Source: Methanoregula sp.
GTDB taxonomy: Archaea > Halobacteriota > Methanomicrobia > Methanomicrobiales > Methanospirillaceae
DNA length: 60,177 nt
Assembly (NCBI RefSeq): GCF_003170075.1
Contig: NZ_PMZU01000062.1
Location: 1 to 60,177, forward strand
Reading direction: 5' to 3'
The notes below the pieces were generated by a model. It was not told where the DNA came from and ran no database searches. It saw only the letters and a program-made list of their open reading frames with translations. A program made the translations under genes and the position numbers. Below, one piece after another: positions 1 to 60,177 of this stretch (the stretch's first letter is position 1; each line of letters begins with the position of its first letter).

Positions 1-28
1 CATTTACCCCCTCAAAGAACCCTATTCC

Positions 29-36
29 TATATATA
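29..36 (+). promoter_or_regulatory. TATA box for the AT-hook-like gene
   Basis: TATATATA lies about 27 bases before the ATG at 60. An archaeal TATA box at this distance places transcription start at or very near the ATG, so the mRNA is probably leaderless; no Shine-Dalgarno sequence is visible. Confidence 0.6.
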
Positions 37-59
37 GATCCAGATAAAACTTTTTGTAC

Positions 60-347
60 ATGCCACGAGGACGACCAAAAGGCTCACGGAATCTAAGTGC
101 GTACGAACGCGGAAAAGTAAAAAGAATACGTGAGATCCTGAACCAGAAAGGGATCACGGATTTTGAACACCTGCGTGATCCCCAGATCCTCAATAATATT
201 TATGTCAGCACTGAAGGTGAAGTTTTTGTGAAATTCGGACTGGATAAAAACGTCATCGCAGAAACCAAGGCCCCCCGGAACCGGTCCGGCGAGAAGATCC
301 TCGCAAAACTGGAAAAGAACATCGCCGCGTTACGTACCGTGATCTGA
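60..347 (+). CDS. Small basic AT-hook-like protein
   Basis: A 95-residue protein of unknown function. The N-terminus reads MPRGRPKGSRN, matching the AT-hook core RGRP flanked by basic residues, which in other proteins binds the minor groove of AT-rich DNA. The rest is charged and helical, ending in a Lys/Glu-rich stretch, with no membrane segment or cysteine cluster. I chose the ATG at 60 over an in-frame TTG at 54 because a TATA box sits 27 bases upstream, which suits a leaderless start. DNA binding is an inference from one short motif; no known family was recognised. It is monocistronic. Confidence 0.7.
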   Translation: MPRGRPKGSRNLSAYERGKVKRIREILNQKGITDFEHLRDPQILNNIYVSTEGEVFVKFGLDKNVIAETKAPRNRSGEKILAKLEKNIAALRTVI

Positions 348-607
348 AAACCCGATTGAAAAATTTTTGCCGGGAAAATTTATCAGAGTTATTGGAATAA
401 TTTAGACAATTGGTTTGTCCTTTTTCCGGGTAGTGTTTTTTGTTTAGATCCCCGTTATTTTCTTGAGAGACTCCACCATAGTGACTGTAATTTTGTGCGC
501 CGGACGGGAGTTAACCCCGTACCGGAATCAACAGGAAATACCGGCAGAACACGGAGAGATGGCATAAAAACAATATTCCGTGCCGCCCTACCCTTTCGTA
601 CATACCG

Positions 608-1318
608 GTGGTTATCGTTTCCCTCATCGCTATCCCCTACCGCATTGCCGCACTCACGCTGGAAGAGCACGCCCTTTTTGAGTACCCGATAGAACGTCTC
701 GCTGATGTGATCAGGGACGTCGGGTTCCGGTGCACCACCTGCGCGAAGTGCTGTACCCGGGCGTTCAACGGCCATGTCTTCCTGCTCGACCGGGATGTAT
801 CCGCAGTACGGGAGATCGATCCTACGGCGCTCGAGCCGGCCCCGGATCCTGAGTTCTGCGATCAGAACGGTACATTCTATGTCTCCGGTTATGCGCTTCG
901 GGTAAAAGACGATACGAAGGGGTCGTGCTGGTTTCTTGAAAACGACAGGTGCCGGATCTATGACCGGCGGTTTGCTATCTGCCGCATCTACCCGTACATG
1001 CTCCACCGTGAACCCGATGAAAGAGGAAAAGTGGACTGGCGCCAGATATCCGGTCTTGACCGGCACGGTGAATACGGTGCGGAGATCACGGATGGGGAAT
1101 GCCTTGCCATCGCCCGCGAAACCATGGAATACGAGCACGCGTTCCTTGCCCACCAGATTGCGTTTCTCGAATGCCTCCATGAATATTTTACCCAGCACCG
1201 GCTCCGGCATGTCCAGAAAATCTACGATGACCACATGAGGCAGTACAGGAAGGGAGCACCGGTCACCGTTATGGTCTACACTGACGGACATTTCGAAAAA
1301 CACCTTCTCAATCCGTAA
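608..1318 (+). CDS. YkgJ-family cysteine cluster protein (putative Fe-S or Zn protein)
   Basis: A 236-residue protein of the YkgJ/UPF0153 type. The signature CTTCAKCC (Cys 42, 45, 48, 49) is followed by further cysteines at 107, 115 and 125, the last two in the pattern CRIYDRRFAICRIYP that is typical of the family and thought to complete a metal site. The biochemical role of the family is unresolved. The start is a GTG at 608 and no in-frame ATG occurs before the cysteine motif, so the first 20-odd residues are uncertain. The gene stands alone, with 260 bases of apparently empty sequence before it. A long minus-strand reading frame over the same DNA is treated as a shadow. Confidence 0.85.
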   Translation: MVIVSLIAIPYRIAALTLEEHALFEYPIERLADVIRDVGFRCTTCAKCCTRAFNGHVFLLDRDVSAVREIDPTALEPAPDPEFCDQNGTFYVSGYALRVKDDTKGSCWFLENDRCRIYDRRFAICRIYPYMLHREPDERGKVDWRQISGLDRHGEYGAEITDGECLAIARETMEYEHAFLAHQIAFLECLHEYFTQHRLRHVQKIYDDHMRQYRKGAPVTVMVYTDGHFEKHLLNP

Positions 1319-1521
1319 ACAGTGCCCGTACTGATGCAAAGCCTGTTTGCGGGATTAGGGAAAAACCCGTCCCGGTTGAACACCGGAGCAGACCAGAGAT
1401 ATCGGCGCCCAGTCTTGGTAACAGGTGATCATCTCTACACGGCGCGAAGCACCATGAGGGTGATGCCGTCATGTTACGGCATTCTCCCGTGTAAACGCGG
1501 AGAAAAAAGTAAGGTTTCTGT

Positions 1522-2376
1522 TCAGATATTGCCCGGGCCAAACTGCTGCCGGTTTGCGGGGGCAAACGCATGCTCGACCACACCGGGTGCAAAGATGCCC
1601 GGTGCCGAGCCGGTCTTTGCATAGGTGTACAGCGCTACGGTGAAGATTCCCTGCATGGCAGAGGAAAGAATTGCAAGGACGGCAACAAGCACGATAAAGA
1701 GCGCGAGCGCAACCATAAAGAGCGTTGTGTTGCCGATAAAGAGCGTGCCGAGCACAAGGAGCAACCCGACGACTCCGATCGCGGCAAAGATCAGGGTGAT
1801 CGAGATCGTTCCGACAACGCTCTCGCCCCAGGTCTTCTTAAAGAGTCCCAGCGATTCTTTCATCGCAGAAAACACACCCTTGTCCTCGAACGCAAGCACC
1901 GGTACCACGAACAGGGTGACAAGGCTCCAGACCCCACCGACAATTGCGGCGGCAACCTGGCCCAAGAACCCGGCCCGGTCTTCTATCATGTGCAGGATCA
2001 GGCCGATGGTCGCAGCAACAATCGCCCAGGCAAAGATGGAGCCGATGTGGCGGCCTGCGGCAGAGAGACCCTCCCTAACCGTCATGCTCTTCCCATTCAG
2101 TTTTGCATGTACGCAGCTGATCAATCCCACGTTAAAGAAGATCACGACAAAGTAGCTGACCAGATAGAACAGGAACAAAAGAATGATCCCGGTGACGCTG
2201 TTGGTGGCAAGCGAGTACGCACCGTCTGTAAATATCAGCGGCACAACAAAGGTTGCGATCACAAGCAAGGTAACGATACCGGACATGATCGGGAATGCGA
2301 GGAGTTTTTTGTCCTCCATCAGGATCCGCCAGCTCGCCTTTACCAGCTCGAAACTACGCATAATCCGTTCGAACAT
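1522..2376 (-). CDS. DUF6159-family multispanning membrane protein
   Basis: A 284-residue integral membrane protein. The N-terminus (MFERIMRSFELVKASW, then a segment with DKKLLAFP) is characteristic of the DUF6159 family. About six hydrophobic helices follow, beginning near residues 25-50, with a short polar tail rich in Gly, Pro and Ala after residue 255. Function is unknown; such proteins have no enzymatic motif. The flanking 3' region (1319-1521) between it and the convergent YkgJ gene holds no recognisable gene. Start at the ATG at 2376; upstream sequence up to 2589 is non-coding and contains the promoter. Confidence 0.8.
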   Translation of the reverse strand: MFERIMRSFELVKASWRILMEDKKLLAFPIMSGIVTLLVIATFVVPLIFTDGAYSLATNSVTGIILLFLFYLVSYFVVIFFNVGLISCVHAKLNGKSMTVREGLSAAGRHIGSIFAWAIVAATIGLILHMIEDRAGFLGQVAAAIVGGVWSLVTLFVVPVLAFEDKGVFSAMKESLGLFKKTWGESVVGTISITLIFAAIGVVGLLLVLGTLFIGNTTLFMVALALFIVLVAVLAILSSAMQGIFTVALYTYAKTGSAPGIFAPGVVEHAFAPANRQQFGPGNI

Positions 2377-2588
2377 AGTTTTGTGTTGGCAGTTTCAAGG
2401 GATGAATGTTTTTTTAGTATTGACCCGCCGTAGGGGGTCACCGGCGAGCGAAGGTGTACTAAAAAAAGACGCTGATCCCGGCACGTTCGTCGCGCACCGG
2501 AGCAACAAGAGGATTCTTCCGGATAAAACTGGATATCCAGGATCCATTTACGACGGCACTAAATAAAGATCCCACGCCAGGGCCCACC

Positions 2589-3482
2589 TTACCGGCCAGA
2601 CGTTTCCTGTACAAATGCTCCCACATGAGCAACCGCTGCACGGGCTTCGGGCACCTGTTTGCCAAATATCTGCCAGAAATGGAACATGCCCTCCCAGATC
2701 TCAAAACTAACCTGTCCCCCTGCCCACTTTGCCTTCTTTGCAAATGCTGAAATATCGTCATACATGAGTTCGCCGGTCCCGGTCTGGATATAAAGACGGG
2801 GAAGCCCGTACAGGTTTGCATGGACCGGAGAGGCGAGGGGATCATCGGGGTCCCTGCCACCGAGATACAGGGTTCGGATTGCAGCAAGGCGGGCTGCGGT
2901 GAGCCAGTCGTTGTCCCGGTTTGTTGTAACCGATTCCCCGCCAAACGCCAGATCCACTATCGGCGACATGCAGACGGCTGCCGGGGGCATCAGCAGGTGC
3001 TGATCGCGGAGCGTGAGCAGCAGGTCGAGCACGAGCGTGCCACCCGCAGATATACCGACCGGGATAATCCGGTGTGGCGGATATCCGTGGCTTGCAAGGT
3101 AGCGGTACGCGGCAACCGCGTCCTCAACCTGCGCTGGGAAGGCATGCTCCGGTGCCAGCCGGTAATCGACTGAGAAGACACGGGACTGCGCGACTCGTGC
3201 GAGCTCTGCGCAGAGTCCCAAGTGGTCAGCCGTTGACCCTACAGTGAAACCTCCACCATGGAAAAAAAGAAGGGTCCGATCCGGCACTGCCTCGGGCACC
3301 GAGCACCATACCCCCTGCAGATCATCCCGTATCGCTATCTGTTCCACTGCCGGGCGTTCATCGGTCTGGAATTCTGCAAAAAATTCCGAGAACTCCTGCC
3401 GGGCCACCCCGACCGGCTTCTGCGGGTCGGGAACATAGGATTTGAGGATATCCAGGAACTCCTGCGGCGTTTCACGGATCAT
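2589..3482 (-). CDS. Alpha/beta hydrolase fold-3 esterase (HSL family)
   Basis: A 297-residue carboxylesterase-like protein of the hormone-sensitive-lipase group, probably cytoplasmic since there is no signal peptide. HGGG at residues 75-78 forms the oxyanion hole, GISAGG at 143-148 carries the nucleophile Ser145, and His268 lies in EGMFHFW. The acidic residue of the triad would fall in GTGELMYDD; the usual DxL is GEL here, so Glu238 (or a nearby Asp) may replace Asp. Substrate unknown. It is divergent from the condensation-domain gene at 3701, with about 218 bases between them, so the two could share regulation. Confidence 0.85.
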   Translation of the reverse strand: MIRETPQEFLDILKSYVPDPQKPVGVARQEFSEFFAEFQTDERPAVEQIAIRDDLQGVWCSVPEAVPDRTLLFFHGGGFTVGSTADHLGLCAELARVAQSRVFSVDYRLAPEHAFPAQVEDAVAAYRYLASHGYPPHRIIPVGISAGGTLVLDLLLTLRDQHLLMPPAAVCMSPIVDLAFGGESVTTNRDNDWLTAARLAAIRTLYLGGRDPDDPLASPVHANLYGLPRLYIQTGTGELMYDDISAFAKKAKWAGGQVSFEIWEGMFHFWQIFGKQVPEARAAVAHVGAFVQETSGR

Positions 3483-3700
3483 GATGTGTGGTTATTGTGC
3501 GTGAGGGTGATAAAATGTGGGGCTGACACCGGCTCACCGCGTTCTTTTGGGGCGGGTACAAAAACCTGGTCACCGCCATGCATTTGAGCCGGGACATCGA
3601 GATCTTTTCACATCTCCTTAATGCTGGTCACCCGCGATCTGCCGGGATCCGGTCTTCAGGGTTTTTTTGGATATATGATTGCTAAAGGAGGATCCCACCC

Positions 3701-4993
3701 ATGAATAATCCCTCGCCCTGCCGCATTCCCGCGTCCCCGATGGACCAGTTTAACTACGCGCTCCAGGCCCTCGGAGATCAGTCCATGCACATGGTGATCG
3801 CATTCGAGGGAATGCTCGATGAGAGGCGCCTGCAGGAGGCCGCATCAACGGTGCTCTCCGAAATCCCCGTGCTTGGTTCACGGTTTGTCGACTGCGGCGC
3901 ACCGTACTGGGAACTCCTGCCCGAAACTGACCGCGACACACTCGTCTGTATCCATCCATCCGTTGATCCACACCAGGATCTTCCAAAGGTTCTTGCCATA
4001 CCGGTTGATTCAGCAGCTGGCCCGCAGATCTGTATCCACCTGATCCGCACCAAAAGCAGCGATACGCTCTGTATCACCGTGCATCACGCGGTAATGGACG
4101 CCCACGGATTGCTTGCCTGCACCCGGCTACTGGCAGAGTGCTACCGGAACCCCGATTACAAAACTCTCCCGCCGACAGAAACAATAGACCGCTCTCTCGC
4201 CACGGTACTTGCACAGTTCCCGGAGACGGTACTCCTCTGCGATCGGCCCGCACCGGAAGATCCACCGGCCGGATGGGCATTTCCCGTCGGGCCCGGGGAC
4301 TGCTGTACCCGTGATTTTGCGATACGGACGCTTCCTGCATCCCGTCTCGACGCGATAAAACATGCCGGAAAACAGCAGGGGGCCACAGTGAACGACGTCC
4401 TTCTTGCGGCATATTTTGTGGCGCTCTGCACCACAATCGGCCCCTCACCGGGCTGTCCGGTGCCCGTTATGGTCTCCATTGACCTCAGGCGGTATCTCAA
4501 CGGTTCCCGATCCGTTTCCCCGAACAACACGATCTGCAATCAGTCGGTAGCCTTTGCGGTTATGATGAAACCAGACATGAGGTCACATGACGGGATGATC
4601 GCATGTGTACGCGATGCGATGCAGGCGTACAAGGCCCATAACCCGGGCATTGCCTCTGCTATCGACATGGAAACGTTCGGATACACAGGGTTCACCCGCA
4701 TCTGCGAGCGGGTGCAGATGATGAAAGCCACATACGCTGCCTGCCACGCAAACCCTCCTTTCCTGGGAAACATTGGTATCATCCCTGAAGAGATCGTGGC
4801 CTTCTCGCAGGACATTCCCGTCACAAACGCATTTGTGGCCGGTATCGTGATCGATCCCCCCGGGGTTGCATTGGGGGTGACCACGTTTAAGGACCGGCTC
4901 ACACTTTCAATCGGATATGGGACTCCTGCGATCCCGCACACAGCCATGGAGCGGTTCATGGATACACTGGTCAGTTACCTGCCCGGTGGATAA
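3701..4993 (+). CDS. Stand-alone condensation-domain acyltransferase (PapA/WS-DGAT-like)
   Basis: A 430-residue protein resembling one condensation/acyltransferase domain of the chloramphenicol acetyltransferase superfamily (NRPS C domains, PapA, wax-ester synthases). The active-site motif is HHAVMDA at residues 128-134: the catalytic His129 and Asp133 of HHxxxDG are present but the final Gly is Ala. No adenylation, carrier or other NRPS domain accompanies it, so it probably moves an acyl group from a CoA or carrier thioester to an unknown hydroxyl or amine. A strong Shine-Dalgarno AAAGGAGG precedes the ATG at 3701. Neighbours are a divergent esterase and a convergent GNAT acetyltransferase, both also acyl-group enzymes. 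Confidence 0.75.
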   Translation: MNNPSPCRIPASPMDQFNYALQALGDQSMHMVIAFEGMLDERRLQEAASTVLSEIPVLGSRFVDCGAPYWELLPETDRDTLVCIHPSVDPHQDLPKVLAIPVDSAAGPQICIHLIRTKSSDTLCITVHHAVMDAHGLLACTRLLAECYRNPDYKTLPPTETIDRSLATVLAQFPETVLLCDRPAPEDPPAGWAFPVGPGDCCTRDFAIRTLPASRLDAIKHAGKQQGATVNDVLLAAYFVALCTTIGPSPGCPVPVMVSIDLRRYLNGSRSVSPNNTICNQSVAFAVMMKPDMRSHDGMIACVRDAMQAYKAHNPGIASAIDMETFGYTGFTRICERVQMMKATYAACHANPPFLGNIGIIPEEIVAFSQDIPVTNAFVAGIVIDPPGVALGVTTFKDRLTLSIGYGTPAIPHTAMERFMDTLVSYLPGG

Positions 4994-5184
4994 GGTGGGC
5001 AGGCGCGGGTTTCCTGGGTACCTCGGACATCACGACAACCCATGTGCCGATACGTGAGACTAGAGACCACTTGTCATCAAGCCATGCGTTGATCATGAGC
5101 TGAAATTCTTTTCCAAGCCTGTTTGTCTCGCACGGCGCCCAGACCCTCCCCCTTTGACGATTTACCCACCCGGACGTGGCATTC

Positions 5185-5213
5185 CCGGAAAAACGGGCCT
5201 GGTTAACCAGGCT
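5185..5213 (-). terminator. Hairpin plus T-run after the GNAT gene
   Basis: A perfect 16-base palindrome at 5197-5212 (GCCTGGTTAACCAGGC) begins four bases past the GNAT stop codon and, reading the minus strand, is followed by a CG-TTTTT stretch. This looks like a transcription stop for the minus-strand gene. As a perfect palindrome it could instead be a protein site. Confidence 0.45.
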
Positions 5214-5216
5214 AAG

Positions 5217-5678
5217 TCACAGCTGATCGTGGTCGAGCCGGTACACGTACCAGGCAAGGCGCCGGGCCCCGGTCTTCTCGTAAAACCGGATCGCAGGAAG
5301 GTTCCAGTCAAGAACCATCCATTCCATCCGCCCGCACCCCCGGTCCCGTGCCACCTTCCGGCAGAAATCCAGCATTTGCCGGCCCAGACCCTGTCCCCGG
5401 TATTCTTCGCGTACGAAAATATCCTCCAGAAAAAGGGTCGGTTGGGCAAGAAACGTGGAATACGTAAAATAAAATGTCATGTACCCGACCGCCGTATCAC
5501 CGGTTTTTCCCAGGTACGCTTCGTATTTCGGATTTTCACCCTGAGCATCGGCCGCGAGCCGCTCTTTGGCACCGGCATCGGGCGGGGAAAGTTTCTCGTA
5601 TTCCGCCAGTTTTTCGATAAGGTTTACAAATTCGTCAAAGTTCGTACTGCCGACTTTTTCCATGGCCAGTGCAGTCAT
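5217..5678 (-). CDS. GNAT-family N-acetyltransferase
   Basis: A 153-residue acetyl-CoA-dependent acetyltransferase. Motif A is clear: LEDIFVREEYRGQGLG, with the acetyl-CoA pyrophosphate loop RGQGLG at residues 94-99, followed by the typical MEWMVLDWNLPAIRFYEKTGAR motif B region. The overall pattern resembles diamine/spermidine acetyltransferases (SAT1-like), but substrate cannot be fixed from sequence. The start at 5678 was preferred over an in-frame ATG ten codons upstream because GGAGG lies seven bases before it. A polyamine substrate would fit the agmatine-to-putrescine enzyme encoded at 36 kb; this is inference. Confidence 0.85.
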   Translation of the reverse strand: MTALAMEKVGSTNFDEFVNLIEKLAEYEKLSPPDAGAKERLAADAQGENPKYEAYLGKTGDTAVGYMTFYFTYSTFLAQPTLFLEDIFVREEYRGQGLGRQMLDFCRKVARDRGCGRMEWMVLDWNLPAIRFYEKTGARRLAWYVYRLDHDQL

Positions 5679-5719
5679 CGGGATTCCTCCTGAAAGATGG
5701 GAATCCATCGGTTATATCG

Positions 5720-6568
5720 TCATTCATACGATCCCATAGACTCACCACCATCAAAGGGTGCGGCAGCGGCGATCCCATCCCAGAACCGGGCCAGCACCGG
5801 CCAAATCCTGTTACGCAACGCCGGGATCTGTTCTTCCATCACTTCTGGAAGACGGGTCGGCGTGCCGCAACGTTCATAGAGCGTCCGGTTCACCTCGATC
5901 TGGATCCACGGGATGCCTTTACGCCAGTAATGGGCGTTCGAAATAAAACCCCCGGAAAAAGGGGTATTTATCGCCACATTATCAGCCCCGGGAAATTCTT
6001 CCCTGAACGCATCTGCGAGACGGACGATCCAGTCAGCAGGACACGTGGTAATGCTCCCGGGCTTTACCCGTCCGTTCCGGTCTCCGTAGTTTCCCAGGCA
6101 GATCAGCGGCCGGCGTTTCCCGGCATCGCTCTGTTCTGCCGATCCATACGGCAGCATCGAATGGCAGTCAAAGGCTATGCGCACGGGGTACCGGTCGATG
6201 AGCTCGTCGATGCGCTGGTGATAGGGAAAATACCACTTCATCATCAGTCGGTGGATAAACGGCAGGTCCGGCAGTTGACCCGGCAGGTAGACATCCCGGC
6301 CATCGATAGTCCGTACCTTGATGATTCCATCCGGGTCTTTTGGAGGAAGTGGCAGCGGCGGGCGGTTGAGATCGATGACCATCCGGGATACAGGTGTATC
6401 GATCGTGGCTTCAACGGACCGGCCGAAATTAAAGAGCTCCCGGGTCGCTGGATCGCAGTACCAGTGGAGTTCCTGGTAAGAAAGAGCGATCCGGTTGGCA
6501 ACCTCTACCGGGACCTCAACACCACCGTGGGGAATAGAGATGAGAAAGGGATATTTCACAGGTACCAC
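5720..6568 (-). CDS. N-formylglutamate amidohydrolase family protein
   Basis: A 282-residue metal-dependent hydrolase of the N-formylglutamate amidohydrolase (HutG2/FGase) family, which removes formyl or similar groups from N-acyl glutamate. Family features visible are the N-terminal ISIPHGG (His13 as a zinc ligand candidate), FDCHSM near the middle and the SNAHYWRKGIP / IQIEVNRTLY block near the C-terminus. No histidine-degradation gene is nearby, so the true substrate is open. The start is a GTG at 6568; a second GTG three codons on is equally possible. The stop lies 41 bases before the GNAT gene on the same strand, so the two may be one operon. Confidence 0.8.
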   Translation of the reverse strand: MVPVKYPFLISIPHGGVEVPVEVANRIALSYQELHWYCDPATRELFNFGRSVEATIDTPVSRMVIDLNRPPLPLPPKDPDGIIKVRTIDGRDVYLPGQLPDLPFIHRLMMKWYFPYHQRIDELIDRYPVRIAFDCHSMLPYGSAEQSDAGKRRPLICLGNYGDRNGRVKPGSITTCPADWIVRLADAFREEFPGADNVAINTPFSGGFISNAHYWRKGIPWIQIEVNRTLYERCGTPTRLPEVMEEQIPALRNRIWPVLARFWDGIAAAAPFDGGESMGSYE

Positions 6569-7418
6569 TTTTTAGTAAGAGAACCTGTGTCGGGTGTTTT
6601 TGTTAATGTTTGGATGGGGGAGCTCGTATGAGAGCAGGTGCCCGCGGATGGTATCATCACCCATCTGGACCCACTTCGACGGGCGAATATTCACGTACCT
6701 CAGGAAAGGGAGCTCGCAGGTGTTCAAACACTTTTGCGATTTGACCAGACCATCTCTGCCACTTCCATTAACACAAAATTGTTTATAAGTACAACCGGAT
6801 ACAATCCCGCATACCCCAACATGCACTTGACACGGCCCGTATCTTCAGGTAGATCCAGATTTAAACCCTATTTAAAGAAACGAAGATCTGGACTTTATAA
6901 ATAAAACAGGGCAAGAATTGCCGCTATCTCCAGTGGAAATAAAGGGGTATAAAAAGATGATCAATTTGCCGGATTGGCATAATATTCAATATACAAGTAT
7001 AAAATAAAAAAAACAGCGCGCATGCAGGAAATTTGGCCGGTACCTGTGAGCACCTGATGTCGGGCGCGCACCTGCCGAATTGGGTTTTTTGGGTTGAACC
7101 TGCAGGTTGATGCGTCCTCTGGATCTCTATGATCGAGAGGAGGGGGTCAGGTGTCCTCCTTTTAGACTACCGGTTGAGGACCGACGGCATTTAAACATCC
7201 TGATCCATAGAATGTTTATAGTACAAAATGTAATGTTTGAATGACAAAAAGGTGCGGGAAAGAGACCATGCCCCCCCCACAAATGGTAGTTACCGCTGCT
7301 TCCCAGCATCCGTATGTATCCCCGGGTATGTGTCAGATCTTCCGCACAAGGATGCAAACATTATGGTCCGCTTGATCAGGGAGCATTGAATGAAAGATGA
7401 AATCACTGGTGATACCCC
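6569..7418. other. 850-base region without a convincing gene
   Basis: No reading frame here has a family match, Shine-Dalgarno and reasonable composition together. The stretch is AT-rich between 6770 and 7020 and carries several archaeal TATA-like sequences (GTTTATAAGTA near 6780, TTTATAAATA near 6893, TATAAAAA near 6950, GTTTATAG near 7214). Small inverted repeats include TAAACAT/ATGTTTA at 7192-7198 and 7212-7218, and CCTCT/AGAGG near 7117-7140. It may hold an untranslated RNA or the long upstream region of the PKD gene; I cannot tell which. Confidence 0.5.
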
Positions 7419-8807
7419 GTGACCAAATGTCTCATACTCCTCACAGGATGTATAATGTTGGTTTTTATCGCCGGCATCGTTATTCCGGTTGCCGCGGATG
7501 GTAGTACCAACACAACAACCGTGGCAACTACTTCATCGACTACCGTTCCTACTACCGTGGCAACTACAGTGACGGTGACCACAACCACTACAATGGCTGC
7601 AGTAGTACCGGTGGCCGCATTCACGGCAACTCCAACTTCAGTATCCATCGTTACAGCTGTTCAGTTCACTGACACCTCCACCAATTCACCCACATCCTGG
7701 AGCTGGACGTTCGGTGACGGCGGTACCAGTTCTCAACAGAACCCGTCATACACGTACACGACCGCAGGAACCTACACCGCATCCCTCACTGCCACAAATG
7801 CGGCGGGCAGCAGCACTACCTACACCCAGACAATAACGGTGAATGCAGCGGTGACGGTACCGGTCGCCGGTTTCACAACAGATGTCTCCTCGGGCTCCGC
7901 ACCACTCATCGTTCAATTCACCGACACCACTACAAACACCCCCACTTCCTGGAGTTGGGACTTCGGTGATGGAGGTACCAGTTCTGAACAAAACCCGTCA
8001 TACACCTACACAACCGCGGGAACCTATACCACATCCCTCACTGCAACAAATGCGGCGGGCAGCAGTACCAGCACTCAGACTACCACTATAACGGTGACCT
8101 CAGACGTGCCGGTCGCCAGTTTCATAAACGATATCTCCTCGGGCTCCGCACCACTCACCGTTCAGTTCACCGACACCTCCACTAATTCACCTACATCATG
8201 GGACTGGGATTTCGGGGACGGAAATTCAAATACTACCGAGAGCCCGTCATACATCTACACAACCGCGGGAACCTACACTGTCACCCTCACTGCCATTAAT
8301 GCAGGTGGCAGCAATACCAGCACTCAGACTACCACTATAACGGTGACCTCAGGGGGGCCAACCGTAGCCTTCACAAGCGACATGACATCAGGTACTGCAC
8401 CGCTCACGGTACAGTTTACGGATACTTCTACCGGGTCTCCTACCTCGTGGAGCTGGGACTTTGGTGATGGGCAATCAAGTTCAATCCAGAACCCCAGGCA
8501 TACGTATATGACTGCAGGAACCTACACTGTCACCCTCACTGCCATTAATGCAGATGGCAGCAATGTTGCCACAAAGACCAATTTTATATCAGTGAATGCG
8601 GCACAGACCGTGACACCCCTTGTGCCAACTTATGCCATCACGGTTGCCCGGACTGCAACCGGATCCTCGGTTGATACATGGCTTGCACAGCAAAATGCTG
8701 AAGTGGCCACAGTATCCCCAACGACAAAGTCACCGGGGTATGACATTCTCTCTGCACTCATTGGCTGTGGAGTTATTGCCGGCATTACCCTGTGCGGCAG
8801 GAGTTGA
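7419..8807 (+). CDS. PKD-repeat cell-surface protein with C-terminal sorting-like tail
   Basis: A 462-residue secreted protein. Residues 1-27 form a signal peptide (hydrophobic core ILLTGCIMLVFIAGIV, cleavage after VAADG likely). A Thr/Val-rich linker is followed by four PKD domains (about residues 65-147, 148-230, 231-313, 314-396), each with SWxWxFGDG and AGTYTxSLTAxNAxGS. The tail has SPTTKSPGYDILSALIG then a short hydrophobic run and a basic end (CGRS), resembling the PGF-CTERM-type signals processed by archaeosortases. It is probably part of the cell envelope or an adhesion protein. Start is GTG at 7419 with GGTGAT upstream. Repeat units are 249 bases and share exact 37-base blocks. Confidence 0.85.
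   Translation: MTKCLILLTGCIMLVFIAGIVIPVAADGSTNTTTVATTSSTTVPTTVATTVTVTTTTTMAAVVPVAAFTATPTSVSIVTAVQFTDTSTNSPTSWSWTFGDGGTSSQQNPSYTYTTAGTYTASLTATNAAGSSTTYTQTITVNAAVTVPVAGFTTDVSSGSAPLIVQFTDTTTNTPTSWSWDFGDGGTSSEQNPSYTYTTAGTYTTSLTATNAAGSSTSTQTTTITVTSDVPVASFINDISSGSAPLTVQFTDTSTNSPTSWDWDFGDGNSNTTESPSYIYTTAGTYTVTLTAINAGGSNTSTQTTTITVTSGGPTVAFTSDMTSGTAPLTVQFTDTSTGSPTSWSWDFGDGQSSSIQNPRHTYMTAGTYTVTLTAINADGSNVATKTNFISVNAAQTVTPLVPTYAITVARTATGSSVDTWLAQQNAEVATVSPTTKSPGYDILSALIGCGVIAGITLCGRS
8067..8352 (+). repeat. Exact 37-base direct repeats within the PKD gene
   Basis: Bases 8067-8103 are identical to 8316-8352, exactly 249 bases (83 codons, one PKD unit) apart. A second exact 37-base pair lies at 8268-8304 and 8517-8553, again 249 bases apart. 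The identical spacing shows recent duplication or gene conversion among PKD units 2, 3 and 4, and would allow in-frame gain or loss of a domain. Confidence 0.85.
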
Positions 8808-9020
8808 CCGGCCCTTTGTTTTTAAGCGATCCTCACCATGAATGTTCACGGTCGGGAGATCAACAAATAACGGTAATCAATTTTTTTTCAACGGCTCAGT
8901 TCTGCGGATTTTTGAGAGAGAGCGGGTTCTTTCTGATACAGGCCACTAAGATACAGATTCTATCAGACGAATACTACAGGAATGTGGAAAGTAATACGCC
9001 ACATATGCAGAAAAGAGGAA

Positions 9021-9054
9021 GGTGCTGATCCCTTGATGGGATCTCTCAAGCACC
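9021..9054. terminator. Two-stage hairpin between convergent genes
   Basis: GGTGCT at 9021-9026 pairs with AGCACC at 9049-9054, and inside it GATCCC pairs with GGGATC. The hairpin sits between the convergent PKD and chagasin-like genes, 12 bases past the stop of the latter, and in that direction is followed by a pyrimidine-rich stretch. A shared terminator is the simplest reading. Confidence 0.45.
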
Positions 9055-9065
9055 AGAAATACTGC

Positions 9066-9521
9066 CTACTGCACGATCACTGTCATCGAAAACGCAGTCT
9101 CATTACCGGTGACCGGTTCCCATGATCGTATGTACACTGCGTGGATCATCTGCGTTCCGGTGCTGGCTGCGTTTATCTCCCAGACACGGGTGCCGCCCGA
9201 ACCCACCAGTTTGCCGGTGGTATCCGATGGTATTAACGTATCATTGGTGATCACAAGACCGGGGGTTACGGTCAGGTTCCACTGGTAGCCGGTGGTGGGG
9301 TTCTCTTTAAGTTTGAGCGTGATATCCGTGGTCCGGTTCACATACACCGTCGCCCCGTTCTGGCTCTCAGTGGCAACAACATGCCCCACCATAACGGGCG
9401 TTCCCGTCAATGTCGGCGTCTGTCCTGATGGGTTCTGCGAACCGGTGCCAATACACCCGGCAACAACAAGTGCGGCAAGGCAGAGGATGCCCATGCCCAT
9501 AAAAGTAAGTGGGAAATTCAT
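9066..9521 (-). CDS. Chagasin-like (I42) protease-inhibitor lipoprotein
   Basis: A 151-residue lipoprotein. The N-terminal hydrophobic segment ends in VVAGC, a lipobox placing lipidated Cys23 at the outer membrane face. The mature part has the three loops of the chagasin/I42 family of cysteine-peptidase inhibitors: NPTTGY (74-79), GSGG (107-110, usually GxGG) and RSWEP (132-136, usually RPW). Chagasins bind papain-type proteases with these loops. I chose the ATG at 9521, six codons inside the longest frame, because it starts directly before the signal sequence. The target protease is not in the window. Confidence 0.85.
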   Translation of the reverse strand: MNFPLTFMGMGILCLAALVVAGCIGTGSQNPSGQTPTLTGTPVMVGHVVATESQNGATVYVNRTTDITLKLKENPTTGYQWNLTVTPGLVITNDTLIPSDTTGKLVGSGGTRVWEINAASTGTQMIHAVYIRSWEPVTGNETAFSMTVIVQ

Positions 9522-9799
9522 ACAATTCACTCCAGACAAATATCTGGTTCATGGTGCAACCCGTAATTATTTATGGATTTATTTGACTGCAAAAATTCCC
9601 GTAGTCATCATGAGCCCAACTGCACCAGGGAAATAGGAAATTCCAACGGATCTGATAACGAGGGCATTCTTACATCATCCAACGATATAGAATGAGGTTG
9701 CTGACGTTCATTAAAAAACCGTCCCGGGATACAAAAATACCTCAACAAAGATATACAGTTAATCGTTGATATGATGAGTACACAAACAGGAGACACCAG

Positions 9800-10474
9800 A
9801 TGAGCGACGACACCATGTTTGACCAGCAACCGCTGGGGCCAGTTACCTTCGCAGAAAATCCCGAACCCCGGTGTCCCTGCCTCCTGCTGCTGGATACTTC
9901 CGGTTCCATGTCGGGAAAGCCAATCGCAGAACTCAACGCCGGCCTGCGATCCTTTTACGAGGAACTCCAGGGCGATTCGCTCGCAGTAAAACGTGTCGAG
10001 GTGGCGCTCGTCTCCTTTGGCCCGGTCAGGGTCATCTCCGAGTTCAACACCGCGGATTTCTTCCTCGACCCCACGCTCGAAGCCGAAGGCGACACGCCCC
10101 TTGGCGAGGCCATACTCCAGGGGATCGATCTGGTGAGGAAACGCAAAGACGAGTACCGGGCAAACGGGATCTCCTTTTACCGGCCCTGGATCTTTTTAAT
10201 CACCGACGGTTCACCGACAGACGAGTGGCAGCGTGCGGCGGCAGCGGTCCGGGAGGGCGAGAGTTCGAAGTCCTTTGCCTTCTTTGCGGTCGGCGTCCAG
10301 AACGCGGACATGTCCGTCCTCCGGCAGATCACGGTACGGCAGCCGCTCAAACTCCAGGGCCTCAGGTTCCGCGAATTCTTCCAGTGGCTCTCCAATTCCA
10401 TGAAATCTGCCTCCCGCAGTAACCCGGGGGACAGGATCCTGCTCTCTCCACCGTCAGGGTGGAGCGAGATATGA
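9800..10474 (+). CDS. VWA-domain protein of the TerY-P triad (YegL-like)
   Basis: A 224-residue protein that is almost entirely a von Willebrand A domain. The MIDAS metal site is intact: DTSGS (Asp32, Ser34, Ser36), Thr99 in GDTPLG and Asp136 in ITDGSPTD. Length and sequence match E. coli YegL and TerY. AGGAG lies seven bases before the ATG at 9800. The next gene starts inside its stop codon, so VWA, phosphatase and kinase are translated from one mRNA. In the TerY-P model the VWA protein is a metal-dependent scaffold or a substrate for the kinase/phosphatase pair; cytoplasmic, since no signal peptide is seen. Confidence 0.9.
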
Positions 10475-11241
10475 CCTGGAAACACCTCTCTTTGTCGGTC
10501 ACGGGAAAATCGCACAGTGACAGGAACGAGCCGGGCCAGGATTATTGTCGTACCGGCGCACTCCGGTTCTCTGACCGCGATTTTTTCATCGGACTTGCTG
10601 CCGACGGGGCGGGGAGCACCACCCACGGGGGCGTGGGCGCGGAGATCGCCTGCGAAACACTGTACCTCCGGATCCTTTCCGTGATCCGCGAAGGAGACAA
10701 TATCTCTTCCATCACAGACGATGACATAAGGGCATGGGTCACCGCTTCCCGGGAGACGATCGCCACTCGGGCACAGGCCGATGGAAAGCGGATAAAAGAC
10801 TACGCCTGCACCCTCATCGGTGTTGTTGCCACAAGCGACCAGGCGCTCTATTTCCAGATCGGCGATGGCTGCATCGTGACCAGCAACGGTACCGGGTACC
10901 GCACCATCTTCTGGCCGGAGCAGGGCGAATATGCGAACTCGACCTATTTTATCTCAGACGACACGTTTCTCGCGCACATAAAGATCGACCGTTACGAGGC
11001 CGCACCTGAAGAGATCGCACTCTTCACCGATGGCCTCCAGAACCTCGTGCTCTCGTTTTCCACGCGGACCGTGCACGACGGATTCTTCCGGCCCCTGTTT
11101 GCCGCGCTCAGGAAAAAACCCGATAACGGGTTTGCTGACCTCACGACCCACCTGACCGCACTGCTCTCCCGGGACGATGTGAATGCACGAAGCGATGACG
11201 ACAAGACCCTGATCCTCGCGGTAAATGTGCAAGTGAGCTGA
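10471..11241 (+). CDS. PP2C-family Ser/Thr phosphatase of the TerY-P triad (YegK-like)
   Basis: A 256-residue PP2C-type phosphatase. Metal-binding motifs are visible as GQDYC (Asp24), AADGAGS (Asp45, Gly46), FTDGLQ and a C-terminal DDDKT motif. The family removes phosphate from Ser/Thr using two Mn or Mg ions; here the obvious partner is the kinase encoded next. The ATG at 10471 overlaps the stop of the VWA gene (ATGA) and has GGTGGAG upstream; a GTG at 10459 would also be in frame but is less likely. Eight bases separate its stop from the kinase ATG. The closest known counterpart by length and context is E. coli YegK. Confidence 0.9.
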
Positions 11242-11249
11242 AAAAAACC

Positions 11250-13232
11250 ATGAGCCAGCCGCCGCACCACAACCTCTTTGACAGCCGGGGGAACCACGTT
11301 TTACTCGGAAAAAAAGTAGGGAGCGGTGGCGAAGGTGACGTCTACGAGATTGCACCCCACCGCATGGATGTGCTCGCCAAGATCTACCACAAGCCGCTTA
11401 CCACGGAAAGGCAGGAAAAACTCCGGCTGATGGTGAGCGGCTGCAACGATGATTTAAAGGAATTTGCCGCATGGCCGCTCGACCTGCTCCACACCGGCAA
11501 GAACGGCCCGGTCTGCGGGTTTGTCATGCCGAGGATCACCGATTGCGAACCGATCCATAAGGTGTACGGTCCCTCGCACCGGAAAGAGTCCTTCCCGAAC
11601 GCAGACTGGAAATTCCTTATACGAACCGCCAAAAACCTCGCTGCTGCGTTCTACATCATCCACAAGTACGGGTACGTGGTCGGGGACGTCAACGAGGGAA
11701 ACATTCTCGTCACAAAAAAGGCATGCGTACGGCTGATCGACTGCGACTCGTTCCAGGTACAGACCCGTGACAAAATCTACCACTGCGAAGTAGGGGTCGC
11801 CCAGTTCACGCCGCCAGAACTCCAGAAGTCAAGGGATTTCAAGATGCTACGTACGCAGAATCACGATAACTTCGGGCTTGCCATCCTGATCTTTCTGCTG
11901 CTCTTTATGGGGAGGCATCCCTTCTCGGGGGTCTACAAGGGAACCGACGATATGCCGATCGAACGGGCGATTGCAGAGCACCGGTTTGCGTTTGGGAGGA
12001 GTGCAGCACTCAAGGCGATGTCGCCGCCGCCAAACTCCGTCGGACTCTCCATCGTGCCAGGAGAGGTCTCCAGCCTCTTTGAGCAGGCGTTTACCGAATC
12101 GGGCCTCCAGTCATGGGGGCGCCCGAGTGCAAACGACTGGTGGAATGTGCTCGATGCGCTCGAAAAACGGCTCAAAAAGTGCCCCACGGAATCCGTGCAC
12201 ACCTATTATACCGATCTTACCGCCTGCCCGTGGTGCACTCTCGAAAACAGTTCCGGTATCCTGCTCTTTCTGAGTTCGGATACCATCACGAAGATCGATG
12301 TTGCTGCAGAGTGGCAGAAGGTGCTGGCGATAAAGCCCCCGGGTCCCATCCCCGAGATCAGCCCGCGGAAGTACCGGTGTCTGCCGGCACCGCTCACCCC
12401 GGAGATTGCACGGGCGCTCAGGTTCAGGAAGGTACGGCAGGCGGCGGCTGCCCTGCTTCTGGCCATAAGTGCCGGTCTCACGTGGTGGTTGTGGTCCGGA
12501 ACCTATAGTACCAAAGACCTTGCAGGTCTTGTCCCGGCAGCGATTGCCGGTATTCTCCTGATGTACCCGGGACAGGACACGGCAGAGAAGAAACGCCGGA
12601 AAAAAGAGTTTGAAGACGCCCGGTACAGCTGGCGGCTCTGGGAGAGAAAATGGAAAGCCGAGGCCGGAGATGCGGAATTTACCGCCCAGCTTGGGGCGCT
12701 CACCGCCCTCAAAGGCAGGTACGAGGCGATCGAGCGGAAATACAAGAACGCGCTTGGTACCCTTCAGCACACGTCACGGGAGCGCCAGCAGAAGAAATTC
12801 CTGGAGAACTGTTTTATCGACACTTGCACCATCCCCAGATTAAGCGAGAACCGGAAGGCTGCGCTCCGGTCATTTGGTATCGAGACCGCAGCAGATATCG
12901 CCCCGTACAAGATCATGAGCATCCCGGGTTTTGACAGTGTCCTTGCCAATGAACTGATGAACTGGCGAATGCAGCAGGAAAGCTGGTTTATCTATGACGA
13001 AAAAAAAGGTGTCTCCGCGTCCGATGTCCAGGGTCTGATCCATACGTTCCAGCCAAAGATCCGGCCGGTGGAGCGCGAACTTTTAATCGGTATTGAAAAA
13101 CTGCACACAATCCAGCAGAAGATCTTCAAGAACCGTGTCAAATTCCAGCCTGTTATAGAGAAGAGTGCGCGGGATCTCGCCCAGACTCATGCAAATCTCT
13201 CGGTCTTTGCGCTGACCGGAAAACTTTTCTGA
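11250..13232 (+). CDS. Membrane-anchored protein kinase of the TerY-P triad (YegI-like)
   Basis: A 660-residue protein with an N-terminal kinase domain (about 15-300): glycine loop GSGGEG (24-29), Lys44, and catalytic-loop GDVNEGN (145-151), where Asp146 and Asn151 stand in for the HRDxxxxN motif. The DFG motif is DCD (164-166). A CPWC pair follows near 328, then two hydrophobic helices around 395-441, a charged coiled region and a helix-hairpin-helix-like segment near 537-572 (LRSFGIETAADI... IPGFDS). This order and length match E. coli YegI. It probably phosphorylates the VWA partner or a DNA-linked target and is opposed by the phosphatase before it. Confidence 0.88.
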   Translation: MSQPPHHNLFDSRGNHVLLGKKVGSGGEGDVYEIAPHRMDVLAKIYHKPLTTERQEKLRLMVSGCNDDLKEFAAWPLDLLHTGKNGPVCGFVMPRITDCEPIHKVYGPSHRKESFPNADWKFLIRTAKNLAAAFYIIHKYGYVVGDVNEGNILVTKKACVRLIDCDSFQVQTRDKIYHCEVGVAQFTPPELQKSRDFKMLRTQNHDNFGLAILIFLLLFMGRHPFSGVYKGTDDMPIERAIAEHRFAFGRSAALKAMSPPPNSVGLSIVPGEVSSLFEQAFTESGLQSWGRPSANDWWNVLDALEKRLKKCPTESVHTYYTDLTACPWCTLENSSGILLFLSSDTITKIDVAAEWQKVLAIKPPGPIPEISPRKYRCLPAPLTPEIARALRFRKVRQAAAALLLAISAGLTWWLWSGTYSTKDLAGLVPAAIAGILLMYPGQDTAEKKRRKKEFEDARYSWRLWERKWKAEAGDAEFTAQLGALTALKGRYEAIERKYKNALGTLQHTSRERQQKKFLENCFIDTCTIPRLSENRKAALRSFGIETAADIAPYKIMSIPGFDSVLANELMNWRMQQESWFIYDEKKGVSASDVQGLIHTFQPKIRPVERELLIGIEKLHTIQQKIFKNRVKFQPVIEKSARDLAQTHANLSVFALTGKLF

Positions 13233-13392
13233 ATTTCTGCAGAGGATAGGGTAAAAACCAAAATAACGCCGGGCATCCGCTCCCTCCCCGGATCGGTACC
13301 GCAAACCAGATCATAATAACTGGCAAACCTGGCTTCCGGCATCCGGCTTTTGAGATACTGATAAAATACCCTTGGTACAATAAGTACGAACC

Positions 13393-13725
13393 ATGAAGTA
13401 TACGCCACGGCACATAAAAAAATTCCTCGAAGAGGGGAAGATCGATCCCAACCTCTGGCAGATCCACTTCCCCCATATTCTCCCGTCCCATGTTCCCGGG
13501 TGCAGCGAATGCGAGGACAAAAAGAATAATCTCTGCCAGGGCGGGAAAAACCCGGTGGACTGTTTCCTTGGCATCCATGCAGAAGAGGAAGCCGCAAAGC
13601 AGGAGGATACCGACCGGAAAACTCACAAGGCTAAAAAATCCAAGGGATTCTTCCCGGACGCCAAGGGAAAAAAGAGGAACGTCCCAGCGGGGGCAAACAT
13701 TACCTTTGACCAGTCGAAGATGTGA
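13393..13725 (+). CDS. Small Cys-containing basic protein, function unknown
   Basis: A 110-residue protein with four cysteines in the N-terminal half (37, 40, 48, 57; pattern CSEC-x7-C-x8-C), suggesting one zinc or Fe-S site, and a Lys-rich tail that is probably disordered. Charge is strongly positive. I did not recognise a family. The gene follows the kinase by 160 bases on the same strand and could be transcribed with it, although the spacing favours its own promoter. T7 at 13744-13750 downstream is a likely transcription stop. Confidence 0.65.
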   Translation: MKYTPRHIKKFLEEGKIDPNLWQIHFPHILPSHVPGCSECEDKKNNLCQGGKNPVDCFLGIHAEEEAAKQEDTDRKTHKAKKSKGFFPDAKGKKRNVPAGANITFDQSKM

Positions 13726-13743
13726 CCGTATCACACACCCCAT

Positions 13744-13751
13744 CTTTTTTT
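13744..13751 (+). terminator. T-rich stop after the small Cys protein gene
   Basis: A run of seven T residues about 20 bases past the stop codon, in the intergenic region between convergent genes. Archaeal termination commonly uses such T tracts without a hairpin. Confidence 0.4.
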
Positions 13752-13824
13752 GTTCGTTTCGACTCTGCCTCACGTTCGGATCTGAAGGATTCCGTATTTT
13801 TGTGCCCCACCGATAAGAACCTGC

Positions 13825-14601
13825 TTATTCATTGAATCTCTTATAGAGCCGGTTTGCCGCGAACTGGAAGATCAAAATGAAGATCACCAGCACGAGGATA
13901 TCCAGCAGTGGCGAAAAGAGCGACGTGCCGGTATACGCGTACGCGATCATGTCATTTCCATACGTGAGCGGGGAGAGAAGTGCAATATCCTGACCGATCT
14001 GCGGCATGGCGGATAATGGGATAAAGACACCGGAGATGAAGATGAGCGGCAGCCGGACCGTGTTGAGCATCGACATCACTTCCCCAACGTTCTCTGTGGG
14101 GTACGCGGCAAAGAGGGTTCCGAGTGTCGCAAAGCAGAACGCAGTCAGTGCCATCGCAATCACGAGAACCGGTACATGTTCAATCGGCGTGGCAAACAGG
14201 ATGATCCCAACTATGAGCGGGAAACATGCAATACCGAGACTATAGAGAAAACCGCTGAGGCTCTCACCGAAAACCAGTGAATGAAGCGAAATTGGTGCCG
14301 AGAGCAACCGGTCGAATGTTTTTACCCGCCGCTCGATGGGGATCGATACCGGCTCGATCGAGGATGCCGAGAAGAGCAGCGTGATCGCGATGAGGCCCGG
14401 GATCAGGGTGCCGGGCGGGGCGTTCTTCCCAATAGCAAACGCGAGGAACATAAAGAACGGGAAGAGGATCCCCATCACGATAATGTTGGGCTTGATGTAG
14501 TAGGTGATCATGTCCTTGCGCGAGATCGCCCATGCTGCGGAGATCTCATGACTGACCCGCGCAAACCATGCGCCGGCTTTCCCTTCCTCAGTCGATGGCA
14601 T
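13825..14601 (-). CDS. ABC-2 type exporter permease
   Basis: A 258-residue ABC-2 family membrane subunit with six predicted helices, the first starting about residue 37 and the last ending close to the C-terminal RLYKRF. Family-typical features are the long amphipathic N-terminal stretch and the ERRVKTFDRLLSAPIS coupling segment. With the ATPase encoded immediately upstream (overlap of 14 bases) it should form a two-component exporter of the DrrAB/Nod type. The substrate is unknown; such pairs export drugs, polysaccharides or lipids. The N-terminal residues before the first helix are unusually hydrophilic but in frame with a credible ATG. Confidence 0.88.
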   Translation of the reverse strand: MPSTEEGKAGAWFARVSHEISAAWAISRKDMITYYIKPNIIVMGILFPFFMFLAFAIGKNAPPGTLIPGLIAITLLFSASSIEPVSIPIERRVKTFDRLLSAPISLHSLVFGESLSGFLYSLGIACFPLIVGIILFATPIEHVPVLVIAMALTAFCFATLGTLFAAYPTENVGEVMSMLNTVRLPLIFISGVFIPLSAMPQIGQDIALLSPLTYGNDMIAYAYTGTSLFSPLLDILVLVIFILIFQFAANRLYKRFNE

Positions 14602-15544
14602 GGATCGCCCCTCCCGTTCTCTGCAGGCCGGTTAACTTTATGAACACATCCTCAAGGCTTGGTCCCAGGGTGGAGATGCTGATCACCCGGAGATTTCTTG
14701 TGCGGGCATATTCCATCACCGATTCAATGACCGTTGCAGGATCTTCCGTATAGAGCCGGAACTTGTCCCCTTCCTTTATGGCATCATTGACCATCGGAAG
14801 GCTGCGAACCTCTTCGAGTTGTCTGGCAGATACGCGGTCAAATGAGACCACAATTGACTGCGCACTCTGGATCGTCTTCTTGAGCCGTTCCGGGGCGTCA
14901 ATGGCGGCGATATGTCCCCTGTTGACGATTGCCACCCGATCGCACATCAGGTTTGCCTCCTCAATATTATGGGTTGTCAAAAATACGGTCACCCCCTCAT
15001 GAATAAGACCCGTGATCACATCGCGGATAATGAGGTTGCTCTGGACGTCAAGACCTGATGTCGGTTCGTCAAGGAAAAGAAGGCGCGGGCTGTTGACAAG
15101 CCCCATGGCTATCGTCAGCCGCCGTTTCATACCCTTGGAAAAACCATGCACCTTGTCGTTGCGCCGCTCATACAGGTCAAAGGTGGTGAGCAATTCGGCC
15201 GCTTTTTTCTCCCGCTCGACCCGGCCCACATGATAAAGCTCTGCGGAAAAGATCATGTTCTGCCACGCGGTCAGGTCATCGTAGACGTTTGAGGTCTCGG
15301 AAACGATCCCCATGGACAGCCGCGCCGCAATCGTGTCGCTCCCGATATCGTGGCCGAAGATGGTCGCCGTCCCAGAAGTGGGGTAAGAAATGCCCGTCAG
15401 GATCCTGATCGTGGTGGTCTTCCCAGCACCGTTGGGGCCCAGAAAACCAAACGTTTCTCCCACATCTACCGAGAAGTTCACATCGTTTAACGCGGTCAGG
15501 GCGCCGAACTTCTTGGTCAGATGTGAAACCTCTATTGCGTGCAT
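14588..15544 (-). CDS. ABC transporter ATP-binding protein (DrrA-like)
   Basis: A 318-residue ATPase. Walker A is GPNGAGKTT (36-44), the signature motif is FSKGMKRR instead of LSGGQ, Walker B is LLFLDEPTSGLD and the switch His lies in FLTTHN. The extra ~90 residues after the nucleotide domain are typical of exporters of the DrrA/CcmA group. The 3' end overlaps the permease start, so the two are translationally coupled. Start is the ATG at 15544, with the TATA-bearing region 15545-15658 shared with the divergent secreted-protein gene. Confidence 0.92.
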   Translation of the reverse strand: MHAIEVSHLTKKFGALTALNDVNFSVDVGETFGFLGPNGAGKTTTIRILTGISYPTSGTATIFGHDIGSDTIAARLSMGIVSETSNVYDDLTAWQNMIFSAELYHVGRVEREKKAAELLTTFDLYERRNDKVHGFSKGMKRRLTIAMGLVNSPRLLFLDEPTSGLDVQSNLIIRDVITGLIHEGVTVFLTTHNIEEANLMCDRVAIVNRGHIAAIDAPERLKKTIQSAQSIVVSFDRVSARQLEEVRSLPMVNDAIKEGDKFRLYTEDPATVIESVMEYARTRNLRVISISTLGPSLEDVFIKLTGLQRTGGAIHAID

Positions 15545-15721
15545 ATGATCCCGGATAGGAGCAGGTGATGTTTAAAGCTCGTGTTAGGGATCCGACAGGA
15601 AAAATCTGCAAACGATCGTTAGCGAGACAGTGCCCCCTTTTAAAAAATCACAACGCATATGTTTATCCCGCACAGGGTAGAACGTCATCTCACCGGAAAA
15701 AATCTACCTCAGGGTAACGAT

Positions 15722-16471
15722 ATGTCGGTAAAGTCTGCTGTTTTTATCCTTATCCTGTCAGCCTGCTGTATGTGCCTTTTTGCGGTACCCGCGCTGGCGA
15801 TCTATACGACATCAGACCTCGGGGGCTCGCTGGTGCGGGGTCACCAGTTCATCGTTGATATCACGGGAAGACCAAACACGGCATATTACATCTGGCTGAC
15901 CGGCACCTGGCCGCTGTCGGGTGAGGCAGGCGATCAGCCACCGGTGGTTGTCGCCAACCAGTGGAATGTACAGCAGGACCCGGAGAACGGGCCGTATACG
16001 ATCGGCTCGTACCAGTACTATAACGGGGGCGGCCGTACGATCCTTGATGACGTGGCGCCGTCCTCGTCACTTCTGCCCAAAACCAGTTATTACGCGCTGG
16101 TCACGACCGATGCATCAGGACAGGCGGTTGTAGCATTCGGGACATCCATGAATACTGCCCTGCGCTCGTATTCCGTCCGGGTCGAAAACCCCACATCGAT
16201 CAACAACGAGACGCTCCTGGTGCAGCGCGGGGATACAACGGTAACCAGAGGTTTGATATCGATCGAGGCAATTGACACCCGGCCGACAAAACCAACCGTC
16301 CCGCCTACAACCATACCGACGCTGACGCAAAGCCCGGTTCCCACATCACCAGAAACGACAGTAGTCACCGTGCCGGTCACCACACCCGCCACGACACCCA
16401 TGGTACCGGTGGAAACCGCCATCGTCATAATTGCACTTGGGGCAGCGCTCTGTGCAGCACGGCACCGGTAA
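15722..16471 (+). CDS. Secreted, membrane-anchored surface protein
   Basis: A 249-residue surface protein. The first 30 residues form a signal peptide (SAVFILILSACC core, cleavage after PALA). The mature domain of about 150 residues contains GHQFIVDITGRPNTAYYIW, a beta-rich pattern that recurs in Methanomicrobiales S-layer-like proteins. A Thr/Pro/Val-rich linker (about 185-225), probably O-glycosylated, leads to a single C-terminal helix and a basic RHR end. The ATG at 15722 was chosen over one 21 codons upstream because it begins exactly at the signal sequence and has CAGGGTAA before it. Exact role unknown. Confidence 0.75.
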   Translation: MSVKSAVFILILSACCMCLFAVPALAIYTTSDLGGSLVRGHQFIVDITGRPNTAYYIWLTGTWPLSGEAGDQPPVVVANQWNVQQDPENGPYTIGSYQYYNGGGRTILDDVAPSSSLLPKTSYYALVTTDASGQAVVAFGTSMNTALRSYSVRVENPTSINNETLLVQRGDTTVTRGLISIEAIDTRPTKPTVPPTTIPTLTQSPVPTSPETTVVTVPVTTPATTPMVPVETAIVIIALGAALCAARHR

Positions 16472-16606
16472 GTTTTCCTCTTTTAGACGCGCTTAATCCG
16501 GCAGGGATACCCCCGGAAACAGGCAGGTATGATAATCCATTCATAACCCATCCCCTCCCCCGGAACAGGAAACATGGCAATGTGCAGTGATCGCACCGCT
16601 ATGCGA

Positions 16607-16891
16607 TTACTGTTTCATTTTTTTGGATCTGTCGGGATCTCCCTTCTTTGCAATCTTCCCGGGCCGTGGCCGATCCTCGTGCGTTCCGTGGTCCTGGTTC
16701 AAGGCCTTGTTTTCCGGCCCGGTGTGGGGGTTGTGCCGGGGAGTAAGGACAGCCTTTTTCTGTGGGTGATGGGGGGGATGGACGGCAGGAGCTGCCACAG
16801 GGTGGTGCTCATGGTGTTCGGCATGGCGGCTCTTGTCCGGGCTGGCAGGGCCGCTTTTATGGGGGGGTACCGGCTTGCGTGCTGGTGACAT
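16607..16891 (-). CDS. Possible small His/Pro/Lys-rich protein
   Basis: A 94-residue minus-strand frame, extremely rich in His, Pro and Lys (for example HAEHHEHHP and HPPHHPQKK), without hydrophobic segments. TTTATTA lies about 25 bases before the ATG at 16891, which would fit a leaderless promoter. Such composition could bind metal ions or be a disordered basic protein. An opposite-strand frame of 104 residues covers the same DNA, and low-complexity frames can be chance, so the call is weak. The remaining parts of 16472-17136 show no gene. Confidence 0.4.
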   Translation of the reverse strand: MSPARKPVPPHKSGPASPDKSRHAEHHEHHPVAAPAVHPPHHPQKKAVLTPRHNPHTGPENKALNQDHGTHEDRPRPGKIAKKGDPDRSKKMKQ

Positions 16892-17136
16892 AGCCAAGGT
16901 TTCATCGCTGTGGAGTAATAAAGCCATGCCCATACCAGCCTGCAGATACAAGTGGACCGGTGTTCTCATGCGTGACCGGTACTCGTTTTTTGTTTACCAA
17001 AATCCTTCTTATTCTTCCCCGACCTAATGCTCACCGGAATACACGATGACTCCCACCCGGATCCGGTGTGGAAAAGCGACAAGGCCCCACAGATTTTGTA
17101 AAATCGGATATTGCTAATCTCAATAGTCCCGCACTC

Positions 17137-17652
17137 ATGACCAGAGAACAGAACCCGGAACAGAATTACGGGGAAACCTGCCCAGTCCTTCATCCAGCCG
17201 ACCGCATCCAGAAATTCTTCATCCGACCATTCTTTCTCACGCTGACGATTGGCATCCCGTTCTGCATCTTCAAAGGGCTTTTTGGTCTCGCCGCCATCCG
17301 TGTCGGAACTCCGTCAAATCCCATTCTCGCAGGTTTTGGGTGGTGTGTAATTGCATGGGCGTCCATTGATTTTACCATGAACGCTGTGCGTGCAGCCGGA
17401 GACCTCCTGCATATCCCCACCCCGCTGGAATACTGCACGCTTGCTGAACTCGGGCGGCTCGTGCGCCGCCCGATGGTCTTTCTCGCGGTGGATACGCTGC
17501 TCTCCTTTTCGATTATCTGTCTCATGCTCTGGTCAGGCTGGATCCTGCAGCTGACGCAACCGGAAGCGTACCTGTGGTACGCGGCAACCACGCTCAACCT
17601 GATCAGCATCTCGCTTGTGTCGCTCTACAACGAGGCAAAGAGAAGTGCCTGA
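17137..17652 (+). CDS. Four-helix membrane protein, function unknown
   Basis: A 171-residue protein with a hydrophilic N-terminus of about 28 residues, then hydrophobic segments near 30-52, 63-80, 107-126 and 135-160, and a short basic end (NEAKRSA). The loop between helices 2 and 3 holds conserved-looking ELGRLVRRP. No catalytic motif is seen and no family was recognised. I start at the ATG at 17137 because the 23 codons before it, from a GTG at 17068, read as non-coding and contain a possible promoter (TAAAATC). It is convergent with the lipase gene and separated by five bases. Confidence 0.6.
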   Translation: MTREQNPEQNYGETCPVLHPADRIQKFFIRPFFLTLTIGIPFCIFKGLFGLAAIRVGTPSNPILAGFGWCVIAWASIDFTMNAVRAAGDLLHIPTPLEYCTLAELGRLVRRPMVFLAVDTLLSFSIICLMLWSGWILQLTQPEAYLWYAATTLNLISISLVSLYNEAKRSA

Positions 17653-17657
17653 ACACA

Positions 17658-18470
17658 TCATCCCATATTGATGGGCCCGTGGCGCAGATACTCCACGACC
17701 CGGTCCACGACTTCGGGTGCCCGGGGCAGCCGGATATGGCAGTACTGGGCGGCATCCCCGTCAAACGTCGCGGGATCCACAGGCAGGACCTCAATAACCG
17801 CACCGGGAAGGACTGAGTCGGCAAGCGGCACGATGCCGTCGCCGGCGTACGTCATGCACCAGCTGCCGTCCGGCTGCAATTCACAGGTCTTTCCATCAAA
17901 GCAGGGAAAAAATGAAGGTGTACGGGTGATGTTTTCCGCGCAGAGGACCCGGTACCTGATATCGGGACGGATGCCGGCCTTCCGCAGAGCGGCCATGGTT
18001 ATGCTTCCCGGCCGACAGGCCTGGACGATGACATCGGCTGCCGGATCGAAGTTCCGGGGAACGAAAGTGCCGCACAACCTACCGGTGATCCCCGGCCCGA
18101 TCACCGGGTCGCAGAAAAGTTCGGCAAGGGAAGAACCGTTGTTGGGCGGGCCGATCGCTATGAGCTGGCGCACCTGCTCGTGCCGGGCACTGCCGTCCAG
18201 TACTTCAAGCAGGTAGCGGGCGATGCAGGAGCCGATGGAGTGGCACACCACATCGATGCTGCCGGCATATCCCTGCACGTCCCGCTGCGTAGCGGTGTAG
18301 TCCCGCAGGGCTCCTGCGATCTCTTCCATGGAGGCGCCGTTGAGGGACGTGTAATCGAAACTCCAGAAGGAGATATCCTCCTCGTTCAGCCGTGAGGTGA
18401 GCCGGTTCCAGATGCCGGGATGACTCTTCCAGCCGTGAACGAGGACGACGGGGATGGGTTGAGAGGGCAT
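17658..18470 (-). CDS. Alpha/beta hydrolase, lipase-like
   Basis: A 270-residue hydrolase resembling triacylglycerol lipases and lipase class 2 proteins. PVVLVHGWKSHPGIW gives the oxyanion region (HG near residue 13), and CHSIGSC carries the nucleophile Ser near residue 79 in a GxSxG-like context in which the first Gly is Cys. An Asp in GDGIVPLADS and His in CHIRLP complete a plausible triad. The ATG at 18470 is 95 codons inside the longest frame; the upstream part is Pro/Asp-rich and looks non-coding, while the protein from here starts directly with the first beta strand. No signal peptide. Confidence 0.8.
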   Translation of the reverse strand: MPSQPIPVVLVHGWKSHPGIWNRLTSRLNEEDISFWSFDYTSLNGASMEEIAGALRDYTATQRDVQGYAGSIDVVCHSIGSCIARYLLEVLDGSARHEQVRQLIAIGPPNNGSSLAELFCDPVIGPGITGRLCGTFVPRNFDPAADVIVQACRPGSITMAALRKAGIRPDIRYRVLCAENITRTPSFFPCFDGKTCELQPDGSWCMTYAGDGIVPLADSVLPGAVIEVLPVDPATFDGDAAQYCHIRLPRAPEVVDRVVEYLRHGPINMG

Positions 18471-18607
18471 TATCAGGGAAATATGGGGTGCGGGGGAGCA
18501 TAGTTTTTGTGGGATTGGGGCCCCCCCTCCATCAGGGCATTGGAAGTGGGAGAAGGGGGGGGTCGGTGCTCCTGCACTGGGCCAGGATTCAGGGTGCCAA
18601 GGGAGGA

Positions 18608-19096
18608 TTACGACGGGGAATCTTCCCCAAGCGACTCTCTGCTCCGCATCTGGTAGAGCACCATCGGGTCCATCTCTTTGTACTCGTCGGGGGTCGTCCG
18701 CATGATGACATTCGTAATCCCGCTGTTGACGATCATCTTCGAGCATAAAAAGCACGGCCAGATCTGGGTGAGTTCGCCGGTGGTAACATCGAACCCCGCA
18801 AGGTAGAGCGTGCAGCCCCGGGCGAGTTTTCCTGCCTGGAGTAACGCATTCATCTCAGCATGCACGCTCCGGCATCTCTCGTAGTTGGAGCCGGAGGGAA
18901 TATTGTGTTCTTTTCTCCAGCAGCGGTTGAGTTCCGTGCAGTCCATCTGCTTGCGCGGCGCGCCGGTGTAGCCGGTGGACACGATCGTATTGTATTCATC
19001 AACAATGATCGCACCGAAGTTGCGCCGCAGGCAGGTGCCCTGGTTGGCGCACCGCTGCGCGAGATCAAGAAAATACTGGTGCCTGTTGGTCCGCAT
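18608..19096 (-). CDS. Deoxycytidylate (dCMP) deaminase
   Basis: A 162-residue zinc deaminase that converts dCMP to dUMP for dTTP synthesis. The catalytic motif is HAE (His79, Glu81) and the other zinc ligands are in PCFLC (Cys115, Cys118). The N-terminal RHQYFLDLAQRCANQGTC and TGYTGAPRKQMDC segments, with the extra cysteines, are typical of the dCMP deaminase/ComEB group rather than cytidine deaminase. The ATG at 19096 follows an in-frame TTG; I prefer the ATG. It lies 64 bases from the DUF1294 gene on the same strand. Confidence 0.92.
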   Translation of the reverse strand: MRTNRHQYFLDLAQRCANQGTCLRRNFGAIIVDEYNTIVSTGYTGAPRKQMDCTELNRCWRKEHNIPSGSNYERCRSVHAEMNALLQAGKLARGCTLYLAGFDVTTGELTQIWPCFLCSKMIVNSGITNVIMRTTPDEYKEMDPMVLYQMRSRESLGEDSPS

Positions 19097-19160
19097 CAAA
19101 GAATTATGGCAAAGCCCGGTATTAAAGTGGCATGGTTCCGGTTTTGGACACCCGTCACTT

Positions 19161-19454
19161 TTAGGAAATCATGTGAAGCAGGCGGACCGTGATGTATATG
19201 ATTCCTGCGATATGCAGGACAAGGAAGAACGGCACGAGCCAGAATTTGATCTTCTGCGTCTTGTGCCGGAACAAGAGCATCGCCCCGTATGCGCCAAACG
19301 GCCCGAACAGCGCCGCCACAATAAGAATGCGCTCGGGAATCCGCCACCCATCAGTGCGGGCCGCGTGTTTATCGTACGCGTACAGGCAGAACACGGCGTT
19401 GTTGGCGAGCGCGTAAAGTGCGATGACGACCAGGCCGTCGGAAATCGGGATCAT
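19161..19454 (-). CDS. DUF1294 small membrane protein
   Basis: A 97-residue integral membrane protein with three hydrophobic segments. The block YDKHAARTDGWRIPE followed by FGPFGAYGAMLLFRHKTQK is the recognisable DUF1294 signature. The function of the family is unknown; in bacteria the domain is often fused to a cold-shock domain, which is missing here. Same orientation as the dCMP deaminase and possibly co-transcribed with it. Confidence 0.85.
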   Translation of the reverse strand: MIPISDGLVVIALYALANNAVFCLYAYDKHAARTDGWRIPERILIVAALFGPFGAYGAMLLFRHKTQKIKFWLVPFFLVLHIAGIIYITVRLLHMIS

Positions 19455-19545
19455 TCCGGCATCTCATTTATTTTATCTGGGATTAAGGGTTGATAAAAGG
19501 AGAGAGCCTGCGAGCACAAGGGAGATGTGGCATTCTGCATAATGT

Positions 19546-20142
19546 ATGGGTATGAAAAGCGGCCCGGGTTTCCGATCCCTTGCATATGCAGCTATGGTTA
19601 TCGCACTGGCTTTTGTCGGGATTTCCGGCTGTGTCCTTTCCCAGCAGCGGCCTGCGGGGATACCGCAGGCTGACCAGTACGCGTTTCTCGACCACCATAC
19701 GTACTATAGCGGTACGCTGGTGAACGGAAAATGTTACCCTGCGGTGATCAACTTCTCCACGTACCGCCTGGAAACGGAGACCGGGAGCCTTGAAGGAATA
19801 TTCCCCTTTGAGGTAAACGACTCCCTTCTCCTCATCTATGGGGAGAGCACGAGCCTGTCGGGGGACTACGGTAATGGGAGTTCCGGTATGCTCACCGGGA
19901 TTTATGCCATGCCGCACACCTCAGGGAATCTTACGGTTAACGGGTTCACCTCTGACGGTACGATGTACCTCACGTACCATAACCAGACGATTGCCCTTGA
20001 ACCAGGAACGCAGTGGACAGATGTCACGACTGACACCGAGGTTACGACTGCTTGTACTATCAACAGGACGGTCACAGACATCCTCACCTACTATGGTAAT
20101 TACCAGAAATCAGCCATAAAAAAGACGGGGATACACGGGTAA
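19546..20142 (+). CDS. Putative lipoprotein, function unknown
   Basis: A 198-residue exported protein. The N-terminus has a signal with the lipobox GISGC at about residues 25-29, followed by a beta-rich domain with several NxS/T sites and three Gly-Asn-rich turns. No known domain was recognised. The protein ends in a basic stretch (KSAIKKTGIHG). It starts at an ATG-rich region; MGM and the following MKS are both possible starts. It is convergent with the YeeE/YedE genes, which begin 42 bases beyond its stop. Confidence 0.65.
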   Translation: MGMKSGPGFRSLAYAAMVIALAFVGISGCVLSQQRPAGIPQADQYAFLDHHTYYSGTLVNGKCYPAVINFSTYRLETETGSLEGIFPFEVNDSLLLIYGESTSLSGDYGNGSSGMLTGIYAMPHTSGNLTVNGFTSDGTMYLTYHNQTIALEPGTQWTDVTTDTEVTTACTINRTVTDILTYYGNYQKSAIKKTGIHG

Positions 20143-20184
20143 AGAGGAGGTGTCCCGATATGTACCCGTAAACTCCGGACGTGT

Positions 20185-20748
20185 TCACCAGCCAAGGTAT
20201 GCAAGCATGAGGAGGATGCCAATCATGACGATCTCCGCGATGCCGATCACCACCCATCGGTTCAGGCGCAGAAGTTCGGGGAGCGTCTGCGCCGGAAGCG
20301 GGGCGCAGGAAAGGAAACGGGCTTTTATCTTTGGGTAGAAATCTGCGAAAAGCCCTGCACCGACAAGCATCCCAATGATACCGCCAAAGAGCGCATCGAG
20401 CGCCCCTGTGCCGGCCGCCCCTGCCACCGTTCCCGGGCAGAGACCAAGCAGGGCAAACCCGACCCCGAAGATGAGCCCTCCGATCATGTTCGACCCCAGC
20501 GAACCCGGGGAGACATGCAGCTGTGCGTAACCGATATGAACCAGCAGGTTGACCCCGATCATGGCAACGATGACCGCGGAGAGCATTACTTTTACCACGA
20601 CAAAGTTTTCCAGCAGCAGCTGGCCGATGATCACATTGTAATCTGTCACACCGCCTTTCTGGAGGAAAAACCCGAACGCAATTCCAATACCAAGCCCGAT
20701 CACGATCTGGGCCCTTCCATTTTGGTGAAGCCGGGTCAATAGAGGCAT
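20185..20748 (-). CDS. YeeE/YedE-family transporter, second half
   Basis: A 187-residue membrane protein with about five helices. LGLCPGTVAGAAGTGALDALFGG contains the Cys and Gly-rich motif typical of the C-terminal part of YeeE/YedE (TsuA-like) proteins, which carry thiosulfate or another reduced sulfur species. The upstream gene encodes the other half, so the pair probably works as a heterodimer. The ATG at 20748 lies seven bases after the stop of that gene. For a methanogen, sulfur uptake could feed Fe-S and coenzyme synthesis, but substrate is not proven. Confidence 0.85.
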   Translation of the reverse strand: MPLLTRLHQNGRAQIVIGLGIGIAFGFFLQKGGVTDYNVIIGQLLLENFVVVKVMLSAVIVAMIGVNLLVHIGYAQLHVSPGSLGSNMIGGLIFGVGFALLGLCPGTVAGAAGTGALDALFGGIIGMLVGAGLFADFYPKIKARFLSCAPLPAQTLPELLRLNRWVVIGIAEIVMIGILLMLAYLGW

Positions 20749-20755
20749 GGCAGCA

Positions 20756-21280
20756 TCACACCCCCACAACATGGAATATTACGAATGCTGCAGCGATGCC
20801 CCCAATAAAAAAACAGGCCGCGGACACGATGCTTGCAACCGAAAGCTGGCTGGTACCGCTGATGCCGTGGCCGCTCGTACATCCGCCTGCCCACCGCGCC
20901 CCGAACGCAAGGATGATACCACCGGCGAACGCAGCGAGAACCCGGACGATGGCGTTATCGCCAAACGTTGCCGACCAGAGGCCGGGTACCCATGAGAGAT
21001 GGAACTGACCGGAAAGAACGGCCGAGATAAATGCACCGATAACGATGCCAGGCAGGATCATCAGCACCCCGTCGACCCGGGGCGCGATCTCACGGTAATA
21101 TTCCTTCTTCTCTTCGACATGTGGATCGACAGCTTTTTCGAGCAGCCCCCGGGCCTTCACGTAGGCAGAGGATGCCCCAAGGGGCCGGTTGCACAACAGG
21201 AACGAGAGGCAGACAAGGACACCGATACCGACGCCGGCTGCATAGGGCGACCATGTCGCCGGGAACAGAATGCCAGACAT
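20756..21280 (-). CDS. YeeE/YedE-family transporter, first half
   Basis: A 174-residue membrane protein. GARWAGGCTSGHGISGTSQL is the diagnostic YeeE/YedE motif with its conserved Cys in the pore. Hydrophobic helices flank a short polar segment around residues 40-65 (AVDPHVEEKKEYY). The start at 21280 is the Met that begins the first helix; 23 codons of upstream frame look non-coding. It is the first gene of a two-gene operon with the gene ending at 20185. The family's best-studied member takes up thiosulfate. Confidence 0.87.
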   Translation of the reverse strand: MSGILFPATWSPYAAGVGIGVLVCLSFLLCNRPLGASSAYVKARGLLEKAVDPHVEEKKEYYREIAPRVDGVLMILPGIVIGAFISAVLSGQFHLSWVPGLWSATFGDNAIVRVLAAFAGGIILAFGARWAGGCTSGHGISGTSQLSVASIVSAACFFIGGIAAAFVIFHVVGV

Positions 21281-21448
21281 ACGATGAGCCTCTGGAAGAT
21301 CCCGACAGGTTAGGGACGGGATACAAGATATCCCGTACGCGGCGCACATAAATGTTTGTCAGGTAACATCTGGGGAGGGGGGCATCGTTCACTTTCTCCC
21401 CGCGCACCCTCCTTCTTTAATACCCCGGCGCCGATGAGTCCATAACCT

Positions 21449-22627
21449 ATGATCCTTGGCAAAGGGGCGTATCTTAAGCAGTTAACCGCTGCAACGATGC
21501 AGATGAAGTCGGTTGAAGTGGGAAAAGAGATGACCGGCAGCTCCCCGCCTTCAGTCTTTATCGGTAGCTGGAACTATCCAGATGTATACGCCGGGCCGAT
21601 GATCGCCCCCATACACGGGGATACCAGGATCCTAGACCGGCCCGAGGAGTGGATCTCCGGCCACCGGACCCAGGAAGAGATCATAGGGTACCGGATGAAC
21701 CTTGTCCGGGGCAAGCGCATGACCAATGCCTGTGATCTCGACAACCGGTTTGTCGAGAAACTCCAGGAGATCGTCCTTGCCAATGGCTCAATAGAGAGCG
21801 AAGCGGCGTTTGAAAGCACACCGGTCGGTCACTCATTTTCAGAAGAGCATGCCCCGTTTGGACCGAGCGCCCCACTCGAACGTTTCGAGATCGAGGCAAA
21901 AAACTGGGATCATTCCCTTGAAAAAGTTTTTTACGATACGGACCTGACTGCCCGCAATGCTGTTCTCGATCTGCACCGCACCGGGCTCCCGTTCTCCAGC
22001 ATCCAGAAAGCATTCTCGGCCGGGACGATGGGACGGGGACCGAACCGCCGCCTCGTTCCCACCCGATGGTCGATCACTGCCTGCGACACGATGATTGGAG
22101 ACCGGTACCTGTCCGAAGTGAAAAAGTGCCCGGTGATCGATACCTGGCGGCTCCACGAGTTTTCCAGCCTGCACAACCGGTACGCAGTGCTCCTGATGCC
22201 GACCGCGTGGCAGTACGAGTGGACCGAGGCGTTCCTGCACGTGCTCGGAAACGAGGAATATGTCTTCTCGGATCATGAGGGATTCAGAGGCAAAACCGGC
22301 TATTCGCCCCTTGGCGGGTGTTACTATTCCTGCAAGATGGCGGTACTCGAAGCGCTTGCACAGGAGCACCGGCAGGCTGGCGCCATTATCCTGCGCGAGG
22401 CGCTGCCCGGTTATGTGCCCATGGGCGTTTTCAATGTTCGGGAAAATGTCAGGAGCGCAATGCGTAAACCGGCAACCGAGTTCGAGGATATCCGGTCTGC
22501 CCTCGCGCATATCTCAGAACGGTTCACCTTGCCGGTGCAGCGGTTCATCACAGAGACCACGTTGCTCCAGGAGAGTATTAAACAGCGGCAGTGCACTTTA
22601 AGCGATTTCGCCGTATCCGCAGGTTAA
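21449..22627 (+). CDS. nreA: DNA repair protein NreA
   Basis: A 392-residue member of the archaeal Nre family, linked to repair of DNA damage and to PCNA. The core begins with [20 protein letters not shown], the family's best-conserved region, and has further motifs such as [12 protein letters not shown]. The C-terminus ends with QRQCTLSDF, a PCNA-interacting (PIP-like, QxxLxxF) motif. Many Nre proteins start with a cysteine zinc-finger; this one begins at MILGKGAYL with a stop codon just before it, so that part is absent. The next gene is the Y-family polymerase DinB, 88 bases on, suggesting a joint damage-response unit. Confidence 0.85.
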
Positions 22628-22715
22628 ACGCGGGCCGGCAACCGGTACCTTTGCACCGAGACATGGATCTGGTCAAGCAGGACGGGGGCACACTCATAGG
22701 GAGGGGGAGAATACC

Positions 22716-23801
22716 ATGACCTACGATGCGGGGATCACGTCCCCCCGGATTATCCTGCATGCGGATATGGACTGTTTCTATGCAGCAGTCGAGATGCGCG
22801 ACCACCCTCAATATGCTGCAAAACCGGTTATTGTTGGCGCCGACCCGCTGGGGGGAACAGGCCGGGGGGTTGTCTCCACCTGCTCGTACGAGGCCCGGGC
22901 GTTCGGCATCCGATCTGCCATGCCCATATCGCAGGCCTACCGACTCTGCCCGGACGCCGTTTTCATCCGCCCGGATATGACCCGGTACGTGCAGGTATCC
23001 GAAGAGATCATGGAGATCCTACGGTCGCCAGGGTTCCGGTTCCAGCAGGTAAGTATCGACGAGGCATTTCTGGACGTAAGCCCTCTCGGCAATTTTATTG
23101 CGGCGCAGAAACGGGCTGAAGAGATGAAACACGAGATCCGCATCCAATGCGGGATCAGCTGTTCGCTCGGTATTGCCCCGACAAAGATTGTTGCAAAGAT
23201 CGCCTCGGATTTCCACAAGCCCGATGGCCTGACCGTGGTCGAACCCGGGGATGTGCCGGCGTTTCTTGCACCGCTTCCGGTCCGCAGGATCCCGGGGATC
23301 GGGAACAAAACAGAGATGGAACTGCATGCCCTGGGAATTCAGACCATCGGCAACCTTGCCGCATACGACGTGCAGGGCCTGCTAGCGCGCTTTGGACGCT
23401 CCGCAGTGGCACTACACGAAGCGGCTCTTGGCATTGATGAGAGCGAAGTCGTGGAGCCCGACGGGATAAAATCCATCTCAAAGGAGACGACCTTTGGGCA
23501 GGATACCGGTGATTCAGGTGAGATTGTCGCCACTATGGAGGCACTCATTGGGGAGGTGTACCGGTCTCTTGCCGCAGAAAATCTCTATTTTAAAACCGTT
23601 ACAGTCAGGATCCGGTACGAAGGATTTGTGACAAAAACTAAGGCAAAGTCCCTGCCTCATAATCATAACGACGAGGCCACGATCCGTGGCTGTGCGCATG
23701 AACTTCTCCGGGAACTCTATGATGGCAGGAAGATCCGGCGGCTCGGCCTCCGGCTCTCCGGGTTGTGGAAGCCGGATACCCGGCAGCAGGTGCTTTTTTG
23801 A
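22716..23801 (+). CDS. dinB: DNA polymerase IV (Y-family translesion polymerase)
   Basis: A 361-residue DinB-type polymerase. The catalytic DMDCFYAAVE block near the N-terminus and SIDEAFLD (Asp-Glu) near residue 107 supply the metal ligands; ILHADMD starts the palm domain. YEARAFGIRSAMP, SLGIAPTKIVAKIAS and the HhH motif PGIGNKT are all present, and the little-finger domain follows. The C-terminus ends in RQQVLF, a short PCNA-binding-like tail. GGGGGAG stands before the ATG at 22716. The close, co-oriented nreA upstream argues that the two act together on stalled forks. Confidence 0.95.
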   Translation: MTYDAGITSPRIILHADMDCFYAAVEMRDHPQYAAKPVIVGADPLGGTGRGVVSTCSYEARAFGIRSAMPISQAYRLCPDAVFIRPDMTRYVQVSEEIMEILRSPGFRFQQVSIDEAFLDVSPLGNFIAAQKRAEEMKHEIRIQCGISCSLGIAPTKIVAKIASDFHKPDGLTVVEPGDVPAFLAPLPVRRIPGIGNKTEMELHALGIQTIGNLAAYDVQGLLARFGRSAVALHEAALGIDESEVVEPDGIKSISKETTFGQDTGDSGEIVATMEALIGEVYRSLAAENLYFKTVTVRIRYEGFVTKTKAKSLPHNHNDEATIRGCAHELLRELYDGRKIRRLGLRLSGLWKPDTRQQVLF

Positions 23802-23921
23802 TACGGGAGACTTCGGGATACAGGAAGGGGAACCTGATGGGGAGTGGGAAAAACTGAGATTATAAAATAGGAGGTGACAGGGATATCCGGGGAAGGGGAT
23901 GTTCCCCGCTGCACGTACCGT

Positions 23922-24698
23922 TCAGGGATCGAGGGGCGGTTCTGCCTGTGCAGGTTCCGGTTGGGAGACACATGTTGCTGACGTCAGGATGCCCAGGACA
24001 ATCAGGGAAAACCCGGCAGCCACGAACGCCCCGATGATGGAAAGATACGGGTTGCCGGCAAAGAACGTCTCCCGTATGGGATAGACCATGAACGCGAGGG
24101 CAAAGAGGAGTGTCCCGGCAAGGGCCATCGGGTGATCGGGAAGCGAGTGGTTGAGCCCCGTAATGATGAGCAAGCCACAGGCAAAGAAGTAGAGCAGGAT
24201 CATCAGCGCCTGCCGGGTGATGCCTCCCGTGGCGAGGATGGCGAGCGGCACGACAAGCATCAGGAGCAGAACCGCGAGCAGGATCAGTCCCCGGACCTGC
24301 TTTCTCGGGTAGATGCGGTTGTAAGCCGAGGAAAGGAGCAGGATCGCGGCGACAAAACCCATATCGATGAGGCTGGGGAAGGTGATGTTCCCTGCCCCGA
24401 GAAGCACGGCTGTATACCATGCAACATCTGCGATGCCCCAGAGGGCCAACGCCCCGGCAGCGAAGAGCAGGCCGGTCCCGCGCCCGTGCCGGAAATAGAG
24501 CCAGAGGAATACGGCCGCTCCTGTAAACGCCGTGATAATCTGGAGATAATTGTCGAATGACAGGTACTGGCTGGAAGGAACGATGAAAAGCGCGAGAGCA
24601 AGAGCAGCTGCCACTCCAAGAAATCCCCCAAAAAGTCCCGAAAGGACTGATATTATAGTGTCATGAGAAACAGAAGTGGGAGTAGATTGTGCGGACAT
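23922..24698 (-). CDS. Multispanning membrane protein, function unknown
   Basis: A 258-residue integral membrane protein with about eight hydrophobic helices, the first at residues 15-40. The order and motifs (YFRHGRGTGLLFAAGALALWGIADVAW) resemble the membrane sensor regions found at the N-terminus of some methanogen signalling proteins, but no kinase or cyclase domain is attached. The last 25 residues are polar and Pro-rich. Divergent from the aIF1A gene, so the interval 24699-24812 carries both promoters. No role can be assigned. Confidence 0.7.
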   Translation of the reverse strand: MSAQSTPTSVSHDTIISVLSGLFGGFLGVAAALALALFIVPSSQYLSFDNYLQIITAFTGAAVFLWLYFRHGRGTGLLFAAGALALWGIADVAWYTAVLLGAGNITFPSLIDMGFVAAILLLSSAYNRIYPRKQVRGLILLAVLLLMLVVPLAILATGGITRQALMILLYFFACGLLIITGLNHSLPDHPMALAGTLLFALAFMVYPIRETFFAGNPYLSIIGAFVAAGFSLIVLGILTSATCVSQPEPAQAEPPLDP

Positions 24699-24812
24699 AC
24701 TTTTTTTATAGGGAGTACAACGGGAAAAATATACGGGACTTCAGCACGGAACCGGCATCGGGTATCCGGCTCAAGGAAAAAAACACAGACTGGGACATTT
24801 GGGGGGACCCTG

Positions 24813-25205
24813 ATGGATATGTTAATGATTCCTGACGCCGTTAATATATACGGAGTTGTTGGCATCACCGATAATAACCATAGAAAGGGGAACAACGAGT
24901 TCGATCCCAATGCAGTAAATCCTGACGGGACGCCACTTGTCCGGGTCAGGCTGCCCAAGAAATGGAACAACGAGATGTTTGGTTCCGCCGACCTGATGAT
25001 GGGGGCAAACCATATCCGGGTGCGCTGTTTTGACGGGGTCACCCGTATGGGGCGGATCAAGGGAAAGATAAAAAAGCGCGTCTGGATCCGGGAAGGGGAT
25101 ACCCTGATCATTGTCCCGTGGAGTTTCCAGGACGATAAGTGCGATATTATTTACCGGTACCTGCCGCCCCAGGTGGACTGGCTGCGGAAGAACCGGTACC
25201 TCTAA
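24813..25205 (+). CDS. Translation initiation factor aIF1A
   Basis: A 130-residue protein whose last ~105 residues are a clear archaeal eIF1A: an S1/OB-fold (VRCFDGVTRMGRIKGKIKKRVWI) and the end PPQVDWLRKNRYL. It binds the small ribosomal subunit and helps scan or stabilise the initiation complex. The start is unsettled. ATG at 24813 has GGGGGGA upstream and gives 20-odd unusual residues before the family's usual beginning; no ATG, GTG or TTG occurs in frame closer to the conserved part. A TATA-like TTAATATATA at 24841-24850 and GGAG at 24852 lie inside this extension, hinting at a non-canonical start near 24864. T8 follows the stop. Confidence 0.9.
   Translation: MDMLMIPDAVNIYGVVGITDNNHRKGNNEFDPNAVNPDGTPLVRVRLPKKWNNEMFGSADLMMGANHIRVRCFDGVTRMGRIKGKIKKRVWIREGDTLIIVPWSFQDDKCDIIYRYLPPQVDWLRKNRYL
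24841..24850 (+). promoter_or_regulatory. TATA-like box inside the proposed 5' end of aIF1A
   Basis: TTAATATATA is a good archaeal TATA match but lies within the longest aIF1A reading frame. If it is the promoter, transcription would begin near 24870 and the annotated start could not be used. GGAG at 24852-24855 followed by ATC at 24864 is the competing reading. Confidence 0.35.
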
Positions 25206-25211
25206 TCCGCT

Positions 25212-25222
25212 GCTGTTTTTTT
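25212..25222 (+). terminator. T-tract after aIF1A
   Basis: Eight T residues lie about ten bases past the aIF1A stop codon, a typical archaeal stop without hairpin. Confidence 0.5.
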
Positions 25223-25299
25223 TATTCACATATTCACTGGCAAATAGTGCCGGCAAACCATTGTTTCATCGTCTCATACGGCAGAGTATCTTCTCATCT

Positions 25300-25461
25300 A
25301 TGCTGACAAACGAGAAGAAGATCCGGTTGATCCGCGACCGGTTGACCCGAATCGGAATCGGGGAGCGGAGCATGAGCGATGAGATGATTCTCGCATCATA
25401 CAGTATCAATAACATCGGCCAGCTCTGCAGTGTCCAGAAGCCCCGGCAGCCTCAGACCTGA
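25300..25461 (+). CDS. Small helical protein, function unknown
   Basis: A 53-residue charged protein (MLTNEKKIRLIRDRLTRIG at the start, then SDEMILASYSINNIG). It looks like a single basic helix plus a short tail and has no signal or cysteine motif. It starts at an ATG, 94 bases after the aIF1A stop. Amino-acid composition is coherent, but no family was recognised and its size allows chance. Confidence 0.5.
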   Translation: MLTNEKKIRLIRDRLTRIGIGERSMSDEMILASYSINNIGQLCSVQKPRQPQT

Positions 25462-25618
25462 CGATCACGCTGGTTTTTTCCAAAAGATCCTCGTTGGGGA
25501 ATGTCCTCGTGCATTCCTTGCGCTCAAATTCACCGGTTTTTCCTGTGCTACCATACAGAAGTACTTAAGCCGGGACAGCATGTTTACTATCACAGTTTTT
25601 TGACTGTATGTGAAAGCT

Positions 25619-25795
25619 ATGTATGGATCATCCAATTTTGGCGGTCGCGGTCCCAGAGACTCCGGCCCACGTGAAATGACAAAGGTCACCTGTTCCGATT
25701 GTGGAAAAGAGTGCGAAGTACCGTTTAAGCCAACCGAAGGAAGGCCAGTGTATTGTCAGGAATGCCTGCCAAAACACAGAAAACCCCGGTTCTAA
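25619..25795 (+). CDS. Small zinc-ribbon protein (CxxC-CxxC)
   Basis: A 58-residue protein with CSDCGKEC and CQEC, two CxxC knuckles separated by the conserved-looking VPFKPTEGRPVY, a well-known small archaeal zinc-binding pattern. The N-terminal Gly/Arg-rich part (GGRGPRDSGPRE) may contact nucleic acid. The start is the ATG at 25619 rather than a GTG nine bases earlier. Function unknown; nucleic-acid-linked is inferred. Own transcription unit, with TACTTAAG upstream. Confidence 0.75.
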   Translation: MYGSSNFGGRGPRDSGPREMTKVTCSDCGKECEVPFKPTEGRPVYCQECLPKHRKPRF

Positions 25796-25957
25796 GTACA
25801 TAACCCTATAATTATTTCCTCTTTTTTAAGACATTCCATATCAGATCATCCGTAATCCGATGATGTGTTTTTAGCGCTCCGCTGCCTCCATACCGCAGGG
25901 TCTGAACCTGTATTGGGCCGGGTGCCATTGTTACCACCGGGATATAGCGCCCGCACG

Positions 25958-26482
25958 TCACACTGGAAATCCGTTGAGCAGCCAGATCTGTGCATTGAGT
26001 ACTGCGGCAAAACAGCACCATGCGAGATACGGGGCAAGCAGCCATGCAGCCGGTACTGAAATGCGCCTGAACGAGATCGCAGTTGCTGCAATCAGGACAA
26101 TGAGGAGCAGGATCACCACGAGAGCGGCCGCTACTGCGTGCCCGTAAAAGAAGACGATCGACCAGAGGAGGTTGAGGGCGAGCTGGGCGGTAAAGAGAAT
26201 GACACCCTGCCGGACCGGGGCGCGCTCCGTACCATCGCGGAGAATAAGGTAGAGCGAGATCCCCATCAGGATGTAGAGCACGGTCCAGACCGGACCAAAG
26301 ATCCAGCCCGGCGGGTTGATCGCGGGTTTGTTGAGCGAGGCATACCAGCCCGGGATGCTTCCCGCCGTAAAAAACGAGCCGACGATCCCTACGATAAGGG
26401 GGAGGGCGATGCAGAGCAGGGGCAGGAGCCAGGTGCGAAAGGTGCGAGGAACCATAATTGTTCCGAGGATTTTCAGGAACAT
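25958..26482 (-). CDS. TspO/MBR-family membrane protein
   Basis: A 174-residue five-helix protein of the TspO (translocator/benzodiazepine receptor) family. The diagnostic W-containing motifs are present: PGWYASLNKPAINPPGWIFGPVWTVLYILMG. Family members bind porphyrins and related tetrapyrroles and act in stress or transport. A methanogen also makes tetrapyrroles (F430), but a link is only a thought. Either Met at 26482 or an internal one nine codons on (MVPRTF) could be the start. No partner gene nearby. Confidence 0.92.
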   Translation of the reverse strand: MFLKILGTIMVPRTFRTWLLPLLCIALPLIVGIVGSFFTAGSIPGWYASLNKPAINPPGWIFGPVWTVLYILMGISLYLILRDGTERAPVRQGVILFTAQLALNLLWSIVFFYGHAVAAALVVILLLIVLIAATAISFRRISVPAAWLLAPYLAWCCFAAVLNAQIWLLNGFPV

Positions 26483-26607
26483 GAAGGTGTCGGTCTGGAG
26501 AGAAACCAGCGAGTGTGCTGTGTGAGGTGTTTCATAAGGGTTGAAACAGAAATGAGAGAGGGCTTACCAAGACATACTGCAAAAAAGGGCATGCTGGCGT
26601 TTGACCC

Positions 26608-27669
26608 TCACCGGATACTCTGCCAGAGCATCACCCCAATCTCAAAGGCGATGAGGATGATGACCACCCATTCCAGGAAATTCGAGTGCTGTATCCGCAC
26701 CTCATCAGACAACATTGAGTAGTTCTCCCGGATCACCGCGATCTTCCGGCTCGCGCTCTCGCTCCACTGCCCGCTTCTTAAGATCTTTAACGCCGTCGCA
26801 TAGACCCGGGCGTAATAGATGTCCTCGGTCACCTTGATCAGGTTGTCAACCTTTTCTATCGTCTCCGAGATCTCCGCAGAGATCTTCATCTGGTGTTTCA
26901 TGATCGCATGGTACTGACGGCTCCTGCTGAACCATGAGAGACGATCCGCGTGCTCGATATCGTCATACATCCGCGCCATTTCACGAGTCAGCTCCCGGTC
27001 ATAGTACCGGAGCTCGAGCACCTGCACGTTTGCAAACTCGATCAGATCGATGATATCGGTCGGGCTCTCGGGGCCGCACAGCAGGGCCGAGTCCCAGGAA
27101 ATAAGCGCAAGATCCTCGTTTGAGTAACTGAGGGAATTTTTTAGGATATCCTCCCGGATCTGGGGAGACACGCAGGTCCGGTCCCCAAGGAGCAGGGGTA
27201 CCGGGTCGATCGAGTCGTCCCGCCGGTCGGTCACGTAGATCGTGTAATCCTCGTAAAAGTCCGGGTCAATGGCAAAATTTTTGATGTGCGGCTTGATGAT
27301 CTCCCCGAGGGTATTGAGATACTGGAGGAAGAAGTCCGAGAGCCCTTCTTGGCCGGCGAACCGGAACGCGATATCTTCGAGTTCCCGGTGGTCGGCATTC
27401 TCGTCATCGTAGATGAAACAGAGGCTGATAACGCCGATATCGTAGACACGGGCGACCGCGGAGAACTCGTACGAGCGCCCCTCCCGTTCCACCGTGACCG
27501 GCAGCATCCGGATCAAAAGCGGGACCGACTCGATCATAATGGATTTCGGCTTGACCCTGACAAAACTGGTACGGGCCGTAAAGTAATTCCGGGCCAGAGA
27601 CTTCTCCAGCCAGTCGATATCGATCTCCCGGCCGATATCATAGATGCGGTAAAACCGCAGTGAGATCAT
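26608..27669 (-). CDS. RMD1/DUF155-like protein with C-terminal membrane anchor
   Basis: A 353-residue protein with a soluble domain (1-~320), a coiled segment around residues 250-310 and one C-terminal helix (EWVVIILIAFEIGVMLW), the pattern of the RMD1/DUF155 family. The family is known in yeast mitochondria and in bacteria but its biochemistry is unclear. Start at ATG 27669 has AAAGGAG nine bases upstream. A short stem with CCCGGtaaagaCCCGGG lies in the 5' region (27690-27710). No neighbouring gene appears functionally linked. Confidence 0.75.
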   Translation of the reverse strand: MISLRFYRIYDIGREIDIDWLEKSLARNYFTARTSFVRVKPKSIMIESVPLLIRMLPVTVEREGRSYEFSAVARVYDIGVISLCFIYDDENADHRELEDIAFRFAGQEGLSDFFLQYLNTLGEIIKPHIKNFAIDPDFYEDYTIYVTDRRDDSIDPVPLLLGDRTCVSPQIREDILKNSLSYSNEDLALISWDSALLCGPESPTDIIDLIEFANVQVLELRYYDRELTREMARMYDDIEHADRLSWFSRSRQYHAIMKHQMKISAEISETIEKVDNLIKVTEDIYYARVYATALKILRSGQWSESASRKIAVIRENYSMLSDEVRIQHSNFLEWVVIILIAFEIGVMLWQSIR

Positions 27670-27895
27670 AATAGTTTCTCCTTTCCCGGTAAAGACCCGG
27701 GATCGTATGCTTGTATTATTTCACCTTAAATCATCATAAACTCTCACACCGACAGTACAATGCCATTGTATCCACCGGTTTTTTTGGGAGAAAAACAGGT
27801 TTCCCCCCGTTTGGGGGTGAATGTACGGGAGAGGGCGGAACCTGCATCCCCTCGCGGTGATTTATATCCCTGCAGCACAAACCAACGATGATCAT

Positions 27896-28108
27896 ATGTA
27901 CACTGATTTCCTGTCCCTTGCCATGGTTACCATTATCGGCCTTTTGGCAGGTACCGCAATCGGCCTTTTCATCGGGTACATCATGAAGCAGCAGCGGTCC
28001 CGCTGGTCTGATATGACCGGGCGCGAGAAAGCGGTTAACATTGCGCTCATCGTGGTTTGCTCGGCGATCTGCATCGCCGGTCTTGCGTGGCGCTTTCTTC
28101 TGAAATAA
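27896..28108 (+). CDS. Two-helix small membrane protein
   Basis: A 70-residue protein with one hydrophobic helix near residues 5-28 and another near 45-66, joined by a charged loop (MKQQRSRWSDMTGREK). The ATG at 27896 follows a TATA-like TTTATATC about 30 bases upstream, so a leaderless start is possible. Function unknown. Confidence 0.55.
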   Translation: MYTDFLSLAMVTIIGLLAGTAIGLFIGYIMKQQRSRWSDMTGREKAVNIALIVVCSAICIAGLAWRFLLK

Positions 28109-28205
28109 AATCGCCGCAGCCGTACCGGTGCCCGCGCTTTTTATTTATCTGCCGCTCCGGGGACAGGACACGGTACAAAAAGGGCATCCCGCATGTAACA
28201 TATTG

Positions 28206-28343
28206 ATGATGGGGGACATGCAACAAGTAACGGTACAATGTCCATGCAGGGACAAAAATCCGGTGCCCAGACATGCCCGCTTCTCAAAGACGCTCGTGCG
28301 CCGTCCCTGCTGTGATATCAACTTCGGCAACAGGCAGTGCTAA
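28206..28343 (+). CDS. Possible 45-residue Cys-rich microprotein
   Basis: The frame contains CPC, then CC, then a final C (QVTVQCPCRDKN ... RRPCCDINFGNRQC), a plausible metal-binding arrangement. GGGGGAC lies before an internal ATG at 28218, which gives 41 residues. The stop at 28343 is 15 bases before the GTG of the LysE-like gene, so they may be co-transcribed. Too short to be certain. Confidence 0.45.
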   Translation: MMGDMQQVTVQCPCRDKNPVPRHARFSKTLVRRPCCDINFGNRQC

Positions 28344-28358
28344 AAAAGGTGCATGTAA

Positions 28359-28982
28359 GTGGAGACCGGACTGTTCATCCATGGCATCATCATCGGCATT
28401 GCACTTGCCGCGCCGGTCGGCCCGATCGCGTTTGTGTGCATCCAGCGCTCGCTCGCCCATGGACACCTGCACGGCATCACTTCCGGCCTCGGGATCGCCA
28501 CAGCCGATGCCTTCTATGCAGCGGTAACAGCGTTTGGCCTGGCGCTCATCTCTGACTTCCTGCTCACCCGCCAGTGGTTCTTCCGGCTGTTCGGGGGACT
28601 CGCTCTTATTGTGGTGGGTCTCCGTATCGTCTTTACCGCGCCCCCGGAGGTTACAACAGATCCCGAGAAGGAGTCATACCTTGCCGATTATACCACGATG
28701 CTTGCCTTCACGCTGGCAAACCCGCTCACCATCCTCTTCTTTACTATCATTATCCCAAGTTTCGGTGTGGTGATCAGCGGTAGTACCTGGGTAACCCCCG
28801 CGATTTTTGTGGTCGGAGTATTTATCGGAGAAATGGGCTGGTGGATCTTCCTGTGCGGGACACTGGGTTCCATGCGAAGTTATCTTACAAGAGAGCGACT
28901 GCATCTGATCAACCGGCTCGCCGGTCTCGTGATCACCGCGTTCGGTGTGGTGCTGATTGCCACACTGATCGTGACAAGGTAA
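28359..28982 (+). CDS. LysE-family exporter
   Basis: A 207-residue six-helix protein of the LysE/RhtB transporter family. The N-terminal APVGPIAFVCIQRSL is the family's diagnostic region, and the alternating hydrophobic segments at about 6-28, 38-60, 68-86, 111-133, 145-167 and 180-204 match. Such proteins export amino acids or other small molecules. The start is the GTG at 28359, with AAAGGTG eight bases upstream. No regulator is adjacent. Confidence 0.88.
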   Translation: METGLFIHGIIIGIALAAPVGPIAFVCIQRSLAHGHLHGITSGLGIATADAFYAAVTAFGLALISDFLLTRQWFFRLFGGLALIVVGLRIVFTAPPEVTTDPEKESYLADYTTMLAFTLANPLTILFFTIIIPSFGVVISGSTWVTPAIFVVGVFIGEMGWWIFLCGTLGSMRSYLTRERLHLINRLAGLVITAFGVVLIATLIVTR

Positions 28983-29133
28983 CTCGTGTGACATCGGAGC
29001 CGCGCTCGTTTTTGCCCCTCCACCGGGGGCTTCTCTGGTGCATCTATTTTCTTCCAGGTTCTGGTGTATCATGCAGCGCCATGATATCGATGATCACGAG
29101 CCGTCCGTTTTTTTGCAGATACTTCACTGGTAG

Positions 29134-29172
29134 AATAGTTCACTTATTAAACTATTAAGTGGCAAAACTATT
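29134..29172 (+). promoter_or_regulatory. Nested dyad operator before the MarR gene
   Basis: AATAGTT-CACTTA at 29134-29146 is mirrored by TAAGTG at 29156-29161 and AACTATT at 29166-29172, with a four-base bulge on the right; a second AACTATT lies at 29150-29156. The block is AT-rich, contains TTATTAAA (a likely TATA box) and ends 18 bases before the MarR ATG. A MarR dimer bound here would block its own promoter, the usual arrangement in this family. Confidence 0.7.
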
Positions 29173-29189
29173 CCGGGATTTGAAACGAT

Positions 29190-29633
29190 ATGGCGGAAGA
29201 TATCCGGGACCGGGCGGCGGATGCGCTGCTTGCCCTTATTCCCCTCTACTACAAGAACGTGATGCGACAGAGGCATACAATCACCGGGGTTCAAGTGGCA
29301 CAGCTCCATACGCTCGGGGTGCTCATGAAATGCAAATCAATGCCAATGTCGGAGATCGGAAGCCACCTCTATATCTCCCGGCCGTACATGACCCGGCTAG
29401 CCGACCTGATGATCGCTGACGGTTTGGTAGAGCGCCGGCCCGATCCAACCGATCGCCGGGTGATCAATCTCGCAATAACAGAGAAGGGTAAAAAATATCT
29501 CAAAGAATTGATTTCATGGTCCAAAAAGGATCTCAAAGAAAGCTTAGCCAATCTCGATGACCACGAGATCGGGAAACTATGTACGGCACTTGAAGATGCG
29601 TACCAGATCCTTACAAAACTCCAGCAGGGGTGA
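29190..29633 (+). CDS. MarR-family transcriptional regulator
   Basis: A 147-residue MarR protein. The winged helix-turn-helix runs from MSEIGSHLYISRPYMTRLADLM to the wing VERRPDPTDRRVINLAI, with the conserved DxRxxxL element DRRVINL. The N- and C-terminal helices form the usual dimer interface. A nested inverted repeat directly upstream is a strong candidate for its own operator. It leads a likely operon with the ABC exporter, whose ATPase starts four bases past its stop, so it probably senses a compound that the exporter removes. Confidence 0.92.
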   Translation: MAEDIRDRAADALLALIPLYYKNVMRQRHTITGVQVAQLHTLGVLMKCKSMPMSEIGSHLYISRPYMTRLADLMIADGLVERRPDPTDRRVINLAITEKGKKYLKELISWSKKDLKESLANLDDHEIGKLCTALEDAYQILTKLQQG

Positions 29634-29637
29634 CGAA

Positions 29638-30765
29638 GTGCATCTGTTCGGTCACGAAAAAGATCCTGTTCCCGATGGAAAAAATCACAACGGGACTCTG
29701 AACAGACCGGAGGGTGTTCTATACAGCACACCGGTAGAATCAGAGGGAGGTGAGCAGGCTGACGGTACAGCTATCATCCGGATCGATCACCTCTCCAAGG
29801 TCTTTACCGGCAAGACAAAAAACGTGATTGCTGTAAACGACGTTTCCTTTGAGGTCATGAGGGGAGAGATTTTCGGGCTTCTTGGGGCAAATGGCGCAGG
29901 AAAGAGTACGCTTATCCGGATCCTCACGACCCTCCTCTCCCCGACGTCGGGGCAGGCATTCGTGGACAACTACGATATCCTCAAAGATCCCGAGAAGATC
30001 CGGGAAATCATCGGCGTCTGCGCGCAGAACTACACCAGCGACTCCGAACTGACCGCGTACGACAATCTCGAGTTCTACGGAAAACTCGAAAATGTCCCGG
30101 ACAGCATCCTCCCGGACCGGATCTGGGAACTCTTAAAAATGGCCGGTCTTGCCGATCGGGCATATATGCCGGTTGGCACGTTCTCGGGGGGTATGAAGCG
30201 CAAGCTCGAGATTGTCCGGGCATTCATCCACCGCCCGCTCATCCTTTTCCTGGACGAACCGACCATCGGTCTCGATCCCGAGGCCCGCAGGGAGGTGTGG
30301 CAGCAGATCATGCTGCTCAACAAAGAGCATACGACAATCATTCTCACCACCCACTATATGGACGAGGCGGAAAAACTCTGCGGCCGGATCGCCTTTATCG
30401 AACGCGGCAGTCTCATCGCTCTTGACACCATGGAAAACCTCAGGAATCTGATCCCGGCCGGCGACCTCATTGAGATCAGTGTAGATCACATGGACCCGCT
30501 GGCAGAAGAAGCGATCCGGAAAATCAACCTCGTCAATGCGGTATCGGTCGTCGAGCACAATGTGAAGATCTCGGCGACCAACGGCAGCCGGGTGATCCCC
30601 GCCATACTTGCCGCATTCGAGCAGTACGCCATCCCCATTATCTCGATCTCGATCCACTCTCCCTCGCTTGAGGATATCTTCATCTATCTGACAGGTAAGG
30701 GCCTTGACAGCGGCAACGGCGATGGAAACGAGACGCCGGGTACTGGCAGGAGGCGATCACCGTGA
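29638..30765 (+). CDS. ABC exporter ATP-binding subunit
   Basis: A 375-residue ATPase. Walker A is GANGAGKSTL, the signature FSGGMKRK, Walker B LILFLDEPTIGLD and the switch TTHYMDEAEKL. About 50 extra residues precede the nucleotide domain (from DGTAIIRIDHLSKVF) and are Gly/Glu/Asp-rich, probably disordered. The GTG at 29638 was chosen because AGGGGTGA lies directly before it; an ATG inside marR is unlikely. Its stop overlaps the permease start. DrrA-type exporter for drugs or antibiotics is the best guess. Confidence 0.9.
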   Translation: MHLFGHEKDPVPDGKNHNGTLNRPEGVLYSTPVESEGGEQADGTAIIRIDHLSKVFTGKTKNVIAVNDVSFEVMRGEIFGLLGANGAGKSTLIRILTTLLSPTSGQAFVDNYDILKDPEKIREIIGVCAQNYTSDSELTAYDNLEFYGKLENVPDSILPDRIWELLKMAGLADRAYMPVGTFSGGMKRKLEIVRAFIHRPLILFLDEPTIGLDPEARREVWQQIMLLNKEHTTIILTTHYMDEAEKLCGRIAFIERGSLIALDTMENLRNLIPAGDLIEISVDHMDPLAEEAIRKINLVNAVSVVEHNVKISATNGSRVIPAILAAFEQYAIPIISISIHSPSLEDIFIYLTGKGLDSGNGDGNETPGTGRRRSP

Positions 30766-31862
30766 TGCCCATGATGCTACGAAGCGCTTTTGCGATCTTC
30801 AAACGGGACTTCAAGAAGTTCCTGAGCAACCCGTTCATCATCATGATGACGCTCCTTATGCCCATCATGTACCTGGTCATCTTCGGGAATGCGATGGGCG
30901 GCACCATCACCCACATCCCGGTCGGGGTGGTACAGGAAGTCCCACCCTACAACGACACGCCGCTCTTTACGAGCGCCGCATACCAGCTCAACCATATCGA
31001 CCAGACAGATGCCGAGAAAATGCTGGATGTCACCGTTTATGCAGACGAGGCCGCGGCCAAACAGGATCTGGATAACGGGAAACTATCGGCAGTGATCGTC
31101 TTTCCCTCATCGGTTTCAAACGACAATGCTGTACGAGTCTACCTCGATAGTTCCGACTCCATAACACCCGCGCTTGTTGAAGCGGCGGTAAACCAGGTTA
31201 TGCTGGGTCTTGGGGCTCATAACCCTGTCCTTGTTGACAAGATCTACGGGGATATCAAGTATATCCAGTTCTTTAGCGTGGGTGTGATCATGATGGCAAT
31301 TTTTAGCGCGACCATGTTCGGCGGCGGGATCGCGCTCATCAAGGACCGGGAGAACGGCATCCACGAAGGTTACCTGGTCACTCCGATCAAACGCTCCAGT
31401 ATCATCATGGGGATCATTTTAAGCGGCACCGTCCGGGCCTTCATCGCGGGGTGTACCATCTTCTGGATCGATCTGCTGATCACCGGCATCATCCTCCAGA
31501 GTTTTCAGGACTTTCTGCTGGTCCTGCTGGTGATTTTGATAGCCTGTATTGGGGTGACGAGCCTTGTTGTTTCCTTTGCATCCCGGTTCGCAACCCAACA
31601 GGAGTACGCATCGGTCATCGCATTCCTCAACATGGTCCTGTTCATGACCTCGGGTGCTTTTTACCCGGTGATCGGGATGCCGGGCTGGTTAAGTTGGATT
31701 ACGATCATCAACCCCGAATACTACGGCATCCATGCCCTGAGAAGCATCATTCTCAGGAACCAGGGATTCAACGTGATCGGGAACGATCTCATTGCCCTTT
31801 TGATCTTTTCAACGGCAATGATCATATTAGGAATCGTCACTTTCAGACGCACTCTCGAATAA
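30762..31862 (+). CDS. ABC-2 type exporter permease
   Basis: A 366-residue permease with a cytosolic N-terminus, one helix at about 28-48, a ~130-residue extracytoplasmic domain (GGTITHIPVGVVQE ...) and five helices in the C-terminal half. This two-part layout is that of YhgE/Pip or DrrB-like ABC-2 permeases with a large outer loop. AGGAGG lies eight bases before the GTG at 30762 and 11 before the ATG at 30765, so either may be the start. It overlaps the ATPase stop and forms an exporter with it. Confidence 0.9.
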   Translation: MMPMMLRSAFAIFKRDFKKFLSNPFIIMMTLLMPIMYLVIFGNAMGGTITHIPVGVVQEVPPYNDTPLFTSAAYQLNHIDQTDAEKMLDVTVYADEAAAKQDLDNGKLSAVIVFPSSVSNDNAVRVYLDSSDSITPALVEAAVNQVMLGLGAHNPVLVDKIYGDIKYIQFFSVGVIMMAIFSATMFGGGIALIKDRENGIHEGYLVTPIKRSSIIMGIILSGTVRAFIAGCTIFWIDLLITGIILQSFQDFLLVLLVILIACIGVTSLVVSFASRFATQQEYASVIAFLNMVLFMTSGAFYPVIGMPGWLSWITIINPEYYGIHALRSIILRNQGFNVIGNDLIALLIFSTAMIILGIVTFRRTLE

Positions 31863-32089
31863 ATTGGAGGAAGCACAGGAAAAGACACTCTACAGGGATA
31901 CCAAGGATCGTATACCGGATTTTCCTAACGGATGCGATACCCAAAAAATAGCTAAAGGAAGACAAATTTATGGTATAAACTGCGTGCCAGGAGAAATCTC
32001 TGATGATAAATGTATAGGTTAGGATCGGGATATATATGGTAAGAATTTCAAACTGCACTAAGATTTGTATAACCTCTTCGAGGATCGGC

Positions 32090-33463
32090 ATGAGTGAAAT
32101 AAACGGATACATATCTCCCGGTAACAGGGATGTTGCAAGAACTGGAAGTCGTTCTTCGGGGGGCCGCATCAGCGCCCTGTGGTTTCTGTGCCTCGTATCG
32201 ATCGTTCTTGCAGTGCTAGCGGTCACCCCGGCCCTTGCCGGGACAAAATACATGGCCGGCAGCCCTGAGCTGAACGCGCATATCTCCGGGACCAACGAGT
32301 TTTCCCCGGGCGACGATATCAACCTGCAGGTCGTCATCGAGAACACGGGGCTCAACCAGTTCAAGATCGTCCAGTCCGGGATTGTCGACCCCAACGACCT
32401 CTCCAACACGGCAAAACAGCTGACGGTGACCCTGGGTGCGGCCGATGCACCCCTCGTTGTCAAGGCTGACCCGCAGGTCGTCGGGGATCTTCCGGCAAGC
32501 ACCAGCGCCACCGCGACGTTCCATATCAAGGTCAACCAGGATGCCCCTGCAGGAACCTACCAGATCCCGGTCGTTCTGAATTACACCTACCTGTACCAGG
32601 CAGAACAGGAAGGCACCGACCTGCTCACCTATCAGTACAAGAATATTAACGAGAGTGTCAGCATCCCGATCAAAATAAAAGCCGAAGTCCAGATTGCGGT
32701 TCCTGATGTTGAAACCGAGAACCTGAACGCGGGGAACGAGGGGTACATCAATTTAACGGTAAAGAATGTCGGGTATGAAGATGGCCAGAACGCGGTAGTC
32801 CGGATCCAGGAAAACGGCCAGAGCCCGGTTACGCCAACGGAGGGGAGCGTCTATATCGGGGATTTCCCCATTGGCGCTGTTACCGACTGCCGGTTCCGGG
32901 TCATGGTATCAAGCGATGCCCAGCAGAAGACGTACCCGCTCGATGTGCTGGTAAACTACAAGAATTCTGAAGGAGACTACGTGGATTCCGCGATCGAGAC
33001 CGTCGGGGTTCCGGTCGGTGAAAAAGTGGACTTCAGCGTTACCCCAATAATGACCACCATCTCTCCGGGGGATAAATCCGTGCTCACGGTCCAGTACCAG
33101 AACACCGGCGGGGCGATTGCCTATAACGCGCAGGCCCGGATCAGCGCTGTCGACCCGTTCACGAGCAATGACGATACCGCCTTTTTAGGGACGATGGCTC
33201 CTGGCGACATCCGCGAAGCGGCGTTTGATGTCTCGGTCGATGCAGGTGCAACGGCAAAAGAGTACGGGCTGGATTCCGAGGTTATCTACCGCGATTCGCT
33301 TAATAACCAGTTTACTTCCGACCCTATGAAAGTCAACGTTCATGTCGTCCCGGCAAAAAGTGTTACTGACCTGTTCAGCCTGCCGGTTATTATCGCGATC
33401 ATCCTGGTTGTGCTTGCCGCTGCTGGTTACCTGATCTACACAAAGCGGTTCAAACCCCAGTAA
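32090..33463 (+). CDS. CARDB/S-layer-like secreted protein with C-terminal anchor
   Basis: A 457-residue surface protein. An N-terminal signal (about residues 28-50, ending in TPALAG) is preceded by an unusually long polar stretch. Three beta-sandwich-type units follow, each with NxGxxxA-like motifs typical of CARDB/COG1361 domains (for example LTVKNVGYEDGQNAVV), and a single helix near the end (VIIAIILVVLAAAGYLIY) leads to a KRFKPQ tail. In methanogens such proteins are often next to an RND exporter, as here (117 bases), suggesting an outside partner of the pump. The ATG at 32090 has GAGGATC upstream. Confidence 0.8.
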   Translation: MSEINGYISPGNRDVARTGSRSSGGRISALWFLCLVSIVLAVLAVTPALAGTKYMAGSPELNAHISGTNEFSPGDDINLQVVIENTGLNQFKIVQSGIVDPNDLSNTAKQLTVTLGAADAPLVVKADPQVVGDLPASTSATATFHIKVNQDAPAGTYQIPVVLNYTYLYQAEQEGTDLLTYQYKNINESVSIPIKIKAEVQIAVPDVETENLNAGNEGYINLTVKNVGYEDGQNAVVRIQENGQSPVTPTEGSVYIGDFPIGAVTDCRFRVMVSSDAQQKTYPLDVLVNYKNSEGDYVDSAIETVGVPVGEKVDFSVTPIMTTISPGDKSVLTVQYQNTGGAIAYNAQARISAVDPFTSNDDTAFLGTMAPGDIREAAFDVSVDAGATAKEYGLDSEVIYRDSLNNQFTSDPMKVNVHVVPAKSVTDLFSLPVIIAIILVVLAAAGYLIYTKRFKPQ

Positions 33464-33580
33464 CACCTTTTCTACACTGGCTCCACCGGGGAAAAATTGG
33501 TACAGGTATATTCCCATGATACCACGGGAGAAGATAACGAGTTCCGGAAGACCGGTAACCCCCCATAAAACAGGACTACC

Positions 33581-35884
33581 ATGATCGATCAGATCTTTGA
33601 TAAAATTGCGCGAACGGTCAACCACCGGCCCAGACTGGTGGTCGGTATCATCGGTGTGGTTTTCATCATTGCCCTTGTTGGCATGACCATGATCACCATG
33701 GCGACCGGCAACGATACCTACCTGGACAAGAATTCACCGGAAGGCATCGCGAACACCCAGTACACCAATACGTTTGCAGCAGATTCCCTTATCCTGATCG
33801 TCGAGACCAGCGATCCCCTGAATCCTGACGTGCTCAACTACATGAACCGGCTGGAAGGAGATATCCGGCAGCAGCAAAACATTGCCAGCGCATCCAGCGT
33901 CGTGGATATCCTTAAAAGTGAGAATAACGGCGTGCTTCCCCAGTCGAAAGGGGAGATCGATGCACTCGTCCGGCAGATGCCCGAAGCGACCCGGGAGGTT
34001 GCCGTTCCCTCAAACGTCCTGACACTCGTGCAGATCCCAATGAGTGAGGGCCTCTCGGATGATACCAAAACTGCCACCCTCAACAATATCCAGTCCCTTG
34101 TCGATAACTCCCAGCCACCGGCTGGCGTGAAAGTATCAGTCTCGGGGAGTCCTGCATTCACCGCCCAGATGAAAGCGGCGATGGGATCCCAGATGGGGGT
34201 CCTGATCGGTGCCGCCATGATTCTGATGGTCATCGTCATGGGCCTGCTCTTCTCCTACGTCAGCTACCGGTTCCTGCCGGTCGTTTTTGTGGGCCTGGGT
34301 CTCAGCACAGCCCTTGGCCTGATGGGCCTGGCTGGCATCCAGCTCAACATGGCGGTGATGGGGGCGTTCCCGGTCATGATCGGACTCGGGATTGATTACG
34401 CGATCCAGTTCCACGCCCGGCTGGACGAGGAGTCCCGGAAAGGTTCGCTGGATGATGCGGTCTATATGACCATCACCCGCACCGGGCCGGCCGTGATGTA
34501 CGCCATGCTGGCCACGTCGCTCGGATTTACGGCAATGTTCATCTCCACCGTTCCCATGGTGCAGTCGTTCGGGCTGGTGGCCATGATCGGGATCATGAGT
34601 TGTTACTGCATCTCGCTCGTGGGCATACCGGCCGTCGCCCAGGTTATCCACTACAAGCCAAAGCAGCAGGCTCCACAGGTCTGCTATGCAGTCGGCGAGG
34701 AGGCCTGCGATACGCTCCCGGCCCCGAAGAAGAAATCCTGGTCATATGGCCAGTTCCTCACCAGCACCTCCGTCAAGATCGCAAAAAACCCGGTCCCGAT
34801 TCTCCTTATTGCAGCGCTCATCGCAGCAATCGGGTTCCAGCTCGACCCGCTCATCGCCATTGAGGCTAACCAGAACAATTTCGTCCCCAGCGACATGCCG
34901 GCAAAGATCCAGATGGACAAAGTCACACGTGTCCTCGGTGCAATGAGTACCGCCGATTTCTACGTCCAGGGTGGCAGGGTCACGGACCTCGATACGATAC
35001 AATGGATGAAATCGTTCCAGGATTATGAACTTTCCAGACACGCGGAACTGACCTCATCGACCAGTATCGTCACGTACATCCTCGCTTACAATGGCGGGGA
35101 GATGCCCCAGACCCAGAGCCAGCTGGATGCCGCGCTTGATAAAATACCTTCCAGTGTGAAAGACCAATACCTCAGTGGTTCGATGAGGGGCGTCATCCAG
35201 TTTGGAATGATCAATCTCCAGATTCCCCAGGAGGAGAACCTCAAGAAAGTGATGGTGAATGATATCTCGTTCCTCCAACCGCTCCCGGGCATCACTGTCC
35301 AGCCGGTGGGGAGCTTTGATCTCTTTACCACTCTGATTGGGGGTCTTTCATCCTCCAAGGATGAGATGACCTATCTCGGCTTTGGGTTGATCTTTGTTTT
35401 CCTTGCCCTCGTGTACCGGCATATCCACGCAATCTCGCCGCTCATTCCGATCGTTCTGGTCGTTGGCTGGAACTCGGTGGCGATGTATATTCTGGGTATC
35501 TCGTATTCTCCGCTGACTGCAACTCTCGGCTCCATGACCATCGGAGTGGCTGCTGAGTATACCATTCTCGTGATGGAACGGTACAGCGAGGAGGAGGAGC
35601 GGCTCCACGACCATGTTGCCGCAATCCAGGAAAGTGTAAACAGAATCGGAACCGCGATTACGGTCTCGGGCCTCGCTACTTTCTTCGGGTTCTCGGCACT
35701 CTGCCTCGCCAGTTTCCCCATCACAAGTAACTTTGGGGTCTCAACCCTGATCGCGGTCGGGTTCTCCCTCATCGGCGCGATCTTCATCATGCCGGCTGTG
35801 CTCTCCCTCATGGGCCAGTTCACCGAGTGGCTCGAGAAGAGGAAGTCAACCTCGCAGAAGACGGATAATGGCGATACCATATAA
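33581..35884 (+). CDS. RND/MMPL-family exporter
   Basis: A 767-residue transporter with the RND two-fold plan: one N-terminal helix, a large outer loop, then about five helices, repeated once. The first half has the GxxxDY-type motif GLGIDYAIQFHARLDEE in its TM4-like helix; the second carries GVAAEYTILVMERYSEEE, where Asp is replaced by Glu. These acidic residues normally relay protons in MMPL/COG1033 exporters. The C-terminus ends in a Lys/Ser-rich tail. Adjacent to the CARDB-type gene and downstream of MarR/ABC, it fits an efflux or envelope-lipid export locus. Confidence 0.9.
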   Translation: MIDQIFDKIARTVNHRPRLVVGIIGVVFIIALVGMTMITMATGNDTYLDKNSPEGIANTQYTNTFAADSLILIVETSDPLNPDVLNYMNRLEGDIRQQQNIASASSVVDILKSENNGVLPQSKGEIDALVRQMPEATREVAVPSNVLTLVQIPMSEGLSDDTKTATLNNIQSLVDNSQPPAGVKVSVSGSPAFTAQMKAAMGSQMGVLIGAAMILMVIVMGLLFSYVSYRFLPVVFVGLGLSTALGLMGLAGIQLNMAVMGAFPVMIGLGIDYAIQFHARLDEESRKGSLDDAVYMTITRTGPAVMYAMLATSLGFTAMFISTVPMVQSFGLVAMIGIMSCYCISLVGIPAVAQVIHYKPKQQAPQVCYAVGEEACDTLPAPKKKSWSYGQFLTSTSVKIAKNPVPILLIAALIAAIGFQLDPLIAIEANQNNFVPSDMPAKIQMDKVTRVLGAMSTADFYVQGGRVTDLDTIQWMKSFQDYELSRHAELTSSTSIVTYILAYNGGEMPQTQSQLDAALDKIPSSVKDQYLSGSMRGVIQFGMINLQIPQEENLKKVMVNDISFLQPLPGITVQPVGSFDLFTTLIGGLSSSKDEMTYLGFGLIFVFLALVYRHIHAISPLIPIVLVVGWNSVAMYILGISYSPLTATLGSMTIGVAAEYTILVMERYSEEEERLHDHVAAIQESVNRIGTAITVSGLATFFGFSALCLASFPITSNFGVSTLIAVGFSLIGAIFIMPAVLSLMGQFTEWLEKRKSTSQKTDNGDTI

Positions 35885-35990
35885 CCTTAACTGATGCCCT
35901 GCCGTCACGAGAGGAAGCCCGCGAAATGGTCATCTTTGGATAGCATGATATTTATGGAGCAATAACCCTCTAGAGCAAGAGCATACGCGC

Positions 35991-37913
35991 ATGGATCACA
36001 CCACTCTTACGGTCGCGCTCATCCAGATGGAGATCAGGCCGGACATGAATGAGAACCTTAAAACGGCGCTTGCACGTGTGGAGACTGCTGCACAGAACGG
36101 GGCACAGATCATCTGCCTGCCCGAACTGTTCCGTACCAGGTACTTCCCGCAGCAGGTAGGGATACCTGCGGATCAGTTTGCCGAGAGCGTTCCCGGTGAA
36201 TCGACAGAGGCATTTGCCCGGCTCGCCCGGCGATATGCAGCAGTCATCATCGTCCCGGTTTTCGAGAGAACCCCATCCGGACGGTTCTACAATACAGCGG
36301 TTGTGATCGATGCCGACGGAAGCCTTCATGCACCCTACCACAAGGTCCATATCCCGCAGGATCCGGGATTCTTTGAAAAATGCTACTTCTATCCGGGAGA
36401 TTACTATGCAGTGCATGCCACCCGGTACGGGCGCATCGCTGTCCTCATCTGCTATGACCAATGGTTCCCGGAGGCGGCCCGGTGCGTGGCCCTTGACGGG
36501 GCGGATATGATATTCTACCCCACAGCGATCGGAAACCTCTGTACGGAACCACCGGGAGAAGGAGACTGGCAGGAGGCATGGGAACTGATCCAGCGCAGCC
36601 ATGCAATCGCAAACAGCGTGCATGTAGCTGCGGTCAACCGGGTGGGACAGGAAGGAGATATCCGGTTCTTCGGGGGATCGTTTGTCTGCGATGCGTTTGG
36701 AAAACTGCTTGCCCATGCCGGAGATACGGAAGAGACTGTTGTCGCCCATATCGATGTGGGGATGAACACCGCAATCAGGGACTCGTGGGGGTTTTTCAGG
36801 AACCGCCGTCCCGATACTTACGGCACCGTCTGCTCACGGGTGCCGGAACACGATGCGACGGCACCCATTCCCCGCAAAGGAGATACCCCCAGAAAACTGG
36901 GCTTTTTCATGCCTGCGGAGTGGGAGCCGCACGATGCCGTATGGCTATCATGGCCACATAACAAAAACACATTCCCTCACCTTAAGGAGGTGGAGGATGG
37001 GTATATCAGATTTATTGCTGCAGTCACGCCATCCGAACGTGTCGAGCTCTTTGTCCCCAACCCCATGATAAACAGGATGGTAAAGGCACGGTTAAGAAGC
37101 ACAGGTATCGACCTGTCCCGGGTCACAATTCGGACAATCACCTATTCCGATGTATGGATCCGTGATTACGGCCCGACATTCGTGGTGAACCCGGCCTTGA
37201 AAAAAACTGCGATGGTCCGCTGGGAGTTTAACGCGTGGGGCGGGAAATACGAAGAGCAGATCGCCGATGGAAATGTCCCAAAGGATATGAACCGGTGGCT
37301 TGACCTGCCCGTTTTCCGGCCGGGAATTATTCTCGAAGGCGGTTCAATTGATACCAACGGCAGGGGTACGGTACTGACCACCCGCGCCTGCCTCCTCAAC
37401 CCGAACCGGAACCCGAAACTCACACAGGAAGATCTCGAAGACTATCTCAAAGAATATCTCGGAGCGGTAAAGATCGTCTGGCTGAACCTCGGTGTGACCG
37501 GCGATGATACGGATGGCCATATCGATGATATCGCACGGTTTGTTTCACCATCAACCATTGTCTGTGCGTACGAAGAAAATCCTGCAGATGAGAATTACGC
37601 GGCCCTCAAAGAGAACTACGAGATCCTGACCCGGGCGACCGATCAGGAGAACAAACCCTTCACTATTATAAAACTCCCGATGCCTGCCCCGATTATCAGT
37701 GACGATGAACGGTACCCGGCAAGTTACACGAACTTCTATATCGGGAACACCGTGGTGATAGTGCCGGTCTTTGACGACTCCCATGACGAGGAGGCACTCC
37801 GTATCATCCAGGAAATCTTCCCGGACCGGACTGTAACCGGTGTAAATGCCCGTGCGATGGTCGAGGGATTCGGGACATTCCACTGCGCCACCCAGCAGCA
37901 GCCCCGGCCGTGA
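35991..37913 (+). CDS. Fused N-carbamoylputrescine amidase / agmatine deiminase
   Basis: A 640-residue protein joining two enzymes that act in sequence. Residues 1-~290 are a nitrilase-fold amidase (AguB): Glu45 in CLPELF, Lys118 in YHKVHIP and Cys154 in LICYDQWFPE form the triad. From ~300 (GFFMPAEWEPHDAVWLSWP) to the end is an agmatine deiminase (AguA) with DVWIRDYGPTF, GDDTDGHID and the catalytic Cys632 in FHCATQQQP; the usual GGGxIHC is FGTFHC. It should turn agmatine into N-carbamoylputrescine and then putrescine, ammonia and CO2. The two halves are normally separate genes. No frameshift or stop lies in the junction. Single gene. Confidence 0.92.
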   Translation: MDHTTLTVALIQMEIRPDMNENLKTALARVETAAQNGAQIICLPELFRTRYFPQQVGIPADQFAESVPGESTEAFARLARRYAAVIIVPVFERTPSGRFYNTAVVIDADGSLHAPYHKVHIPQDPGFFEKCYFYPGDYYAVHATRYGRIAVLICYDQWFPEAARCVALDGADMIFYPTAIGNLCTEPPGEGDWQEAWELIQRSHAIANSVHVAAVNRVGQEGDIRFFGGSFVCDAFGKLLAHAGDTEETVVAHIDVGMNTAIRDSWGFFRNRRPDTYGTVCSRVPEHDATAPIPRKGDTPRKLGFFMPAEWEPHDAVWLSWPHNKNTFPHLKEVEDGYIRFIAAVTPSERVELFVPNPMINRMVKARLRSTGIDLSRVTIRTITYSDVWIRDYGPTFVVNPALKKTAMVRWEFNAWGGKYEEQIADGNVPKDMNRWLDLPVFRPGIILEGGSIDTNGRGTVLTTRACLLNPNRNPKLTQEDLEDYLKEYLGAVKIVWLNLGVTGDDTDGHIDDIARFVSPSTIVCAYEENPADENYAALKENYEILTRATDQENKPFTIIKLPMPAPIISDDERYPASYTNFYIGNTVVIVPVFDDSHDEEALRIIQEIFPDRTVTGVNARAMVEGFGTFHCATQQQPRP

Positions 37914-37917
37914 GCAT

Positions 37918-37932
37918 TTCTTTTTTATTTCC
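37918..37932 (+). terminator. T-rich stop after the agmatine enzyme gene
   Basis: TTTCTTTTTTATTTC lies just past the stop codon, consistent with archaeal T-tract termination. Confidence 0.45.
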
Positions 37933-38027
37933 TGTTATATCAGTAAAATAACACAGGCGCTTCTTTGGATTATGAGCCGCAAGAGACACCCTTATGATGA
38001 CGGTGCACCCAACCACTCACGGTAGCA

Positions 38028-39275
38028 ATGAATCTGCGTGATACCGCGGTGGCACGTGCCTTTGTCCCTGAACGAAGGATGATGTATTACCTTTTCCTGC
38101 TGGGCTTTTTTTCTATATTCTCGACGACCATCTCGAAAAACCCGGTGCTGCCTCTTTTCTCGCAGGCAATCGGGGCCGACAGTACTATCATCGGCCTTAT
38201 CGCGGCATTCTCCCCGCTCGCCGGCATCCTCTTCTCGTTTCCTGTAGGTGTGATCTCCGATCATATCGGAAGAAAGCGGCTGCTTGTCGCATCAGGCGCG
38301 GTATTTCTTATCGCTCCGGTGCTGTATCTGTTTATTACAGCGCCGCTCTGGCTCATCCCGGTCAGGTTTTTCCACGGGACGGCAACAGCGATCCTCGGGC
38401 CGGTCATCTCCGCAGTTATTGCCGAGCGGTTCCCGGTGACCAAGGGAGAGATGCTCGGACAGTACTCTTCCGCAACGCTCGTCGGCCGGGCGCTTGCACC
38501 GCTTGCAGGAGGCGCCATCATCTCGTACTTCGCCATGTACCCCGGACTGCTGCCGTACCGGGTTGTGTATATCGCCGCAGCGCTTGCCGCGGTGCCGGTC
38601 TTTATCATGACGCTGCTCTATACGGAAAAACAGTCGCTCCCGCTCGATACCCTCCCGTTCTGTGTTTTCCGCGAGAGTTTTGTCACGTTCTTTTCCAACC
38701 GCCGGCTCCGGGGCACGGCTTGTGTTGACATGGCGACCTATTTCGCGTTCGGGGCTGTCGAAACCTTCCTCCCGCTCTATCTTTTCAGTCTGGGAATCGG
38801 TGCGTACCAGACGGGTATCATCTTTGCTGCACAGGTAGTCTTCATTGCCGGGACAAAGCCGTTCTTTGGCAGGATCGCGGACCGGGTGGACAAACGTATC
38901 CAGATCGTTGCAGGGCTCGCCATTACCGGTGGTGCTGTCGCAGGAATCCCCCTTGCTGTATCGTTTGCCCAGTTCTTCCTTGTCAGCGCTGTCTTTGGTA
39001 TTGGCATGTCGCTTTCCACGGTCGCAACGAGCGCATATGTCGCGGATGTTGCAGAGAAAGAACAGATCGGGGCGTCCATGGGTGCTCTCTCATCGATCAT
39101 GGATATCGGCCAGTCCGGTGGACCGCTCTTAACCGGGATTATTGTCACTATGGTCGGATATATCGCGGGATTTTTTGCAAGTTGTATACTCGCACTCATA
39201 GTCTGTGCTATATTTATCCTGTCGGTCCGCGAACCGGCGGGTACAGATCCAAAAAATGAAGGTCAGGCACCGTAG
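38028..39275 (+). CDS. MFS transporter
   Basis: A 415-residue major-facilitator permease with 12 predicted helices. The loop 2-3 motif is GVISDHIGRKRLL (family motif GxxxDRxGRR), and a corresponding RIADRVDKRIQ occurs in the second half. Hydrophobicity is strong and the cytosolic ends are short. Drug or sugar export is possible; substrate unknown. ATG at 38028. Its stop is only four bases from that of the convergent lipoprotein gene. Confidence 0.9.
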   Translation: MNLRDTAVARAFVPERRMMYYLFLLGFFSIFSTTISKNPVLPLFSQAIGADSTIIGLIAAFSPLAGILFSFPVGVISDHIGRKRLLVASGAVFLIAPVLYLFITAPLWLIPVRFFHGTATAILGPVISAVIAERFPVTKGEMLGQYSSATLVGRALAPLAGGAIISYFAMYPGLLPYRVVYIAAALAAVPVFIMTLLYTEKQSLPLDTLPFCVFRESFVTFFSNRRLRGTACVDMATYFAFGAVETFLPLYLFSLGIGAYQTGIIFAAQVVFIAGTKPFFGRIADRVDKRIQIVAGLAITGGAVAGIPLAVSFAQFFLVSAVFGIGMSLSTVATSAYVADVAEKEQIGASMGALSSIMDIGQSGGPLLTGIIVTMVGYIAGFFASCILALIVCAIFILSVREPAGTDPKNEGQAP

Positions 39276-39279
39276 ATTG

Positions 39280-39882
39280 TTATCGTTTAAAGGTCGTAAC
39301 TACATGACTTTCCCCGAGCATGTGACCACTAAGTGCCCAGTCGATGGAAGAGCGGTCAGCGTTCGGCTGGGAGATGATCATGTCAACCGCGTACAGCCGG
39401 AAAATATACCGGTGGGTTTTCCCGGGCGGGGGACAGGGCGGGTAATACCCGCGTGAATCTGCGCTGTTGACACCGTTCTGGGCCCCGTCGGACAGCACTT
39501 TCCCGTCAGGTTGACCCGGATCGATACTCATGGCATCCGGGGGGATGTTGTAAACGAGCCAGTGGGTAAACGTCCCAGACGGTGCATCCGGATCGTCAAG
39601 GATCAGGACAAAACTCTTGGTACCTGCCGGGGCATTTTCCCAGGAGACGCCGGGCGTCCGGGACGACCCGGTGCAGGTAAATTCCTGAGGGAGCGTGGCA
39701 CCGGGTGCGACCGAGTCCACGGTGAGGGTAAAATGTTCAGCTGCCGCAGGTACCAGTGTCGAAATGGACGTGGTTGCCGGAGAAGTGGGAGAATCTGGAG
39801 GAGAAGCAACAGGAGCCATGCAGCCGCAGATCAGAACAAGCAAAACCATCAGGCAGGAACACATAATCCGGATGATTTTCAT
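39280..39882 (-). CDS. PEBP-family (YbhB/YbcL-like) lipoprotein
   Basis: A 200-residue lipoprotein. The N-terminal signal ends in LICGC (lipobox), then a short Ser/Thr/Pro linker leads to a phosphatidylethanolamine-binding domain with DDPDAPSGTFTHWLVYNIPP and a C-terminal YYPPCPPPGKTHRYIFRLYA, both hallmarks of the family. PEBP proteins bind anionic or phospholipid head groups and some act as inhibitors; role here unknown. The ATG at 39882 has AGGTGA upstream; the 50 codons before it are not needed. Confidence 0.9.
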   Translation of the reverse strand: MKIIRIMCSCLMVLLVLICGCMAPVASPPDSPTSPATTSISTLVPAAAEHFTLTVDSVAPGATLPQEFTCTGSSRTPGVSWENAPAGTKSFVLILDDPDAPSGTFTHWLVYNIPPDAMSIDPGQPDGKVLSDGAQNGVNSADSRGYYPPCPPPGKTHRYIFRLYAVDMIISQPNADRSSIDWALSGHMLGESHVVTTFKR

Positions 39883-40000
39883 GGACGGAATGTCACCTGC
39901 TGAACGGATATACCTAGTGACACCCCTGTGGGATAGTCCACCATAAAGAGGATGCAATTCCTGCGACAAGTACAGGTACACCGGGGATGCGGCCTGACAA

Positions 40001-40483
40001 TCACGCCGTTCTCGACTGCTGTAAGAACCCAATGATTTTTTTGATATCGGGGACGCTGTGAACAGGGTAGATCTTCACAAAGACAACCTTCTGGTTCCCA
40101 TCGATGACGATATTTGCCCGTTCGGAGAAACCGTTTGCCTCCCTGAAGATCCCGTACGTCCTGGCAGCATTGCCATGTGGCCAGAAATCGCACAGAAGAG
40201 GAGTATGGGTGATCCCAAGACTTTCTGCCCAGGCTTTCTTGCACGGGAGAGAATCGACACTGATCCCGACCGCGATGGTATCCAGCGATGCGAGAAGTGC
40301 CCGGTTCTCCTCGAGCGACTGCATCTGGGCGGCACAATAGGGCGTCCATGCGAGCGGGTGAAACGAGACAAGAACCCTCTTTCCCGACTGCTCATACAGA
40401 TCAAAGGTCCTGTCGTTCTGATCCTTAAGCGAGAAATTCCGTGCCGGCCCACCGGGCCGGATCATGGGCTGCTGCTCCATCAT
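40001..40483 (-). CDS. Peroxiredoxin (AhpC/TSA family)
   Basis: A 160-residue thiol peroxidase that reduces hydrogen peroxide or organic peroxides. The peroxidatic Cys50 lies in SFHPLAWTPYCAAQM, with the typical upstream P and T residues; Cys81 in DSLPCKKAW may resolve it. The overall layout is AhpE/BCP-like. The start at 40483 has GGTGG upstream; a Met 16 codons earlier is an alternative. It is divergent from the CorA-like gene; GTATAAAC at 40573-40580 on the minus strand is a good TATA box. Confidence 0.9.
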   Translation of the reverse strand: MMEQQPMIRPGGPARNFSLKDQNDRTFDLYEQSGKRVLVSFHPLAWTPYCAAQMQSLEENRALLASLDTIAVGISVDSLPCKKAWAESLGITHTPLLCDFWPHGNAARTYGIFREANGFSERANIVIDGNQKVVFVKIYPVHSVPDIKKIIGFLQQSRTA

Positions 40484-40570
40484 GCCACCTGTACCACCCG
40501 TAGTGCAGGCATCGGATATGAGTGTTCGCATTGCGACGGCGGGGCCTGCTCGGACGTCTCGTAGGTCTCC

Positions 40571-40587
40571 GGCTACGTTTATACACT
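40571..40587. promoter_or_regulatory. Shared divergent promoter of peroxiredoxin and CorA-like genes
   Basis: The sequence reads TATAAAC on the minus strand and TTTATAC on the plus strand. It sits about 90 bases before the peroxiredoxin start and 35 before the CorA-like start, so TATA elements for either direction overlap here. Which gene uses it is not settled by sequence alone. Confidence 0.45.
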
Positions 40588-40615
40588 CCCACTCGCAATA
40601 ACAGCTATCGCAGGA

Positions 40616-41761
40616 ATGACCGGTGAACCGGTCATATTCAAAGGATGTGCCACCACGAAGATGCAGAGCACCCCCCAGTCCCCGCAAGATCCCCAGAAAG
40701 CATCGTCCCCGCAGGCTGCAGGTCCGATTCCGCTCAACTTTTGCATTATTTTGTCCAAAGATGGCAGGATCGACCGGCTCATCGACTGCCCGCTGGAGGA
40801 ATACCTTGCGGCAATTCCTAGTGCAAGTATCGCATGGATCGATTACAGCACGAAGGATGATGCACTGAATATCGAGCAGATCGCCCAGCTTGCCGGGTTC
40901 ACGAAACTCCCGATCCCCAAGCTCTCCACGGGTTTCTACTCAGCATACGAGGACTATGATACCGAACTTGGCATCATGCTCCCGTCAGTGACCATGAAGA
41001 GCGACAATATGACGGTCCACCCGCTCTTTGTCCTGATCCGCGAAAATTTTATCCTGACAGTCCATTCCGAGGATATTAATCGCCTGCTCCGGTTCTCCCG
41101 GTATGCCCAGCCGTTTTTTAAGCGCATCAGTTCCGAGTGCACATGCGACAAGATCACCCTAATGCTTGAGCGGATCATCGACGAGAATAACGACCGTAAC
41201 TTCGAGTACCTCAGAGAGATCGAAATGCACGGCGATGCGATCAGCAAGTCCCTTATCGAGGAGAACATCGCAAAAAGGCAGCTCGCCCACAGTATCTACC
41301 GTATGAAACACGTGCTGATCGATTACCTCAACGTGCTCTGGGCGACAAAAGACGTGATAAACTCGCTCCAGTACGGGGACGCTGACCTGATCACAAACGA
41401 TGAGAAACTGCTGGGCCGGATCGGGATCCTCTCGGACAACATCGAACGCCATATCGAGCTCTCCGAGCAGATGTCAAACGTGCTCGCCTCGGGTCTTGAG
41501 GTGATGCAGAGCATCTACAACAACCAGCTCCAGAGCCTCAACAACCGTTTTGCCCTTGTTACCGCTTACCTGACCGTGCTCGGCACCGCCTTTCTGGTCC
41601 CCAACACCATCGCAACCATCGCCGGGAGCGGGATCATGGCCGGGCAGATGGCAGCACAGTGGTGGTACGTACCGCTCCTCATCGGGTCGACGATCGTAGC
41701 GACTGCCGGGTCATTCATCTGGGTCGTGCACGTCTGGAAGTCGAGGAAAGAGGAGGTTTAA
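40616..41761 (+). CDS. CorA-like divalent-cation transporter lacking the GMN motif
   Basis: A 381-residue protein with the CorA plan: a large N-terminal cytosolic domain, long helices around residues 190-300 and two helices near the C-terminus (about 318-335 and 345-370), followed by a basic tail (WKSRKEEV). The GMN selectivity motif that ends helix 1 is replaced by VPNTIATI. Thus it may carry a different ion or act by another gate. The ATG at 40616 or one at 40661 may start it. Its last 47 bases overlap the convergent RNase III-like gene. Confidence 0.8.
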   Translation: MTGEPVIFKGCATTKMQSTPQSPQDPQKASSPQAAGPIPLNFCIILSKDGRIDRLIDCPLEEYLAAIPSASIAWIDYSTKDDALNIEQIAQLAGFTKLPIPKLSTGFYSAYEDYDTELGIMLPSVTMKSDNMTVHPLFVLIRENFILTVHSEDINRLLRFSRYAQPFFKRISSECTCDKITLMLERIIDENNDRNFEYLREIEMHGDAISKSLIEENIAKRQLAHSIYRMKHVLIDYLNVLWATKDVINSLQYGDADLITNDEKLLGRIGILSDNIERHIELSEQMSNVLASGLEVMQSIYNNQLQSLNNRFALVTAYLTVLGTAFLVPNTIATIAGSGIMAGQMAAQWWYVPLLIGSTIVATAGSFIWVVHVWKSRKEEV

Positions 41762-42263
41762 TCTTCTTTTTTGGGAGTTCTTCCCTTTTTATCCGCGCAA
41801 GTTCGGGTTCAAACCATGTCCCGATGCATTGCCTGACCACCCCCAGGCCGGCATCGCTGTCCAGGTAGATCGCGCCGATAATGGCTTCCATGGTGTCGGC
41901 AAGGATTGTATCTTCCCCGGATTGCCAAAGGTCCTTTTCCCCGCGCCCGAGCCGGATGAACCTTTTGATCTTCATGCGCCGGCCGATTTTGGCAAGGCTC
42001 CGGTTATCCTCAAGCTGTTCCTTTGCCTGCGTAATAGTGCCCTTGTCCTGAAGGCCTTTCTCCATTAAAAACAGGATGAGGCTGGTCTTGAGCACCGCGT
42101 CGCCGAGCGTACTGTAGGCATCCTGAGTGAGGCAGATCCGGTTTTTCTGGATCAGTTCGTTTGCATAGGCCGGGTGGGTCAGGGCCCGGATCAGATGCTG
42201 CCGCTCAAAAAAATGGTACCCGATGATCGTCTCGATCCCGCTCAGATCGTCCTTTTTTTCCAT
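41715..42263 (-). CDS. RNase III-domain protein without dsRNA-binding domain
   Basis: A 182-residue protein with one ribonuclease III fold. LGDAVL matches the first catalytic block and DTMEAIIGAIYLD the second (Asp and Glu ligands present). In the first block the usual ExLGD begins YSTLGD, so the first acidic residue is missing; activity may be altered. No dsRBD follows; a short Lys/Arg-rich tail (KKKIKPPLSSTSRRARPR) could bind RNA. The start at 42263 follows a GTG four codons earlier. The 3' end overlaps the CorA-like gene by 47 bases. Confidence 0.8.
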   Translation of the reverse strand: MEKKDDLSGIETIIGYHFFERQHLIRALTHPAYANELIQKNRICLTQDAYSTLGDAVLKTSLILFLMEKGLQDKGTITQAKEQLEDNRSLAKIGRRMKIKRFIRLGRGEKDLWQSGEDTILADTMEAIIGAIYLDSDAGLGVVRQCIGTWFEPELARIKREELPKKKIKPPLSSTSRRARPR

Positions 42264-42338
42264 AATTTCCACTCATCCGTTAGCGGATAACCACATAAAG
42301 ACCACGGACGGATGCCGCCCAGGCATGCAGCAACCGCG

Positions 42339-42896
42339 TCAGACGGGGAAAATTTCTGATAAGATCTGAGCACCGATCATAATAAGGATCACACCACCGG
42401 CGATTTCTGTCTTGTTCCCGAGAATTTTTTCGAGCCGCATACCACACATCACTCCGGTACAAGAAAACGCGAAGCAGACCAGGCCTATCACAATCGCTGG
42501 TACCAACACCGAATATCCCAATACTCCAAACGAGACACCAGCGGCAAGAGCGTCAATGCTGGTCGCAACCGACAACAGAAGTACCGGAATCACATGGAGA
42601 CCTGTAAAGTGTGTCCCGGTTTCCTCCTTCATCCCGTCGTGGATCATCTTTATCCCGATACCGGCGAGAAGCAGGAATGCTATCCAGTGATCGTACGCAG
42701 ATATTACAGTGTAGAGGGATGTGCCGGCAATCCAGCCGACAATGGTCATTCCTGCCTGGAAAAAACCAAAACTGGCTGCAATGACGAGTGCGGTTTTCCG
42801 GAGTTGTGATCGTGTTGTCGTGCCGATCGCAAGCGACACCGCAAAACAATCCATCGATAGTCCAATTCCGATAAGGAGGCTGGTGAAAAGATCCAT
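42339..42896 (-). CDS. mntP: Manganese efflux pump MntP
   Basis: A 185-residue six-helix protein of the MntP/YebN family, which exports Mn(II). The two halves are repeats; the first has SMDCFAVSLAIG and the second SIDALAAGVSFG, each with the conserved acidic residue in the membrane. Length matches the family. There is no visible yybP-ykoY-type manganese riboswitch in the 140 bases upstream, as far as I can tell. Same strand as, and 143 bases after, the broken msrB. Confidence 0.93.
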   Translation of the reverse strand: MDLFTSLLIGIGLSMDCFAVSLAIGTTTRSQLRKTALVIAASFGFFQAGMTIVGWIAGTSLYTVISAYDHWIAFLLLAGIGIKMIHDGMKEETGTHFTGLHVIPVLLLSVATSIDALAAGVSFGVLGYSVLVPAIVIGLVCFAFSCTGVMCGMRLEKILGNKTEIAGGVILIMIGAQILSEIFPV

Positions 42897-43039
42897 GAAT
42901 TACTTTTAATCTGGGGCGGGCATTCCCAAAAAACCACGGGATTCCAGGCCAAAATACATAGCCTGATGATTACGTACTTCAGAAAAACAAAGACCGTGAG
43001 ATCCAGATTGACTTTTTTTTAGGGTAAAGCAGATCCAGG

Positions 43040-43536
43040 TCAGCCCGCCGGGTCCGTCGCCAGGGGCGTTTGCCGGAGTACAAGAGCTGCCGAGTTCATG
43101 CAATAGCGTCTGCCTGTGGGCGGGGGACCGTCATCGAATACATGCCCGAGATGTGCTCCGCACCGGGCACAGAGGACTTCAGTACGCTCCATGCCATTTG
43201 ATCTGTCTATACTCATGCGGATATTGAGTGAAGAGACCGGTGCAGAAAAACTTGGCCAGCCGGTACCGGAATCGAACTTGGTCTCAGATAAGAAGAGCGC
43301 CGTACCGCAACAGGCACACTGGTAGATGCCATGTGCCTTGCAGTCATGATACTTGCCGGTGAATGCTACTCCGTATCCCGCTTTCGCGCAATCGCAAACT
43401 GCAAAGGCGTCAGCTGTTCCTGCCACCCGGCGTCGGTCTTTACAATCGGAACTACATCTTCCACACGGCCGGTTTTCGGGTTGAAGATGGTGATGGTACC
43501 GGCCTCACCGGAGGCATGTGACGTTCCATACTTCAT
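43040..43536 (-). pseudogene. msrB: msrB, frameshifted peptide methionine (R)-S-oxide reductase
   Basis: Two minus-strand frames together encode one MsrB. The first (from the ATG at 43536, with GGGGAG upstream) ends [16 protein letters not shown] then TAG at 43366-43368. The second has [10 protein letters not shown], the zinc Cys pairs CACC and CARC, GTGWPSF and GRRYCMNS, where Cys is catalytic. Family alignment expects E-x-AFTG exactly at this join, so one base is missing near 43369. MsrB repairs oxidised methionine. It may be a real pseudogene, a sequencing error or a programmed shift; all catalytic residues are intact downstream. Confidence 0.85.
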
Positions 43537-43614
43537 TTTGGAGTCTTCTCCCCTCATTGATTGATGGGGGCAGCGGATGATAGACTTTCTGATGCTGATA
43601 TAGACAACGGGATG

Positions 43615-44187
43615 TCACATCCCAAAGAAACCGAGGATACGACGTTTCGGATCCTTATAGAAGATCCTCGCCCCATCCTTGATATTCCTGACATCTTCGA
43701 TGGTATAGAGAAGATCCGGGTATTCCCGGGAGATGATCGAGAGGAGCCGGGAGAGTTCTTTTCTGGGAACGATCATGAAGATGATACTGACCGAACCGGA
43801 GAAACTGCCGGTGCCTTCTATCCGGGTCATGCCATAGCCCAGCATGGAGAGACGGGACATGATGGTCTGCGGATCAGCGGGAGTGATAAGCCTGACGATC
43901 ACGTAGCCTATCGAGATGATGTTCTCGATCGCCATGCCGAGCACTGTCCCGATACCGTAGCCTGCGAGGTATGCGAAGAGGTTCCAGTACTGCGTGAGGC
44001 TGGTGAGTACAAGTCCGGTAGAGATCAACCAGATACCGGTCTTGACGATCCCGACGTATGCTGCGAGGTTCGAATGCCCCTTGCTGATGTAGATCGTCCT
44101 GACCGATTCAAGGCTTGCTTCAGCGATCCGGGCGATGAGGATCAGGAGGGGTATCGCCGCTGCTGACCAAAAGGTACCTATATCCAT
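43615..44187 (-). CDS. DUF5698/DUF2179 (UPF0316) membrane protein
   Basis: A 190-residue protein with about three N-terminal helices and the conserved block RIAEASLESVRTIYISKG, followed by a soluble C-terminal domain (about residues 110-190) of the DUF2179 type. Function is unknown. The ATG at 44187 has AGGAG about ten bases upstream; 53 codons of upstream frame are dropped. C-terminus ends in RRILGFFGM. It lies 78 bases from msrB on the same strand. Confidence 0.82.
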   Translation of the reverse strand: MDIGTFWSAAAIPLLILIARIAEASLESVRTIYISKGHSNLAAYVGIVKTGIWLISTGLVLTSLTQYWNLFAYLAGYGIGTVLGMAIENIISIGYVIVRLITPADPQTIMSRLSMLGYGMTRIEGTGSFSGSVSIIFMIVPRKELSRLLSIISREYPDLLYTIEDVRNIKDGARIFYKDPKRRILGFFGM

Positions 44188-44407
44188 GCGTCGTGACGCT
44201 CCTAACCATAATAGTCGAACCGGATCGGTTGTATAACTTGCGGAAATGATCCGCAGTTTGCACGAAACGAATGAGGACCTGGATATCAGAATGTGAAGTG
44301 TTGAATGAGCCAAAACCTGAGAATACTCCAACGATAGAATGGCCACAAGATACTTTCACCATGCACGGCCGGTGCTTATCACCGTACAACGATCACACCA
44401 TACCTGA

Positions 44408-44770
44408 ATGAGGAAAGGTGTGCATCTCGTAATAGGGATACTGGCATTTTTTGGTTACGCGTACCTACTCGGCCTCATACGTGAGACCACCACTGAAACG
44501 TTCGTCCTCGGATTTTTCACAGTGGCCACCGGTTCAATAATGCCGGATATCCTTGAAGCGCCGACCAGCTGGAAACACCGGGGAATATTCCACAGCAAAC
44601 GAGCGCTGAAATGCATGGTAGGAATTTTTGGTATAACTGCGGCAATTAGTCTCCTGCCATCGCCGCTTATTCCCCATGCATCCATTGTCTATGGACTTTC
44701 CTGCTTTGCCCTTGGATATCTCTTCCATCTTCTGGCTGATTCCACAACAAAGACAGGACTGCCGGAATAA
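44408..44770 (+). CDS. YdjM-like metal-dependent membrane hydrolase
   Basis: A 120-residue protein with three hydrophobic segments and the paired motifs HRGIFHS and LFHLLADSTTKTGLP, the signature of YdjM/DUF457-type metal-dependent hydrolases of the inner membrane. The His and Asp residues are likely metal ligands. In bacteria the family is damage-inducible, but its substrate is unknown. Start at ATG 44408. It is convergent with the coenzyme B operon. Confidence 0.8.
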   Translation: MRKGVHLVIGILAFFGYAYLLGLIRETTTETFVLGFFTVATGSIMPDILEAPTSWKHRGIFHSKRALKCMVGIFGITAAISLLPSPLIPHASIVYGLSCFALGYLFHLLADSTTKTGLPE

Positions 44771-44915
44771 CCCGGATCGATACCGATCCTCCCGGATAAT
44801 CGCAATGCATGCGACGGGGTCAGGACAATGCCTGTAACAATCCCTGTTGAAACCGTTCAATGCAATAAGGCGTGAAAAAAACCATGCCGGACCCACACAG
44901 TACAACCGGTTTTCA

Positions 44916-44922
44916 TAAAAAG
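44916..44922 (-). terminator. T-run at the end of the aks operon
   Basis: TTTTT on the minus strand 12 bases past the aksF stop, preceded by a pyrimidine-rich stretch. A weak but plausible archaeal stop. Confidence 0.35.
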
Positions 44923-44932
44923 AGGGTCTGAG

Positions 44933-45901
44933 TCATTCCGGTTCCCCGAGAACCCGAAGAACCGCATTACCGAATTCCCGGGTCCCGGCCGATCCGCCAA
45001 TGTCCCGGGTCCGGATACCGGAAGCAAGCACCTGTCTGATTGCAGATTCCACCCGCACGGCCCCATTCGCGTCGCCAAGATGCTCAAGGAGCATCGCAGC
45101 GCTCCGGAGGGTGGCGATTGGATTTGCACTGTTTTTGCCGGCTATATCAGGAGCACTGCCGTGCACCGGCTCAAAGAGGGCGTACCGGTCGCCGATGTTT
45201 GCACTTGGCACGAGACCCAGTCCCCCGACAAGATATGAGGCAACATCGGAGAGGATATCGCCAAAGATGTTTGTCGTCACGATCACGTCGTATGCCTGCG
45301 GGTGCTGGAGGACGTCAAGACCGAGGGCATCGATGAACTTTTCATTATATGACACTCCGGCCTTTTTTGCCTCCGCTATGCAGATATCGCGGAAGAGGAC
45401 ATCGGACTTGAGCACGTTTGCCTTGTGGCCGATGGTGAGTTTTCCCTTCCGCTGCCGGGCAAGCCGGATCGCCGCTCTCACGATCCGTTCGGTTCCCGCA
45501 CGGGTCACCACCCGGAGTGTCGTCGCACGGTCCGGACCGATCTCTTCAATCCCCGAGTACATCCCCTCGGTGTTCTCACGCACGATCATGATATCAAAAC
45601 CATCGCTTTTGACCGGGCGCAGGTTTGCGTACAGATCGAGTGCCTTCCTGATCCGCAGGACAACGCTCTGGTAATCTTTCATCGGCGGGGTCGTGACCGC
45701 CCCGAACAGGACGGCATCGGCAGTTTTGAGCATCGCGATATCGCGGTCTGCACAGGGACAGCCGGTCTGCTCCCAGCGATGGTACCCCAATTCGACCGGG
45801 AAGTACTCGTACTCGGGGTGGAGCACGGCAAGAACTTTTTGTGCGGCCGGGATCACCTCATGACCGATCCCGTCGCCTTTAACGATCGCGATCCGCGTCA
45901 T
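44933..45901 (-). CDS. aksF: (Homo)isocitrate dehydrogenase of coenzyme B synthesis
   Basis: A 322-residue member of the isocitrate/isopropylmalate dehydrogenase family (AksF/LeuB). The N-terminus KGDGIGHEV, the substrate-binding IVRENTEGMYSG, GHKANVLK with catalytic Lys, TNIFGDILSD and FEPVHGSAPDIAGK are all present. In coenzyme B synthesis it oxidatively decarboxylates threo-homoisocitrate and its homologues to give 2-oxoadipate, 2-oxopimelate and 2-oxosuberate. Sequence alone does not exclude LeuB; the YLRT loop in the adjoining hacB favours AksF. Its ATG overlaps the preceding stop (ATGA). Last gene of the operon. Confidence 0.85.
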   Translation of the reverse strand: MTRIAIVKGDGIGHEVIPAAQKVLAVLHPEYEYFPVELGYHRWEQTGCPCADRDIAMLKTADAVLFGAVTTPPMKDYQSVVLRIRKALDLYANLRPVKSDGFDIMIVRENTEGMYSGIEEIGPDRATTLRVVTRAGTERIVRAAIRLARQRKGKLTIGHKANVLKSDVLFRDICIAEAKKAGVSYNEKFIDALGLDVLQHPQAYDVIVTTNIFGDILSDVASYLVGGLGLVPSANIGDRYALFEPVHGSAPDIAGKNSANPIATLRSAAMLLEHLGDANGAVRVESAIRQVLASGIRTRDIGGSAGTREFGNAVLRVLGEPE

Positions 45902-46698
45902 CTCGTCCTCCACTGACTTACCAGTTCCTGTACCGAACGGGCAATTTTTGCGGGACTGGCACCCCAGTGGACGATCGCCCCGAACTTCCCGTTCCAGGTT
46001 CCGACCCCTTCACGCTCGGCCCGGCAACACCGGGCAATAAACGGCTCTTCTTTAATCTGTTCCAACGGACAGATGTTCTCAAGAGTGAAATTCGTCCCGT
46101 AGCACTCCGTGCAGAACTGCGTTGCCGTAAGACACCCGGCCACCCGTTCGCCACCCTGCATCGGGTCGGCATCCAGTGTCCGCGTATACCCGGCAGCCCG
46201 GCAGGGATAGATATCGGCATGCACCGTGGTGATGTCCCGGATATGGTGATCGAAGAGCACCGAGAGTTCCCCAAAGAGCCCAATCACCTCCATTTCCTTT
46301 AAGGCTGCCGAGAGAGTCGGCCGGGGAGGAATGACATCGTAGACATGCACGGTAAGAAATCCCGAAATGTCAGGATCGAGAACAAACGTCATGTTCTCTT
46401 CAAGCCCGGTAAAGACCGTGCACCGGTACCCGCTTTCAAGAGCAAGCCTTACGAGCCGGGTCCTGTCGTTGAGCTGCACTTTTTCAGGGTAATGGCAGAC
46501 CTCATCAGGTATCGCAAGGACACAGGACGAGACGATATCCCGCATGACGGTTTTTTTCGCGGGGTCAAGGGCGATCTCAAGAAGTTCATATCCCCTTTCA
46601 GTCTCCCGCAGGAGATATCGGCTCAGGGCATAGACCTTGTCGCCACAGGGCCTTGTCGAGGCAAGCCCGACAACTTTACAGTGCTCCGGGAAGATCAC
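45898..46698 (-). CDS. Cys-rich protein of unknown function in the coenzyme B operon
   Basis: A 266-residue soluble protein of a family I do not recognise. The C-terminal half has cysteines in CLTATQFCTECYGTN ... ICPLEQ and ARCCRAE, enough for a zinc or Fe-S site, and FDHHIRDITTVHADIYP (with several His/Asp) in the middle. The N-terminal STRPCGDKVYALSRYLLRETE could be nucleotide-related. It begins with a GTG that overlaps the hacB stop (GTGA) and its own stop overlaps aksF, so it is fixed within the operon. A role in assembling or protecting HacAB is possible but unproven. Confidence 0.85.
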   Translation of the reverse strand: MIFPEHCKVVGLASTRPCGDKVYALSRYLLRETERGYELLEIALDPAKKTVMRDIVSSCVLAIPDEVCHYPEKVQLNDRTRLVRLALESGYRCTVFTGLEENMTFVLDPDISGFLTVHVYDVIPPRPTLSAALKEMEVIGLFGELSVLFDHHIRDITTVHADIYPCRAAGYTRTLDADPMQGGERVAGCLTATQFCTECYGTNFTLENICPLEQIKEEPFIARCCRAEREGVGTWNGKFGAIVHWGASPAKIARSVQELVSQWRTR

Positions 46699-47165
46699 CG
46701 GTGAGCCCTCCAGTATTCGACAAGGCCGCCGGCCGTGAGGATCTCACTCATGCGGGGAGACAACGGGCGGATCGTGTGCCGTTTTCCTTCAGTTTCGACC
46801 CAGCCCTGTGAAAGGTCGAACACGACCGTGCTTCCTTCTTTGCAGGTCAGATCCGATTCGATAAGCGGAAGGCCGATGTTGATCGCGTTCCGGAAGAAGA
46901 TCCGTGCAAACGATGGTGCGATTATGGCGACGACCCCGGCCTCCCGGATCGCAATCGCTGCCTGCTCCCGTGATGATCCGCACCCGAAATTTTTTCCGGC
47001 AACAATAACCGATCCCTTCAGCCGGGCCGCAAGGGAAGGGTCGAGATCCTCAAAGACGTGGGTGGCCCAGATACTCCGGTCCTTTGTCCGCAGGTACCGG
47101 CCGGCGATGACAACATCGGTGTCAATGTCGGCCGGCAGGCAGACCGCTGTACCTTTGCCCTGCAT
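46695..47165 (-). CDS. hacB: Methanogen homoaconitase small subunit
   Basis: A 156-residue small subunit of the LeuCD/HacAB hydro-lyases. The swivel-domain signature KNFGCGSSREQA is present. The substrate-recognition loop near the N-terminus reads YLRT (residues 24-27). In Methanocaldococcus that loop is YLRT in homoaconitase and YLVY-like in isopropylmalate isomerase, so this protein should act on homoaconitate homologues of increasing length for coenzyme B. Its ATG overlaps the hacA stop by one base (TAATG). HacA and HacB form the active heterotetramer. Confidence 0.9.
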   Translation of the reverse strand: MQGKGTAVCLPADIDTDVVIAGRYLRTKDRSIWATHVFEDLDPSLAARLKGSVIVAGKNFGCGSSREQAAIAIREAGVVAIIAPSFARIFFRNAINIGLPLIESDLTCKEGSTVVFDLSQGWVETEGKRHTIRPLSPRMSEILTAGGLVEYWRAHR

Positions 47166-48376
47166 TAGGCCGCCTCCGGGGATGTGATCTCGCCTTTTAA
47201 AGCGCTTGCTGCGGCAGTAGCAACAGAGCCAAGGTAGATCTCCCCACCGACACCCATGCGGTTTTTGAAGTTCCGGTTGGCGGTCGAGAGACAGACCTCG
47301 CCTTCGCCGAGCACCCCCATATGATAACCAAGACAGGGGCCGCAGCCGGGCGTCCCGAGGGTGCAGCCCGCCTCGGCGATGTCGGCAAGTACCCCGGTCC
47401 GGATTGCCTTTTCAAGGATCGCTGCAGAGGCAGGGATCACAATGGTCCGCACGGCCACTTTCCTACCTTTGACCAGCCGGGCAAACCGGGCGAGATCGGA
47501 ATACCGCCCGTTTGTACAGGTACCGACAAATACCTGATCGAGAGGGAGACCCGCCAATGCCTCCACGGGCTTAACCGTGTCAACCCGGTGGGGCATGGCT
47601 ACAAGCGGCACGACATCGGCAAGATCGATATCGAGTTCCTGCCGGTATGTGCAGGACTCGGGCACCTGTGGAGCGACATCATGGCCCCGCTCTTTTAAGT
47701 AGCGGACAGTTACGTCATCCGCATAGAAGAGACCGGCCTTTGCCCCGGCTTCTACGGACAGGTTTGAGAGGACGAGACGCTCATCGATAGAGAGATTACG
47801 TGCACTTTCGCCCACAAACTCGAGCGCCCGGTAGGTCGCGCCATCCATGCCGAGTTTTTCCACGTAAGTAAGCGCGAGATCCTTTGCCTCGGCCGCACCG
47901 GTGAACCTCCCGGTGAGGTTAACACCCACCGATTCGGGGACCCGGAACCACGTCTCTCCTGTCAGCCAGATTGCCGCCATATCGGTCGCACCGACGCCCG
48001 TCGCAAATGCCCCGAATGCCCCGGGCGTGACACTGTGTGAGTCGGCACCGACCACGATCTCCCCGGGCAGGACAATCCCCTCGCTCATCAGCTGGTGGCA
48101 GATCCCGCAGCCGATATCCGAGAAGTGCATGAACGAACGTTTCGCAAACTCCCGCAGCTCGTGCTGGAGGGTCGCCGTTGTGCTGTTGTTGGCCGGGGCG
48201 ATGTGGTCGAACTGGATATAGTAATCAGAGTCTTTCCCCAGCCGGTCGCCCCCCATGGCATTCCAGGCTTCAAGTGCGAGAACACCCGTCCCGTCATGGG
48301 CATATGCCCTGTCGACCTTCCGGTCGACATACTCCCCTGCGGCAGCACCGAGAATCCGCTCCGAGAGCGTACTCAT
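47165..48376 (-). CDS. hacA: Methanogen homoaconitase large subunit
   Basis: A 403-residue aconitase-family large subunit. The [4Fe-4S] cysteines are in VGTCTNGR, and the pair CTLGTPGCGPCLGYHMG near the C-terminus, as in LeuC/HacA. The N-terminal DHIAPANNSTTATLQ and GADSHSVTPGAFG motifs bind substrate. With HacB it isomerises homocitrate to homoisocitrate. The ATG at 48376 overlaps the aksA stop (ATGA). Assignment as homoaconitase rather than isopropylmalate isomerase rests on hacB's YLRT loop and on the operon. Confidence 0.9.
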   Translation of the reverse strand: MSTLSERILGAAAGEYVDRKVDRAYAHDGTGVLALEAWNAMGGDRLGKDSDYYIQFDHIAPANNSTTATLQHELREFAKRSFMHFSDIGCGICHQLMSEGIVLPGEIVVGADSHSVTPGAFGAFATGVGATDMAAIWLTGETWFRVPESVGVNLTGRFTGAAEAKDLALTYVEKLGMDGATYRALEFVGESARNLSIDERLVLSNLSVEAGAKAGLFYADDVTVRYLKERGHDVAPQVPESCTYRQELDIDLADVVPLVAMPHRVDTVKPVEALAGLPLDQVFVGTCTNGRYSDLARFARLVKGRKVAVRTIVIPASAAILEKAIRTGVLADIAEAGCTLGTPGCGPCLGYHMGVLGEGEVCLSTANRNFKNRMGVGGEIYLGSVATAAASALKGEITSPEAA

Positions 48377-49503
48377 ACGGTTGTCTCCTGCTGTACCCGT
48401 CCGATCAGTTTTTGTAAAACCTCGGGCGTAATACTGCACTTCTGTTCGGAATGTTCCTTGACAAGGTCAAGCAACCGGCAGATCTGCGCTTCAGAAAGGT
48501 CGCAGCCAAGCGTGGCCACAACATGTTCAAGCGCCTTTCTCCCGGTATGTTTACCGAGGAGGAAGTGCCGCTCGCCGCCCACCAGTGCCGGGGAAAAATA
48601 CTCGTACGTGGCGGGATCCTGAAGAATGGCAGCGATGTGGATACCGCTCTCGTGCGAGAACGCAAGCTCCCCGGTGACCGGCTTGTTTTTCGGGAGTGCA
48701 ATACCGGAGTATTTCTCAACCTTGTGGGAGAGAGCAGTGAGGCATGAAAGATCGTACCGGTCGATACCACCCTTCTGCCGTAAGATGACGAGCACCTCCT
48801 CAAGAGAGGCATTGCCCGACCGCTCACCGATACCATTCACGGTGGTATGGAGCTGGAACGCCCCGGCCTGCGCCGCGGTGATCGTGTTTGCAACCGCACA
48901 GCCCATATCGTTGTGACAGTGGGCGCAGAACGGCCGGTCGACCGATGAGACAAGGTCAGTCATGATCGTGCGCATCTCGTCTGGGATGAGACAGCCCACC
49001 GTGTCGGCAAAACTGAGCAGGACGGCACCGTGCTCAGCCGCCCTTCGGTATACCTCTTTTAAGAACACCGGATCGGTCCGTGAGGCATCCTCAGCAGCAA
49101 ACCGTACTTTGACCCCGTGATCCCGGGCGAAATCAATTATGGAAAGGGCATCATCAAGCACCTGTTCGCGGGGTTTCTTGAACTTGAGCCGGATGTGAAG
49201 ATCCGAAGTCGGGATAAAGATAGAAACCATATCGACACCGCAGTCAACGGCGTCCATAATATCCGGTTCCCGCGCCCGGGCAAATCCACAGATCCGTGCA
49301 TCGAGCCCGAGATCTGCGATGGCCTTCACGCACCTTTTTTCGTTCCCGGAGACTGCCGGGAACCCGGCCTCGATCACTTCGATGCCGATGGCATCCAGTG
49401 TCCGGGCAATATCCACCTTCTCTTCGCAGGAGAACGACACCCCTGGTGTCTGCTCCCCGTCTCTCAACGTTACATCGCAGATCTCAACATTCCACGGTTT
49501 CAT
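48373..49503 (-). CDS. aksA: (R)-homocitrate synthase family protein
   Basis: A 376-residue enzyme of the homocitrate/isopropylmalate synthase family. The catalytic TLRDGEQTPGVSF is near the N-terminus and the metal ligands are in CHNDMG. It condenses 2-oxoglutarate and longer 2-oxoacids with acetyl-CoA. It has no long C-terminal leucine regulatory domain, which favours AksA over LeuA. The ATG at 49503 overlaps the TPP-protein stop by 20 bases. Together with HacAB and AksF it would carry out the repeated chain extension to 2-oxosuberate. Confidence 0.9.
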   Translation of the reverse strand: MKPWNVEICDVTLRDGEQTPGVSFSCEEKVDIARTLDAIGIEVIEAGFPAVSGNEKRCVKAIADLGLDARICGFARAREPDIMDAVDCGVDMVSIFIPTSDLHIRLKFKKPREQVLDDALSIIDFARDHGVKVRFAAEDASRTDPVFLKEVYRRAAEHGAVLLSFADTVGCLIPDEMRTIMTDLVSSVDRPFCAHCHNDMGCAVANTITAAQAGAFQLHTTVNGIGERSGNASLEEVLVILRQKGGIDRYDLSCLTALSHKVEKYSGIALPKNKPVTGELAFSHESGIHIAAILQDPATYEYFSPALVGGERHFLLGKHTGRKALEHVVATLGCDLSEAQICRLLDLVKEHSEQKCSITPEVLQKLIGRVQQETTV

Positions 49504-50755
49504 GGTGTGCCCCCTGCGGGCATTTCGCTTCCACAACCACGGTTACCGGTGCATCCGTGTGACAGATGACCTCGCGGAGGCGGCATTCATCTTCCGCACG
49601 GCAGATGACCGGGTCGGCCCAGGTAAGGTAGGGGACGGGATCGCTGGCAGGCTGCCCACCGGTCATCGCGGTGCAGTGATTTTTCATCACGATGCACAGG
49701 AGCGGAAGTCTCTTTTCATACACATCGATCAGGGCGTTTAACCCAGAATGGAGCAGCGCATAATCCCCGATGAGCGCCACGTGCGTGCTCCGTGCGGCAA
49801 CCGCGATACTCGAACCCATGCCGTAACTGGCCACGCCCAGTTCATAGGGAGGATTCAGACAGAATACCGAGCACCCGGCATCGCAGATGACCGGCATGTC
49901 ACGTTTTTTAAGGATGCCCAGTACCGGTTTGAAGGGACACGCTGCACAGAAAGTCTTGTAGAATCCCCGCACATTCCTCGATTCTGGCGGTTCCTGCAGG
50001 TCCGGGGGCAGAATACCCCGGTGATCCCGGACAAACGGCCGGCCGTGCTCGTGCACTTCATGAGCCTCCGCGGCACGGGAAGGCAGCGGGTGGACAGTTA
50101 CGACCCCGCTTTCTCCCGGTGCCGGCCCGGCGCCGAGCGGTTCGCGTTTCCACCGGTTTAATGGGGATGCTGCCGACCAGGCAAACATCTTCCGGTACAG
50201 ATTTTCAGCCGCCATTGCCCGGCCATGCATCGTCCATCCCCGTTCTGCAAGCCGGCCTTTCCTGTCGCTGCGGGAGACAACGCTTCCGGTCACGTCAGCA
50301 TCCAGCAACTGCGGCGTGAGCCGGAGCATGGCGACCCGGGAAAACTCTTCCGATGCCTCAAGTGCTGCCTCAACACCGGTGTAGCATGAAGATTCGTCCG
50401 GTTCGACCACCGGAATCTCTGCCAGTTCCCCGTAATACCTCGAATCCTGGGCGGTCTGGGAACCCTTCGAACCGGGGTCATCTCCCACGACAAGGAGAAT
50501 GCCCCCGACAAGACCCTGAACCGTTGCCCCGCAGAGAGGATCGGCGCAGGCATTGACGCCCACGTTCTTTACGATGACCGCTGCCCGTTTCCCGGACAGG
50601 GAGTCCCCAAGCGCATATTCAAGAGCAGTTTTCTCGTTTATGACCATCTCGGCCAGGGTGAGCGCACCAAGCTCCGTTACCGGGAAGCCCGGAACCGTGT
50701 ACTGCCGGTCGGTACAGGCACAGATCGCTTCAGCAAGAGCCTCCACGCCCTTCAT
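49484..50755 (-). CDS. IorA-like TPP-dependent protein, candidate 2-oxosuberate decarboxylase
   Basis: A 423-residue protein like the catalytic subunit of indolepyruvate ferredoxin oxidoreductase. NEKTALEYALGDSLSGKRA and DDPGSKGSQTAQDSRYY form the pyrimidine-binding half; GDYALLHSG and KNHCTAMTGGQ form the TPP/Mg half. IorA is usually ~600 residues with a two-cluster ferredoxin domain at the end and needs IorB; both are missing here. Cysteines remain in FCAACPFKP and CDAGCSVFC. Lacking its electron outlet, it could decarboxylate a 2-oxoacid non-oxidatively, as the coenzyme B route needs for 2-oxosuberate. ATG overlaps the radical SAM stop. Confidence 0.85.
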   Translation of the reverse strand: MKGVEALAEAICACTDRQYTVPGFPVTELGALTLAEMVINEKTALEYALGDSLSGKRAAVIVKNVGVNACADPLCGATVQGLVGGILLVVGDDPGSKGSQTAQDSRYYGELAEIPVVEPDESSCYTGVEAALEASEEFSRVAMLRLTPQLLDADVTGSVVSRSDRKGRLAERGWTMHGRAMAAENLYRKMFAWSAASPLNRWKREPLGAGPAPGESGVVTVHPLPSRAAEAHEVHEHGRPFVRDHRGILPPDLQEPPESRNVRGFYKTFCAACPFKPVLGILKKRDMPVICDAGCSVFCLNPPYELGVASYGMGSSIAVAARSTHVALIGDYALLHSGLNALIDVYEKRLPLLCIVMKNHCTAMTGGQPASDPVPYLTWADPVICRAEDECRLREVICHTDAPVTVVVEAKCPQGAHHETVEC

Positions 50756-51720
50756 TCGTCCCTCCCGGGCACGAGATCGCACCCTGCGCAGTTCGTGCAC
50801 ATCGTAAGGGCACCGGATGGGTCAAGTCCTGCGGCAGCAATCGCCCGGGCGTGCATGGTATAGAGGGTTTTGAGCCGTTCCGCTGACGGGCGCGGTGTGC
50901 CGGTAAACCCGGCAACCGGGTTGAGCGGGCGCAGGACCGGGATCACACCATGGGACGTGAGCTTGTTGATACAGGTCTCCATTTCCGCATCGGTCTCCCC
51001 AAGTCCGATGATGACATTGGAAAAAACCCGGTTCTTTCCAAAGAGTTCAACGGACCGGTCGAGCACCCGCCAGAGCAGGTCATAATCAAGACCGGGGCAT
51101 ATCGCCGCAAACAGTTCCTGGGTCGCAGCTTCGATATTGAATTTCACCTCGGCTACTCCGAGAGCAAGAAGTTTGTCCGGGGTCTGGTCAGTCGGGTAGA
51201 TGGAGACACCGATGGGCAGGTCAAAGAAAGAGAGGTGCCGGATCACTTCGCAGACATAGGCCTCTTCATCCTCAATACTCCCGGCAACGCCGCTCGTGAG
51301 TGAGATTGCGCTGACCCGGTGCCGGACCGATTCAACGAGATTCATGATCTCTTCAATAGTCTTGCGTTTCCCGGAGAGACTGGGAACCGAACAATAGCGG
51401 CAGGAGAATATGCAGCTTTCTGTTACCGTGATAAACGCCTGGTCCGGGCAGTGGAGCCCCGGCTGGATAAGCCGGCCTGGGATCTGCTGGTCTTCAAAAT
51501 ACAGGTCAGCAACACCGCTGCCACGGTGGGCAATCTCGACTGGAGATGACGGATTGATCGCAAGCTTGACCCTATGGCTGCCCATAGCAAAGAAAACCGA
51601 ACCCTTCCCTCCGGCACCCGGGCCTGCGGTAGATTTTGCAATAAAATCGTCTGCAGGTTCGCCGCTGATCCGGGCAGAACCTGCTGACAGCAGGCGGGCC
51701 TTTAAGTCTTTCCACTGCAT
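50752..51720 (-). CDS. Radical SAM protein with C-terminal Cys cluster
   Basis: A 322-residue radical SAM enzyme. The SAM-binding [4Fe-4S] motif is CIFSCRYC near residue 106, with a partial TIM barrel after it (VIIGLGETDAEME). The last residues contain CTNCAGCDL, a CxxCxxC that could hold a second cluster, as in sulfur-inserting enzymes. The N-terminal ~80 residues are a separate part with no recognised domain. It overlaps mmp11 by 19 bases and is coupled to the TPP protein. Possible roles are the C-S bond of 7-mercaptoheptanoate, or a modification tied to methanogenesis; neither is shown. Confidence 0.88.
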   Translation of the reverse strand: MQWKDLKARLLSAGSARISGEPADDFIAKSTAGPGAGGKGSVFFAMGSHRVKLAINPSSPVEIAHRGSGVADLYFEDQQIPGRLIQPGLHCPDQAFITVTESCIFSCRYCSVPSLSGKRKTIEEIMNLVESVRHRVSAISLTSGVAGSIEDEEAYVCEVIRHLSFFDLPIGVSIYPTDQTPDKLLALGVAEVKFNIEAATQELFAAICPGLDYDLLWRVLDRSVELFGKNRVFSNVIIGLGETDAEMETCINKLTSHGVIPVLRPLNPVAGFTGTPRPSAERLKTLYTMHARAIAAAGLDPSGALTMCTNCAGCDLVPGRDE

Positions 51721-52598
51721 AGTTCCAGTGCCTCCTCGTATTGTGTATAGAAGGGCAGGGCCGCCACCGCCCCGGTAATCCCCCTCCCGGCCATAATCAC
51801 ACGGAGGCAGGGATCGTTAATGTTCCATACAAGATCCGGTCCCACTTCCCCCCGTTTCACGTTCCTCCCGTACTCAAGAAGTGCCTCAGAGGGGGTAAAA
51901 CCGGTATATACTGCCATCCCGGTCTTCTGTGAAAGGGTGTATTTTTCAAGCAGTTCGTGGAACCGCTCCGTCAGGCGGCCCGGTTCTGTCGTGGCAAATT
52001 CCACGACAAGGCTCACACAGTTTTTCGTCCGGTATGCGACAGGAAAGAGCTGGACGATCGTGTGAGAGAGGTAGACCGAATGTTCATCCTCAACGGCTTT
52101 TGCGATGTTGTGGACAAGCGTCCACGTCGCTCCTTCCTCACAGGTATCGGTGTCGTCTACTCCGATCAGCACCCGCTGGCGCCGGGGAAGCCAGATCGTG
52201 GCACCGGCAATTTTTCCCCCGCCGGCAGGATCGCAGCGTTCCCGCAGTACTCCTTTTGCTGCAGCACGGCAGGAGGTCGCACCTACGCCGCCGCCTCCCA
52301 TGCCGATATAGGTCACCGCGATTTCATGCTCCGTTACTGATACACCCGAGATCCCGGCAGGGAAGCGTGATCCCTCAAGCGCCAGATCCACGGCACCGGG
52401 GCGGAGCAGGAAACGGGTCGTCGATCCCACACCACGGACACTCTCGACAATCGGACTCTGCGCGTAATGATGCTGCGTCCACATCGCTCCCCCGACGCAG
52501 TCGAAGAATTCAATCAGCTCAACCTTGCTTCCGCTCTCGTCCGCAACCGCAACGATCTGCGGGTACCTGATGACATACGGATCAGAGATGCTCACCAT
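51702..52598 (-). CDS. Methanogenesis marker protein 11
   Basis: A 298-residue protein of the methanogen-only family Mmp11. The N-terminal YPQIVAVADESGSKVELIE and DCVGGAMWTQHHY are typical, followed by TYIGMGGGGVGATSCRA and IGVDDTDTCEEGATW. The DDTD element is shared with TiaS, an ATP-using enzyme that modifies tRNA-Ile2, so ATP chemistry is likely. Substrate unknown. The ATG at 52598 was chosen because it begins directly at the family's N-terminus; it overlaps the upstream paralog by 17 bases. Within the coenzyme B operon it is a candidate kinase or ligase. Confidence 0.88.
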   Translation of the reverse strand: MVSISDPYVIRYPQIVAVADESGSKVELIEFFDCVGGAMWTQHHYAQSPIVESVRGVGSTTRFLLRPGAVDLALEGSRFPAGISGVSVTEHEIAVTYIGMGGGGVGATSCRAAAKGVLRERCDPAGGGKIAGATIWLPRRQRVLIGVDDTDTCEEGATWTLVHNIAKAVEDEHSVYLSHTIVQLFPVAYRTKNCVSLVVEFATTEPGRLTERFHELLEKYTLSQKTGMAVYTGFTPSEALLEYGRNVKRGEVGPDLVWNINDPCLRVIMAGRGITGAVAALPFYTQYEEALELCSGKT

Positions 52599-53538
52599 AC
52601 AGACCTGCTGCCTCGATTCCCCGGTTGCCCCAGAGCACCGCCCCGAGCGCACCGATTCTGCCCTTCCGCCCGGTGTGGTCAAGGTACTCGATACCAAGCC
52701 GCCGGGCCTCGCGTTCCGCTTCCTCAAGGGTCACGATCTCGGTCTTGACTGCTTTCGCCACCGGGGAATCCTGCACCGTCCCAATGCCCTGACAGAATGC
52801 GATACCGGTATCCTTTGAGAACGTATGCTCCTCGACAAACGTGCAGACAAACTCCCGAAGCGCTCCGATGCTGCCAGGACGGGCGGCAAAGTTGAGAGCG
52901 GAACCTACACAGTTTGTCGTCTTGTTCGGGACCGCCGGGTTGAGCTGGACAAGGCGCATGTTCAGGAATTCCACACCCTCAATATGGCAGGCCTCTGCGC
53001 ACTTAAGCGCCATGACCCAGGTAGCGCCTTCCTGCTTTGTGTCCGTATCGTCAATGCCGAAACAGACCTTCTCGTACCGGGGCGAAACGATCCGGACATG
53101 ATTGGTCAGGGCGCCGCCTATCCTGAGGTCGTCCTCGGTGGGATATTCTGCACGGATGACACCCGGTGCCTGCGGGAGGCATGCCGCTACACCGACACCG
53201 GCACCTGCGATGCCGGCCCATGTCGTGATCACCTCGTTGCCACTTACTTCCACCGCTTCCAGCGCCTGCCCGCCAATCGTATCGGCCGCAGCCCCGAAAT
53301 TGGCCGGGTGGGTGCCAAGATGTGCCCGGATTGTCATCGTGCTTCCCTCGACTGCACATGTGGCCACGACACCACCGGCGCGACGCCGGTTCATCGCGTC
53401 CCACTCGATAGTTCCACGGGCATGACACTGCTCAAGGATCTCTGCGAGTCCTGCTGTTTCGTCAACCATCACCAGAAATTTCTTTGAGAAGAGCGGGCCG
53501 AACCGCTTCTTCACGTCATCGGGTGTAAGCGTGATCAT
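52582..53538 (-). CDS. Second DDTD-family protein (Mmp11 paralog)
   Basis: A 318-residue protein with the same layout as the next gene: IAGAGVGVAACLP in the middle, then FGIDDTDTKQEGATW and NKTTNCVGSALNFA. It shares motif order with Mmp11 but is clearly different in its first 60 residues, so the two are old paralogs, not a recent duplication. It is the first gene of the nine-gene operon and its ATG lies about 45 bases after the TATA box. ATP-dependent activity is inferred from the DDTD motif; the two proteins may form a heterodimer. Confidence 0.85.
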   Translation of the reverse strand: MITLTPDDVKKRFGPLFSKKFLVMVDETAGLAEILEQCHARGTIEWDAMNRRRAGGVVATCAVEGSTMTIRAHLGTHPANFGAAADTIGGQALEAVEVSGNEVITTWAGIAGAGVGVAACLPQAPGVIRAEYPTEDDLRIGGALTNHVRIVSPRYEKVCFGIDDTDTKQEGATWVMALKCAEACHIEGVEFLNMRLVQLNPAVPNKTTNCVGSALNFAARPGSIGALREFVCTFVEEHTFSKDTGIAFCQGIGTVQDSPVAKAVKTEIVTLEEAEREARRLGIEYLDHTGRKGRIGALGAVLWGNRGIEAAGLYGEHL

Positions 53539-53544
53539 GTTATC

Positions 53545-53574
53545 GCCGAAAATTTCGTTAACAAACTATTCGGC
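53545..53574. promoter_or_regulatory. 30-base dyad in the promoter of the coenzyme B operon
   Basis: GCCGAA at 53545-53550 mirrors TTCGGC at 53569-53574, and GTTAAC at 53557-53562 sits exactly at the centre. It lies between the TATA box at 53583 and the first ATG at 53538, where a repressor would block transcription. A hairpin in the leader RNA is the alternative. The arms are exact; the six bases between arms and centre pair only partly. Confidence 0.6.
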
Positions 53575-53582
53575 AATAAATG

Positions 53583-53590
53583 TATTTATA
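53583..53590 (-). promoter_or_regulatory. TATA box of the coenzyme B operon
   Basis: TATAAATA on the minus strand, about 45 bases before the first start codon, predicting transcription start near 53560, inside the dyad. Only this TATA element is close to the gene, so the nine coupled genes very likely depend on it. Confidence 0.6.
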
Positions 53591-53619
53591 GGATTCCATG
53601 ACTGCAGAAATTACTGAAT

Positions 53620-53626
53620 AAAAAAA
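53620..53626 (-). terminator. T7 stop after ftr
   Basis: Seven T residues on the minus strand start four bases past the ftr stop. It separates ftr from the operon downstream, which has its own TATA box. Confidence 0.5.
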
Positions 53627-53629
53627 GTT

Positions 53630-54514
53630 TTAAAGAACCTTCTCAAGTTCAAGCTTGAAGGGTCCGAGACTGCCGCCAAAGTTACCGGCCGAGATAAACT
53701 TCACGCCCGGCACCTGGACTGCGGCCTTGATGCCGGCTCCCATTGCAGCGGCAACACTCTTCTCGTCCACCCCGTCAATGACAATCTCGTAGACTGCCTT
53801 GATGCCGGCCGGGACCTTACTGTCTGCCACTTTCTCGCGGAGCGTCGGGCAATACTTCTCGTTTGTCGATGCAACCATAAACTTGTACTTCAGGCTGCCG
53901 ACCTTGGAACCGCTTGCCACGATACCGCCCGGGAAACTCGTGATAACGCCCTTTACTCCCGCAATCGCATCCGACGCGGCCTGGGCGCCCATAAGGGCTG
54001 CCATCTGGTTCTCGCCCATGACAAAGAAGTTGCCGCCGGCAACACCCTTGACGATCCCGAATTCCTCTTCGCCGATGTACTCGCCGTTCATGATCGGGAT
54101 CGCCCAGCACTTCCTGCCGCCTACTTCCTTCTGGTACTCATACCCATCCCCGAAGAAGTGAAGTTTTACCGGGATCTTCTCTTCTGCACTGGTAATGCCG
54201 TTGAAGACTGCCGTTGTCGGCGCAGTCAGGACGCACTCGGCAAGCCTTTCAACGACCTGCTCTTTAAGTTTCTTCTTGCTTGCGCAGATCAGGATGGCAA
54301 CACCCGGCCTTCCATCAGGAGTCTCGCTGCCGGAAAGGACGCTCTCGATACCTGCTTCGCACGGGCATCCAATTGCAGATGTCGCAAATCCGGTTGCCTC
54401 GGTCGCTGCCTTGAGTGCCCAGTCTTTTGTCACTGCCGTAATAATCACCCGGCAGACCCATGTCGGGAATGCTTCTGCGTAGGTGTTGTCGATTTTAACG
54501 CCGTTGATTTCCAT
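53630..54514 (-). CDS. ftr: Formylmethanofuran:tetrahydromethanopterin formyltransferase
   Basis: A 294-residue cytoplasmic enzyme of CO2 reduction to methane; it moves the formyl group from formylmethanofuran to H4MPT (second step). Length equals that of known Ftr (about 297). Characteristic stretches are the N-terminal INGVKIDNTYAEAFPTW, IGCPCEAGIE and EEEFGIVKGVAGGNFFVMG. The ATG at 54514 lies some 105 bases from a strong TATA box at 54624-54636. It is transcribed away from the Fwd/Hdr genes, giving a divergent methanogenesis locus. Confidence 0.96.
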   Translation of the reverse strand: MEINGVKIDNTYAEAFPTWVCRVIITAVTKDWALKAATEATGFATSAIGCPCEAGIESVLSGSETPDGRPGVAILICASKKKLKEQVVERLAECVLTAPTTAVFNGITSAEEKIPVKLHFFGDGYEYQKEVGGRKCWAIPIMNGEYIGEEEFGIVKGVAGGNFFVMGENQMAALMGAQAASDAIAGVKGVITSFPGGIVASGSKVGSLKYKFMVASTNEKYCPTLREKVADSKVPAGIKAVYEIVIDGVDEKSVAAAMGAGIKAAVQVPGVKFISAGNFGGSLGPFKLELEKVL

Positions 54515-54623
54515 TATAACATAACCTCCGGTATAACAACAGTACCTTAATTATTACTGAATAAATTTTCCCATTCAATTCTGTAGATATCAGAGCGCAC
54601 AGGAACATGACCGAAAAGTATAC

Positions 54624-54636
54624 TATATATATTTAA
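54624..54636 (-). promoter_or_regulatory. Strong TATA box of ftr
   Basis: TTAAATATATATA on the minus strand; next to it AGTATACT (54617-54624) is a short palindrome. The long AT stretch and its distance predict an untranslated leader of roughly 80 bases, as suits a highly expressed gene. The divergent plus-strand gene probably uses CATTTATCTA near 54713. Confidence 0.65.
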
Positions 54637-54783
54637 CACAGCCAGGGAGCATATGAACAAACCTTGAAAAAAAAGAATAAAATAGCCGGTTCCCCGCGAT
54701 AAATTTCAGAACATTTATCTAGATTCTTCCACCACTCTTTTGATAATCGATTTTGGAATCGATCATAGCTGGTGCATGAACTC

Positions 54784-55050
54784 ATGGCATTTGCAGTGCA
54801 TATTAACAGAGAACATTGTACCGGCTGTAACAATTGTGTTGTTGCATGTCCTGTGGACGCATTGGAACTTCACACGGTAGATCCGGTGTCAACTGAAAAG
54901 ATCTACAAGGTCCGGGATGGTAAATCGATCATCCTTGACTCAAAGGGTGAACTCTGCGCCGGTTGCGGTGTATGTGTTCAGGTGTGTCCGCATGATGTTA
55001 TCAGGCTGACAGGGCCCTGGGAAACCAGAGCAGAGGCAAAGGTGCAATAG
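54784..55050 (+). CDS. fwdG: Two-cluster ferredoxin, FwdG-like
   Basis: An 88-residue ferredoxin with two [4Fe-4S] motifs: CTGCNNCVVACP and CAGCGVCVQVCP. Size and position just before an eight-cluster polyferredoxin match FwdG of formylmethanofuran dehydrogenase, which passes electrons to the catalytic Fwd subunits. The segment between the clusters (DPVSTEKIYKVRDGK) is longer than in plain ferredoxins, as in FwdG. The ATG at 54784 is preferred over a GTG at 54772. First gene of the Fwd/Hdr operon; next start is 24 bases on. A free ferredoxin remains possible. Confidence 0.8.
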   Translation: MAFAVHINREHCTGCNNCVVACPVDALELHTVDPVSTEKIYKVRDGKSIILDSKGELCAGCGVCVQVCPHDVIRLTGPWETRAEAKVQ

Positions 55051-55074
55051 AAGAACAGCGTGAGGGTTAATTTC

Positions 55075-56247
55075 ATGGCATTGTTTCCAAAGTTTTCCAA
55101 AAAGAGGGATGGTGTCAACGTTGTGATGGAGCAGCGCCTCCTTCAGAGCGTGAACAACCTGATTCTTAATTCAGAGACCTGCACGGGATGCGGCATCTGT
55201 GTCGATTCGTGTCCGGAGGAGGCTATCGTTCTCGGACTGGTCGGCGCATCCCGGCGTGGCGCCATCAATTATGCGACACCCATCGATGTAGACGAGACCA
55301 AGTGCTCGTACTGCGGTGTCTGCGTCATTATGTGCCCGTTCAATGCATTGACTCTGAAGGTTGACAATCAGGAGCGGCTTCCCATCATTGAAAAAGAGGG
55401 TTTCCCGCAGTATGACATGAAGGCAGAGATTGACGATGAAAAGTGTGTCCGGTGCACGATCTGCGAGGAGGTCTGCCCGCGTGACGCCATTGATCGCAAC
55501 GTCCCTGCCTACGAAGGAACCTACAAGGGCCCGGTTGCCGGCGCAAAAGAACGCCAGACCGCGATCAAGACCAAGACGACATTCACCGTAGACAAGGAGA
55601 AATGTTCGCTCTGCGGTCTGTGCGGTGCACTCTGCCCGGCACTCACGGTGAGACACAAGGAGTTCACTGCTGAAGTCGGTAAGATCGAAGGCGAGGTTGT
55701 CTGGGACGAGGCAAAATGTAATGCCTGCAAGATATGCGTTGAGGCTTGTCCGGAGGAGTGCATCACTGTAGAACGCGAGGTTATCTCCGACAAGGTTGAC
55801 GGCAAGGTCACGATTGAAAAGGACAACTGCTGCACCTGTACCTGGTGCTCGCGCAACTGCCCACCCGAGGCAATTACCGTCGAGAAGATCTTCGAAGGCG
55901 ACATCGAATTCCACGCCGAGAAGTGCCCCGGTGGCTGTTCGACCTGCGCCGAGATCTGCCCGGCAAATGCGATTTATCTCCCCAGTGAGAAGCCCGCAGC
56001 CGAGATGGGACACAATATTGAAGCCACCATTGCGGTCAACAAGGACTACTGTATTCTCTGCGGCGCCTGCGTGAATGCCTGCCCCGGTGAGGATATTATC
56101 GTCCTCCAGCGGACCGGCATCCGGATGAAAGGCACGGAGACGGACCTCTTCAAGAAGATCAAGGAGAAACTCTTCGCGAAGAGAACCTCGAAGGTAAAGG
56201 AAAGTATTGCCGGACAGGTCGGACTGAAAATGATGGAGAAGGCGTGA
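55075..56247 (+). CDS. fwdF: Eight-cluster polyferredoxin, FwdF-like
   Basis: A 390-residue protein with eight [4Fe-4S] motifs, including CTGCGICVDSCP, CSYCGVCVIMCP, CVRCTICEEVCP, CSLCGLCGALCP, CNACKICVEACP, CCTCTWCSRNCP, CPGGCSTCAEICP (one extra residue) and CILCGACVNACP. That count matches FwdF, the electron wire of formylmethanofuran dehydrogenase. Located between fwdG-like and hdrC, it would carry low-potential electrons from HdrA bifurcation to CO2 reduction. The ATG at 55075 has GAGGG before it. Confidence 0.88.
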   Translation: MALFPKFSKKRDGVNVVMEQRLLQSVNNLILNSETCTGCGICVDSCPEEAIVLGLVGASRRGAINYATPIDVDETKCSYCGVCVIMCPFNALTLKVDNQERLPIIEKEGFPQYDMKAEIDDEKCVRCTICEEVCPRDAIDRNVPAYEGTYKGPVAGAKERQTAIKTKTTFTVDKEKCSLCGLCGALCPALTVRHKEFTAEVGKIEGEVVWDEAKCNACKICVEACPEECITVEREVISDKVDGKVTIEKDNCCTCTWCSRNCPPEAITVEKIFEGDIEFHAEKCPGGCSTCAEICPANAIYLPSEKPAAEMGHNIEATIAVNKDYCILCGACVNACPGEDIIVLQRTGIRMKGTETDLFKKIKEKLFAKRTSKVKESIAGQVGLKMMEKA

Positions 56248-56259
56248 GGGAGGAGGAGC

Positions 56260-56841
56260 ATGGCAAGAACAAAAGGTTATCCGGAAGCGCTGGAGAAGAA
56301 ACTCCACGATCAGCGATATTACCGTGAGGACTCGTCACCTGACTTTACAAAGAGGGTTGAGGGCATTTCACGTACCATTGCCCACATGTGCTTCCAGTGC
56401 GGCACCTGCACCGGCTCGTGCCCGTCAGCACCCAGAAGCACCTACCGTATCCGCAAGTTCATGCGGAGGGCAGTGCTCGGGCTCGAGAATGAGGCACTGA
56501 CCGATCCCGATCTCTGGCTCTGCACAACCTGTTACAGCTGCACCGACCGGTGCCCGCGTGATATTGCACCCACTGACGTTATCATGGCCATGAGGAACAT
56601 GGCATTCACCCACGATATCGTGCCGGTGAACTTCCTCAAGACCGTGACAGCGATCTACAGCTCAGGCCACGGTGTGCCAAACAACGATGTCAACCGTGCA
56701 GCCCGTGAGAGACTCGGGCTCACCCGAGACCCGCCGACCACCCACATGTATCCTGAATATATGCCCGGCATCAGGAAGATCCTTGACCACTACCACCTCA
56801 AGGCAAATGCAGACCGGATCATCAAGGAACGGGAGGGGTAA
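56260..56841 (+). CDS. hdrC: Heterodisulfide reductase subunit C
   Basis: A 193-residue Fe-S protein with two [4Fe-4S] motifs, CFQCGTCTGSCP and CTTCYSCTDRCP, linking HdrA to HdrB. The N-terminal region and the ALTDPDLWLCTTC context match HdrC; it has the usual C-terminal helical part. GGAGGAG lies directly before the ATG at 56260. Together with HdrB and HdrA it reduces CoM-S-S-CoB in the cytosol. Seven bases separate it from hdrB. Confidence 0.95.
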   Translation: MARTKGYPEALEKKLHDQRYYREDSSPDFTKRVEGISRTIAHMCFQCGTCTGSCPSAPRSTYRIRKFMRRAVLGLENEALTDPDLWLCTTCYSCTDRCPRDIAPTDVIMAMRNMAFTHDIVPVNFLKTVTAIYSSGHGVPNNDVNRAARERLGLTRDPPTTHMYPEYMPGIRKILDHYHLKANADRIIKEREG

Positions 56842-56847
56842 GAGAGC

Positions 56848-57771
56848 ATGTCAGAATCTACAGCAAACCACACGTTCGCATTTTATCTCGGCTGTATTGC
56901 GCCAAACCGGTACCCCGGCTGTGAATCTGCATCCATCAAGGGATTAAAGAAACTCGGTATCGATCTTGTTCCCCTCAAGGGAGCCAGCTGCTGCCCGGCA
57001 CCCGGGGCATTCGGCTCGATCGATCTGAACGTTTTCTATGCAATGGCAGCACGCAACCTCGTGCTTGCCGAACAGATGAAGATGGACATTGCCCTTCTCT
57101 GTAACGGCTGCTACAAGTCGATCTGGGAAGTCAACCACAAACTCAAGCACAACCAGGATCTCCGCGATGGCGTGAACGAGGTGCTCAAGGAGATCGATAT
57201 GGAGTACAAGGGCACCATCAATGTCTACCATATCGCTGAGCTCCTCTATAACGACAAGTTTGTCGGGGTAAGCAAGGTCAAGGACAGCGTGGTAAGCCCC
57301 CTGACCGGCGCACGCATTGCCGTCCACTACGGTTGCCACCTTACCAAGCCCCACAAGGACCGGGAATTTGAAAAAGAGATCATGTTAAACACCGAGCACC
57401 CAACCTGGATGGAAGAACTGGTCGCCGCACTCGGCGCAACGCCGGTTGAATACCGCAACAAGATGCAGTGCTGCGGTGCCGGCGGCGGTGTCCGCGGATA
57501 CGATATCGTCCACTCGCTGGATATCACAAACGAGAAGCTGATCAACCTCAAAGAGGCAAAAGTGGACGCACTTACCGATATCTGCCCATTCTGCCAGCTT
57601 CAGTTTGACCGTGGCCAGATCGAGATCAAGGAGAAGTTCGGTGTCAGCTACGATTTACCGGTACTGCACTTTGCCGAGCTGCTCGGACTTGCACAGGGAA
57701 TGAGCCCGCAGGACCTCGGGCTGGACCTCCATGCGATCAGCTGTGAACCGTTCCTGCAGAAGGTGCTGTGA
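56848..57771 (+). CDS. hdrB: Heterodisulfide reductase subunit B
   Basis: A 307-residue catalytic subunit holding the two non-cubane [4Fe-4S] clusters that split the CoM-S-S-CoB disulfide. The two cysteine-rich (CCG) motifs are visible: SCCPAPGAFGS in the first half and MQCCGAGGGVRG in the second, with CNGC and CPFC completing them. Length matches. AGAG precedes the ATG at 56848. Ten bases separate its stop from the hdrA ATG. Confidence 0.96.
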   Translation: MSESTANHTFAFYLGCIAPNRYPGCESASIKGLKKLGIDLVPLKGASCCPAPGAFGSIDLNVFYAMAARNLVLAEQMKMDIALLCNGCYKSIWEVNHKLKHNQDLRDGVNEVLKEIDMEYKGTINVYHIAELLYNDKFVGVSKVKDSVVSPLTGARIAVHYGCHLTKPHKDREFEKEIMLNTEHPTWMEELVAALGATPVEYRNKMQCCGAGGGVRGYDIVHSLDITNEKLINLKEAKVDALTDICPFCQLQFDRGQIEIKEKFGVSYDLPVLHFAELLGLAQGMSPQDLGLDLHAISCEPFLQKVL

Positions 57772-57781
57772 GGTGGGAAAC

Positions 57782-59935
57782 ATGGTTGAAAAGAAGAAAG
57801 CAACTACCAAAAAGACCGAGACCAAGAAGCAGGACACCAAAAAAGAGGCTCCCGTGAAACAGGAAGTTAAGAAGCAGGCTCCCGCACCGGCAGCAAAATC
57901 TGTCGCAGCACCCGGTGTTACTACCAAACCAGAGGATGCCCGTATCGGTGTCTTCATCTGCCACTGCGGTACCAACATTGCCGGATCGATGGATATCCCG
58001 GCCGTGCAGGAATATGCAAAAACCCTCCCGCACGTCGCCTATGTTGACAACTACAAGTATATGTGCTCGATGCCCGGGCAGACTGTGATTAACAAGGCAA
58101 TCAAGGACAACAAGCTGACCGGTGTCGTCGTTGCCGCGTGTTCCCCGCGCCTCCACGAGCCGACATTCAGGACCGCCACCAAAGAGGGTGGCCTCAACCC
58201 GTTCCGGTTCGAGATGGCAAACATCCGTGAACAGAATTCATGGGTGCACATGCACGACCGCGAGGGTTCAACCGACAAAGCAAAAGATGCAATCAGGATT
58301 GCCGTGGCCAAGGCCGCTCTCCTGCAGGACCTGTTCCCGAAGACCGTGCCGGTCGAGAAGGCCGCGATGGTTGTAGGTGCAGGAGTCGCCGGTATGCAGG
58401 CAGCGCTCGATCTTGCAGCAGCAGGAATCAAGACCTATCTCATCGAATCAACGCCAAGTATCGGCGGCAGGATGTCCCAGCTCGACAAGACCTTCCCGAC
58501 ACTTGACTGTTCGCAGTGTATCCTCACACCAAAGATGGTGGATGTAGGCAGGAGCAAAGAAATCGAGCTCATGACCTATTCCGAAGTTGATAATGTGGAA
58601 GGCTACATCGGGAACTTCGATGTAACCATCCGTAAGAAGGCACGCGGTGTACTGACCCCTGCGGAGGCAGAGGCACGCGGAATTGTCGGTGGCGGCTGTA
58701 ACGGCTGCGGCGACTGTGAGGCAGTCTGCCCGGTCATCAAGCCGAACGTCTTTGAAATCGGGATGAAGCCCCGGAAGGCCATTTATATCAACCACCCACA
58801 GGTTGTCCCCCTGATCTACACGATTGACTTTGATTCCTGTGTCAAGTGCGGACTGTGCGTGACTGCCTGTGGTCCTGAAAAGAAGGCAATCGACCTCGAA
58901 TCAAAGGACGAATTTATCAAGGTCAAGGTAGGGACGGCAATCCTTGCCACCGGCTTCGATATCTTCCCCATCGAGAAGAAAGAAGAATGGGGGTACAAGC
59001 GGTTCGAGAACGTTATCACCAGTCTCGAATTCGAGCGGCTCATCTGCGCATCAGGCCCGACCGGCGGTTACCCTATCCGCCCGAGTGATGGAGAGAAACC
59101 GAAAAAAGTTGCATTCGTGCTCTGTGCCGGCTCTCGTGACAACACCGGCGTCGGCAAACCCTACTGTTCGCGGTTCTGCTGCATGTATTCACTGAAACAT
59201 GCCCACCAGCTAGTTGAAAAGATGCCCGGCTGCATTCCCTATATCTTCTACATGGATATCCGGTCATTCGGCAAGGCGTACGAGGAGTTCTACTACCGCA
59301 TCCAGGATGAAGGAGCAAAGTTCATCCGCGGGCGCGTGGCAAACATCCTCGAAGACCCCAAGACCAAGAACCTCCACGTTTACGCCGATGATACCCTGCT
59401 TGACCGCCCGGTCGACATGGAAGTCGATATGGTCGTACTTGCAGCAGCGATCCAGCCAGCGGCAGACACAGAAAGGACTAGAAGACTCTTCGGTGTTTCC
59501 TGTACTGGCGACGGCTGGCTCCAGGAAGCCCACCCGAAGCTCAACCCGTGCGGTACCACCACTGCCGGTGTCTTCCTTGCCGGTGTCTGTCAGGGTCCGA
59601 AGGATATCCCGGACACGGTTGCATCTGCCGAAGGCGCAGCATCCGCGGCCAGCATCCCGATCCACAAGGGGGAGGTCGAACTCGAACCGTACTTCGCCAC
59701 GTGTATCGAAGAGAGGTGTGCCGGGTGCGGCATGTGCGTGAACCTCTGCCCCTACACTGCTCTTTCTCTCGTAGAGAAGGATGGACGGACAGTCATGCAG
59801 GTCACCGAGGCCAAGTGCAAGGGCTGCGGTACCTGCGGCGGCTTCTGCCCCGGTGGTGCCATCTGGATGAACCACTTCGCGACACCCCAGATTGTTGCAC
59901 AGATCGATGCGTTCCTGCTCGGGGGTGAGCAGTAA
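57782..59935 (+). CDS. hdrA: Heterodisulfide reductase subunit A with Lys-rich N-terminal extension
   Basis: A 717-residue flavoprotein that bifurcates electrons between CoM-S-S-CoB and ferredoxin. The FAD-binding VVGAGVAGMQAALDL and Fe-S motifs (CNGCGDCEAVCP, CVKCGLCVTAC, CAGCGMCVNLCP, CKGCGTCGGFCP) are present. Residues 1-~52 are unusual: Lys/Thr/Glu then Pro/Ala-rich, probably unfolded, and precede the usual start near IGVFICHCG. The ATG at 57782 lies ten bases after hdrB with AGGTGGG upstream. mvhD starts on the next base after the stop. It should be the hub of an Hdr-Mvh/Fdh-Fwd complex. Confidence 0.95.
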   Translation: MVEKKKATTKKTETKKQDTKKEAPVKQEVKKQAPAPAAKSVAAPGVTTKPEDARIGVFICHCGTNIAGSMDIPAVQEYAKTLPHVAYVDNYKYMCSMPGQTVINKAIKDNKLTGVVVAACSPRLHEPTFRTATKEGGLNPFRFEMANIREQNSWVHMHDREGSTDKAKDAIRIAVAKAALLQDLFPKTVPVEKAAMVVGAGVAGMQAALDLAAAGIKTYLIESTPSIGGRMSQLDKTFPTLDCSQCILTPKMVDVGRSKEIELMTYSEVDNVEGYIGNFDVTIRKKARGVLTPAEAEARGIVGGGCNGCGDCEAVCPVIKPNVFEIGMKPRKAIYINHPQVVPLIYTIDFDSCVKCGLCVTACGPEKKAIDLESKDEFIKVKVGTAILATGFDIFPIEKKEEWGYKRFENVITSLEFERLICASGPTGGYPIRPSDGEKPKKVAFVLCAGSRDNTGVGKPYCSRFCCMYSLKHAHQLVEKMPGCIPYIFYMDIRSFGKAYEEFYYRIQDEGAKFIRGRVANILEDPKTKNLHVYADDTLLDRPVDMEVDMVVLAAAIQPAADTERTRRLFGVSCTGDGWLQEAHPKLNPCGTTTAGVFLAGVCQGPKDIPDTVASAEGAASAASIPIHKGEVELEPYFATCIEERCAGCGMCVNLCPYTALSLVEKDGRTVMQVTEAKCKGCGTCGGFCPGGAIWMNHFATPQIVAQIDAFLLGGEQ

Positions 59936-60177
59936 ATGGCTGACGAGTGGAAACCCAAAATCCTCGGTATGGTCTGCAACTGGTGTTCCTACGCAGGAGC
60001 CGACCTCGCCGGCGGGGGCCGTATCCAGTACCCCCCGGACATCAGGATTGTCCGTGTAATGTGCACCGGCCGTCTCGACTCCCTCTTCGTCCTCAAGGCG
60101 TTTGCCGACGGGGCGGATGGCGTCCTCATCTCCGGGTGTCACTTCGGAGACTGCCACTACCTTGAAGGCAACTACAA
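59936..60177 (+). CDS. mvhD: F420-non-reducing hydrogenase Fe-S subunit D (partial)
   Basis: The first ~80 residues of MvhD run off the window end. [11 protein letters not shown] and [11 protein letters not shown] carry the cysteines of its [2Fe-2S] cluster. MvhD links HdrA to the electron source, hydrogenase or formate dehydrogenase. The ATG follows the hdrA TAA without a gap. Confidence 0.93.

Follow-up and report, generated by a model that had tools for sequence, protein, structure and literature searches.

A fused aguB-aguA gene widespread in methanogens probably stands in for agmatinase

The window, a stretch of 60,177 nucleotides from Methanoregula sp., contains an open reading frame that raises the question of whether two enzymes of agmatine metabolism, N-carbamoylputrescine amidase (AguB) and agmatine deiminase (AguA), are joined in one archaeal polypeptide and, if so, what the joined protein does. 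The fused aguB-aguA gene occupies positions 35991..37913 on the plus strand, as do all its parts described below, and runs from an ATG start as a single frame of 640 aa with no internal stop. Its N-terminal half (residues 7-262, 36009..36776) is an AguB domain of the nitrilase superfamily, matching the CN_hydrolase model PF00795 over its full length (E 2e-60, model span 1-254/256), while its C-terminal half (residues 307-638, 36909..37904) is an AguA domain with the pentein fold, likewise matched over the full length of the PAD_porph model PF04371 (E 4e-121, model span 2-321/321). Between them lies a linker (residues 278-292, 36822..36866) that is predicted to be disordered, with a pLDDT <50, and is variable among homologues. 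Comparisons with solved structures agree with these assignments. The N-terminal half matched 5h8i, the Medicago N-carbamoylputrescine amidohydrolase MtCPA (E 3e-54), and 6mg6 (E 6e-57), its solved relatives being MtCPA, the closest solved N-carbamoylputrescine amidase, and a Helicobacter relative; the fold match to solved structures reached TMt 0.86-0.91. The C-terminal half matched agmatine deiminase family entries 1xkn, 2ewo, 2jer, and 1vkp in the PDB, with fold matches of TMt 0.85-0.92 (including 1xkn, 2jer, and 3h7c). The frame, the domains, the folds, and the residues considered below thus bear out the earlier note's description of one polypeptide with AguB at its N-terminus and AguA at its C-terminus.

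The top-scoring specific models for the fusion were those of AguB (TIGR03381, residues 7-279) and AguA (TIGR03380, residues 299-638), both of which fell short of their equivalog cut-offs, with 264 vs. 410 bits for the N-terminal half and 296 vs. 381.8 bits for the C-terminal half. The split proteins of one Nitrospinaceae and one Bacteroidales genome likewise scored below these thresholds (296-318 bits for AguB and 286-289 bits for AguA), so that the cut-offs exclude this whole branch of the families rather than the fusion specifically.

The catalytic residues named in the earlier note, Glu45, Lys118, Cys154, and Cys632, were all found at those positions and are invariant in 67 fused homologues. 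In the AguB domain, these comprise the nitrilase-type catalytic Glu45 (36123..36125) and Lys118 (36342..36344), as well as the nucleophile Cys154 (36450..36452), which lies in the motif CYDQWFPEAAR, aligned with CWDQWFPEAAR of MtCPA. In the AguA domain, the catalytic nucleophile Cys632 (37884..37886) lies in the motif FHCATQQQP and aligns with the C-terminal catalytic Cys of 2jer and 1vkp, while His510 and Asp512 form the active-site pair in the motif GDDTDGHIDD (37518..37526), recognised by alignment with the Medicago enzyme MtAIH. Asp506, just upstream of this pair, takes the aligned position of the Asp that binds the agmatine amine; together with Glu129 of the AguB domain, His510, and Asp512, it belongs to the further residues, unlisted previously, that are invariant in the same 67 homologues. 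Cys366, His224, Asp226, and Asp220 have been described in MtAIH (PMC6447857), and the aligned motif suggests that they correspond to Cys632, His510, Asp512, and Asp506, respectively. Purifying selection was detected on both halves, with dN of 0.04-0.23 against dS of 0.40-2.58 where computable. Inactivity of one half, which had been put forward as a possible refutation of the two-enzyme reading, finds no support in either conservation or selection.

The genomic surroundings of the fusion consist of unrelated transporters and do not form a polyamine operon. Upstream, a CARDB/NPCBM-type surface protein and an HAE3 family RND transporter are encoded at 32036-35884 (+), followed further upstream by ABC transporter genes, which are also found next to the fusion in genome G010; no conserved neighbour gene was found in five sampled genomes. 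Elsewhere in the window, two adjacent paralogues on the minus strand (51702-53538) match methanogenesis marker protein 11 (TIGR03280), one above and one below its cut-off, and have TiaS-like domains. The genes at 44933-51720 (minus strand), of the Iso_dh, aconitase-family, homocitrate-synthase-like, and radical SAM kinds, form a run that resembles a coenzyme B 2-oxoacid elongation cluster.

To establish the distribution of the fusion, 232 genomes of the order were searched for AguA, a fusion being counted where the match lay in one frame of 570 codons or more. Strong AguA matches were obtained in 137 of them, and in about 118 the match lay in a single frame, including some single-contig genomes. 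Separate aguB and aguA genes were present in 10 genomes, all from the genus g29, and the other nine AguA-positive genomes had contig-end fragments or frame shifts. A second methanogen family of the same phylum (f21), which may be Methanotrichaceae, carried the fusion in 14/14 sampled carriers. Covering genomes of this phylum, the search in other archaea proposed earlier returned the fusion in some 118 members of the order and 14 of this second family. In G506, from a further family, aguB and aguA were separate adjacent genes. Among strong matches, no AguA frame long enough for a fusion occurred in 60 carriers of Nitrospinota or in 146 carriers of Bacteroidota, where the longest frames were weak, divergent PAD_porph matches. 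Candidate bacterial fusions (Nitrospinota, Bacteroidales, and others) were discarded when their full-length matches proved to be two adjacent frames, as were three one-piece plasmid matches (Photobacterium, Vibrio, and Ensifer) with stops between the halves. In the draft genome G027, two compensating frame shifts, which may be sequencing errors or real, interrupt the fusion (L027, 2767-4662). A divergent PAD_porph protein, with frames of about 410-480 aa and a two-piece match in most cases, was seen only in genomes without the fusion (G058, G131, G041, G036, G150, G145, G148, G137, G142, and G143).

The function of the fusion was approached by comparing its occurrence with that of agmatinase (SpeB, TIGR01230), an enzyme of unrelated fold that performs the same overall conversion of agmatine to putrescine but does so in one step and releases urea. 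The comparison covered the 135 genomes of the order with a completeness of 90% or more and a contamination of 5% or less; AguA of the fusion type was present in 86 of them and absent from 49. An agmatinase-family gene (PF00491) was present in all 49 genomes lacking the fusion. Among the AguA genomes, 26 of the 86 belong to family f5 and carry both the fusion and PF00491; outside f5, PF00491 was found in only 8 of 60 fusion genomes (Fisher p 6e-23, a value that overstates independence because the genomes are related). The switch between fusion and agmatinase recurs within each of the families f1, f2, f3, and f4. In f21, PF00491 was present in 6/6 sampled genomes without the fusion compared with 5/14 with it (p 0.014). 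Representatives of both PF00491 types exceeded the agmatinase cut-off of TIGR01230; seven Methanoregulaceae matches had been considered arginase-like, a reading that was rejected as their representative passes the agmatinase model, and these genes are accordingly counted as agmatinase within the 8 of 60. Short or stop-containing PF00491 fragments were also noted in G521, G523, G828, G829, and G837, the first two being fusion carriers, and these are possibly decaying agmatinase genes. The window genome has neither PF00491 nor SpeD among the genes found, while a deoxyhypusine-synthase family gene is present, as is the pyruvoyl arginine decarboxylase PvlArgDC, the source of agmatine, which occurs in 213 of the 232 genomes.

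Because the fusion and agmatinase largely replace each other across the genomes of this order, these occurrence patterns are most simply explained if the fusion does the work of agmatinase and forms putrescine from agmatine. We consider it very probable that the protein is a bifunctional two-domain enzyme of this kind, born of an adjacent gene pair, with its domains acting independently on a flexible tether. It would act downstream of pyruvoyl arginine decarboxylase, in the position of one-step agmatinase. The activities that we infer for the two halves would proceed from the C-terminal AguA domain, converting agmatine to N-carbamoylputrescine and ammonia, to the N-terminal AguB domain, converting N-carbamoylputrescine to putrescine, CO2, and ammonia. 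A service in a different pathway, either the catabolism of agmatine for nitrogen or the action of one half on another N-carbamoyl or amide substrate, appears unlikely. It would be in keeping with the specific models scoring below their equivalog cut-offs and with the agmatinase-family gene also being kept in some genomes; against it stand the intact agmatine-binding and catalytic residues and the presence of an agmatinase-family gene in every sampled near-complete genome of the order without the fusion and in all six such genomes of f21, which would be expected if both genes served the conversion of agmatine to putrescine. Nevertheless, the retention of both genes in f5 and some other genomes suggests that the two may not be entirely interchangeable, and the position of the fusion among transporters, outside any polyamine operon, also weighs against the favoured reading.

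The reason for which the fusion is kept is a separate question. The earlier note had suggested that the fusion could channel N-carbamoylputrescine, the intermediate being handed from AguA to AguB without becoming free. The conservation of the fusion over a wide methanogen group would suit this explanation, as would the Trp-lined, tunnel-shaped active sites described in the plant structures of both the AguA and AguB types (PMC6447857). However, the linker is short, not conserved, and predicted to be disordered, with 37-65 residues separating alignment positions 263 and 314 among the homologues. The AlphaFold2 model of the monomer combines confident domains with a linker of pLDDT <50 and a pTM of 0.59; the relative placement of the domains is thus uncertain, which indicates no fixed docking in the monomer. 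Moreover, genus g29 and G506 run both enzymes from separate adjacent genes. Channelling as the reason for retention therefore lacks support and is improbable, on the strength of a model that covers the monomer only. The enzyme families of both halves work as homo-oligomers. In a stronger version, oligomerisation would set the AguA exit beside the AguB entrance in an obligately channelling putrescine synthase, so that N-carbamoylputrescine would never be free and agmatinase would have been displaced several times; we find this decidedly improbable, and if it were true, the genus with separated genes would assemble this complex from two distinct polypeptides. Most likely, then, the protein would consist of two independently folded domains on a flexible tether, between which N-carbamoylputrescine would diffuse, tight channelling being absent, and the benefit of the tether would lie in equal dosage and co-localisation. 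Other nitrilase-superfamily proteins, namely NitFhit and glutamine-dependent NAD+ synthetase, also carry their nitrilase domain at the N-terminus of a fusion, but with another partner and reaction. In the NAD+ synthetase, ammonia is channelled, whereas the methanogen fusion gives no evidence of a tunnel or fixed interface.

Regarding the origin of the fusion, the nearest bacterial relatives (Nitrospinota, a Bacteroidales, and a deltaproteobacterium) have adjacent aguB and aguA genes, in this order and with overlapping open frames, while the reverse gene order occurs in Clostridia, Fusobacteriales, and one alphaproteobacterium. That these bacterial relatives keep aguB ahead of aguA would explain the N-terminal position of the second-step enzyme, the domain order following the operon and not the reaction. 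The fusion is old and would most likely have arisen from such a bacterial-style overlapping pair through the loss of a stop or a frame shift between the genes. The archaeal sequences form one clade (support 100/100), and genus g29 (L089-L098, L028), which belongs to the same family as the window genome and has separate, adjacent aguB and aguA, is nested among the fused sequences in the trees of both halves and in the joint tree. In four of its species (L090, L093, L094, and L096), a single TGA interrupts what is otherwise one frame through both genes, and in others the two frames overlap, a pattern that suggests translational coupling and a fusion that has been split again. Constraining all fused sequences to one clade gives a tree that fits worse (AU test, p 0.029), a result that weakly favours re-splitting. 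From the placement of g29 and this test, we infer the direction of change, a single fusion event with a later re-split in g29 being favoured; two separate fusions, for which the open deep branches of the tree leave room, are less favoured. That the single frame is an artefact, whether an assembly error joining two genes, as the earlier note had allowed for, or a sequencing error removing a stop, has next to no probability: the separated genes of g29, in several species with one in-frame stop between them, are in its favour, but some 118 genomes of the order that were assembled independently, single-contig ones included, and 14 of the second family show the same frame, which already refutes it for the lineage as a whole.

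When compared to known systems, separate AguA and AguB enzymes (the aguBA operon of Pseudomonas aeruginosa, plant AIH and CPA, and the genes of Nitrospinota and Bacteroidota) are homologous and perform the same two-step reaction, and several bacteria share the aguB-then-aguA order of the fusion, but there the enzymes are two polypeptides. The closest precedent comes from a Ca. Diapherotrites (DPANN) archaeon, for which a fused aguA-aguB gene is noted in passing, in half a sentence (PMC10407285, J Biol Chem 2023), so that this kind of fusion was already known. There too, one archaeal gene encodes both enzymes, but it is clustered with speDA and speY, is named without further characterisation, and has its domain order indicated by the name alone (PMC10407285), whereas the methanogen gene is solitary and has been kept in many genera. 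Our search of the openly accessible literature found no paper describing or testing the fusion in methanogens, nor biochemistry for any member. In that literature, neither the distribution across methanogens nor the replacement of agmatinase appears to have been reported.

These observations would assign a likely putrescine route to many methanogens without agmatinase, including the window genome. They also provide a natural series of separate overlapping, fused, and re-separated genes that lets the benefit of fusing consecutive enzymes, for which channelling is often claimed and seldom tested, be measured directly.
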